A stretch of DNA of 34,065 nucleotides from Candidatus Magasanikiibacteriota bacterium (GTDB lineage Bacteria; Patescibacteriota; Patescibacteriia; Magasanikbacterales; UBA922). Under the pieces are notes generated by a model, which was given only the letters and a program-made list of their open reading frames with translations, had not been told where the DNA came from and searched no databases. The translations under genes were made by a program, and so were the position numbers. Below, in pieces: positions 1 to 34,065 of the stretch. Position 1 is the stretch's first letter, and the number at the start of each line of letters is the position of its first letter. Where the stretch lies: assembly GCA_018661775.1 (NCBI GenBank), contig JABJHO010000042.1, positions 1 to 34,065 of the forward strand, written 5' to 3'.

Positions 1-2
1 CG

Positions 3-374
3 TTGGCATTAGGAGAGCTTTCCTCAGCATCTGTTGCGACTGGAAGTATTGTTGCTACTATTACAAGTGAAGAAGGGTATGACATGTCAATTGCCGAAGA
101 TGGTGATTTGAGAGATGGGGCAAAGACCATTGATGATGTTGTAGACGGAACCGTTACGGCTGGGAGCGAAGAGTATGGTATTAAAGCCACTGATGGAGAC
201 GGGGCTTTATCACAAGATACAGCAATTACAAATAATCTTGTTGTTGCCTCCAATGTAGGGTATGTAAAAGATAAAGCAACGACAATTACTTTTAGTGCGT
301 CAATTGATGCCACACAAACGCAGCAAGGGTCATACGCACATACGGTTACACTTACACTTACCGCAAAACCTTAA
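3..374 (+). CDS. C-terminal fragment of a secreted WxL-like surface protein (5' partial)
   Basis: The reading frame is open at the left window edge, so only about the last 123 residues are seen and the apparent start is not real. The visible part is acidic, rich in Thr, Ala, Ser and Val, lacks Cys, and reads as beta-strand repeats. It ends with GSYAHTVTLTLTAKP, which resembles the closing strand of Gram-positive WxL domains (GTY..T(L/I)TW.L...P), but with Leu where the second Trp should be. The next gene, 6 nt downstream, resembles the WxL-interacting protein family, which is the usual partner of WxL proteins. I infer a non-covalently held surface protein. A pilin-like or TasA-like strand protein is the main alternative. 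The N-terminus and signal peptide lie outside the window. Confidence 0.6.
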   Translation: MALGELSSASVATGSIVATITSEEGYDMSIAEDGDLRDGAKTIDDVVDGTVTAGSEEYGIKATDGDGALSQDTAITNNLVVASNVGYVKDKATTITFSASIDATQTQQGSYAHTVTLTLTAKP

Positions 375-380
375 GTCTTT

Positions 381-1247
381 ATGTATACATACGTTTTCTC
401 ATTTTTATTTTCCAGTCTTTGTGCTGTATTGTTTTTTGTGCCTGTAGTTGTTTCTGCAATCGAAATTGGTCCGGTACGACAGACGGTGGTGGTAGAGCCG
501 GGTACACAAAAAAAGATATACATTACAATAAAAAATACACAAGATTATCCATTGCGTATTAGGTTGGGTGCTGATGCGTTTAGTGTGGATAGTGTTACTG
601 GCGCAGCAGTTTTTGGGGCAAAAGATGTGGCTCGAGACTGGGTCTCTGCAGAAGAAAAATATATTTCACTTTTACCATCTCAAGAGCAGCGAATACCGTT
701 TGATTTGCATGTGCCAGCCAATGCGCTTCCCGGGGCACATTATTTGGGGTTATTTGCACAAGAAAAGCCCGGTGAAGGTCAGGTTGGTGTTTCAGCGCGG
801 GTTGGTTCTCTGTTTTTCCTTCATGTGGCAGGAGAAGTACATGAAGAGCTGTTGGAAGAGGATTTTTCTTCTTCAAAAGTGTTGATTTTTAATACAAACG
901 TGGGGAGTCGGGTGCAAGTAAAAAATATTGGCGATATACATGTGGTGCCACAAGGAGAAATTCGAATCATTAATCGCAAAGATGAGGTGGTGGGCACGGT
1001 GTTGCTCAACACTGAACAGCAAAACGTCTACCCAAATCAAGCGTGGTATCGGTATGTATCTTTTGACTCACTTTCGTACAAAGACGCTGGACCAATACGG
1101 ATACAGTACACAATACATTATGGGATAGCAAACAAAGTTGCTTCAGGTGAGGTAGTTGTGTGGTATTTACCATACACACTTTTTCTTCCCGTGATACTTA
1201 TACTATGTATTTTCTTAGGAGTGTTTGTTTTTCGTAAAACCCGGTAA
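381..1247 (+). CDS. WxLIP/DUF916-like surface protein with C-terminal membrane anchor
   Basis: A 288-residue protein. Residues 1-27 form a signal peptide. About 28-145 is an immunoglobulin-like domain beginning IGPVRQTVVVEPG, with the pattern of DUF916 (WxL-interacting protein, peptidoglycan-binding): a Pro-Gly turn, then K..IYITIKN. A second beta domain follows at about 150-250 (DUF3324-like position). Residues 262-284 are a transmembrane helix followed by RKTR, a stop-transfer signal. The order signal, two beta domains, membrane helix, basic tail is that of WxLIP proteins. It lies 6 nt after the upstream WxL-like gene and 3 nt before the cysteine-repeat gene, so the three probably form one operon. 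No clear Shine-Dalgarno site is visible, so translational coupling is likely. The family call rests on pattern only. Confidence 0.6.
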   Translation: MYTYVFSFLFSSLCAVLFFVPVVVSAIEIGPVRQTVVVEPGTQKKIYITIKNTQDYPLRIRLGADAFSVDSVTGAAVFGAKDVARDWVSAEEKYISLLPSQEQRIPFDLHVPANALPGAHYLGLFAQEKPGEGQVGVSARVGSLFFLHVAGEVHEELLEEDFSSSKVLIFNTNVGSRVQVKNIGDIHVVPQGEIRIINRKDEVVGTVLLNTEQQNVYPNQAWYRYVSFDSLSYKDAGPIRIQYTIHYGIANKVASGEVVVWYLPYTLFLPVILILCIFLGVFVFRKTR

Positions 1248-1250
1248 CAT

Positions 1251-4200
1251 ATGAACACGTTTTTTGCTAAACGAGATTACTTTTTGGCCATACCACTTGC
1301 GTGTTGTGTGTTTTTTACCATTGTTTTATGTGTGCTTGCTGTAGATGTGACGGTTACGGTAACGGTGCCCGCCATTTGTGGTAACGGTGCCATTGAAGGA
1401 GCAGAGGTGTGTGATGATGGAAACACGACAGCAGGAGACGGGTGCTCGGCTACATGTACTTCTGAATCCTCAAGCACTTCTAGCGGGAGCAGTTTTTCTA
1501 GTGCTCCACCACCGTCAGCAGTTGAGTCCACAGAAGAGAGCACAGAAACAGAAGAGGGTACAGAAACAGAAGAGAGCACAGAAACAGAAGAGGTGGTAAC
1601 AGAGGAACCCTTACCTGAAGAAGAAGAGGAGGAGGAAGAGGAGGAAGAGATTACAATATGTGGCGATGGTGTTGTACAAGAAACAGAGCAGTGTGATGAT
1701 GGTAATACAATTGCTGGCGATGGGTGTGATTTGGCCTGTGTAACAGAAATATGTGGAAATGGGTACTTGCAGGCTGGAGAAGGGTGTGATGATGGAAATG
1801 AGGATAACACAGATGCGTGTTTAGACGCATGTGTCGTCGCAACATGTGGTGATTATTATATACAAACAGGCGTTGAGCAGTGTGATGATGGTAATACAGT
1901 AGATAACGATGGGTGTTCTACCATGTGCCAAGAAGAGGTGTTGCCCCCTGGGTGTGGTGACGGCATTGTACAAGAAACAGAACAGTGTGATGACGGAAAC
2001 ACTATTGCCGGTGATGGGTGTGATTTGGCTTGTATAACAGAAGTATGTGGTAATGGGTATGTACAGGTTGGAGAAGGGTGTGATGACGGAAATGAGGATA
2101 ACACAGATGCGTGTTTAGACGCATGTGTTGTCGCAACATGTGGTGATTATTATATACAAACAGACGTTGAGCAGTGTGATGATGGTAATGTGGCAGATGG
2201 AGATGGGTGCTCTGCTTTATGTCAGGAAGAGGTCGCTGTTATTTGTGGCGATGGACTGCTCCAGGTTGAAGAAGAGTGTGATGATGGAAATTTGTTGAGC
2301 GGTGATGGGTGTAGTGATATGTGTGTATTTGAAATTTTTACTTTTTGTGGTGATGGTGTACCAGAAGGTGAAGAAATGTGTGATGACGGAAATAGTATAA
2401 ATGGTGATGGGTGTTCCGCAGCGTGCGAAATAGAAGAAGAAATACAGCCGGCATGCGGAGATGGTGTGTTGGGTGATGGAGAAATGTGTGATGATGGAAA
2501 CACGAGAAACAGAGACGGGTGTTCTGCAGCTTGTACAATAGAAGAAGAAATACAGCCAGCATGTGGAGATGGGTCATTTGACGCCGGAGAAGAGTGTGAT
2601 GATGGGAATATAATGAATGGAGATGGGTGTAGTTCGGCGTGTGTGTTTGAGATCCCTTCGATTTGTGGTGATGGTATTGTTGACGAAGGGGAGAGTTGTG
2701 ATGATGGGAATTTTGTAAACCAAGACGGATGTCTTGATACCTGTGCTTTTGCTGGGTGTGGTGATGGATTTATTTTTGCTGATATTGAGGAGTGTGATGA
2801 TGAAAATAGTGAAGATGGGGACGGGTGTTCTTCTTTCTGTATCAGTGAGATCATACCTTCGTGTGGTAATGATATTCTTGAAGCAGATGAGGTTTGTGAT
2901 GATGGAAATCGTTTTGATGGAGATGGGTGTTCTGCTTTATGCACTATTGAGTCAAAAAAATTAGCATTAGGAAACTTTATACTTCGTTTGGCAAATGGAG
3001 CAATTAGACCACAGGTAGATGATGAAAAAATATACACACTAACAGGGGATACGGTACAAATCTCGTTAGATAAAGAATTTTTTGATGAATATTCTGTACA
3101 ATCAATGGTTTTGCAGTATGTTGTTGGGGTAGATACCAAAAAATTTGTAGATCGAGGGATGTTAAGCTTTATTGATCCAGTGTATGCAGTAGAAGAGGGG
3201 TTACTACAAAAGCAACTAGGTTTTGTGCCACAAACACAGCGATTTTCTTCATCATTAGTGTTGGGTGAAGCTGGTATTCAGGATGTGGACATTGTTATTC
3301 GGTATAAGGACGGTGAAGTGGATCGTGTGCCGCTGCAGATTAATATAACACAACCTGGTACAATTATTTCTGATGATTCCAAAGAACCTTTGGTCGGTTC
3401 CACTGTAACTTTAATAGATGATCAGTCAAATGATGTGTGGCAGTCTGTTCATTTTGACCAAAATAATCCAACCCCCGTATCAAAAGACGGTACATATGGA
3501 TTTATAGTTCCTAATGGCGAATATATATTACGTGTTGAGAAAGAGGGATATAGAACACAAGAGTCATTTTCCTTTCGTGTTGAGAATAATATTGTGAATG
3601 AGGATGTGGTGTTAATGAAAAAGCTCCCAAAATTAATAGACTCGGTTGAGGATATTCTTGAGGAGGATATTTCTGCAGGAGAAAAAGTACAAAAGATTGC
3701 AGTTGTTTCTGCCACTAAGGCGGTTGAGGTTGCCAAGGTTGGTGTGCGGACTGTTGTTGAGGTCGCAAAAAAGATAGACGATGTAGCAGACGACCCGCTT
3801 GTTGAGGAAGTAACCGAAGAAGTAATAATCCCAACGACAGTTGCCGCGTCTGCAACCATTGTGCTGCCATCACTGTGGAGTATTATTATTCCATTGCTTC
3901 GCTTTTTGTTCCTTCAGCCATTACTCCTTTTGGGGTTGCGAAAAAGAAAAGAGTGGGGGGTTATTTATAATGCACTTACAAAGCTCCCAATTGATTTGGC
4001 GGTGGTGCGTATTGTTAATGCTGAAACAAAAAAAGTGGTACAATCACGCGTAACAGACTTAAAAGGAAGGTTTTTGTTTATTGTAAATCCTGGATCGTAT
4101 GTGATAGAGGTGACAAAACCAGGTTTTTCGTATCCATCAAGCATATTACAATCCGTAAAATCAGATGGTCGTTTTGCAGATATTTATCATAGTGAAACCA

Positions 4201-4730
4201 TAGAGGTAACACAAAAAGGTGTTGGTCTTACGCCAAATATACCGGTTGATCCGGTGGACGCAGAAAAAACACCAAAAAGAATTGTTTGGGAAAAACGTCT
4301 TCGAATTGTGCAGCATATTTTTGCGTCATCTGGTATTTATACAACAATGGTTGGGTTATATATTGCACCAACATTATGGCTTTGTGGATTTTTGGCCGTA
4401 CATATTGTGGTGTATTTGTTGTTCATCCATTTAATTCAACCAAAACAACCAAAAGGTTGGGGGATTGTATATGATAGCGAATCAGGAGAGCCTTTGGCAA
4501 AAGCAGTTGTTCGATTATTTAACAAACAATACGATAAACTGGTGGCAACATTTGTGACAGACAGAAAAGGTCGGTATGCATTTTTGGTAGGACCAAGCGT
4601 GTATTATCATATTTCTGAAAAGTCAGGATATAGGGAGTTAATTGGTCCGGATATTCGTATAAAAGAAAAAAAGGCCGAAGGGGGAATTATTAAAACAGAT
4701 GTACACTTAGAAAAAGATGGAGAAACATAA
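1251..4730 (+). CDS. Giant cysteine-rich repeat surface protein (Myxococcus-type repeats plus carboxypeptidase-regulatory-like domains)
   Basis: An 1159-residue protein. A signal segment covers about 1-30. The first cysteine repeat is at 42-70, followed by an acidic Ser/Thr/Glu linker (about 75-135) with STETEE-like units and an 11-Glu run. Thirteen more repeats fill about 137-567, giving 14 of the form CG(D/N)G....E.CDDGN...GDGCS..C, the DUF4215/Myxococcus cysteine-rich repeat; each should form internal disulfides outside the cell. Three carboxypeptidase-regulatory-like or SpaA-like beta domains follow (about 703-790, 902-960, 1068-1150), recognised by DG.Y.F.V..G.Y...V.K.GY. Hydrophobic segments near 869-897 and 1024-1063 lie between them, so the last domains may sit on either side of the membrane. 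It probably acts in adhesion or as cell-wall scaffold. No enzymatic motif is visible. Confidence 0.8.
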   Translation: MNTFFAKRDYFLAIPLACCVFFTIVLCVLAVDVTVTVTVPAICGNGAIEGAEVCDDGNTTAGDGCSATCTSESSSTSSGSSFSSAPPPSAVESTEESTETEEGTETEESTETEEVVTEEPLPEEEEEEEEEEEITICGDGVVQETEQCDDGNTIAGDGCDLACVTEICGNGYLQAGEGCDDGNEDNTDACLDACVVATCGDYYIQTGVEQCDDGNTVDNDGCSTMCQEEVLPPGCGDGIVQETEQCDDGNTIAGDGCDLACITEVCGNGYVQVGEGCDDGNEDNTDACLDACVVATCGDYYIQTDVEQCDDGNVADGDGCSALCQEEVAVICGDGLLQVEEECDDGNLLSGDGCSDMCVFEIFTFCGDGVPEGEEMCDDGNSINGDGCSAACEIEEEIQPACGDGVLGDGEMCDDGNTRNRDGCSAACTIEEEIQPACGDGSFDAGEECDDGNIMNGDGCSSACVFEIPSICGDGIVDEGESCDDGNFVNQDGCLDTCAFAGCGDGFIFADIEECDDENSEDGDGCSSFCISEIIPSCGNDILEADEVCDDGNRFDGDGCSALCTIESKKLALGNFILRLANGAIRPQVDDEKIYTLTGDTVQISLDKEFFDEYSVQSMVLQYVVGVDTKKFVDRGMLSFIDPVYAVEEGLLQKQLGFVPQTQRFSSSLVLGEAGIQDVDIVIRYKDGEVDRVPLQINITQPGTIISDDSKEPLVGSTVTLIDDQSNDVWQSVHFDQNNPTPVSKDGTYGFIVPNGEYILRVEKEGYRTQESFSFRVENNIVNEDVVLMKKLPKLIDSVEDILEEDISAGEKVQKIAVVSATKAVEVAKVGVRTVVEVAKKIDDVADDPLVEEVTEEVIIPTTVAASATIVLPSLWSIIIPLLRFLFLQPLLLLGLRKRKEWGVIYNALTKLPIDLAVVRIVNAETKKVVQSRVTDLKGRFLFIVNPGSYVIEVTKPGFSYPSSILQSVKSDGRFADIYHSETIEVTQKGVGLTPNIPVDPVDAEKTPKRIVWEKRLRIVQHIFASSGIYTTMVGLYIAPTLWLCGFLAVHIVVYLLFIHLIQPKQPKGWGIVYDSESGEPLAKAVVRLFNKQYDKLVATFVTDRKGRYAFLVGPSVYYHISEKSGYRELIGPDIRIKEKKAEGGIIKTDVHLEKDGET
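1659..2246 (+). repeat. In-gene tandem duplication of a 294-bp (98-residue) block
   Basis: Positions 1659-1952 and 1953-2246 carry the same three successive cysteine repeats in the same order. Long stretches are nearly identical in DNA; for example the region around 1801-1890 matches that around 2095-2184 with only scattered changes. The neighbouring repeats of the same protein differ much more in DNA sequence, so this block was duplicated recently. Confidence 0.85.
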
Positions 4731-4754
4731 AAAAGCACCGCTAGGTGCTTTTTT
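4729..4754. terminator. Bidirectional terminator between convergent genes
   Basis: The stem AAGCACC (4733-4739) pairs with GGTGCTT (4744-4750) around a GCTA loop, with A-tract before and T-tract after. It lies between the convergent surface-protein gene and amidohydrolase gene and should work for both strands. Confidence 0.85.
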
Positions 4755-4756
4755 AT

Positions 4757-5710
4757 TTAGATTCCAAGAAACGTTTGTGCATTTGTGGTATATATTTTTT
4801 TTCGTATTTCTTCGTCAAGTGCTAAGCCAGAAAATGTTTCTGTAAAATCTGGCTCAACCGCGCATGTATAAGTGTCTTTTTCAAGTAAGTCTTTGTAGCA
4901 CCCAATGAGCGAGGTGTACCACTGCACGGTTTTTCTTTTATTGTCTGTAATGACCGTGTCGCTTCCAAACAAAAAACGATCGGGATATTTGTTGATTAAT
5001 TTTTTGAATTTCTCTGGATCTTTGGAAATTCTTTTTAGCCCGTCTTCTGCAAAAGACCCAAAAGATATGTCTGTATAGAGATTTGGATGAGCATCCATCA
5101 ACGCTTCAAACCGCGTAGTATTAATTGATGAAAGACAAAAGTGTGGACAATTAATTTTTAGATTTGGGTATTTGGTGAGAATGTCAATAAATTCATTTTT
5201 AATATTTTCATGGTATGGGTTGGTATGAAAAATAATTGGGAGATTATTTTTTTCGGCATATGCATACACGGGCAACAACTCTTTTCTATTGAGTGGTCCC
5301 ATTGTTTTATAAAAGGAATCATAATGGCCATTATATAGCTTTATTCCTTTTCCACCTTTTTTAATATATTCTTTTACAATATCAATAGCATTTTCTTCTA
5401 TGCCGACTGTGGGAAAAAAAATAAATCTATCGGGGTATGTTTTGGCTATCTCCAAAACAACATCATTGTTTCTTTTATATTTGGTAAATCCGGTCCCTCC
5501 GTATATTGTTTCTTTGGGGCTTCCAACGAGCACTGTTTTTCCAATGTCCATGTTATCCATTGCCTCAAGAAATTTAGGAAGTTGTTTTTTGGATTGAATG
5601 TGTTCATGCATGTTGTAGACGATATTATCTGGTGTGCGTGTTTTGTTGATGAGATAATATGCACCAATAAAAGCGAGAGCAATGCAACAAAGAAGTGATA
5701 TTTTTTTCAT
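4757..5710 (-). CDS. Membrane-anchored amidohydrolase (amidohydrolase-2 TIM barrel)
   Basis: A 317-residue protein. Residues 5-21 are a single hydrophobic segment (uncleaved anchor or signal). The rest has the signature of the metal-dependent amidohydrolase-2 family: HEH at 35-37 (strand-1 HxH metal ligands), His162 in IIFHTNP, His190 in CPHF, and Asp251 in FLFGSD, followed by the family's C-terminal N..FLG motif. All expected metal ligands are present, so it should be an active hydrolase or decarboxylase-type enzyme facing the outside. The substrate cannot be inferred from the sequence or neighbours. No Shine-Dalgarno site is seen. A -10-like TATAAT (5720-5725, minus) and a palindrome lie just upstream. 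It is convergent with the cysteine-repeat gene and appears to be monocistronic. Confidence 0.8.
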   Translation of the reverse strand: MKKISLLCCIALAFIGAYYLINKTRTPDNIVYNMHEHIQSKKQLPKFLEAMDNMDIGKTVLVGSPKETIYGGTGFTKYKRNNDVVLEIAKTYPDRFIFFPTVGIEENAIDIVKEYIKKGGKGIKLYNGHYDSFYKTMGPLNRKELLPVYAYAEKNNLPIIFHTNPYHENIKNEFIDILTKYPNLKINCPHFCLSSINTTRFEALMDAHPNLYTDISFGSFAEDGLKRISKDPEKFKKLINKYPDRFLFGSDTVITDNKRKTVQWYTSLIGCYKDLLEKDTYTCAVEPDFTETFSGLALDEEIRKKIYTTNAQTFLGI

Positions 5711-5726
5711 AGCGCTATAATTATAT

Positions 5727-5745
5727 ATGTATTAGCATAATACAT
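5727..5745. promoter_or_regulatory. Perfect inverted repeat, possible operator of the amidohydrolase gene
   Basis: ATGTATTA, a 3-nt GCA spacer, then TAATACAT: eight-base arms with no mismatch. It lies just upstream of the minus-strand -10-like TATAAT, where a repressor could block the amidohydrolase promoter. The region is AT-rich, so chance is possible. Confidence 0.35.
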
Positions 5746-5776
5746 GAACAAGCAAGCTGTCTAGTGCGACAGTATT

Positions 5777-5805
5777 TTGAGAGGCAGTATTGTTTGTGGT
5801 ATACT
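5777..5805 (+). promoter_or_regulatory. Promoter of the lamin-tail protein gene
   Basis: TTGAGA (5777-5782), a 17-bp spacer, and an extended -10, TGGTATACT (TATACT at 5800-5805). Transcription should start near 5812, leaving a leader of about 20 nt that contains AAGGAGGG before the ATG at 5832. Confidence 0.75.
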
Positions 5806-5831
5806 ATGGGTGTTAAAAACATAAGGAGGGT

Positions 5832-8800
5832 ATGAAGCAAAAAAACTTTTTTGGTGTACTGGTTCTTTTTTGTTTTGGTATATGTTTTATTTCCTTGCAA
5901 AGCGTGGCATCACACAGTAGTGTGGTAATTTCTGAAATTGGTGCATACGAAAAGCAGGGGCACGAATGGGTAGAAATAGTAAACAATGGAACCGAACAAG
6001 TAGATATATCTGGTTGGAAATTTTGGGAAAGCACCACAAATCACGGACTCACTCTTGTGCGCGGAGAAGATACTATTCTTTTGCCAGGAGCGTATGCAAT
6101 AATCACTCAAGATAGTGATATTTTTTTAACCAATTTTCCGAATATTGCTGTACAGGTTTTTGATAGTTCTTGGCAAAATCTTAATGAAAGTGGTGAGGAA
6201 ATTGGTCTGATAGACGCAGAAGGAGCCCTTATTGAAACATTTACATATATTGCAGCACCAGACTTTTCTTTGCAGCGAAAAGATGCACATCTTGATGTGT
6301 ATGACGCGACAAACTGGGGGGAACATGTTGATGGTAATTCGATGGGAGTTGTTAATGTGTTTGTGCAAGACGTGGATGAGGGGGGCGAAGAGCCAGAAGG
6401 TAACCCTCAGGAGGAGATAGAAGACATGGTACCATATATACTGGTATCATCTTCAACCGTTTTTGTTGATGAGCAACTACTTTTTGACGGAAGCACATCT
6501 ACGTCAACAGGCAGTAATATAGTGTCATATATTTGGGACATGGGTGATGGTGCGGTATTGCAAGGTGTTACCACAACACACGCATACACCACTTCTGGAG
6601 AGTTTATACCAGAGTTAACTATTACAGATACACTTGGGAATTTGGCTGTGGCAACCAAATCTATCACCGTATTAGCGTTATCCGAAGAAGATGTTCCAGA
6701 AGAAAATAACCAACAAGAGCCTCAAGATGGAAATACAGAAAACCAAGAAGAGCAAGCTCAAGCCACGTCTTCAACCGCACATATTGTAATAAATGAAATA
6801 GTGACCGACCCAGAAAGTGATGAGCAAGAATGGATTGAACTGTATAATACGTCTTCTACTACTGTTGATCTTACAGGATGGGTACTTGAGGATGGGGTTG
6901 GGCAGATTGCCGCACCAACGTCAACCATGGTATCGAGTTCGTTTTATGTTGTTGAGCTTTCTTCAAGTAAATTAAATAATGCAGGAGATATTCTTGTTAT
7001 AAAAAATCCAAACGGCATAATTATTGACCAAGTCTCGTATGGAAATTGGGATGATGGAAATATGTCTGATAATGCACTTAAGCCAGAAAAAGGGCAATCG
7101 CTGGCAAGGATTGTTGACGGACAAGACTCAGGTATAGATGTGGTAGATTTTTCTCTTACCACAGCACAAACAAAAGGACTGCCAAATAATATTACTGCAC
7201 CAGTGGTTGAACAAACACCGCCTGCAAGCTCAGGAGGTGGTGGAGGAGGGGGTGCGCCTGCAAGAACACGGTACACTGTCGGGCAAGTGGTAATTAATGA
7301 GATTGTCTCAGACCCAAGTGATGGTGGAAATGAATTTATTGAACTATTTAATACCACAGACCGTACCATACCATTGTCTGGCTGGTATGTGGAAGATGGC
7401 GGAGAAGCGCGGACTGCACTTACCGGATCATTACGTGGTTCTGGGTTTTTTGTTATAGAAAATCCAAGAGGACATTTGAACAATGCAGGTGACAGCGTCG
7501 TGTTGTATGATTCTTATAATACTGTGATTGATAGAATGACGTATGGTACGTGGGATGATGGAAATGTAGCAAATAATGCGGTGGTACCAAGAGACCCAAA
7601 GAGTTTGGCGAGAAAAGTTGATGGACTGAATTCAGGAAATGATATGTATGATTTTGTATTGACCGACACCGTCACCAAGGGCGCAGCAAACAGGATTAGT
7701 GAAGCGGTGGCACAGTCTAATACTGACAATGGGTCTGCAGCAAGTTCTACCGCATCATCACAAATTTTGCACAGCGTGTTTATTTCTGAAATATTGCCCA
7801 ATCCAGAGGGGAGTGACAGAGAAGATGAATATATTGAAGTCTATAATGCCAGCGAAGATTCTGTCGATTTGGCCGGTTTTTCTCTTGGAGATGGGTCATC
7901 AAGAAGATACACCATAACACAAGGGTTGGTGCAGCCAGGTGAGTATTACGTGGTAAGACGTGAGACAAGTGGCATAGCACTCAACAATACTGGTGGAGAT
8001 CGCGCGGTACTGTATGACGTGGCGAGTCGTGCGGTTGATACCGTTGTGTATGCTGGTAGCGCAGAAGAGGGAGAAAGCTATGCAAAAAATGAACAAGGAG
8101 TATGGGTGTGGACGTACGAAGTAACACCTGGTGAGGCAAATATATTTGCGCGACATAATGTTGCCCCATCGATTATTATAGACACAAAAACAGACGTCAT
8201 AATTGGTGAGACTATTGCACTCGACGCATCTGACTCAGTAGACCTTGATGGGGATGTGTTACGCTTTTTTTGGACAATTGATTCAGTGCCTCGCGGTTTT
8301 GGCGATACCATTACACACACATTTTTTACACGCGGACAAAAAGATGTCACACTTGCTGTCTCAGATGGCGTGGCAACATCAACCGAACATGTCTTTGTTT
8401 TTGTCACTGATGGACAGGAAGAACATATACAAAACACAGTGACTGATGCGGCAGAGTCACTGCAGATTTCAGAAATTTTTCCCAATCCAGTTGGAACAGA
8501 TGCTGCTGAGTTTGTAGAAATATATAATCCACTCAATGAAGAGGTTTCACTTGCAGGTATTAAAATTGATGATGAGGAGGGCGGGTCTCGTGGATATGCT
8601 TTTGGTGATGGGGATGTCATTGCTGCAAACTCATATAAAATAATAGAAAAAAAACAATCAAGTATTGCATACAATAATACGAGTGATAGTGCACGACTCT
8701 TGTTTGCCGACGGTTCGGTAATTACAGAAGTGCGGTATGATGATGTAAAAGAAGGGGCATCGTTTGTGTTTGATGCTACAAAACAGGTGTGGGTGTGGAC

Positions 8801-9659
8801 AGCAGACATAACACCTGGATTACAAAACAGTATTGCACCGATACAACAAAAAGAAAAAAAACGTATCAATACTTCTGTGAGAAAAACAAAACGAATAAAA
8901 AAAATAATTGAGGTACCACTTACAGAAATACGAGAGCAAGATATTGGTGATAGTGTGAAAACCTCAGGTATTGTGGCGGTTATGCCTGGAGTCTTGGGTT
9001 CGCAGTATTTTTATATTGTTGGAAGTCCTGGGGTGCAAGTGTATATGCACAAAAAAAACTTTCCTGAGTTTGCTCTTGGTGATGAGATTTCGGTTGTTGG
9101 TGAAATATCGCAAGTCAATGGCGAGGCACGTGTAAAAGTAAAAGAATCAACAGATATAACAGTACTGACTCATCCTGGGGTGCCAGATCCAATACTTTTG
9201 GATGTGTCCGATGTGCATGAGCTATATGAAGGGTGGTTGGCACAGGTGAGTGGTGAGGTGACAGAAGTAAAAGGATCACATTTTTATCTTGATGATGGTA
9301 CAGAAGAGGTAAAAGTATATTTAAAACGTGGAACAGGATTAACAAAAAAAGATATTATCGTAGGTAATTTGGTACAAGTGTCTGGTATTATAGGAAAGAC
9401 GCGGCAAGGGTATCAACTGTTACCAAGGAGTGCAGAAGATGTGGTGCATACCGGCAGTGTGGTAAAGTCCGGTGACGGTGAGAGTGTTAATGTGGTGGAC
9501 AAAGATGTGAAAGATGGTTCTTCGATAAAACGGTATTTACTTGTTACTCTGTTTGGTCTTTTGTGTATTTTATTTGCCTTAACATATCACGTGTATGGTG
9601 CACGTATTGGAGTATATATAAAAACATACTATAACAAGTATGTTCGCCATAAAAAATAA
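5832..9659 (+). CDS. Giant surface protein with lamin-tail, PKD and OB-fold domains
   Basis: A 1275-residue protein with a signal peptide (1-27) and a C-terminal transmembrane helix (about 1235-1256) ending in a basic tail. Domains in order: lamin-tail-like (LTD) 28-150; PKD 200-283; LTD 316-410; a Gly-rich hinge near 468; LTD 484-578; LTD 647-773; PKD 776-858; LTD 875-1001; a basic linker; and two OB-fold-like units (about 1036-1125 and 1134-1206). LTD units show (V/I)(I/V)(N/S)EI..DP...E(W/F)IE(L/I)(Y/F)N followed by GW or GF. Units 2 and 3 share (N/T)WDDGN...NA..P and SLAR..DG, so they are duplicates. The start at 5832 is fixed by a strong AAGGAGGG. The OB folds resemble extracellular nucleic-acid-binding modules, so surface binding of DNA or polymer is a guess. 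Confidence 0.8.
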   Translation: MKQKNFFGVLVLFCFGICFISLQSVASHSSVVISEIGAYEKQGHEWVEIVNNGTEQVDISGWKFWESTTNHGLTLVRGEDTILLPGAYAIITQDSDIFLTNFPNIAVQVFDSSWQNLNESGEEIGLIDAEGALIETFTYIAAPDFSLQRKDAHLDVYDATNWGEHVDGNSMGVVNVFVQDVDEGGEEPEGNPQEEIEDMVPYILVSSSTVFVDEQLLFDGSTSTSTGSNIVSYIWDMGDGAVLQGVTTTHAYTTSGEFIPELTITDTLGNLAVATKSITVLALSEEDVPEENNQQEPQDGNTENQEEQAQATSSTAHIVINEIVTDPESDEQEWIELYNTSSTTVDLTGWVLEDGVGQIAAPTSTMVSSSFYVVELSSSKLNNAGDILVIKNPNGIIIDQVSYGNWDDGNMSDNALKPEKGQSLARIVDGQDSGIDVVDFSLTTAQTKGLPNNITAPVVEQTPPASSGGGGGGGAPARTRYTVGQVVINEIVSDPSDGGNEFIELFNTTDRTIPLSGWYVEDGGEARTALTGSLRGSGFFVIENPRGHLNNAGDSVVLYDSYNTVIDRMTYGTWDDGNVANNAVVPRDPKSLARKVDGLNSGNDMYDFVLTDTVTKGAANRISEAVAQSNTDNGSAASSTASSQILHSVFISEILPNPEGSDREDEYIEVYNASEDSVDLAGFSLGDGSSRRYTITQGLVQPGEYYVVRRETSGIALNNTGGDRAVLYDVASRAVDTVVYAGSAEEGESYAKNEQGVWVWTYEVTPGEANIFARHNVAPSIIIDTKTDVIIGETIALDASDSVDLDGDVLRFFWTIDSVPRGFGDTITHTFFTRGQKDVTLAVSDGVATSTEHVFVFVTDGQEEHIQNTVTDAAESLQISEIFPNPVGTDAAEFVEIYNPLNEEVSLAGIKIDDEEGGSRGYAFGDGDVIAANSYKIIEKKQSSIAYNNTSDSARLLFADGSVITEVRYDDVKEGASFVFDATKQVWVWTADITPGLQNSIAPIQQKEKKRINTSVRKTKRIKKIIEVPLTEIREQDIGDSVKTSGIVAVMPGVLGSQYFYIVGSPGVQVYMHKKNFPEFALGDEISVVGEISQVNGEARVKVKESTDITVLTHPGVPDPILLDVSDVHELYEGWLAQVSGEVTEVKGSHFYLDDGTEEVKVYLKRGTGLTKKDIIVGNLVQVSGIIGKTRQGYQLLPRSAEDVVHTGSVVKSGDGESVNVVDKDVKDGSSIKRYLLVTLFGLLCILFALTYHVYGARIGVYIKTYYNKYVRHKK

Positions 9660-9678
9660 AAACCCCTTTTGCGGGGGT
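9650..9678 (-). terminator. Minus-strand terminator of the HELGH protein gene
   Basis: Read on the minus strand, CCCC-GCAAAA-GGGG is followed by TTTTTATTTTTT. It overlaps the end of the convergent lamin-tail gene. Confidence 0.7.
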
Positions 9679-9682
9679 GTGT

Positions 9683-9703
9683 CCTTATATATAAGGTTTT
9701 TTT
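9683..9703 (+). terminator. Plus-strand terminator of the lamin-tail gene
   Basis: The palindrome CCTTATATATAAGG (9683-9696) is followed by seven T. It overlaps the last codon region of the convergent gene, so the two genes have adjacent, strand-specific terminators. Confidence 0.55.
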
Positions 9704-10620
9704 GTGACCACCTTAATAAGGTCGAGATGCATGTAAGGTGTTGCAGTACCGTAATCACTTTTTTGTATTGCATATAAGCCGAGTCCTGTAAAAAATTGAC
9801 CAAAGTTGTCATAAATGAGACCATAACCAAGGCGTGTTTCGCCAAGTAGGTTGTGGTAGGATTCCATGTCATCAATCTGTACCTGGGCAAGAACATTGTC
9901 TGGAGTACATCTGGTTGTTCGTTGACAAATTTTCTCATACAAAGATGTAATTGCGCCATCGACTTCTTTGTCCATAACCAGAAGTTCAAGGGTGTGCATT
10001 CTTACCTCTTCTTCTGCGTTACGTGTTATATCTCCGACACGCTTTCTTCGTCTGAGGTTTTTTTCTATACGAATCACATGACCTAGTTCGTGTAGTAAAA
10101 TCCCGCGAAACAATATTTTTGGCATACGATATGCCGCCCAAATAGTTGTTTGTAGGGGGTGGTCATAAAAAAATCTAGCAGCAAGTTTTTTGCGATGTTT
10201 TCTGTATTGCCTATAAGATAGCACAGAGAATATCGGCACATTTGCTTTTTTCTTGCATAACGTATTTGTGCCCGGCTGGTATAACTTCTGATCTTTGTAG
10301 ACACACATCGTAAACGTTTTGTAGTATGACTTTATATGTCTTAGGTCAGTAGATTCGACCGTAGTACTTTTCACAACAGAACGAATTTTTTTAGCAAAAG
10401 CCAAAACTTTTTTTTGTTCCTGTGCCGGTGTTTCTTTTCCAGTAAGCCAAACGGTAGACCGTACACGGTGGGTACGTTTGAAAGAGCGCATAAGACTGTA
10501 TATATGCAGAGCCGCTTCTTTTGAAATTCTTGGTACATGCTCTGGTATGGTAGTATTATGTGTAAAAGCTAGTATGCTTATTACAATCACCATACAGAAG
10601 AGTAGTTTTACTGTGTTCAT
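9685..10620 (-). CDS. Secreted HExxH metalloprotease candidate
   Basis: A 311-residue protein with a hydrophobic N-terminus (4-20, signal or anchor), rich in Arg and Lys. Residues 174-184 read GILLHELGHVI, the HExxH zinc motif in its HELGH form (His177, Glu178, His181). A conserved-looking acidic helix NAEEEVRMHTLE follows 20-25 residues later and could supply the third ligand (Glu203-205), as in gluzincin-type peptidases. Four Cys (106, 122 and two near 233-239) could form disulfides outside the cell. The ATG is preceded by AAGGAGG at a good distance, fixing the start. It is a single gene with its own terminator. The family is not recognised; target unknown. Confidence 0.55.
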   Translation of the reverse strand: MNTVKLLFCMVIVISILAFTHNTTIPEHVPRISKEAALHIYSLMRSFKRTHRVRSTVWLTGKETPAQEQKKVLAFAKKIRSVVKSTTVESTDLRHIKSYYKTFTMCVYKDQKLYQPGTNTLCKKKANVPIFSVLSYRQYRKHRKKLAARFFYDHPLQTTIWAAYRMPKILFRGILLHELGHVIRIEKNLRRRKRVGDITRNAEEEVRMHTLELLVMDKEVDGAITSLYEKICQRTTRCTPDNVLAQVQIDDMESYHNLLGETRLGYGLIYDNFGQFFTGLGLYAIQKSDYGTATPYMHLDLIKVVTKKPYI

Positions 10621-10708
10621 GAGTCCTCCTTTTTTGCAAATAACAGATACTTCTCTTATATATTTCTATCATATATTGTTGATTATGTCAAGTTGTGTTA
10701 TTTATTGT

Positions 10709-10737
10709 GTGACAAATGTTTTTGATTTTGTTACAAT
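10709..10737 (+). promoter_or_regulatory. Promoter of the antiporter gene, probably leaderless
   Basis: GTGACA (10709-10714), a 17-bp spacer and TACAAT (10732-10737). The ATG begins 9 nt after the -10 box, so the transcript should start within about 3 nt of the start codon. Confidence 0.6.
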
Positions 10738-10746
10738 AGTGTATAT

Positions 10747-12438
10747 ATGGAAAGTGTTTTTACACAAATTAGCGTGTTGTTGGGATTAACATTTGTTGTG
10801 GCGTATATCATGCGCTTGTTTCGCCAACCACTTATGACTGGTTACTTGTTGGCTGGTGTGATAGCTGGGTCTTTTTTTGTGCATTCGTTTCATTTAGACA
10901 CTGAAATGTTTGATGCTTTGGCAGAGTTTGGTGTGGTACTGTTGTTATTTGTTGTTGGGTTGAGTTTGCAAATGGATCACATAAAAAAGATCGGGAAGGT
11001 GGCGCTTATTGCTGGGATTAGTCAGGTGCTTTTTACTGCAGCAAGTAGTTTTGTCATATTATATCTCTTGGGGTTTTCAATAACCAAAGCACTGTATTTG
11101 GGTGTGGCAATAACATTTTCAAGCACCATTATTATAGTAAAGTTGCTTTGGGATAAAAAAGACAGTGAGTCGGTGTATGGGAGGTATGTTATGGGTATTA
11201 TGGTGGTACAAGATCTTACAGCACTTGCTGTTATGATAGGGTTAACTGCTGTGGGTACAGGAGAAGCGGCATCTTTTGTATTGCTCGAGCTTCTGGCAAA
11301 GGTGCTCATGCTTATTTCTTTTGTATATATTTTAGCACGTTGGGTGGTGCCAAAAATTTTAGACCGCATTGCCTCTTCTGGTGAATTTTTATTTGTGTTT
11401 ACCATTGCCTGGTGTTTTGGAGTGGCAAGTGCGTTGCATTGGTTTGGGTTTTCTGTAGAAGTTGGTGCGCTTATTGCAGGGCTCACACTTGGGTCTTCAC
11501 CGTATCAAATGCAAATCAGTAGTAGAATAAAACCGTTACGAGACTTTTTTATCATTATTTTCTTTATTATTTTGGGCAGCGGGTTTAATCTGTCGAATAT
11601 TGGAAATGTTTGGATTCCTGGTACAATTATTGCGTTGTTTGTGCTCGTGTGTAATCCAATTATATTATATACCGCGTTTAGGTGTTTAAAATTTACACGA
11701 CGTAACAGCTTCTTGGCTGGTACCACTGCAGCTCAGGTGAGTGAATTTGGGTTTATTCTTTTGTTTACCGGAAAGCAACTTGGTATTGTGGGGACATCAG
11801 AATTAGAACTTTTCACTTTTGTGGCGTTGGTAACTATTATTTTATCTTCTTATCTTATTACGTATAATCGGCAGATATATACGTTTCTTATACCGGTGTT
11901 TGGGTTTTTTGGCAAAGATAAATATTTACAAAAGGAAGAAAAAAAGGCAATATATGATGTATGGGTGTTTGGGTATCACCGTATTGGGTGGAAGGTGTGT
12001 GAGGTGTTGCGAGAAAAAGGAATTTCTTTTGCCGTGGTTGATTTTAATCCAGAAGCATTGGCAAAATTACGACGCAGAGGTATTTCGGCCTATTTTGGTG
12101 ATGCAGCTGATGTAGAGTTTTTAGAAACTATTCCATTAGAAAAAGCGAAGATCGTTTTATCCACACTTCCAGAAGCCGATGATCAAATAACACTATTTGA
12201 GCACGTAAGAAAAAAAAGTAAAAAAACGCTCTGTATTGGAAATTTATACAATAAAAACAGCTTGGATGATTTGTATGAAGCGGGTGCTGACTATGTAAAC
12301 CTACCACACTATTTGAGCGGGAATTGGATGGCAAGCGTACTGCACGAAAAGTCGTGGACAAAGAAAACATTTACCGATTTAAAAAAACAACAAAAAAGAG
12401 AAATGGAAATGAAATTTACCGAAGAGTTACATGAGTAG
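10747..12438 (+). CDS. Kef-type monovalent cation/proton antiporter with RCK/TrkA-N domain (CPA2)
   Basis: A 563-residue protein. Residues 1-385 are a Na+/H+ exchanger fold with about 12 membrane helices, including FRQPLMTGYLLAGVIAG and the half-helix regions typical of CPA2 (FSSTIIIVKLL, FGFSVEVGALIAGLTLG). Residues 403-520 are a Rossmann RCK_N (TrkA-N) domain starting VFGYHRIGWKV; the usual GxGxxG is GYHRIG (Gly409 to Gly414), and an acidic residue (VVDFNPE) follows at the end of strand 2, so NAD(H)-type binding is likely. A basic tail ends the protein. It should exchange K+ or Na+ for protons across the membrane, gated by nucleotide. There is no Shine-Dalgarno site; the start follows the -10 box closely. 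It is monocistronic. Confidence 0.9.
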   Translation: MESVFTQISVLLGLTFVVAYIMRLFRQPLMTGYLLAGVIAGSFFVHSFHLDTEMFDALAEFGVVLLLFVVGLSLQMDHIKKIGKVALIAGISQVLFTAASSFVILYLLGFSITKALYLGVAITFSSTIIIVKLLWDKKDSESVYGRYVMGIMVVQDLTALAVMIGLTAVGTGEAASFVLLELLAKVLMLISFVYILARWVVPKILDRIASSGEFLFVFTIAWCFGVASALHWFGFSVEVGALIAGLTLGSSPYQMQISSRIKPLRDFFIIIFFIILGSGFNLSNIGNVWIPGTIIALFVLVCNPIILYTAFRCLKFTRRNSFLAGTTAAQVSEFGFILLFTGKQLGIVGTSELELFTFVALVTIILSSYLITYNRQIYTFLIPVFGFFGKDKYLQKEEKKAIYDVWVFGYHRIGWKVCEVLREKGISFAVVDFNPEALAKLRRRGISAYFGDAADVEFLETIPLEKAKIVLSTLPEADDQITLFEHVRKKSKKTLCIGNLYNKNSLDDLYEAGADYVNLPHYLSGNWMASVLHEKSWTKKTFTDLKKQQKREMEMKFTEELHE

Positions 12439-12451
12439 ATATTTCTAAAAC

Positions 12452-12503
12452 AAAAAAACACCAAATATTCATTCGGTGTTTTTCTTTGTCGGGCTGGTGG
12501 GAC
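12452..12503. repeat. Direct repeat copy 1: terminator plus 3' end of a tRNA-Pro
   Basis: A 52-base block identical to 12652-12703, exactly 200 bp apart. Its first part is a hairpin (AAAAACACC at 12454-12462 with GGTGTTTTT at 12475-12483) that terminates the antiporter transcript. Its last 15 bases (12489-12503) are the 3' half of the T arm and acceptor strand of tRNA-Pro on the minus strand, cut off from the rest of the tRNA. Confidence 0.9.
12454..12483. terminator. Terminator of the antiporter gene
   Basis: Nine-base-pair stem with a 12-nt loop, flanked by A-run and T-run. It starts 16 nt after the antiporter stop codon and is symmetric enough to act on both strands. Confidence 0.8.
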
Positions 12504-12651
12504 ATCTCACTGCTCGGTCGACTTACGTCGCCCTGCGCTCCATAAGGGCTTCCGCCCCTCTGGCGCTCCTCATAATGTTCGTCGCTGTCACCCTCAAAAT
12601 GTAGGGGGAACACCCCCTACCACCCCCATGTTCAAGCCCCCGCGCCGCAAT
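12504..12651. other. GC-rich 148-bp insert between the direct repeats
   Basis: Much richer in G and C than all surrounding DNA. It contains GTAGGGGG-AACA-CCCCCTAC (12601-12620, perfect 8-bp stem) and GGGC-TTCC-GCCC (12546-12557). No ORF is convincing. It looks like a palindromic mobile or REP-like element, or part of a structured RNA. Confidence 0.5.
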
Positions 12652-12703
12652 AAAAAAACACCAAATATTCATTCGGTGTTTTTCTTTGTCGGGCTGGTGG
12701 GAC
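12652..12703. repeat. Direct repeat copy 2: tRNA-cluster terminator plus tRNA-Pro 3' end
   Basis: Identical to 12452-12503. Here the tRNA-Pro continues into a complete gene, so this is the original copy. Confidence 0.9.
12654..12683 (-). terminator. Terminator of the Ala-Phe-Pro tRNA cluster
   Basis: On the minus strand AAAAACACC, a 12-nt loop, and GGTGTTTTT lead into a run of T. It starts 6 nt after the tRNA-Pro discriminator base. Confidence 0.8.
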
Positions 12704-12762
12704 TCGAACCCACGGCCTCATGGTCCCAAACCAGGCGCTCTAGCCAACTGAGCTACAGCCCG
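12689..12762 (-). tRNA. tRNA-Pro (anticodon TGG)
   Basis: Acceptor CGGGCTG/CAGCCCG, D arm GCTC..GAGC, anticodon loop TTTGGGA giving TGG, T arm GTGGG-TTCGAGT-CCCAC, discriminator A. CCA is not encoded. The anticodon stem CCTGG/CCATG has a C28-U42 mismatch. It is the last gene of a three-tRNA minus-strand transcript. Confidence 0.93.
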
Positions 12763-12766
12763 ATTG

Positions 12767-12838
12767 TGCCGAGGGGGAGAATTGAACTCCCGACACGAGG
12801 ATTTTCAGTCCACTGCTCTACCACTGAGCTACCTCGGC
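12767..12838 (-). tRNA. tRNA-Phe (anticodon GAA)
   Basis: Acceptor GCCGAGG/CCTCGGC, discriminator A, anticodon loop CTGAAAA giving GAA, T arm GGGAG-TTCAATT-CTCCC. CCA is not encoded. The anticodon stem GTGGA/TCCTC has a U28-U42 mismatch. It lies 4 nt from tRNA-Pro. Confidence 0.93.
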
Positions 12839-12852
12839 ATACTATGTATTAA

Positions 12853-12869
12853 CCACCCAAGTTGGGTGG
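12853..12869. other. Hairpin between tRNA-Phe and tRNA-Ala
   Basis: CCACCC-AAGTT-GGGTGG, a strong 6-bp GC-rich stem in the spacer between two tRNAs. On the minus strand it is followed by TTAATAC, not a T-run, so it is more likely an RNA processing or spacer structure than a terminator. Confidence 0.5.
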
Positions 12870-12878
12870 ATATTTTTG

Positions 12879-12951
12879 TGGACCCGAGGAGATTCGAACT
12901 CCTGACCTCCGCATTGCAAATGCGGCGCTCTACCAACTAAGCTACGGGCCC
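12879..12951 (-). tRNA. tRNA-Ala (anticodon TGC)
   Basis: Acceptor GGGCCCG/CGGGTCC contains the G3-U70 wobble that identifies alanine tRNAs. The anticodon loop TTTGCAA gives TGC; the T arm is AGGAG-TTCGAAT-CTCCT; the discriminator is A. CCA is not encoded. Confidence 0.95.
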
Positions 12952-12980
12952 TTGTATTGTACATTGCAACATAAAATATA

Positions 12981-13040
12981 ACAAACTCCTCACATGTCCG
13001 ACACAATCGGACCACAGTCTACCAAATACGCTACGGGCCC
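12981..13040 (-). pseudogene. Decayed tRNA (tRNA-Ala-like 5' half)
   Basis: Read on the minus strand it begins GGGCCCGTAGC and continues ..TTGGTAGA, matching the intact tRNA-Ala next to it in the acceptor and D-arm region. The D stem is broken. It then has a good arm GTCCG-ATTGTGT-CGGAC (a 7-nt loop that would read TGT) and AGGAGTT of a T arm, but no 3' half of the T arm or acceptor strand. It lies between the cluster promoter and tRNA-Ala, so it is transcribed as leader. Confidence 0.6.
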
Positions 13041-13098
13041 TTTGTTATAATATAACACTCTTACAGGATGTATCCGTCACAACTTTTTTTGTGCGATT

Positions 13099-13127
13099 AG
13101 TATAACACCCGATATTTCTTTTGTCAA
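13099..13127 (-). promoter_or_regulatory. Promoter of the Ala-Phe-Pro tRNA cluster
   Basis: On the minus strand: TTGACA (13122-13127), 17 bp, TATACT (13099-13104) with an extended TGT. This is nearly full consensus, as expected of a stable-RNA promoter. Confidence 0.85.
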
Positions 13128-13138
13128 CACAATATGGT

Positions 13139-13153
13139 GTATACTATGTATAC
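13139..13153. promoter_or_regulatory. GTATAC-TAT-GTATAC inverted repeat before the MazG-like gene
   Basis: Two GTATAC palindromes with a 3-bp spacer, between the tRNA-cluster -35 box and the MazG-like gene. It includes TATACT (13140-13145), a possible -10 for the plus strand, but I see no good -35 for it. It is a possible operator. Confidence 0.3.
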
Positions 13154-13194
13154 GAATTATTTACCATATTTATTACACATAACCACACGCTTGT

Positions 13195-13506
13195 ATGCCA
13201 GATATCCAAAGACTTACCACATATATTATTGATTTTTGCCAAAAACGTGATTGGACCAAAAATTACAATGCAAAAGACTTAACCATTTCACTCTCTCTTC
13301 ATGCATCAGACCTGCTAGAGCATTTTCAAGCACATAAAAATAACGATTCAGGTGTGGTGTCTAGCAAAGAAAAGGAAGAAGTTCAAGATGAGGTGGCTGA
13401 CGTGGCTATATATTTGTTTCAACTGGCACACTTCCTTGATATTGACTTGTCAAAGGCAATAGAAGAAAAGATGAAAAAAAATACCGTAAAGTATCCTATT
13501 GAATAA
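13195..13506 (+). CDS. MazG-like nucleotide pyrophosphohydrolase family protein
   Basis: A 103-residue all-alpha protein of the length usual for single-domain MazG-like/RS21-C6-like NTP pyrophosphatases. It shows SLHASDLLEHFQ in helix 2, then EEVQDEVADVAIYLFQLAH and the C-terminal D(L/I)..AI.EK...N..KYP. Family members hydrolyse (d)NTPs to the monophosphate with Mg2+ held by EXXE and EXXD motifs. The second motif is intact (EVAD). In the first, the pattern EAAELLE is replaced by HASDLLE, so the first metal-binding Glu is His and the second is Asp. It may be weakly active or have a changed metal site. No Shine-Dalgarno site is visible. Confidence 0.8.
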   Translation: MPDIQRLTTYIIDFCQKRDWTKNYNAKDLTISLSLHASDLLEHFQAHKNNDSGVVSSKEKEEVQDEVADVAIYLFQLAHFLDIDLSKAIEEKMKKNTVKYPIE

Positions 13507-13551
13507 TATGTAGTTTTATTATGTACTAACACTTCTCAGGGTGAGCTATAC

Positions 13552-13580
13552 TTGACTATTTGTAAAATGTCTGCTATACT
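13552..13580 (+). promoter_or_regulatory. Promoter of the TrmB-like pair
   Basis: TTGACT (13552-13557), 17 bp, TATACT (13575-13580). Transcription should begin near 13587, with a leader of about 35 nt lacking a Shine-Dalgarno site. Confidence 0.75.
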
Positions 13581-13621
13581 CAATACAAAATACATTTTTT
13601 ATTTATCTACTATTTATTTGT

Positions 13622-14377
13622 ATGAGTGATATTCGTACTATATTGACCTCGCTAGGGTTACTTGAAAGTGAGGTAAAAACATATCTTGCGGCGCTTGGGC
13701 TTGGGCCAAGCACGGTGATTGCACTGTCAAAGGCAACAAAACTGTCTCGACAGGCTATTTATGATGCCTTGAGCGCGCTTGTTGAGCACGGTATTATGTC
13801 GAGTGTTCTAAAAGGCAAAAAACGGCATTATTTGGCAGAGCATCCAGATACATTGCTTGCCTATGCAAAAAAACGCAAAAGTGATTTGAGTGTACAAGTC
13901 AAAAATCTAAAACGGTTGGTACCAAAATTAACACTACAAATGGGCGGCGACAGACCGGTAGTAAGAATGTTAGAAGGAAAAGAAGGGGCAAAACTCCTTT
14001 CTGAAATGCTTGAACATCAAAAACGTGGTACACACATGTATGAGGTGTCGGATTTGGAGGCGGTAAATGAGGTGTTTACGGAAGAAGAATTGATGTTGTA
14101 CAGAAATGCATCAAAGAAGAAGGGGCTTACTTATGATGCAATTCTTCGAGGTGAACCAAAGACAGACAGTAAAGACGGAACTCAAAAATATATTATACCC
14201 GAGGATAAAATAGAATCATTTAATACCAATATTTCTATTGGTGAAAGAGAGATAAACATGGTGACATTGTCTGGAAAAATGTACACAATTCAAATAGAAA
14301 ACAAAGAGATTCGAGATGCCATGAAACTTCTCTTTGAGTTGGCAGTAAAAGGGCTCAAGAAACAAAAACATTCGTAA
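13622..14377 (+). CDS. TrmB-like transcriptional regulator 1
   Basis: A 251-residue protein. Residues 1-75 are a TrmB-type winged helix: LGLLESEVKTYLAALGLGPSTV, then the recognition helix region LSRQAIYDALSALVEHGIM and the wing GKKRHYLAEHP. A short coiled coil (about 80-105) and a C-terminal ligand or dimer domain follow. TrmB-family proteins in archaea bind sugars, but no sugar transport gene is near, and the C-terminal half lacks an obvious sugar-binding motif. The next gene is a paralogue 18 nt downstream in the same frame. The target genes are unknown; autoregulation is possible. Confidence 0.8.
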   Translation: MSDIRTILTSLGLLESEVKTYLAALGLGPSTVIALSKATKLSRQAIYDALSALVEHGIMSSVLKGKKRHYLAEHPDTLLAYAKKRKSDLSVQVKNLKRLVPKLTLQMGGDRPVVRMLEGKEGAKLLSEMLEHQKRGTHMYEVSDLEAVNEVFTEEELMLYRNASKKKGLTYDAILRGEPKTDSKDGTQKYIIPEDKIESFNTNISIGEREINMVTLSGKMYTIQIENKEIRDAMKLLFELAVKGLKKQKHS

Positions 14378-14395
14378 TTTCTATACTATAATTAT

Positions 14396-15139
14396 ATGAC
14401 AGATATTAAAAAAACACTCGGTGCCCTTGGGCTCCTTGAGAGTGAAATAAAAACCTATCTCGCTGCGCTGCATCTTGGGCCAAGTACAGTTATTACTCTT
14501 GCAAAAGCAACGCATCTTTCGCGTCAGGCTATTTATGATGCACTTGGTGTGCTTACAGACAGAGGTATCATGTCTTCTGTTATGCAAGGCAAAAAACGAC
14601 TGTATACTTCGGAGCATCCAGAAATGTTATTGACGCATGCCAAAGAAAAACAAGCAGATTTGGACAAGCAAATTGAAAGCCTCAAAGAGATGATTCCAAA
14701 ACTAGAATTACAAGTAAGTGGAGAACGTCCGGTGGTAAAAATGTTAGAAGGAAAAGAAGGGGTAAAAATGATGGCGGAGATTGTTGAAGATTTACCTTTT
14801 GGGGAAGAGTTATACGAGCTGGTTGACACTAAAGTGCTATTCAGTATACTGAATCCTGTAGATTTAGAGGATTATAGGGAAGCATTAAAAAAGAAGAAGA
14901 TTGAGGTGACGGCAATAGCCCTTGGAGACCCAGTAACGGAAAAGCCAGAAAACGTAAAATGCAGAATACTTCTTGATGAGAAAAAGCACGATAGTTTTGC
15001 TGCTAATCTTATTGTGGCGGGTAATAAGGTGTTTGCTGTATCGTTTACAGGAAAAATGTATGCAGTGTATATTGAAAATGAAGACATGGCAAATACAATA
15101 AAAATGCTATTTAAGCTTGCTGAGAATGCTAAAATATAA
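14396..15139 (+). CDS. TrmB-like transcriptional regulator 2 (tandem paralogue)
   Basis: A 247-residue protein with the same plan as its neighbour: winged helix (LGLLESEIKTYLAALHLGPS, LSRQAIYDALGVL, wing QGKKRLYTSEHP), coiled coil, and a C-terminal domain containing VVKMLEGKEGVKMM and ending in an SFTGKMYAVYIEN strand, as in copy 1. The N-terminal halves are close and the C-terminal halves have diverged, suggesting different effectors or partners. TATACT (14382-14387) lies 8 nt before the ATG, so an internal leaderless transcript is possible, although no good -35 is seen. Heterodimers with copy 1 are plausible. Confidence 0.8.
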   Translation: MTDIKKTLGALGLLESEIKTYLAALHLGPSTVITLAKATHLSRQAIYDALGVLTDRGIMSSVMQGKKRLYTSEHPEMLLTHAKEKQADLDKQIESLKEMIPKLELQVSGERPVVKMLEGKEGVKMMAEIVEDLPFGEELYELVDTKVLFSILNPVDLEDYREALKKKKIEVTAIALGDPVTEKPENVKCRILLDEKKHDSFAANLIVAGNKVFAVSFTGKMYAVYIENEDMANTIKMLFKLAENAKI

Positions 15140-15167
15140 AAGACCAATACGGTGATAGTATTGGTCT
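15131..15167 (-). terminator. Minus-strand terminator of the orphan transcript
   Basis: A perfect 10-bp stem, AGACCAATAC with GTATTGGTCT (15141-15150 and 15158-15167), followed on the minus strand by TTTATATTTT. Confidence 0.8.
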
Positions 15168-15171
15168 GCTT

Positions 15172-15200
15172 GGCCCACAATAAAATTGTGGGCCTTTCTT
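15172..15200 (+). terminator. Plus-strand terminator of the TrmB-like pair
   Basis: A perfect 10-bp stem, GGCCCACAAT (15172-15181) with ATTGTGGGCC (15185-15194), loop AAA, followed by TTTCTTCTT. It lies inside the convergent minus-strand unit. Confidence 0.75.
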
Positions 15201-15215
15201 CTTATGATCCGCCAC

Positions 15216-15305
15216 TCATATCGCACCCCCCTTCCAGGGTGTGGTGGTTGTTGTTTTTTGGGGACTAGATGGTCCCCTAAAAGAACTTCTTCCTAAATAT
15301 ATCAT
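15216..15305 (-). CDS. Possible 29-residue small protein in the orphan transcript
   Basis: ATG (15303-15305) to TGA (15216-15218). The start has GGAAG five bases upstream. The peptide begins MIYLGRSSFRGPSS, continues with five Thr in a row and ends PWKGGAI. It is basic, with no membrane segment. It is too short for codon statistics, and its middle overlaps the GGGGAC/GTCCCC hairpin, so it may be a chance ORF in a structured RNA. Its position after a consensus promoter, near the 5' end of a short transcript, is what makes it credible. Confidence 0.35.
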   Translation of the reverse strand: MIYLGRSSFRGPSSPQKTTTTTPWKGGAI

Positions 15306-15347
15306 ACACACTTCCTTTCTCGAAGAGTGAAAATTGAAGACACCGGC

Positions 15348-15376
15348 ATTATATCATAAAAACAGGCTTTTGTCAA
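15348..15376 (-). promoter_or_regulatory. Full-consensus promoter of the orphan transcript
   Basis: On the minus strand: TTGACA (15371-15376), exactly 17 bp, TATAAT (15348-15353). Both hexamers match the sigma-70 consensus perfectly; I found no better promoter in the window. Confidence 0.9.
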
Positions 15377-15515
15377 TAGTATCGCGGTGTATAATACATC
15401 TTTTTCTCCTAGAGGTGTGAATGGGTTGATAAAAAGGAATGTGACAAAATAATCCTATTATTGGCTAAAATAAGCCAAAAAATAGAGAAAAAATGATGTT
15501 GTGTATGAAAAATAC

Positions 15516-15544
15516 TTGACAAACATGAGAATATGTGATACAAT
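15516..15544 (+). promoter_or_regulatory. Promoter of a very short plus-strand transcript
   Basis: TTGACA (15516-15521), 17 bp, TACAAT (15539-15544). It points to a terminator only about 30 nt after the expected start, with no ORF in between. Confidence 0.75.
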
Positions 15545-15550
15545 AGTAAT

Positions 15551-15615
15551 TGTACCCTCTCACTTCTCTAGTATACACAAAAAACCCAGCTTTATAAAGA
15601 AGCTGGGTTTTTTGC
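15551..15615 (+). ncRNA. Candidate small RNA of about 60 nt
   Basis: The expected transcript is an unstructured pyrimidine-rich 5' part (CCCTCTCACTTCTCT) joined to a 14-bp terminator hairpin. This is the plan of minimal seed-plus-terminator regulatory RNAs. The pyrimidine stretch is complementary to purine-rich ribosome binding sites (AGGAG-like), so mRNA pairing is possible. No family is recognised. Confidence 0.4.
15579..15613. terminator. Strong bidirectional terminator
   Basis: A perfect 14-bp stem, AAAAAACCCAGCTT (15579-15592) with AAGCTGGGTTTTTT (15600-15613). It ends the plus-strand short transcript and the minus-strand Gly-fMet-Gly tRNA cluster. The 110 nt between it and tRNA-Gly show nothing else. 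Confidence 0.85.
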
Positions 15616-15725
15616 TGCCATACAGCTACGGGGAATAACTGTATTTTTCTCAATACGCTATAAGTATAACATATTTCACTCAAGAGCAAAACACTGTATA
15701 GATACATGTGTTGATAACTGCTCTG

Positions 15726-15799
15726 AGCGGTAAACCAGATTCGAACTGGCGACCTCTTCCTTGGCAAGGAAGCGCTCTAGCCAACTGAGCTATTACCGC
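15726..15799 (-). tRNA. tRNA-Gly (anticodon GCC)
   Basis: Acceptor GCGGTAA/TTACCGC, discriminator T, anticodon arm CTTCC-TTGCCAA-GGAAG giving GCC, T arm GCCAG-TTCGAAT-CTGGT. CCA is not encoded. It is the last gene of the second minus-strand tRNA cluster. Confidence 0.94.
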
Positions 15800-15813
15800 A
15801 TGACATTCATTTG

Positions 15814-15886
15814 TTGCGGGACCAGGACTCGAACCTGGAACCTTCGGGTTATGGGCCCGACGAGCTGCCAATTGCTCTATCCCGCT
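15814..15886 (-). tRNA. Initiator tRNA-Met (anticodon CAT) with C33
   Basis: Initiator features: no pairing at position 1-72 (here A1-A72), A11-U24 in the D stem GAGC/GCTC, and three G-C pairs closing the anticodon stem (TCGGG/CCCGA). T arm CCAGG-TTCGAGT-CCTGG, discriminator A, CCA not encoded. The anticodon loop reads CCCATAA, so position 33 is C and not the nearly universal U. All other tRNAs in the window have U33. Confidence 0.92.
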
Positions 15887-15912
15887 ATATTGGTGGTAGT
15901 ATGCTTACCCAG

Positions 15913-15985
15913 AGCGGATGACCGGAATCGAACCGGCATCATCGGCTTGGAAGGCCGAGATAATAAACCATTATACGACATCCGC
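15913..15985 (-). tRNA. tRNA-Gly (anticodon TCC)
   Basis: Acceptor GCGGATG/CATCCGC, discriminator T, anticodon arm TCGGC-CTTCCAA-GCCGA giving TCC, T arm GCCGG-TTCGATT-CCGGT. CCA is not encoded. It is the first gene of the cluster, just after its promoter. Confidence 0.94.
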
Positions 15986-15997
15986 ATGTGTGTAACA

Positions 15998-16026
15998 AGT
16001 ATAAAAGAAACGGTTACATATGTCAA
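15998..16026 (-). promoter_or_regulatory. Promoter of the Gly-fMet-Gly tRNA cluster
   Basis: On the minus strand: TTGACA (16021-16026), 17 bp, TATACT (15998-16003). It is back-to-back with the pckA promoter; the two -35 boxes are 21 bp apart. Confidence 0.85.
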
Positions 16027-16047
16027 TAGCTTCTACACTTTATGCTG

Positions 16048-16078
16048 TTGACATAACATAAATCGTTTGTGGTATACT
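16048..16078 (+). promoter_or_regulatory. Promoter of pckA
   Basis: TTGACA (16048-16053) and an extended -10, TGGTATACT (TATACT at 16073-16078). The spacer is 19 bp, longer than usual, which the extended -10 may compensate. The leader of about 30 nt contains TAGGAGG before the ATG. Confidence 0.65.
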
Positions 16079-16114
16079 AGCAACGTGTTCCATTCACTTT
16101 TGTAGGAGGCTTGT

Positions 16115-17719
16115 ATGAATGACTTACACAGACAGCTGGACATCTTTACTGCTCGAAAGATTCGGGTAGACTATTCTCGTGATATGCTGATCAGAAGATC
16201 AGTGGCAGGTAACGAAGTATTGCTCGCTCAATGTGGTGCGCTTGTTCGTACCGCGCCAGAGCATTCAAGAGGAAGAAGCCCAAAGGCCACATACATTGTG
16301 GCTGGCGGAGAATCGCATAAGTATGTTGATTGGGAATCACCCAACAACAACCCTATTGATCGTAGCACATTTGAGTCGCTACTAAAGAAAGTGGTCAAAC
16401 ACTTGGACTCACTAGCAAATATTGTTGTTCTAGATCGCGTGATTGGGGCAGATGATACGTTTGCTATTCCTGTGCAAGTTATTACGAACAAATCAAGTGT
16501 TGGGCTTTTTGCCGACAACATGTTTCGTGAGGCAACAGAAGGGAGTCGTGCCAGTCAATTGAATAATAAAAAACTTATTATATTGGCAGTGCCAGACAAA
16601 GAACCAGATATCGCCAAACTTGGTGGGCGAATGGCAATTGCCACAGACTTTAATCGTGGTGTCGGGATTGTTTGTGGGTGTGCCTATTATGGTGCCATAA
16701 AGAAGTTGGCGTTTACCTATGCTAACTATTGGCTACCTCATTTTGGTGTATTACCTATGCATTGTGGTGCGAACGCAGATAAGCACGGAAACAGCACACT
16801 ATTTTTGGGTTTGTCTGGCACAGGCAAAACCACGCTCTCTACCGATGTGCACCGCCCAATCATTGGAGATGATGAGCATGGATGGACAGAAGGTGGAATT
16901 TTTAATCTTGAGGGTGGGTGCTATGCCAAACTTGCTCATCTTTCTGAAAGAAAAGAGCCAGGCATTTGGCATGCATTTCACAGAAACAAACCATATGCTG
17001 AAAATGGTGCGATTATAGAGAATGCAAAAATGGATGAAAACGGTGTTCTTGATTTTAATGACACAGGTCTTACGGAAAATGCTCGTGTGTCATTCCCGCT
17101 TTCACATTTAGAGAATGTTGAGCCAGGCGGAAAAGGGGACCACCCAAATACGATCATTTTTCTGACGGCAGATGCACATGGTGTATTACCGCCAGTGGCA
17201 AGGCTTAATCACAATCAGGCGCTGCTGTGGTTTTTGCTTGGATATACGAGCAAGCTCGCCGGGACAGAAACAGGTGTAACAACACCAAAGTCTACATTTT
17301 CTCGTTTTTTTGGTGCACCATTTATGTCGCGCCACCCAGAAGTGTACCTTGATCTTTTTAGTGAACGAATAACAAAACACAAGACACAAGTGTACTTGGT
17401 AAACACGGGTTGGACAGGAGGGTCATTTGGGGTTGGTAGCCGCATGGACATTCCTATTTCACGCGCTGTTGTCACTGCTGCGGTGTCTGGGGCATTGAAT
17501 GAAGTAGCGTATCGTACTGACAAATTATTTAAATTTGCCGTACCAGTAACCGTTCCTGGGGTGGATGAGAAGATTCTTAATCCAAGAGATACGTGGGACA
17601 GTCTTGCGGCATATGATCTTGCGTCAGCAAATCTTGCTCGTGAGTTTGCACAACAAATTGAAACGTATGCTGGGCACAATCTTAACCCAAATATTCTCAC
17701 AGAGTGCCCTAGTGTGTAA
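16115..17719 (+). CDS. pckA: Phosphoenolpyruvate carboxykinase (ATP)
   Basis: A 534-residue protein, close to the usual 530-540. It converts oxaloacetate and ATP to phosphoenolpyruvate, CO2 and ADP, or the reverse. The P-loop GLSGTGKTTLS lies at 232-242 (Lys238). The metal-binding GDDEHGW motif follows about 20 residues later. The upstream LPMHCGAN strand and the downstream NTGWTGGSFGVGSRM segment are standard for the ATP-dependent type, as opposed to the GTP-dependent type. A strong AGGAGG fixes the start. The gene is transcribed alone, back-to-back with a tRNA cluster, and ends at its own hairpin. In an organism that probably lacks a full TCA cycle it may serve anaplerosis or ATP formation, which is inference. 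Confidence 0.96.
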   Translation: MNDLHRQLDIFTARKIRVDYSRDMLIRRSVAGNEVLLAQCGALVRTAPEHSRGRSPKATYIVAGGESHKYVDWESPNNNPIDRSTFESLLKKVVKHLDSLANIVVLDRVIGADDTFAIPVQVITNKSSVGLFADNMFREATEGSRASQLNNKKLIILAVPDKEPDIAKLGGRMAIATDFNRGVGIVCGCAYYGAIKKLAFTYANYWLPHFGVLPMHCGANADKHGNSTLFLGLSGTGKTTLSTDVHRPIIGDDEHGWTEGGIFNLEGGCYAKLAHLSERKEPGIWHAFHRNKPYAENGAIIENAKMDENGVLDFNDTGLTENARVSFPLSHLENVEPGGKGDHPNTIIFLTADAHGVLPPVARLNHNQALLWFLLGYTSKLAGTETGVTTPKSTFSRFFGAPFMSRHPEVYLDLFSERITKHKTQVYLVNTGWTGGSFGVGSRMDIPISRAVVTAAVSGALNEVAYRTDKLFKFAVPVTVPGVDEKILNPRDTWDSLAAYDLASANLAREFAQQIETYAGHNLNPNILTECPSV

Positions 17720-17760
17720 TCAGTAGTATAAAAACCTGTACCGGATATTTACTTACCTCT

Positions 17761-17788
17761 TACCACCTTTCTAGGTGGTATTTTATTT
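17761..17788 (+). terminator. Terminator of pckA
   Basis: TACCACC (17761-17767), TTTCTA loop, GGTGGTA (17774-17780), then TTTTATTT. Confidence 0.85.
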
Positions 17789-17815
17789 GTGCAAAACACT
17801 ATATTCTGTTAGCAT

Positions 17816-18799
17816 ATGGGTACTATGCATACATTTGACCAGCTTGCGGCACATAAAAATAATTTAGATTTACGGTGGCAAATAATAAAAACCATTCGTG
17901 AGTTTTTTTGGGTACAAGAGTTTTGTGAAGTTGATGCACCGTCACTTATGCGACTTCCTGGTCAAGAACCATACTTGTCTCCAATGACACTTACTATTCA
18001 CGATGAGAATAGGAAAGAATATAAGCGATTTCTGCATACATCTCCAGAGTTTGCGATGAAAAAACTCCTTGCCGCAGGCTACACCAATATTTTTTATTTA
18101 GGAAAATGTTTTCGAGATTTTGAAAGTTTTGGTGGTAATCATTATCCGGAATTTACCATGTTGGAATGGTATAGAACTGAAACTGATTATACAAACATAA
18201 TGAAAGATGTTGAAGCGTTGTTCTTGGTGCTTGCAAAAAAAATACAAAAAGATATACCATACTTTTCTTCTTGGAACCGCGTCTCGATGAAAGAGCTTTG
18301 GCAAACACATGTTGGTGTTAATTTAGATGAGCACCTTACGCAGGATGCACTGTTTCAGCTATGTGTAACAAAAGGCTTTAGTCCGTTAAAGCAAGAGTCA
18401 TTCGAAGATTTGTTCTATCGAATATTTTTAAATTATATTGAACCAGAATTAGGAAAAGATGATCCGACTATTGTTTATGAGTATCCGGCACAAATGGCGG
18501 CGCTTGCAAAACTTTCTGACAAAGATACCCGTTATGCCGAACGGTTTGAGGTGTATGTTCACGGCATAGAAATTGCCAATGCGTTTTCTGAGCTCACAAA
18601 CGGAAAAGAGCAATATGATCGTTTTAAAAAAGAGCAAAAAACCCGAGAAAAACATAAAAAACCAGTATACGAAATTGATAGCAGTTTTATTGACGCAGTA
18701 CATAATTTACCAACATGTGCTGGCATTGCACTTGGGGTAGACAGGGTCGTACAACTTTTTACCGGTTGTAAAGATATTCAAAACGTGATAGTATCATGA
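17816..18799 (+). CDS. epmA: EF-P lysyl-lysine ligase (EpmA/PoxA/GenX-like class II synthetase)
   Basis: A 327-residue protein, matching EpmA (about 325) and lacking the anticodon-binding domain of lysyl-tRNA synthetase. Class II catalytic motifs: motif 1 region EVDAPSLMRLPGQEP (about 39-53), HTSPEFAMKKLL, motif 2 LGKCFRDFESFGGNHYPEFT (about 98-117) followed by MLEWYR, and motif 3 GIALGVDRV near 302-310. It should activate lysine or beta-lysine and attach it to the conserved EF-P lysine. The partner efp follows 21 nt downstream, which strongly supports the call. No epmB is present in the window. An alternative start lies 9 nt downstream (MHTFDQ); neither has a clear Shine-Dalgarno site. It ends in UGA, and the frame stays open into efp. 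Confidence 0.92.
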   Translation: MGTMHTFDQLAAHKNNLDLRWQIIKTIREFFWVQEFCEVDAPSLMRLPGQEPYLSPMTLTIHDENRKEYKRFLHTSPEFAMKKLLAAGYTNIFYLGKCFRDFESFGGNHYPEFTMLEWYRTETDYTNIMKDVEALFLVLAKKIQKDIPYFSSWNRVSMKELWQTHVGVNLDEHLTQDALFQLCVTKGFSPLKQESFEDLFYRIFLNYIEPELGKDDPTIVYEYPAQMAALAKLSDKDTRYAERFEVYVHGIEIANAFSELTNGKEQYDRFKKEQKTREKHKKPVYEIDSSFIDAVHNLPTCAGIALGVDRVVQLFTGCKDIQNVIVS

Positions 18800-18820
18800 T
18801 ATATAGTAATTGAATTTTAT

Positions 18821-19387
18821 ATGGCAGACACAACAGCTATTAAAAAAGGCGCCGTCATTCGTCACAACAATGACTTGTACGTAGTTACCGATTTTAGTTT
18901 TGTAAGTCCCGGAAAGGGGAGTGCGTTTACCAAAACAAAAATGAAAAGTATAAGTGCAGGAAAAACGATTGAAATTACCTACAAAAGCGGAGAAACGGTA
19001 GACGTGGTTCAAGTAAGTAGGCAAACCATGCAATATTTATATAAAAATGGTGATATGTTTTCTTTTATGAATAAAGAAACATATGAAACCATAGATGTTT
19101 CTGTAGATGTTTTGGGAAATGACGCAAAATATTTAAAAGAAGGCATGGACGTTATTGCAGTGGTTCATGAAGAAAATATTGTGGCAATTCAGCTCCCCAT
19201 TAAGGTACAATACACAGTAAAAACCGCACCTCCAGCAGTAAAAGGAGATTCTGCAAGTGGGAACGTTACAAAAGAGGTGGTTCTGGAAAATGATTTAACC
19301 ATTCAAGCACCAATATTTATTAAAGAAGGTGAGGAGATATTGGTTAATACTGAGACAGGTGACTATGGCGGAAGAGTGACTAATTAA
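18821..19387 (+). CDS. efp: Translation elongation factor P
   Basis: A 188-residue protein, the usual size. It relieves ribosome stalling at proline runs. Domain I (1-65) carries the modification loop SPGKGSAF with Lys32 at the tip, the residue corresponding to the EpmA-modified lysine of E. coli EF-P. Domains II and III follow, with the C-terminal signature (PIFIKEGEEILVNTETGDY) intact. It forms an operon with epmA, so the modification system and its substrate are made together. No Shine-Dalgarno site is seen; translation may be coupled to epmA. It ends at a hairpin with a GAAA loop. Confidence 0.97.
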   Translation: MADTTAIKKGAVIRHNNDLYVVTDFSFVSPGKGSAFTKTKMKSISAGKTIEITYKSGETVDVVQVSRQTMQYLYKNGDMFSFMNKETYETIDVSVDVLGNDAKYLKEGMDVIAVVHEENIVAIQLPIKVQYTVKTAPPAVKGDSASGNVTKEVVLENDLTIQAPIFIKEGEEILVNTETGDYGGRVTN

Positions 19388-19410
19388 AAATGGCCAAAAT
19401 AAGTAAAAAA

Positions 19411-19435
19411 AATACCTAGAAATAGGTGTTTTTTT
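19411..19435 (+). terminator. Terminator of epmA-efp
   Basis: AATACCTA (19411-19418), GAAA tetraloop, TAGGTGTT (19423-19430), then a T-run that overlaps the -35 box of the next gene. Confidence 0.85.
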
Positions 19436-19462
19436 GACAAAACAGCCTATTTTTACTAGACT
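19434..19462 (+). promoter_or_regulatory. Promoter of the coupled orphan pair
   Basis: TTGACA (19434-19439), 17 bp, TAGACT (19457-19462). Its -35 box begins inside the T-run of the efp terminator. Confidence 0.65.
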
Positions 19463-19512
19463 GAAGATACGTTCTTTACATACATTACTGTATACACACT
19501 AGGAGGTGTACT

Positions 19513-20178
19513 ATGAAAAGCAATTCATTTATATTGCTGGTATTAGTTTCTTTGTTGGCATTTCTTTCTTTGAGTATTGATTGTGATACGGAAGGTTTTG
19601 GTGTACAAAATGAGATACTCGCGTATAAGAGTATTAATCCTGTACCGAGTATATTTTCTACGAGTCAGTTAGTCACTATGCGCACCCACAAAGACACAAC
19701 ACTTAACGGATTGCTTGATGTTGTTCGTGAATCAGTTGTTCTTTTGCAGAACAAGCATGAGTCTGTGTGCAATATTTTTATTATAGATAAGAGCGCAAGA
19801 CCGTGTCATCGTGAAAAAGAAATTAGGGATATTTTTCTATATCTTGAACCGATACTCTATGACCGTGCTTTTATGAAAAGAGCTCTCGTGCATTCCCATG
19901 GTTTTTTTACCGCGCCTATTCGTGCTGATATGAAAAAGTTACATATTGTTTTGACACACCAAGAAGAGTGGTTACATGAGATGCTAATGTATTATTTAGC
20001 GGAAAATAATAATGACCAGGAACGGTTATTTGTTTATAGTGAGCTGTTAACTAAGAAATATCATCTTCCGATTCGTGTACTTTCTTTTGTCTACCGGCGT
20101 ATTACAAGAGATAGAGCGTGGCTCAAAGACATGCTTACACTTTTTTCTCAAACACAAGAACAGGGAGAAATGCTATAA
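19513..20178 (+). CDS. Secreted or membrane-anchored orphan protein
   Basis: A 221-residue protein. Residues 6-22 are hydrophobic, followed by DCDTEG; the segment LSIDC does not fit a proper lipobox, so a normal signal peptide or anchor is more likely. The mature part is mostly helical and basic, with Cys92 and Cys105 and no recognised motif. The start is fixed by AGGAGG. Its stop codon overlaps the next start in TAATG, so the two genes are translated together. Function unknown. Confidence 0.7.
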   Translation: MKSNSFILLVLVSLLAFLSLSIDCDTEGFGVQNEILAYKSINPVPSIFSTSQLVTMRTHKDTTLNGLLDVVRESVVLLQNKHESVCNIFIIDKSARPCHREKEIRDIFLYLEPILYDRAFMKRALVHSHGFFTAPIRADMKKLHIVLTHQEEWLHEMLMYYLAENNNDQERLFVYSELLTKKYHLPIRVLSFVYRRITRDRAWLKDMLTLFSQTQEQGEML

Positions 20179-20591
20179 TGTGTGAAACAAAACCTATTGG
20201 TAGTCTTGGTGATTTATATAATTACATGATGTGCATAAAGCTTGAGTTGTCGCTGGAGGCAGACAACTTGGACAATGTTACTGACTTGAGGGTTACCACA
20301 CGCACACTGCAATTATTAGGGTATGTGTCTTTGGCACAAAACATGGTGCGTACCAAGGTACACCTTTTCCCTTCTTTTTATAGTTTTGAGGACATTCTTG
20401 ACATGGCAAGGTGTGTGACACGCCGACTAGAATCACTTCGTTTTCGCTTGAGTTTTGGCACAGACAAGGCAGAAGTTAAAGCACAGCTTGCGCAGTTTCC
20501 AGAATACATATCTGCAAAAGAATTGCGTGCGTGTGTCATGCTTCTTGGTATTTTTGCCTCAGACATGTTGTCAAAACAAGTGACGCATTAA
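20178..20591 (+). CDS. Small cytosolic orphan protein, translationally coupled
   Basis: A 137-residue protein beginning MCETKPIGSLGDL. I chose the ATG at 20178 and not the upstream in-frame ATG at 20118 because it overlaps the previous stop by one base (TAATG) and because the extra residues would only read the previous gene in another frame. It is predicted all-helical, with several Cys, no signal or membrane segment and no motif I recognise. The neighbour is exported and this one is not, so a direct complex would need exposure to the membrane face. Function unknown. Confidence 0.65.
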   Translation: MCETKPIGSLGDLYNYMMCIKLELSLEADNLDNVTDLRVTTRTLQLLGYVSLAQNMVRTKVHLFPSFYSFEDILDMARCVTRRLESLRFRLSFGTDKAEVKAQLAQFPEYISAKELRACVMLLGIFASDMLSKQVTH

Positions 20592-20644
20592 GCCAAACCA
20601 TCACAAGATAGAATTGTTTTGGCGCAATACCCAAAGTGTGAAAT

Positions 20645-20680
20645 AAAAAAGACCTACATAATACATAGGTCTTTTATTTT
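20645..20680. terminator. Bidirectional terminator between the orphan pair and tkt
   Basis: AAGACCTA (20649-20656), 9-nt loop, TAGGTCTT (20666-20673), with A-run before and T-rich after. It serves both convergent transcripts. Confidence 0.85.
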
Positions 20681-20714
20681 TGTATAATGATCGTTTGGAC
20701 TGATCTTTTGTCGT

Positions 20715-22622
20715 CTACAACACGGTTTTACAGGCTTGCGCAATATGCTTGGCCGAAATTCCTGCCACATCGTATAGCTCTTTTGCGGTGCCAGACATTT
20801 GATACGCCGTTACGCCCATTGGTATAAACTTTTTGGGAGCAATACCTTTTTTGCACAATTCTTTTGCAATCTGTGCGCTGTAGCCAGTTTTTGGGTTATG
20901 GTCTTCAACCACCACCACTCGTTTTGTTCGGTAGATCGAATCAAAAAGCACTTCATCAAATACTTGCGGACTACTTATAATAAGCAGTTCTGCCGAGAGT
21001 CCTTCCATGAGGTCGAGCGCTTCTACTGCTTCTGCAACCATTGATCCTGCGGCAATGAGTGTTACATCATGCCCTTTTTTGTAGACTGCTGTTTCGCCAA
21101 GAGTAAATGAATAATTACTACCAAAAAGTGGTGTGCCATCTTCTGTTTTAAGCATCGGCACTTTGTGCCGTCCCATTCTTACATAAAAATTTCCGTAATG
21201 ACTGGCAATATAGCGAGTAATATGATCGCATTGGTTTGGGTCAGCTGGCTCTAAAACATGTGTGTTAAAGAACCCAAGCATAGAACCTATATCGTCAATT
21301 GCCTGATGTGTTGGCCCATCTTCTCCGACGGAAAGACCGCAATGTGTTGCCACCATTTTTACATTGGTGTTGTTAATATCGTTGACGCGAGCCTGGTCTT
21401 TTGCACGACTCGTCATAAACGCCCCAAAAGTAGAGCAAAATGGCACAAAACCTGATAAACTAATTCCACCGGCACAAGACACCATCTGTTGCTCTGCGAC
21501 TCCAACATCAAAATGTCTTTCCGGAATCTCTTTTTGCATGATTGACGTTTTGACTGAACCAGACAAGTCAGCTGTCATAGCAATAATGTTTGGATTGAGT
21601 TTTGCCAAATCAAGCAGAGCGTTGCCATATGCAGTACGACAATCCATAACAATGTCTGTAGCATACACGTGAGGAACACCAGTGTGTACTTCTACTTGAG
21701 ATAGTGGTTTGCGAAATACCGGAACCAAGGGTTGCCATACTATATGTCGGTGAAACGCATCAATCGTATTGGCTTGCTCGGTGGTTGGCAAAAGTCGCGC
21801 AAGTTCTTGTGTGGATTGTTCTGAAGTAGGTGCTTTTCCATGCCACGTGGCTTGGTGATTTCGCCCAGCTTCTTCCATAAACTCTATTCCTTTTCCCATT
21901 ATGGTGTGACCTATAATTACCGTTGGTTTTCCGTTTGATGCCTGTGCCTCAGAAAGAGCATCCCACATATTTTGGTAATTGTGGCCGTCTGCAGAAAGAA
22001 CGTTCCAACCAGCTGCTGTGAAAGTGGCATAATAATCCATTGGCATAATGAACTCTACACTGTCAGTGAGCTGCACATTATTATAATCAAGAAACACAAT
22101 AAGATTATCAAGCGCATACTTTCTGGCAAAGTGCATTGCTTCGTAGACTTGACCTTCTTGTGTTTCACCATCACCAATAAGCGCATACACTTTTCCGTCG
22201 GTATTGTTGATTTGTTCTGCCAAGGCAAAGCCTGTTGCGGCAGATATACCACAGCCAAGTGGGCCGGTACCATACCACACACCTGGAACATGTCGACTGA
22301 TGTGACCTTCATAAATGGTGCGTACCTTTCTAAAACCTTTTATAACATCTTTCTTTGCTATATACCCAAGCTCAGCTAGCACACTGTATACTGCTGGAGA
22401 AATATGACCATTTGAGATAATCACAGGATTTCCAGTTTGGCTAATGATTGAGGCGTAGAGTAGAGTGAGATAATCAATGCAGCCCAAAGAACCGCCAGGG
22501 TGGCCACTTTGTGCTTGAACCACCATGTCCAAAATACTGTGGCGACATGATTGTGAAAATGTGTGCAAAAACGTTAATTGATCTTCGGTAAGCTGTTCAC
22601 CGATTTTTGGGATTGAATTCAT
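20715..22622 (-). CDS. tkt: Transketolase
   Basis: A 635-residue full-length enzyme (both halves in one chain) of the non-oxidative pentose phosphate pathway. The N-terminal part has SGHPGGSLG, the thiamine diphosphate motif GDGETQEG (Gly150) to DYNN (Asn181) and GTGPLGCGISAA. The pyrimidine-binding half has GVAEQQMVSCAGG and SVGEDGPTHQ. The C-terminal domain is complete. I chose the ATG at 22622 because AAGGAG lies 7 nt upstream. An in-frame GTG at 22685 would begin inside AGGAGG itself, and its extra residues (His/Thr rich) do not look like transketolase. In CPR organisms it links glycolytic intermediates to ribose supply. Confidence 0.95.
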   Translation of the reverse strand: MNSIPKIGEQLTEDQLTFLHTFSQSCRHSILDMVVQAQSGHPGGSLGCIDYLTLLYASIISQTGNPVIISNGHISPAVYSVLAELGYIAKKDVIKGFRKVRTIYEGHISRHVPGVWYGTGPLGCGISAATGFALAEQINNTDGKVYALIGDGETQEGQVYEAMHFARKYALDNLIVFLDYNNVQLTDSVEFIMPMDYYATFTAAGWNVLSADGHNYQNMWDALSEAQASNGKPTVIIGHTIMGKGIEFMEEAGRNHQATWHGKAPTSEQSTQELARLLPTTEQANTIDAFHRHIVWQPLVPVFRKPLSQVEVHTGVPHVYATDIVMDCRTAYGNALLDLAKLNPNIIAMTADLSGSVKTSIMQKEIPERHFDVGVAEQQMVSCAGGISLSGFVPFCSTFGAFMTSRAKDQARVNDINNTNVKMVATHCGLSVGEDGPTHQAIDDIGSMLGFFNTHVLEPADPNQCDHITRYIASHYGNFYVRMGRHKVPMLKTEDGTPLFGSNYSFTLGETAVYKKGHDVTLIAAGSMVAEAVEALDLMEGLSAELLIISSPQVFDEVLFDSIYRTKRVVVVEDHNPKTGYSAQIAKELCKKGIAPKKFIPMGVTAYQMSGTAKELYDVAGISAKHIAQACKTVL

Positions 22623-22717
22623 AAGAACTCCTTGATAATGTGTATGGGTGGGTATCGTTGTGTGCGTGGTATTTGGTGGTATCACCTCCTTTTCGTGCTA
22701 TGCGTTGATGTTCTTGC

Positions 22718-23041
22718 TTAGCGTACGTAGTTATATAGTCCGTAGAGTAATAGAATCTGAAACATAAGGATGATTGCAATTCCGGCTTGAAAACTAAGTT
22801 TCTTTGTTTTGTGTCGAAAAAAAGACATACCCCCAATAGCACCTATTGAACCGCCAATGAGCGCAAGAAGCCAAAGTGTTTTTTCTGGAACACGTCTGTC
22901 ATTATATCGAGAGCGCATTTTATCAAAACCGTAGTAAAAAAAAGCAATGATATTAATCAAAACAATATATACTGACCCTGCTTGGGTAATGGGGTGCAGA
23001 GAGAAGAACCATGCGATGTCCATAGTATAATTATATATCAT
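22718..23041 (-). CDS. DUF1294 membrane protein
   Basis: A 107-residue protein with about three membrane helices and the DUF1294 signature: YGFDK(M) after helix 1, then R(R)VPE..LWLLALIGGSIGAIGGM and FRHKTKK. Function unknown for the whole family. The longest start overlaps the upstream PH-domain gene by 11 nt; a second ATG at 23023 would begin after it. Neither has a Shine-Dalgarno site. It appears to be co-transcribed with the PH-domain gene. Confidence 0.85.
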   Translation of the reverse strand: MIYNYTMDIAWFFSLHPITQAGSVYIVLINIIAFFYYGFDKMRSRYNDRRVPEKTLWLLALIGGSIGAIGGMSFFRHKTKKLSFQAGIAIILMFQILLLYGLYNYVR

Positions 23042-23585
23042 CTATACCAAGACCTTGCTCTTTCCTTCGGTCTTTTTCTGAAAGTTCTATAAGCCTCTGT
23101 CTAATTGGATTGGCATCAGCTACATCATAAAAGACAATACCAATATTGTCTGAGGCTGTTTTTATACTGACTGTGCCATATTTTAATACAGTGGGGAAAA
23201 ATCCAATAGTATCTACGGTGACGTCTTGTATACGAAACAAATCTAGCTCAGATATTGTGCGTGAGAAGAGTGTCCATTGCTCTACGTCTATAATTCTTTT
23301 GTCTGTAACAATCCACACGTCAAGATAAAATTCATTAAATTTGGTAAACAGGAGTAGTAAGAGGGCAAGAAAATAGGTGCTGCCAGCTAACACAAGAAAT
23401 GTGTACACCACTTGATTGAGTAGGAGAGCTGGAAAGAGGTTTGAGAGAAGGATGTATAATCCAAACGGAACAGCAAAAAGAAAGGAAATAGTGACTAAAG
23501 TGGGCAAAAAGGTAAACCAATGCCGATGTAACACATAGAGAATATTCTCGTCTTCTTTTTGTTTAATGAGGTGAGCGGTATCCAT
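23031..23585 (-). CDS. Membrane protein with bacterial PH domain (bPH2/YdbS-like)
   Basis: A 184-residue protein. Two membrane helices (about 25-50 and 58-82) precede a bPH2-type domain (about 85-170) recognised by YLDVWIVTDKRIIDVEQ, RTISELDLFRIQDVTV, GFFPTVLKYGTVSIKTA. The C-terminus is charged. Such proteins are widespread, with unknown function, and may stabilise membrane complexes. It overlaps the DUF1294 gene and lies 27 nt after the small membrane protein gene, so the tkt-upstream genes look like one minus-strand run starting at ruvB. Confidence 0.85.
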   Translation of the reverse strand: MDTAHLIKQKEDENILYVLHRHWFTFLPTLVTISFLFAVPFGLYILLSNLFPALLLNQVVYTFLVLAGSTYFLALLLLLFTKFNEFYLDVWIVTDKRIIDVEQWTLFSRTISELDLFRIQDVTVDTIGFFPTVLKYGTVSIKTASDNIGIVFYDVADANPIRQRLIELSEKDRRKEQGLGIDDI

Positions 23586-23612
23586 AACTTTTCGTATAAG
23601 AGTAATTTTTGG

Positions 23613-23888
23613 TTAAAAGGGTGAGCGAGATGAAGTTGGTATGTTGGACAGTGTTTGTGCATCAAACAAAGACTGGCTCCAGTCAATGTTTGCTTTGTGC
23701 AGTATAATTCCTGTAAAAACAAGCAAAATAATAGTAGATATGAGTATAAAAAAAGACACAATAAAGCTCACTGTTGTAAAAGAGGCGCTTTCAAAAATAT
23801 GGAGAAAATTAAAAATGACAAAAATAATATATAGCAATATTATTAATGCATAGACAATAAGTAGTGAGTAGAGAGGGATTACAGGCAT
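23613..23888 (-). CDS. Small two-to-three-helix membrane protein
   Basis: A 91-residue protein with hydrophobic segments at about 4-28 and 38-63, and a hydrophilic C-terminal tail (NIDWSQSLFDAQTLSN). The frame extends upstream to a TTG at 23924 inside ruvB, but the ATG at 23888, 10 nt after the ruvB stop, gives a more natural start. No Shine-Dalgarno site. No family is recognised. It probably belongs to the ruvB transcript. Confidence 0.6.
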   Translation of the reverse strand: MPVIPLYSLLIVYALIILLYIIFVIFNFLHIFESASFTTVSFIVSFFILISTIILLVFTGIILHKANIDWSQSLFDAQTLSNIPTSSRSPF

Positions 23889-23898
23889 AAAAAGTGTA

Positions 23899-24918
23899 TT
23901 ATTGAGAAATATGTGAGACAGCAAGAGAGGTCACTTTTCTTCCTCGGGGGGTGCGTTCAAGCATTCCAATCTGTAATAGGTATGGTTCGTATATCGTCTC
24001 GAGTGTTTCTATGTCTTCTGCAACAGCTGCAGCTAAAGTACTTAAACCCACTGGCCCACCTTTAAATGTTTCGATAATGGTGGTAAGGATTTTACGGTCT
24101 ACTTGATCTAGTCCATGGATATCGACATGAAGCATGTTTAGTGCTGTTGTTGCTGTTTCTGGGGTTATTATACCATTTGCCCGAACCTGTGTATAGTCAC
24201 GTACCCGTTTGAGAAGCCGGTTTGCTATTCGAGGAGTCCTTCTTGCTCGAGAGGCAATATCCGCTTCAGCCTTATCTTGTATTACAATATCAAGAAGAAT
24301 GGCGTTTCGTTGTATAATTTTTTCAATATCGTTGTTTGTGTAAAAATTGAGATGATAGACGTGGCCAAACCTATCACGGAAAGGGCCAGAAAGAAGGTTA
24401 AGTTTAGTGGTTGCACCAATGAGGGTAAATCGTTCAACAGGCATACGAAGTGTTCGGGCGGCCGGACCTTTTCCGACAATAATATCAATAGCATAGTCTT
24501 CCATAGCAGTATAGAGCACCTCTTCTATGGTTTTGTTTATCCGGTGGATTTCGTCAATAAAAAGTATGTCACCTTTGTTTAGGTTTGAGAGGATGGCCGC
24601 AAGATCTCCTGCCCGCTCCAGTGCAGGTCCAGCGGTAGTCTGTATGGTTGTGTTCATCTCTGAGGCTATAATATTTGCGAGCGTTGTTTTTCCTAGACCA
24701 GGGTTGCCATAAAATAGCACATGTTCTAGTGATTCATTTCTTTTTGCAGCAGCTTCAATAGAAATGCTTAACGGTTCTTTAATGTGCCCTTGTCCGATAA
24801 AGTCACTAAGTGAAGTGGGTCGTAATGGCACCTCCAGGATTGTTTCTTCGGGCTCTTGTTCTGGGTCCACAATACGGGCAAGCTCATCTGTTGTTGTGGG
24901 AGGTTCTTGTTTTTGCAT
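23899..24918 (-). CDS. ruvB: Holliday junction branch migration helicase RuvB
   Basis: A 339-residue AAA+ motor, the usual length, which drives branch migration with RuvA. The N-terminal part has LSDFIGQ. The Walker A motif is GNPGLGKTT (71-79), where the family has GPPGLGKTT, so Asn72 replaces Pro. Walker B is FIDEIH (Asp122, Glu123); GPAARTLRM, sensor 1 IGATT, and the arginine-finger segment PFRDRFG are present. The C-terminal winged helix has [10 protein letters not shown] and [15 protein letters not shown]. The transcript is probably leaderless. ruvA and ruvC are not in the window. Confidence 0.97.
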
Positions 24919-24927
24919 AGTGTAGGT

Positions 24928-24956
24928 ATCCTATCATGTATGTGTTTTGTGCTCAA
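24928..24956 (-). promoter_or_regulatory. Promoter of ruvB, probably leaderless
   Basis: On the minus strand: TTGAGC (24951-24956), 17 bp, extended -10 TGATAGGAT (TAGGAT at 24928-24933). The ATG follows after 9 nt, so the leader is at most a few bases. Confidence 0.65.
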
Positions 24957-24979
24957 GCAAAAAAGTTTTTTTGTGTGAT

Positions 24980-25010
24980 TGTGGATAACTTGTTTGTAGA
25001 TTGTGTATAA
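24980..25010. promoter_or_regulatory. Two DnaA boxes upstream of nrdAB
   Basis: TGTGGATAA (24980-24988) and TGTGTATAA (25002-25010) are the complements of TTATCCACA and TTATACACA, both perfect matches to TTATNCACA. They have the same orientation and starts 22 bp apart, and are followed by T-rich DNA. They lie about 50-80 bp upstream of the nrd promoter, as DnaA boxes do at E. coli nrdAB. Confidence 0.65.
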
Positions 25011-25059
25011 TTTTTTTTTTGGAGCTTAATTTAGGAAAATATTTTTTTTATTTACCTGT

Positions 25060-25088
25060 TTGGTGCTTTTTATTCTCTGTGTTATACT
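25060..25088 (+). promoter_or_regulatory. Promoter of nrdAB
   Basis: TTGGTG (25060-25065), 17 bp, extended -10 TGTTATACT (TATACT at 25083-25088). The start point would be near 25095, giving a leader of about 130 nt without a Shine-Dalgarno site. Confidence 0.65.
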
Positions 25089-25105
25089 TAAGGAAGTTAT
25101 TCATA

Positions 25106-25153
25106 TTACTACATATAGTGGTTCAAATAAATTTTGACCACAAAATATAGTAT
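25106..25153. promoter_or_regulatory. Two NrdR-box-like sites
   Basis: The core CTACATATAGTG (25109-25120) matches the NrdR core CWATATATWGTG except for one base. A second core, CAAAATATAGTA (25141-25152), matches except for two. The cores start 32 bp apart, three helical turns, which is the known spacing of paired NrdR boxes. They lie just downstream of the nrd promoter, where binding would repress. Confidence 0.65.
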
Positions 25154-25225
25154 TCATAACAGAATAAGGAAATATTTTTTTCTTTCTGCATAGCTCTTTT
25201 TTTTACTTATGTATTTTATTATATT

Positions 25226-28165
25226 ATGCCAAAACAAACCTTGTTTACGCAAATAAAAAAGAGAGATGGAAGTATTGTTTCTTTTGAAACAGAAAAAATT
25301 ATTCTTGCAATCGAAAGAGCTTTTGTTACGATTCGAGGAGGTGTTCAGGAAACACTTCTTGATGATATGGTTGAGAAGGTTATTATGATTTTGGAGAAAC
25401 GTTTTGATAGTTTGGTGCCGAGTGTTGAGGATGTACAGAATGTTGTAGAAAGCGTCCTTATGGAAGGGGAATATTTTGATGTAGCAAAGCACTACATTAT
25501 ATACCGATATGAACACACAAAAAAACGTGTAGCAAAACAAAAAGAAGCGGTAAAAAAGATAGAAGAGGGTGGGTTGTATATAATAAAAAGGTCAGGAAAA
25601 AAAGAGTTATTTTCTGTTGAAAAAATTAAAAAAACTTTAAGCACATATTGCAAAGGATATGAGGAAGTTGTGGATATTGATATTCTCGCAAACCAGTGTA
25701 GACAAGAAGTGTTTGAAGATATTGCCACAAAAGAGATTGATCGTGTCATTGTGATGGTGTTGCGTTCGTTTATTGAGCATGATCCGGCGTATGGCTATGC
25801 TGCTTCTCGTGCACTGCTGTTTCCACTATATAAAGATATTATCGGTGAAGAGTATGATGCAGAGAAGTACGAAGAGCAGTTGCGAGTTGCGTTTGTGAAA
25901 AATATTTACAAGGCTGTTGGTACAGGCCGACTTGATCCACGCGTACTTACCTTCGACCTTGATAGTTTGGCCGCAGAACTAGATTTTTCTCGTGATTTTT
26001 TCCACACATATTTAAGCACCCAAACATTAATTGATAGGTATTTTTTGAAAAATCCTGAGACTGGAGAGGTGTATGAGACACCACAGTTTTTTTGGATGAG
26101 AGTTGCAATAGGGTTGTCGCTAAAAGAAAAAAATTCATTAAAAACCACAAAAGATTTTTATGAGGTCATGAGTAAATTAGCCTATCTCCCAAGCACCCCA
26201 ACACTATTTCATGCAGCTACTGCGCATCCACAAATGAGTTCTTGTTATCTTACTACGGTAGAAGATTCGCTTGATCACATTTTTAAATGCATTGGTGACA
26301 ATGCGCAATTATCGAAATGGTCTGGAGGAATAGGAAATGATTGGACAAATTTGCGTGGTACCGGAGCGCTAATTCGTGGAACAGGTGTGCCGAGTCAGGG
26401 TGTGGTACCATTTTTGAAAATTGCAAATGATACGACCGCTGCTATCAACCGGTCGGGGAGACGGCGTGGAGCAACATGCGCATACATGGAAGTATGGCAT
26501 TGGGATATAGAGGATTTTTTGGAGTTACGAAAAAATACCGGAGATGAGCGTCGTCGAACACACGACATGAATACTGCTGCATGGGTACCAGACCTATTTA
26601 TAAAGAGATTAAAAGCAGACGGAGATTGGACACTCTTTTCTCCAGATGAAACACCAGATTTACACCATTTATACGGAGGTGATTTTGAGGCACGGTATGA
26701 GGTGTATGAAAAAAAGGCAAAGGATGGAGAAATGGTGTTGTACAAAACAATCAAAGCAAAAGATTTGTGGAAAAAAATGATTACGATGTTGTTTGAAACT
26801 GGTCATCCATGGATTACATTTAAAGATCCGTGTAATGTTCGGTCTCCGCAAGATCATGTAGGTGTTGTTCATAGTTCAAATTTATGTACTGAGATTACGC
26901 TAAATACAAGTAGTGCAGAAACAGCTGTTTGTAATTTGGGTTCAATAAATATTGCACGACATATTACTGGTGGTGTACTTGATGTAGAGAAAGTAAAAAA
27001 GACTGTGCGCACTGCCATGAGAATGTTAGATAATGTTATTGATTTAAACTTTTACCCAACCAAAGAAGCAGAATATTCTAATACAAGAAATCGCCCGGTT
27101 GGTATTGGTATGATGGGTTTTCAGGACGCATTGTATCAACTTGGTATTAATTTTGATAGTGAGGAGGGGATTGAGTTTGCCGACAAAAGTATGGAAGTAG
27201 TATCATATTATGCGATTGAATCGTCTAGTGCCTTGGCGGCTGAGCGTGGTGTGTATGAAACATACAGGGGGTCAAAGTGGGATAGAGGCATCTTTCCTGT
27301 TGACACCATAGCGCTACTCGAAAAAGAGCGAGGCTTACCTATTTCTTTAGATGTTTCTTCAACAATGGATTGGGGTTCTTTAAAAGATCGTGTAAAAAAG
27401 CAGGGCATACGTAATTCAAACTGTATGGCAATAGCACCAACAGCCACAATTTCTAATATTGCTGGGTGTACACCAACTATTGAGCCAATTTATAAGAACA
27501 TTTTTGTTAAAGCAAACCAGGCTGGGGACTTTACTGTGGTAAATCCATATTTGGTAGCCGAACTAAAAGGGTTGAAATTGTGGGATACAGAAATGCTTGG
27601 AAAGTTAAAATATAATGATGGGAGTATTGCAAAAATTAATGAAATACCAGAAGAGATAAAGCAGCGTTACAAAGAAGTGTTTGAGATTGGGTCTGAGTGG
27701 ATTATTCGTGCGGCAGCAAGACGGGGGAAATGGATTGACCAAAGCCAGTCACTCAATATTTTTTATAACGGAAAGAGTGGTGGCGAGTTGAGTAGTATCT
27801 ATTTACGTGCGTGGGATATGGGGTTGAAAACAACATATTACTTGCGTAGTTTGGGCGTGTCTCAGGTAGAAAAATCTACTGTTAAGATTGCGGATCACGG
27901 TGTTACCCATACTAGAGATGTGGTTGGGGCAAACACAGGAGAATCAAAAAAAACAGGCGTGCTGTCGCTAAATGGCACCGCCAAAGATGTGTCGACATTG
28001 CGCAATGCCACACAAAACTCAAATACACAGACACTAACCACCGGAGGTGCAATACATGGATTAATTTCTCTAAAAAGTGCGCCAAAGATACGAACTGTTG
28101 TGCCGCAGCAAGCAGAACCAAAGCTGTGTAAAATAGAAGATCCAGAGTGTGAGGCGTGTGAATAA
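25226..28165 (+). CDS. nrdA: Ribonucleoside-diphosphate reductase alpha subunit (class I)
   Basis: A 979-residue protein, longer than E. coli NrdA (761) mainly because it has two ATP-cone domains (about 3-95 and 108-205), which regulate activity by ATP/dATP. The catalytic set is complete: Cys340 (SSC, pairs with Cys569 in AVCNLGS), Asn552-Cys554-Glu556 (NLCTE, the thiyl radical site), the radical-transfer pair Tyr871-Tyr872 (KTTYYLRS), and the C-terminal Cys975/Cys978 (ECEAC) that is re-reduced by thioredoxin or glutaredoxin. Nucleotide binding by PTATISNIAGCTP. It makes dNDPs with NrdB, encoded 15 nt downstream. Regulation by DnaA and NrdR is suggested by upstream sites. No Shine-Dalgarno site at the ATG. 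Confidence 0.97.
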   Translation: MPKQTLFTQIKKRDGSIVSFETEKIILAIERAFVTIRGGVQETLLDDMVEKVIMILEKRFDSLVPSVEDVQNVVESVLMEGEYFDVAKHYIIYRYEHTKKRVAKQKEAVKKIEEGGLYIIKRSGKKELFSVEKIKKTLSTYCKGYEEVVDIDILANQCRQEVFEDIATKEIDRVIVMVLRSFIEHDPAYGYAASRALLFPLYKDIIGEEYDAEKYEEQLRVAFVKNIYKAVGTGRLDPRVLTFDLDSLAAELDFSRDFFHTYLSTQTLIDRYFLKNPETGEVYETPQFFWMRVAIGLSLKEKNSLKTTKDFYEVMSKLAYLPSTPTLFHAATAHPQMSSCYLTTVEDSLDHIFKCIGDNAQLSKWSGGIGNDWTNLRGTGALIRGTGVPSQGVVPFLKIANDTTAAINRSGRRRGATCAYMEVWHWDIEDFLELRKNTGDERRRTHDMNTAAWVPDLFIKRLKADGDWTLFSPDETPDLHHLYGGDFEARYEVYEKKAKDGEMVLYKTIKAKDLWKKMITMLFETGHPWITFKDPCNVRSPQDHVGVVHSSNLCTEITLNTSSAETAVCNLGSINIARHITGGVLDVEKVKKTVRTAMRMLDNVIDLNFYPTKEAEYSNTRNRPVGIGMMGFQDALYQLGINFDSEEGIEFADKSMEVVSYYAIESSSALAAERGVYETYRGSKWDRGIFPVDTIALLEKERGLPISLDVSSTMDWGSLKDRVKKQGIRNSNCMAIAPTATISNIAGCTPTIEPIYKNIFVKANQAGDFTVVNPYLVAELKGLKLWDTEMLGKLKYNDGSIAKINEIPEEIKQRYKEVFEIGSEWIIRAAARRGKWIDQSQSLNIFYNGKSGGELSSIYLRAWDMGLKTTYYLRSLGVSQVEKSTVKIADHGVTHTRDVVGANTGESKKTGVLSLNGTAKDVSTLRNATQNSNTQTLTTGGAIHGLISLKSAPKIRTVVPQQAEPKLCKIEDPECEACE

Positions 28166-28180
28166 CAATAATATACTCTT

Positions 28181-29215
28181 ATGGCTATAGAAAAAACACA
28201 ACAACGTGTAGATATTAATACACGAAAAATAATAAACGGTGCGGATGCAGACGTGGTGCAATTGTATCCAATGAAACATACATTTGCATGGGATGCATAT
28301 AATGCCGGAAATGCAAACCACTGGCTACCAACAGAAATTAATATGCAAGGTGACGTAGAGCAATGGAAAACACCAGGTGTATTAACCGATGACGAAATTC
28401 GTGCATTTAAAACAGTGCTTGGGTTTTTTACCACGGCAGATTCTATTGCAGCAAACAATATTGTGATGGCGGCATACCGGCATGTAACATCGCCCGAATG
28501 TAGAATGTATTTGTTACGCCAAGCCTACGAAGAGGCAGTTCATACGCATGCGTACCAATATATGGTAGAAAGTTTGGGGCTAGACAGTGGGGAAATTTAC
28601 AACATGTATCGTGAGGTAGATGCCATTTACAATAAAGCGTCATTTATTTTAACATTTAATGATGGTATTTTTGACCCAAGCTTTAAAACAGGAACATTTG
28701 AATCTGATCAAAAGTTTTTGGAAAATATTATTGTATTTTCATTGATTATGGAAGGAATTTTCTTTTATAGTTCTTTTGCGGTTATATTTGGATTCCAAAG
28801 ACAAAATAAAATGAAAAGTAGTGCCGAGCAAATTCAGTATATTATGCGAGACGAATCACAACATTTAAATTTTGGTATTAATCTTATAAACACTATTAAA
28901 GAAGAACAGCCAGAGCTTTGGACGCCAGAATTTCAGCAACATGTTGTAGATATGGTAAAAGAAGGAGCAAAACTAGAATATACGTTTGCTGCCGAAGTAT
29001 TTCCAAAAGGAATTTTTGGTATGAATGCCGAAAGTTTTAAACAATATATTGAGCATATTTCGGACAGAAGATTGGCGCGGGTTGGGTTGCCAGAACAGTT
29101 TGGTGTGAGTAATCCATTTCCGTGGATGAGTGAAGCAGTTGATTTAAACAAAGAAAAAAACTTTTTTGAAACACGTGTTATAGAATACAAAACCGGCGGA
29201 ACATTGGATTGGTAA
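28181..29215 (+). CDS. nrdB: Ribonucleoside-diphosphate reductase beta subunit (class I, Tyr present)
   Basis: A 344-residue ferritin-like protein that holds the dimetal centre starting the radical. Ligands are visible: Asp87, Glu118, His121, Glu191, Glu225, His228. Tyr125, four residues after His121 (EEAVHTHAY), sits at the radical tyrosine position (E. coli Tyr122). The surrounding sequence (RMYLLRQAYEEAVHTHAYQY) resembles the Chlamydia class Ic subunit, but that enzyme has Phe and Glu where this has Tyr125 and Asp87. So a tyrosyl-radical enzyme is predicted. It forms an operon with nrdA and ends at a strong terminator. Confidence 0.96.
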   Translation: MAIEKTQQRVDINTRKIINGADADVVQLYPMKHTFAWDAYNAGNANHWLPTEINMQGDVEQWKTPGVLTDDEIRAFKTVLGFFTTADSIAANNIVMAAYRHVTSPECRMYLLRQAYEEAVHTHAYQYMVESLGLDSGEIYNMYREVDAIYNKASFILTFNDGIFDPSFKTGTFESDQKFLENIIVFSLIMEGIFFYSSFAVIFGFQRQNKMKSSAEQIQYIMRDESQHLNFGINLINTIKEEQPELWTPEFQQHVVDMVKEGAKLEYTFAAEVFPKGIFGMNAESFKQYIEHISDRRLARVGLPEQFGVSNPFPWMSEAVDLNKEKNFFETRVIEYKTGGTLDW

Positions 29216-29227
29216 AAATAGTAATAT

Positions 29228-29259
29228 AAAAAAACCACCATACAATTGGTGGTTTTTTT
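29228..29259. terminator. Bidirectional terminator after nrdB
   Basis: AAAAAAACCACC (29228-29239), 8-nt loop, GGTGGTTTTTTT (29248-29259). It separates nrdAB from the convergent 673-residue protein gene. Confidence 0.9.
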
Positions 29260-29268
29260 ATATGTAAA

Positions 29269-31290
29269 CTAATTCCCACAAATTTCTTGCAATTTCTTAA
29301 ATTCTTCATCAGTAATTGGTTGCTCATTTTCTTTGCCTATTAGTGAGACAGTTGCAGGTGTTGTGTCGCTACTGTGCTCAAAGCCACCAACAAGTTCTGC
29401 TGGCAAATCTCTACTCATCATGCGTTTAATATATTTTCCAGATTTACCAATGAGCCATTTTGATTCTCCTTCTTCGTCTAAGTCTTTTTGGCTCAGGTCA
29501 AAATCTGGATATTCTTTTAGTAGGCGATGAATGGTGTCATATATTGTTTTGTCGGTATCGGGTATACTCCCTGACTGTTTTGCTATGTAATATAAATTGT
29601 CCAGTAACGCTCTACCGTGTGGTTTTTTTGCAAAACGTCGTGCAAGCACCAGGATGTATGGTCCTAGATTAATACTTTTGTTCATTTCGGGTATTGTAAA
29701 ACTCAATGCCTTGCCTTCTGCTACAATCTTACATAGCCGGTAGAGACCCTGTGGTCTGTAGAGCTTAATTGTTTTTTTGTCTACGGTTATTCTAAATGTT
29801 TGGTTACCAAATAATTCTTGTGGCTGCTCGCCTCCGCTTACAGTGCCAGTTTGTATTGCCTGCTTAGCTGATTCTGAGTAAATAATACCACTGCTTCCTA
29901 TTAATACTTCATTCATGTCCACGTCTCTTGTGCTTAGAATATCACTTAAAAAAGATTCGACAGAGGATGTAATTTCTTGCCTATCTACTCCTGTTGCGTC
30001 TGCGCCAAGAACACCTCTTGCCGCTTCTTCTTTTTTAGTAAGTGTGCCATCGAGAGCTTCTTCGGCGGTGTGACCTACAATAATATCTACATCATTGAGT
30101 GGGAATTCTGCAAGAATGGTAGAGACAGGTGCTTGAAATGCGAGTTTGGCTAGAATTCTGGCCGAACCCCCTTTGTGCAGCATGTGTTCTTTAGCTGGGA
30201 CTTTGATTTCCACGCTCAGGTTGTGTGGCTCACCCAAATGTACGGAAATATTTGTTTTAACGTACGCACTTTCTTCTGGGTTCGGTTCTGTGTTTTCAAT
30301 AGTAAGTGGTATGGTATTTCCTTCTTTGTCTGTGTATATGCCGTCTTTTGTATATTCTTTTGTTTGTGTAAGAATTTCATCAAAACCCAGTGTTAGCGGT
30401 GTTTCGTGTTTTTGTGCTTCCACAAAATGTGCATCTCTGTATACATCTATGCTTTTTGCTATTTCAAATAATATATTTTTTGCAAGTAGTGGGCGATTTT
30501 TTTGTAAAAGTTCTGGAGTAATAGATTCAGTTTGTTTTTTTACGATTTCTAGCTCTATATCAAGAATTTCCTTAAAAAGTTCCTCAGTGAGTTCCGGAAG
30601 ATGCTGTCTCCTTTTTTCAAGCTCTTCGTCTGAGTAGTGTTTTTCAAGTATTCTGTCTCGGGCATTATGGAGAATGAAGTAAAAGAACTGCTTGATATTT
30701 GGGTGGATGTGTATAGCACTGTTCCAAGATTCTTCATCATCACCATTTTTTTGGGACTCTTCTAGGGTGTTGGGTGTTTGGTCTATTGTGGTAAAAAGCT
30801 TGGTAATATGCTCTTGCCACAGGGCACTATCTTCTGGCAGCTCTCTTAGGTATGACTCAATAATCTTTAGTTGGTTACCAATAGTAAGTGCTTCTTTGGG
30901 GTTTGTTTTCCCTCTGGTGTCTATTGTTGTGTCTGTGGGTAGTTGAGCAAAAGCATGCGCAGCTTCGTTTGCAGCAACGACAAGATATGTGCCTATCTCA
31001 GAAATACCGACATCAATTACACTCTCAATGTATTGCCACTCTTTTTCGGTAATTTCTTCACCTGTCACACCTAATTTTCTCAATTCATTGCGCATGCGTA
31101 AAATATCTTGCTCAATGTCTGATATCTTAAGAAGCGTTGTTTGTGTTATTTCTTGGTCACCCTCTGTGTGTAATGCCTGAGAAAGGTCGGCATGTAGTTT
31201 TTCCGCTGTTTTTAAATGCTCCTGGAGTTTGGCTATTTTTTCTGCATCTGTTTCACGTGTGTTGTAAATGGTTTCCTGTTTTGGAATCAT
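29269..31290 (-). CDS. Large unrecognised protein with a nucleotidyltransferase-like core
   Basis: A 673-residue soluble protein without signal or membrane segments. Residues 14-80 are a likely coiled coil; 80-290 are mostly helical; 345-535 look like a diverged pol-beta nucleotidyltransferase head of the CCA-adding/poly(A) polymerase type: GGSAR (374-378), NDVDIIVG with Asp400 and Asp402, RDVDMNEVLI (455-464) at the place of the RRDFTINA motif, and RPQGLYRLCKIVAEGKALSFTI (from 512) at the place of the P.R.LR..RFA..LGF.I motif. The distance from GG to DxD is longer than in CCA enzymes. The C-terminal 130 residues are unassigned. The -10 TATAAT (31302-31307) is 11 nt from the ATG. The activity is inference; it could also be an inactive relative. 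Confidence 0.6.
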   Translation of the reverse strand: MIPKQETIYNTRETDAEKIAKLQEHLKTAEKLHADLSQALHTEGDQEITQTTLLKISDIEQDILRMRNELRKLGVTGEEITEKEWQYIESVIDVGISEIGTYLVVAANEAAHAFAQLPTDTTIDTRGKTNPKEALTIGNQLKIIESYLRELPEDSALWQEHITKLFTTIDQTPNTLEESQKNGDDEESWNSAIHIHPNIKQFFYFILHNARDRILEKHYSDEELEKRRQHLPELTEELFKEILDIELEIVKKQTESITPELLQKNRPLLAKNILFEIAKSIDVYRDAHFVEAQKHETPLTLGFDEILTQTKEYTKDGIYTDKEGNTIPLTIENTEPNPEESAYVKTNISVHLGEPHNLSVEIKVPAKEHMLHKGGSARILAKLAFQAPVSTILAEFPLNDVDIIVGHTAEEALDGTLTKKEEAARGVLGADATGVDRQEITSSVESFLSDILSTRDVDMNEVLIGSSGIIYSESAKQAIQTGTVSGGEQPQELFGNQTFRITVDKKTIKLYRPQGLYRLCKIVAEGKALSFTIPEMNKSINLGPYILVLARRFAKKPHGRALLDNLYYIAKQSGSIPDTDKTIYDTIHRLLKEYPDFDLSQKDLDEEGESKWLIGKSGKYIKRMMSRDLPAELVGGFEHSSDTTPATVSLIGKENEQPITDEEFKKLQEICGN

Positions 31291-31324
31291 ATGGTATGTA
31301 TATTATATAGATATATACAGTATA

Positions 31325-31355
31325 CAAAAAAAATCGAATAAAATAAATATTCGAT
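31325..31355 (-). terminator. Minus-strand terminator of the 255-residue orphan
   Basis: On the minus strand ATCGAATA, a 7-nt loop and TATTCGAT (31333-31355) are followed by eight or more T. It abuts the stop codon at 31357. Confidence 0.8.
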
Positions 31356-31356
31356 G

Positions 31357-32124
31357 TTATGTTTCAAGGTATTCTTCTATTGTTTCAAGTAGTTTATCTG
31401 CCACCTGATCTTTTGTGGTAAAGAGCAGCGAAAGAAGTGTGTCTGATTGTGTCTCTAGCCCATGTTCCATTGCGCAGTGTGACATTTCTATCAAAAGATA
31501 TTGGGCTGCTCGCATTGCAGTTATTAGTTTATCTTGAACTAGGGCACCATACCTTACACAGTCGTCGCTTGCTTGGTGGTAACCCCTGCGCCAAAGTTTT
31601 TCTGAAAGTTGTGTATATATATGACTATTTGTAAAACCTTCAGTATCTTGCCGGTTACTAAGATGAAACCTTTTGTACACAGGAGACAGTTCCATTTCGG
31701 TTATACGCCGTATAAGCCTGTACTGTTCTTGCCTTGTGTGTTTTGCGGAATTATCCAAAACAAGAAACCCTTTTGCCTCTTTTGCCACATGTGGGCCATG
31801 AAATGCATACCTCTGGTTATGGGGATGCTCCGTGTTTACCAGGTCCTGCACATCTAAGAGTTTTTGTAGTATATTGGTCAGATTCTCTGTCTCATGTACC
31901 ATGTTTGCAAAAAAAAGGAATGTCTCTGCTATTGCATGCGCTCCTGAACGGGCGTAATTACAACCTATGTTGGCAGAACTTCTACAGACTTCTAGTCTCG
32001 TATACTCTGGACAGACCATTTTTTGTGTTATGTTGGAATAGTTTACACTTTCCCCACAGACACTAACTTCCGTGTATCTAATTTTCTCTAGTATTTGTTG
32101 ACTTTGTTGATTACTCCACTTCAC
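31357..32124 (-). CDS. Orphan protein, cysteine- and histidine-containing, helical
   Basis: A 255-residue protein, probably cytosolic (no signal or membrane helix) and mostly helical. It has Cys at about 23, 38, 47 and 55 in the N-terminal quarter and two more near 193 and 217, but no CxxC pairs and no motif I recognise. The start is a GTG at 32124 with AAGGAAAG upstream. It has its own promoter at 32166-32194 and its own terminator, so it is transcribed alone. The next gene downstream is the nucleotidyltransferase-like protein. Function unknown. Confidence 0.65.
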   Translation of the reverse strand: MKWSNQQSQQILEKIRYTEVSVCGESVNYSNITQKMVCPEYTRLEVCRSSANIGCNYARSGAHAIAETFLFFANMVHETENLTNILQKLLDVQDLVNTEHPHNQRYAFHGPHVAKEAKGFLVLDNSAKHTRQEQYRLIRRITEMELSPVYKRFHLSNRQDTEGFTNSHIYTQLSEKLWRRGYHQASDDCVRYGALVQDKLITAMRAAQYLLIEMSHCAMEHGLETQSDTLLSLLFTTKDQVADKLLETIEEYLET

Positions 32125-32165
32125 GACTACTTTCCTTGTCTATTGTAAAAAAAACGTATACTACT

Positions 32166-32194
32166 GTTATACATTATTTTTGGTATTTTGTCAA
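32166..32194 (-). promoter_or_regulatory. Promoter of the 255-residue orphan
   Basis: On the minus strand: TTGACA (32189-32194), 17 bp, TATAAC (32166-32171). It lies between the uppS stop and the orphan start. Confidence 0.75.
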
Positions 32195-32205
32195 GATAGT
32201 ACAGG

Positions 32206-32892
32206 CTATTTCCCAAAATTTCTTTGTTGGTCGGCATACCAATCAACTGCGTCTTGTAAATCTTCTGGAGAATAGGCTGGCCATTTAATATCGGTAAAAT
32301 AGAGTTCGGCATAGGTAGATTGCCAAGGTAAATACCCAGAAAGTCGCTTGTTTCCACCAGTACGAATAATCATGTCTGGGTTTGGCATGTCTTTGGTGTC
32401 TAAATATTGTGCAAATGCTTCTTCTGTAAGAGTGCTTGGGTCCAATCCTTCTGCAAGCATCTTTTTTGTTGCTCGAAGAATCTCGTCGCGTCCACCATAA
32501 TTTATCGCAAAAGTAAGGGTCATTTTTGTGGCATTTTGTGTTTTTTCTGCAATATCTGCAAGTTTTTTCTGGACCTTCTCTGGGATTTGTTCAGAAATAT
32601 CACCAATGATTTGAAATTTTGCATCGTTTTGCAAAAAATCATCTAAATAATCAGTAATTTTTTCGAACAAAGAAAAAATATGATCAACCTCCTTCTTATC
32701 TCTTTTAAGATTTTCTGTAGATAGCGCCCAAAACGTAAGGTGGGAAATACCAAGATCAAGTGCTTTTTGCACAATACGCTTAAGGTTTTTGGCACCAGTA
32801 GAATGGCCTAACATGGTAGGTTTTCCTTGTTCTTTGGCCCACCTTCGGTTGCCATCCATAATTATTGCAATGTGTTGTGGAAGTGTGTTCAT
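32206..32892 (-). CDS. uppS: Undecaprenyl (polyprenyl) diphosphate synthase
   Basis: A 228-residue cis-prenyltransferase that makes the lipid carrier for wall polymers. Motifs: HIAIIMDGNRRWA (Asp13 binds Mg), GHSTGA (30-34), FWALSTEN (54-61), and RTGGNKRLSGYLPWQSTYAEL (177-197). In E. coli the last reads RTSGE..; here Asn181 replaces Glu198, while the second acidic residue (Glu196 in YAEL) is kept. It is slightly shorter than E. coli UppS (253). The promoter overlaps that of the divergent tRNA-Leu. AGGAGAAGG lies about 20 nt before the ATG, too far for normal use. Confidence 0.93.
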   Translation of the reverse strand: MNTLPQHIAIIMDGNRRWAKEQGKPTMLGHSTGAKNLKRIVQKALDLGISHLTFWALSTENLKRDKKEVDHIFSLFEKITDYLDDFLQNDAKFQIIGDISEQIPEKVQKKLADIAEKTQNATKMTLTFAINYGGRDEILRATKKMLAEGLDPSTLTEEAFAQYLDTKDMPNPDMIIRTGGNKRLSGYLPWQSTYAELYFTDIKWPAYSPEDLQDAVDWYADQQRNFGK

Positions 32893-32943
32893 AATATGTG
32901 TAGTTCTAGCCTTCTCCTAGAAAGCAAATAAAGCATACCATAT

Positions 32944-32972
32944 ACTATACACGGATTACTTGCCTTATTCAA
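32944..32972 (-). promoter_or_regulatory. Promoter of uppS
   Basis: On the minus strand: TTGAAT (32967-32972), 17 bp, TATAGT (32944-32949). It overlaps the tRNA-Leu promoter, so the two cannot easily be bound at once. Confidence 0.6.
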
Positions 32973-32988
32973 CCCACTTTGCTATAGT
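32960..32988 (+). promoter_or_regulatory. Promoter of tRNA-Leu
   Basis: TTGCCT (32960-32965), 17 bp, TATAGT (32983-32988). The start point would be about 14 nt before the tRNA. Confidence 0.6.
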
Positions 32989-33008
32989 AAGCAGTATAAA
33001 ATAATTAT

Positions 33009-33091
33009 GCCGCGGTGGTGGAATGGTAGACACGAGGGACTTAAAATCCCTTGAAGGAAACTTCGTGCGGGTTCGACTCCCGCCCGCGGCA
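33009..33091 (+). tRNA. tRNA-Leu (anticodon TAA)
   Basis: Acceptor GCCGCGG/CCGCGGC, anticodon arm AGGGA-CTTAAAA-TCCCT giving TAA, long variable arm with GAAGGAAACTTC, T arm GCGGG-TTCGACT-CCCGC, discriminator A. CCA is not encoded. It stands alone on the plus strand beside a recombinase gene. Confidence 0.95.
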
Positions 33092-33098
33092 CAAAAAA

Positions 33099-33120
33099 AA
33101 ACCACAATTTGTGGTTTTTT
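33099..33120 (+). terminator. Terminator of tRNA-Leu
   Basis: AAACCACA (33099-33106), ATT loop, TGTGGTTT (33110-33117), then T-run. It starts 7 nt after the discriminator base. Confidence 0.85.
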
Positions 33121-33169
33121 ACGTTACTTTCATTTAAGAGGTGGATACAAAATGCTTAGGTTTGTTTTA

Positions 33170-33985
33170 CTACCATAACGGACTCTTAATATTTTTCAGC
33201 CTTGGGTTTGTGACTTTTGTGTATAATTGTGTAGTTCTAATATTTGCATGTCCAAGTAATTCTTGTACGTATCGTACGTCTGTCCCATTTTCTAGCAAAT
33301 GCGTGGCAAAAGAATGTCTGAGTGAATGAAACGTGGCAGGTTTGTTCACTTTTGCTTTTTCCAAGCTTTTGCGGAACATTTTTTGAAGGGATGTTGTTGT
33401 AAGACTGTCTCCGCGATTGGAAATAAAAACAACATCATCTGCATTTTTACCAGCGATTATGTTTCGTAAATCATCTTGCAACATCTTTGGCAACACGCTT
33501 ATTCTATCTTTTTTGCCCTTTGCTCCTTTAATATGCACGACAAGTTCATCAATATCTAAGTCTAGCACCCTTAGTTTTACCACTTCACTGACTCTCATGC
33601 CGCAAGCATATCCAAGCGAAATCATGAGTTTGTATTTAGCATTATTTGTTGCATCAATAATCTTTCCAATTTCTGCTCGCGACAATACTATCGGTAGCTT
33701 TTTATTTCTTTTTGCAAATTTCAAGTCAATTTTTTGTGGATTTTTTAATACTTCAGTATATAAAAACTTTACCGCATTGAGTGCAAGATTTATTGTCTGC
33801 GGAGATTGCTTACGCTTGTGTTTATCTAACAAAAAATCTTCAATCGCTTCTTGCTTATTCTTTAGACCAGCTTTCTTAGAAAAAATTATATACTCTTTTA
33901 TATATAGCAAATACGCCTTACACGTTTTAGGGGAGTAATTTCTTAACAGCAATACTCGCTGAGTTTTATGTAAAATATCCTCCAT
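33170..33985 (-). CDS. Tyrosine recombinase (XerC/XerD-like)
   Basis: A 271-residue protein from the ATG at 33985. Residues 1-90 are a SAM-like core-binding domain (NYSPKTCKAYLLYIKEYIIF). The catalytic domain has Arg131 (GMRVSEVVKL), Lys156 (GAKGKKDR), His220 and Arg223 (HSLRHSFATHLL), His246 (LLGHANI) and the nucleophile Tyr255 (TQLYTKV), so it should be active. A longer frame to 34018 exists, but a promoter (TTGTGT, 17 bp, TATGCT) ends 6 nt before 33985, giving a leaderless start there. It could be the chromosome dimer-resolving Xer of this genome, or an integrase: it sits next to the 3' end of tRNA-Leu. Confidence 0.9.
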   Translation of the reverse strand: MEDILHKTQRVLLLRNYSPKTCKAYLLYIKEYIIFSKKAGLKNKQEAIEDFLLDKHKRKQSPQTINLALNAVKFLYTEVLKNPQKIDLKFAKRNKKLPIVLSRAEIGKIIDATNNAKYKLMISLGYACGMRVSEVVKLRVLDLDIDELVVHIKGAKGKKDRISVLPKMLQDDLRNIIAGKNADDVVFISNRGDSLTTTSLQKMFRKSLEKAKVNKPATFHSLRHSFATHLLENGTDVRYVQELLGHANIRTTQLYTKVTNPRLKNIKSPLW

Positions 33986-33991
33986 AAACAA

Positions 33992-34020
33992 AGCATAACA
34001 AAAGTTTGCATAACACACAA
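33992..34020 (-). promoter_or_regulatory. Promoter of the tyrosine recombinase gene, leaderless
   Basis: On the minus strand: TTGTGT (34015-34020), 17 bp, TATGCT (33992-33997), then 6 nt to the ATG at 33985. The remaining 45 bases at the right edge show nothing else. Confidence 0.55.
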
Positions 34021-34065
34021 GTTGTTGTTACAATACAGGCATAAAGTTTGGATAAACACTAGTTA

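What the first reader, a model, noticed from the sequence alone, without database searches (positions are those of the whole stretch)
15814..15886. Initiator tRNA with C33 and an A1-A72 mismatch
The anticodon loop is CCCATAA where bacterial initiators have CTCATAA. U33 makes the U-turn and is almost invariant; C33 is known mainly from eukaryotic cytoplasmic initiators. The 1-72 mismatch required for initiators is A-A and not the usual C-A. The A11-U24 pair and three G-C pairs show it is a true initiator. This may be tied to the many leaderless or Shine-Dalgarno-free starts seen here.
Basis: partly seen in the sequence, partly recalled or inferred. Interest (0 to 1): 0.6.

Follow-up and report, generated by a model that had tools for sequence, protein, structure and literature searches.

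The report
Bacterial initiator tRNA with cytosine 33
The only start-codon tRNA of this tiny-genome bacterium has C where nearly all tRNAs have U next to the anticodon; this is inherited and common in its class, and turns up again in unrelated bacteria and archaea, so the 'invariant' U33 seems optional for a tRNA that only starts proteins.

Summary
Window 15814-15886 (-) is a perfect cloverleaf initiator tRNA with loop CCCATAA (C33 at 15854), A1/A72 unpaired, A11-U24 and three G-C pairs. It is the only initiator found in a complete 38-tRNA genome; the other 37 tRNAs have U33. An independent congener assembly has the same loop, so it is not an assembly error.

The genome belongs to Magasanikbacteria (Patescibacteria). 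C33 is ancestral in the order on an rpoB tree, with at least 8 changes (mostly back to U33). It is the majority state in the class, rare elsewhere in the phylum, and recurs in Weissella/Leuconostoc, Erysipelotrichaceae, Planctomycetota, Elusimicrobiota, Omnitrophota and DPANN archaea. A1-A72 (27 of 72 in the order) is an ordinary mismatch variant; Fmt is present.

Unreported as far as I could find: C33 occurs almost only with a purine at 29 (150 of 151 genomes), while U29-A41 goes with U33 (41 of 42). P-site contacts and low Shine-Dalgarno use do not differ between C33 and U33 relatives, so the leaderless link is not supported.

Best reading: a functional fMet-tRNA in which U33 is dispensable because it decodes only in the P site, with C33 tolerated when pair 29-41 is purine-pyrimidine.

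The parts
15814..15886 (-). initiator tRNA gene, tRNA-fMet(CAU), positions 1-73
   Evidence: ARAGORN; Rfam RF00005 58.5 bits; cloverleaf MFE fold
15849..15855 (-). anticodon loop 5'-CCCAUAA-3' (positions 32-38); C33 at 15854, anticodon CAU at 15851-15853
   Evidence: read directly; loop table of all own tRNAs
15856..15858 (-). 5' side of the three G-C pairs (G29 at 15858, G30, G31)
   Evidence: (L050)
15846..15848 (-). 3' side of the three G-C pairs (C39, C40, C41 at 15846)
   Evidence: (L050)
15886..15886 (-). A1, opposite A72: unpaired
   Evidence: fold
15814..15815 (-). A72 (15815) and discriminator A73 (15814); CCA not encoded
15725..15799 (-). neighbouring tRNA-Gly(GCC), U33, same cluster
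15912..15985 (-). neighbouring tRNA-Gly(UCC), U33, same cluster

Best explanation
This is the cell's only, working initiator tRNA. MetRS charges it, Fmt formylates it (the A1-A72 mismatch and A11-U24 are the signals), IF2 brings it to the ribosome, and the G-C pairs 29-31/39-41 dock against 16S G1338/A1339 in the P site. U33 is close to indispensable for tRNAs that are decoded in the A site, but an initiator pairs with its codon only in the P site, where the ribosome holds the backbone around 33 and not the base. U33 can therefore drift to the other pyrimidine, C33. In this lineage C33 became fixed deep in the order (and probably the class) and has since flipped, mostly back to U33. It is tolerated only while pair 29-41 is purine-pyrimidine. 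My proposal is that C33 initiators rely on the special initiator loop shape, in which A37 contacts pair 29-41, so that a pyrimidine at 29 forces a return to a U33-type turn. Shown: anatomy, uniqueness, inheritance, recurrence, the 29/33 association, unchanged P-site contacts where read, presence of Fmt. Inferred: function, relaxed constraint, and the structural reason for the coupling.
For: Single initiator with every identity element; 37 of 37 other tRNAs keep U33. Fmt gene above cut-off in this genome, 264.7 bits, and in 77 of 86 of the order. C33 in 49 of 72 order genomes, 96 of 114 listed class genomes outside the order, 6 of 89 matched genomes elsewhere in the phylum. The rpoB tree puts C33 at the base of the order with at least 8 changes. 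Only C or U occurs at 33 in matches that look like initiators. C33 is the only state found in isolates such as Weissella confusa (two copies), Leuconostoc inhae and Convivina intestini. uS9 ends in KR wherever read (11 C33 and 7 U33 genomes), and 16S A790 and G1338/A1339 do not differ wherever read. Literature: U33 mutations degrade elongator decoding in yeast (PMC3664417); the uS9 C-terminal Arg contacts phosphates of 32, 33 and 35 (PMC7005279); the free initiator loop is non-canonical with A37 in a triple with pair 29-41 (PMC4611024). Coupling: U29 goes with U33 in 8 of 8 (order), 11 of 12 (class) and 22 of 22 (rest of phylum). On the tree all four gains of U29 lie on U33 branches or appear with the change to U33, and both losses of U29 coincide with a return to C33.
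Against: No expression, charging, formylation or ribosome-binding data. Recurrent C33, and its being the majority state in one class, could mean positive selection rather than drift. One genome (G163) combines U29-A41 with C33. The tree-based coupling rests on few independent events (sign test p 0.5 with 5 pairs). About a quarter of class genomes had no pattern match and are uncounted. uS9 of the window genome itself was not read, and its 16S is broken on a short contig (the congener's was read).
Confidence: 0.7

Rival explanations
1. C33 is selected, not just tolerated: it weakens A-site decoding and so keeps the initiator out of elongation, adding to fMet and the 1-72 mismatch.
For: Recurrent gain in many phyla and fixation in most of one class; restricted to the initiator; also found in eukaryotic initiators (PMC9023262; PMC8080527).
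Against: About six separate returns to U33 in the order with all other features unchanged; U33 initiators are the rule in the rest of the phylum and in Lactobacillales, so C33 is not needed.
Confidence: 0.18
2. C33 adapts initiation to leaderless or Shine-Dalgarno-free mRNAs.
For: SD motifs are indeed rare and -10-like motifs are common just upstream of starts.
Against: The same holds in U33 relatives G012 and G075; the anti-SD is intact in the congener and in all other 16S genes in which that end was read; Weissella and Leuconostoc also have C33.
Confidence: 0.04
3. The gene encodes C33 but the RNA is edited to U33 (C-to-U), so the mature tRNA is ordinary.
For: C-to-U editing of tRNAs exists elsewhere (own knowledge); sequence alone cannot exclude it.
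Against: It would have to be invented independently in several phyla and two domains; U33 states arise by simple mutation in sister lineages; C33 is the recorded state of eukaryotic initiators (PMC9023262).
Confidence: 0.05
4. Assembly or sequencing error, or a pseudogene beside a normal initiator.
For: The genome is a fragmented assembly of 59 contigs.
Against: Same base in the congener and in dozens of independent assemblies, complete cloverleaf, no other initiator in the genome.
Confidence: 0.01

Closest known systems
Bacterial initiator tRNA-fMet (E. coli type)
   Same: CAU anticodon, 1-72 mismatch, A11-U24, G29-C41/G30-C40/G31-C39, A73, loop otherwise CNCAUAA, Fmt in the genome
   Different: C33 for U33; A1-A72 for C1-A72; 8-nt D loop AATTGGCA; CCA not encoded
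Metazoan cytoplasmic initiator tRNA-Met-i
   Same: C33 with the same loop and flanking pairs (GGGCCCAUAACCC; human sequence recalled, C33 itself from PMC9023262 and PMC8080527)
   Different: That one has A1-U72, A54 and no formylation; here A1-A72, U54 and an Fmt gene. Convergence, not membership
Initiators of DPANN archaea with C33 (e.g. Pacearchaeota, L148; Nanohalarchaeota, L176)
   Same: C33, A11-U24, G or A at 29 followed by G30-C40 and G31-C39
   Different: A1-U72 pair, as in other archaeal initiators
Initiators of Weissella/Leuconostoc/Convivina with C33
   Same: C33 with three G-C pairs and a 1-72 mismatch; only state found in several isolates
   Different: Bacillota; independent origin, since U33 is the rule in Lactobacillales
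Sulfolobales tRNA-Cys with C33 (PMC7668247)
   Same: Another natural C33
   Different: An elongator, in archaea

Membership tests
Bacterial initiator tRNA (tRNA-fMet) | CAU anticodon in a 7-nt loop, cloverleaf fold | tested here: met
Bacterial initiator tRNA (tRNA-fMet) | no Watson-Crick pair at 1-72 | tested here: met
   A1/A72, unpaired in the fold
Bacterial initiator tRNA (tRNA-fMet) | A11-U24 in the D stem | tested here: met
Bacterial initiator tRNA (tRNA-fMet) | three consecutive G-C pairs 29-31/39-41 | tested here: met
Bacterial initiator tRNA (tRNA-fMet) | U33 (usual, not defining for initiators) | tested here: not met
   C33 at 15854; also C33 in many other bacterial initiators
Bacterial initiator tRNA (tRNA-fMet) | methionyl-tRNA formyltransferase in the same genome | tested here: met
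   TIGR00460 match at G000:C17:50004-50888, 264.7 bits, cut-off 201.5
Bacterial initiator tRNA (tRNA-fMet) | charged, formylated and bound in the P site in vivo | not testable with these tools
   needs tRNA biochemistry
Eukaryotic cytoplasmic initiator | A1-U72 pair | tested here: not met
   A1/A72
Eukaryotic cytoplasmic initiator | A54 in the T loop | tested here: not met
   T loop begins TTC, so U54
Initiator specialised for leaderless mRNAs | C33 lineages use fewer SD sites than U33 sister lineages | tested here: not met
   6.6% and 2.7% against 1.9% and 2.6%

The most novel reading that the evidence does not exclude
Residue 33 and pair 29-41 of initiator tRNAs form a coupled switch between two loop architectures: a U33 U-turn form that accepts any 29-41 pair, and a C33 form that needs a purine at 29 and relies on the A37/29-41 contact. 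Bacteria and archaea move repeatedly between them, with different balances of P-site affinity and A-site exclusion.
Probability: 0.25. Interest if true: 0.7.

Novelty: new variant of a known kind. Interest (0 to 1): 0.48.

Why it matters
U33 is taught as near-invariant and the three G-C pairs as universal among initiators. Here a large bacterial class mostly lacks U33 in its initiator, and many Patescibacteria lack the G29-C41 pair, while the P-site rRNA contacts stay unchanged wherever they were read. That separates what the P site needs from what the A site needs, and offers natural U33/C33 sister pairs plus culturable C33 bacteria (Weissella, Leuconostoc) to test it. It also warns annotation tools and tRNA engineers not to treat C33 initiators as errors.

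Tried and rejected
First genus search used a pattern with one base too many and found nothing; corrected. A named locus cannot be used directly as a search centre; solved by taking handles first. Looked for a compensating change in the ribosome (uS9 tail; 16S 790, 966-967 region, 1338-1339; anti-SD): none separates C33 from U33. Tested SD and -10-like signals upstream of starts in two C33 and two U33 genomes: no difference tied to C33. An apparent C29/C33 hit in a Phycisphaerales genome (L267) does not fold as a tRNA and was dropped. Three key papers (tRNomics 2002; Barraud 2008; Bhattacharyya and Varshney 2016) are not in the held library, so priority for C33 in bacteria could not be fully checked; ten full-text searches gave no report of it.

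Full report
What is there. The gene at 15814-15886 (-) reads AGCGGGA TA GAGC AATTGGCA GCTC G TCGGG CCCATAA CCCGA AGGTT CCAGG TTCGAGT CCTGG TCCCGCA A. ARAGORN, Rfam and the energy fold agree on a complete tRNA; the fold leaves exactly positions 1 and 72 of the acceptor stem unpaired. It lies in a small cluster between tRNA-Gly(GCC) and tRNA-Gly(UCC).

Is it the cell's initiator? The genome (981 kb, 59 contigs, 100% complete by its estimate) holds 38 tRNAs. Listing all of them gives one initiator, one elongator Met (loop TTCATAA) and 36 others; apart from the initiator every tRNA has U33. So C33 is specific to the initiator, and there is no normal copy beside it. Methionyl-tRNA formyltransferase is present above its cut-off, so the A-A mismatch sits in a normal formylating system.

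Whose genome? The genome with handle G030, in the same family, carries its initiator on a contig of 125,866 bases at 60141-60159, exactly as DMXO01000006.1, Candidatus Magasanikbacteria UBA11699. Another order member, G069, matches LBTN01000005.1, Magasanikbacteria GWA2_37_8 (75,730 bases). The window is therefore a Magasanikbacteria-type Patescibacterium.

How wide is C33? In the order, 72 initiators were parsed: C33 in 49, U33 in 23; 1-72 is C-A in 39, A-A in 27, U-A in 4, C-U 1, U-U 1. In the class outside the order, the rows listed by the tool give C33 in 96 and U33 in 18 (the list was cut off, and 103 of 381 genomes had no match). In the phylum outside the class it is 6 against 83. By their record titles they include Weissella, Leuconostoc, Convivina, Fructilactobacillus, Erysipelotrichaceae, Planctomycetota, Elusimicrobiota, Omnitrophota, Lentisphaerota and DPANN archaea, the last with A1-U72. 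Single hits in other phyla may be binning errors. In Weissella confusa both copies are C33, in Leuconostoc inhae and Convivina the only copy, while Fructilactobacillus lindneri has one C33 and one U33. Among Lactobacillales only three genomes in the listed rows had it, so that origin is separate.

History. An rpoB tree of 73 order members with parsimony puts C33 at the root of the order, with six changes to U33 and two back. Position 1 changes at least 14 times, so A1-A72 against C1-A72 is a labile, ordinary variation. The root is a midpoint, so direction is likely but not proven.

A coupling that nobody asked about. Many of these initiators do not have G29-C41. A29-U41 is common with either C33 or U33; U29-A41 occurs 8 times in the order, 12 in the listed class and 22 in the rest of the phylum, and with C33 only once (G163, f53). 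Turned round, 150 of 151 C33 genomes have a purine at 29 (Fisher p 4e-5 in the order and 6e-10 in the class, not corrected for kinship). On the tree the four gains of U29 fall on U33 branches or appear with the change to U33, and the two losses of U29 (G061, G068) coincide with a return to C33. U33 branches make up about 27% of the tree length. The formal pair test has too few events, so this is strong as a pattern and moderate as evolution. Positions 29 and 33 were read by hand from the listed rows for the class and phylum counts. The named scan demanded a purine at 29, so it is not evidence for the coupling. A review states that three G-C pairs are found in all initiators in all kingdoms (PMC4611024); the loss of G29-C41 in many Patescibacteria goes against that.

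Mechanism. The uS9 C-terminal arginine touches phosphates of 32, 33 and 35, and G1338/A1339 touch pairs 29-41 and 30-40 (PMC7005279), so the P site need not read base 33. The free initiator loop is not a normal U-turn: A37 forms a triple with pair 29-41, and 32-38 pair in a wobble-like way (PMC4611024). U33 mutations hurt elongator decoding in yeast (PMC3664417). Together these suggest that U33 is kept for A-site decoding and is optional in a tRNA that only initiates, and that the loop shape links 33 to 29-41. In the genomes where they were read, the uS9 ending KR and 16S A790/G1338/A1339 are the same in C33 and U33 members, so no ribosomal change at these contacts is needed. uS9 of the window genome itself was not recovered by my motif search.

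Leaderless idea. The anti-SD CACCTCCTTT is intact in the congener and in all other 16S genes in which that end was read. SD motifs before starts are at 6.6% (window genome) and 2.7% (G030) for C33, and 1.9% (G012) and 2.6% (G075) for U33, against about 3% at internal ATGs. Low SD use is thus a feature of the lineage, not of C33. Start sites were taken as the first ATG of long ORFs, which blurs but should not bias the comparison.

Known or new? C33 is on record for eukaryotic initiators (PMC9023262; PMC8080527) and for tRNA-Cys of Sulfolobales (PMC7668247). I found no report of C33 in bacterial or DPANN initiators in the held library, but the key surveys are not held. I file it as a new variant of a known kind.

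Noticed in passing
L020 (G000:C51:44243-44315): The genome has tRNA-Ile(UAU) and only two CAU tRNAs (initiator and elongator Met), so AUA seems to be read by UAU and not by a lysidine-modified CAU tRNA-Ile.
   Followed up: no
17816-19387 (+): EpmA-like EF-P lysyl-transferase (TIGR00462, above cut-off) directly beside EF-P (TIGR00038, above cut-off) in a reduced genome.
   Followed up: no
1251-4730 (+): 1159-aa protein with 13 stretches of the cysteine-rich repeat TIGR02232 (myxo_disulf_rpt).
   Followed up: no
13622-15139 (+): Two adjacent TrmB-like regulators, a family better known from archaea.
   Followed up: no
L366 (G005): Initiator with C33 and U39, so pair 31-39 is G-U: another break of the three G-C rule.
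   Followed up: no
order-wide 16S hits, e.g. G084:C9:2223-4265 and G029:C11:47987-49789: Some 16S genes span 1.8-2.0 kb, suggesting insertions or introns.
   Followed up: no
G390:C10:5691-5709 and G127:C4:66374-66392: Second initiator-like matches in class genomes, one with C29 and U33; not checked for folding.
   Followed up: no

Follow-up and report, generated by a model that had tools for sequence, protein, structure and literature searches.

Background

Class II CCA-adding enzymes, bacterial poly(A) polymerases and the FAM46 proteins are united in one branch of nucleotidyltransferases (PMC11646218). In the class II enzymes the base is read by the EDxxR signature of motif D, and a strictly conserved aspartate of motif C assists the movement of the domains (PMC8563995). 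The FAM46/TENT5 non-canonical poly(A) polymerases have a head and a helical neck without the body and leg domains, and detection of the CCA-related poly(A) polymerases is limited to the Beta-, Gamma- and Deltaproteobacteria (PMC11646218).

In this study I analysed a window of 34,065 nucleotides, contig JABJHO010000042.1 of a Candidatus Magasanikiibacteriota bacterium, which carries on its minus strand an open reading frame (29269..31290) for a 673-residue nucleotidyltransferase-like protein, here called P0001. With the class II CCA-adding enzymes (3h39; 1miv from Bacillus stearothermophilus; PF01743) it shares the head and neck fold, the order of the GG..R, DxD and RD...N motifs and an arginine in the neck helix. 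However, identity is only about 10-16%, the EDxxR of motif D and the aspartate of motif C are not conserved by alignment, PF12627 and HD domains are undetected, a long helical extension precedes the core, and the genome has a separate cca gene. The structures 3aql and 3aqm, which I take to be bacterial poly(A) polymerase of the PcnB type, belong to the same branch of the fold (VIA Z about 8), although P0001 has no PF01743 match. FAM46/TENT5 proteins likewise combine a head with a helical neck (VIA Z 7.1-7.7), but they are eukaryotic, no sequence link to them was found, and their best Z of 7.7 compares with 9.8 for a CCA enzyme. The toxin-antitoxin nucleotidyltransferases MenT (DUF1814) and MNT share the broad superfamily with P0001, whereas the match in fold and profile is weak or missing.

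Results and Discussion

A sequence-only reading of this DNA had picked out in P0001 the series GGSAR (residues 374-378), NDVDIIVG (399-406, with D400 and D402) and RDVDMNEV (455-462), with RPQGLYRLCKIV...ALSF (YRLCKIV...ALSF) downstream, as the trace of a diverged nucleotidyltransferase of the class II CCA/poly(A) polymerase type. The whole series is present. In composition-preserving shuffles of P0001 its order recurred 6 times in 200,000 in a loose form and 0 times in 200,000 in a stricter one, counts that are a rough guide only, as the motif patterns were defined post hoc from P0001 itself. The decisive test is conservation among homologues together with structure rather than shuffling, and both support the proposed assignment. 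Neither of the two outcomes that the sequence-only reading had named as fatal to it, a model lacking the pol-beta fold or aspartates that vary among homologues, came about.

Searches of Pfam, NCBIfam, PHROGs, PADLOC and the PDB sequences with P0001 returned no meaningful match, no link from sequence to a known family reaches curated significance, and no description of the family was found in the part of the literature covered. A search with the single protein did retrieve strong relatives in the Patescibacteria, at E-values of 1e-36 to 1e-43, and profile searches added more. Eight long relatives are now known besides P0001: within the class in the genomes G301, G279 and G391 (two copies) and, confirmed by profile, G111, and otherwise in one uncultured Patescibacteria record and in G710 and G493, from other parts of the phylum. 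With 5 of the 381 sampled genomes of the class, the long family is rare and sparse. The single-protein search found no relative in the same genus, the family (46 genomes) or the order (86 genomes), nor in one scan of genome contigs or in phages, plasmids and viral contigs, and phages and viral contigs again gave nothing when searched with relatives or profiles. The weak matches L039, L041 and L091 were discarded.

A second, short family of open frames of about 290-430 residues carries the motifs KGGAAR, PRDIDI, GVE, TRDxTxNE and GPKMLAKxLR, and its profile joins that of the long family with an hhalign probability of 98.4 (E 8e-15). It occurs in about 8 of the 381 class genomes, a lower bound because the long-family profile was the query. 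The genome under study has such a short paralogue of its own (L089:991-2124, G000:C27), which overlaps an lspA-like gene. Members of both families all stay below the Pfam cut-offs; PolyA_pol (PF01743) matches none of the nine long proteins, and the sole link to it comes from a single short one (E 0.13).

Among the nine long proteins, the invariant residues include K373, G374, G375, R378, K382, E395, P397, D400, D402, R455, D456 and N460, followed by A475, G495, R518, G526, K527, G543, L547, V548 and R551, and by F597, W612 and P645. KGGSAR (residues 373-378; 30157..30174, minus strand), the GG..R motif, keeps its lysine, both glycines and its arginine in all nine. Both aspartates of the catalytic DxD, D400-V-D402 (30085..30093, minus), are invariant there and in the short family too. 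The third acidic residue, D436 (29983..29985, minus), lies on a neighbouring strand, 435-439 of the core model, and is D or E in 9/9. RDVDMN (455-460; 29911..29928, minus) is the counterpart of the RRDFTxN of motif B; RDxxxN is present in all nine, and the joint profile of both families aligns it to RRDFTMN of 1miv, the first arginine being lost. The joint alignment of 18 long and short sequences leaves G374, R378, D400, D402, R455, D456 and N460 as invariant columns. The long family thus has the features of the pol-beta-type superfamily, namely GG/GS followed by DxD (9/9), a third acid and the predicted fold.

Two further relatives, in the genomes G820 and G850 (L093:1360-2637 and L094:1039-2355), have TGA codons in the matched frame. 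Read with code 25, which was my choice and makes the result suggestive only, they become frames of 426 and 439 residues that keep GG..R and DxD without a complete motif B. As motif B is incomplete or the third acid missing in them, some family members may be inactive. These two relatives, together with the lost base-reading motif, would fit a catalytically dead nucleotidyltransferase fold that survives as a regulator binding RNA or nucleotides. I regard this as improbable for P0001, since DxD, GG..R, RD...N and the third acid are kept in 9/9 main members across distant taxa.

The full-length model has a mean pLDDT of 57 and is poor outside the core, with values mostly of 70-90 for residues 330-480. 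As residues 1-295 are poorly modelled, a Foldseek search with it gave only chance helix matches, and the core (residues 296-600; 29491..30405, minus strand) was therefore folded alone. With 18 sequences, AlphaFold2 modelled it at a pLDDT of 91.9 and a pTM of 0.89, as a pol-beta-type fold, in line with the sequence-only reading, and its best PDB matches are CCA enzymes. Ranks 1-19 of the Foldseek search against the PDB are all entries for CCA-type tRNA nucleotidyltransferases or bacterial poly(A) polymerases (best E 4e-4, probability 1.00). VIA-align superposes 193 residues of the core on the ATP-bound CCA-adding enzyme 3h39 at 4.2 A with a Z of 9.8; ranks 1-33 are all CCA enzymes, bacterial poly(A) polymerase types or FAM46, and outside this clade Z is at most 4.6. 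Entries with the head and neck fold of the class II CCA/poly(A) polymerase branch take ranks 1-19 in Foldseek and 1-23 in VIA-align. Only modest TM-scores (0.3-0.4) were reached, which fits a remote relative whose domains have shifted. Among viral structures the core matches giant-virus and phage proteins, several of which are named tRNA nucleotidyltransferase or poly(A) polymerase; numerous uncharacterised giant-virus proteins also match the fold, and some of these carry ankyrin or BTB domains.

At the level of sequence the same enzymes come up. Against all PDB sequences, the joint profile ranks the CCA-adding enzyme 1miv first (E 0.063), with RD...N and the neck helix aligned, and the short-family profile alone matches only the 1miv chain (E 0.72), whereas the long-family profile alone gives just two unrelated chance matches. 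Compared by hhalign with 20 CCA proteins from relatives, the long and short families reach 34 and 27, respectively, against a maximum of 23 for 40 column-shuffled decoys. These profile links of both families to CCA enzymes are suggestive and no proof.

That P0001 is recognised by no profile library could mean that it is not a nucleotidyltransferase at all and that its motifs are coincidental. This reading is close to refuted, as the motif residues are invariant columns of a real family and a confident model retrieves CCA enzymes first across the PDB. In fold and superfamily P0001 is almost certainly a real, distant nucleotidyltransferase of the branch formed by class II CCA enzymes, bacterial poly(A) polymerases and FAM46.

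The part of this branch that reads the base looks different in P0001. The neck helix R518-LCKIVA-EGK527 (29710..29739, minus strand) is by alignment the counterpart of the motif D helix and lacks EDxxR; in the profile alignment R518 falls on an arginine three positions past the R of that signature. The positions equivalent to EDxxR, 511, 512 and 515, are occupied in the nine long members by Y/I/V/L/P, R/K/N/A and G/A, and never by E, D and R, respectively, an equivalence that comes from extending the joint-profile match to 1miv without gaps and not from a residue-by-residue superposition. By this alignment motif D is absent in all nine long proteins. The aspartate of motif C also seems not to be kept, IIYSES standing in place of IIDPFGG. 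PF12627 and HD have no match in P0001, whose residues 601-673 are poorly modelled, whereas both domains are present in the genome's own cca.

The sequence-only reading had noted that none of the seven tRNAs in the window encodes CCA, and indeed 0/7 have CCA at or just past the 3' end. Its argument that the organism needs a nucleotidyltransferase nevertheless has no bearing on the P0001 gene. An ordinary cca gene, for which that reading had advised a search, was found on a different contig; it encodes PolyA_pol, PolyA_pol_RNAbd and HD domains in a frame that reaches the contig end, and such a gene is present in 20/20 lineage genomes checked, this genome included. P0001 is probably not the genome's CCA enzyme. 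That CCA-adding enzymes are its best structural matches could still point to a second enzyme for adding or repairing CCA on tRNAs, or to a split CC- or A-adding enzyme. This is very unlikely, given the ordinary cca gene, the absence of EDxxR by alignment, the undetected RNA-binding and HD domains, and the absence of P0001 relatives from all other searched genomes of the family and order.

As P0001 has no PF01743 match and, by alignment, no motif D, I do not file it as a CCA-adding enzyme. With EDxxR missing and a tRNA-gripping body and tail undetected, it probably does not carry out CCA addition, and the apparent loss of motif D favours the half of the earlier proposal that had allowed for another activity. 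Outside the core, the N-terminal helical extension (residues 1-295; 30406..31290, minus strand) is modelled with low confidence and is shorter in most relatives. This extension and the 73 residues at the C-terminus are family-specific, and a known RNA-binding domain was sought in P0001 and none was found.

The gene lies in a block of two, formed with an orphan open reading frame of 255 residues (31357..32124, minus strand), with uppS on one side and, on the other, a terminator hairpin after P0001 (29224..29263, minus) followed by nrdB. In the same-genus sister genome G001, uppS adjoins nrdB with one terminator hairpin of the same type between them and the block is absent; uppS likewise adjoins nrdB in G002, of the same family. 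The simplest reading is that the block was gained in the lineage of the window. No anomaly in base composition was found, the GC and GC3 of P0001 resembling those of neighbouring genes. In G021 a different open reading frame (199 residues, L034:5105-5701) lies between nrdB and uppS, so the junction may acquire genes repeatedly. An XerC-like recombinase gene beside a tRNA-Leu (33009-34018) is located at the contig end, near the inserted block. Elsewhere in the window lie two tandem, similar TrmB-like regulator genes, named by eye (13622-15139), and a large surface-type protein with many CGDG...CDDGN repeats (1251-4730).

A near-consensus, promoter-like TTGACA-17-TATAAC (32166..32194, minus strand), read from the sequence, precedes the 255-residue frame at the start of the block; the promoter scan does not list it because it demands a final T. 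The 255-residue frame ends in a hairpin with a T run, which lies between the two block genes. P0001 starts without an evident ribosome-binding site and with TATAAT directly 5' of its ATG, and its translation may be leaderless. The 255-residue frame was rejected as a conserved partner: in 363 class genomes it has one weak match (E 0.0096), and the neighbours of P0001's relatives vary. Inspection by eye beside the relatives showed no conserved neighbour, and no partner of that kind points to RNA. Named by eye, a metallo-hydrolase-like gene paired with a kinase-like one, an ADP-ribosylglycohydrolase-like gene, a tyrS-like gene, and RuvB together with PH-domain genes were seen once each.

A patchy, sparse occurrence and an inserted block of two genes would also suit a toxin-like or regulatory nucleotidyltransferase, which would stop growth by modifying tRNA ends or a protein with an NMP, with the 255-residue frame as possible partner or antitoxin. 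MenT toxins, which are nucleotidyltransferases, add pyrimidines to tRNA CCA ends (PMC11375011), and the MNT antitoxin, which AMPylates HEPN, stands lower in the Foldseek list (E 0.28). However, PADLOC has no match, the 255-residue frame is nearly without relatives and the other members have varying neighbours, a hairpin with a T run separates the two genes, and the fold of P0001 is that of the CCA/poly(A) polymerase branch. I consider a toxin-like or regulatory role possible, though rather unlikely.

Conclusions

My best guess, at a probability of about 0.55, is that P0001 is a catalytically competent nucleotidyltransferase that does not add CCA and probably acts on RNA 3' ends. Homology, predicted fold and conserved catalytic residues were computed here; from them I infer the activity, the RNA acceptor and the nucleotide. 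That P0001 is an active enzyme is likely; that its acceptor is an RNA 3' end is about an even call. D400, D402 and D436 would coordinate two metal ions, and GG..R378, R455 and other invariant basic residues would hold the triphosphate and sugar, roles suggested by those of the family. P0001 would then transfer the NMP of an NTP to its acceptor in a template-independent reaction, and this acceptor, most likely the RNA 3' end, would probably be bound by the N-terminal helices and the C-terminal segment.

A wider and more tentative proposal is that the Patescibacteria possess a further, unrecognised bacterial branch of CCA enzymes and poly(A) polymerases, with long and short members, which has lost the base-reading motif and tails RNA, or modifies tRNA or another molecule, in a mode not known elsewhere among bacteria. 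The Patescibacteria have small genomes with many unannotated genes, and P0001, unseen by Pfam and NCBIfam, now has a place in a wider family and catalytic residues that can be named. As CCA-related poly(A) polymerases have so far been detected only in some Proteobacteria (PMC11646218), an RNA-tailing relative in the Patescibacteria would, if true, extend this group, and it would offer a natural test of how a CCA fold chooses its nucleotide without EDxxR.
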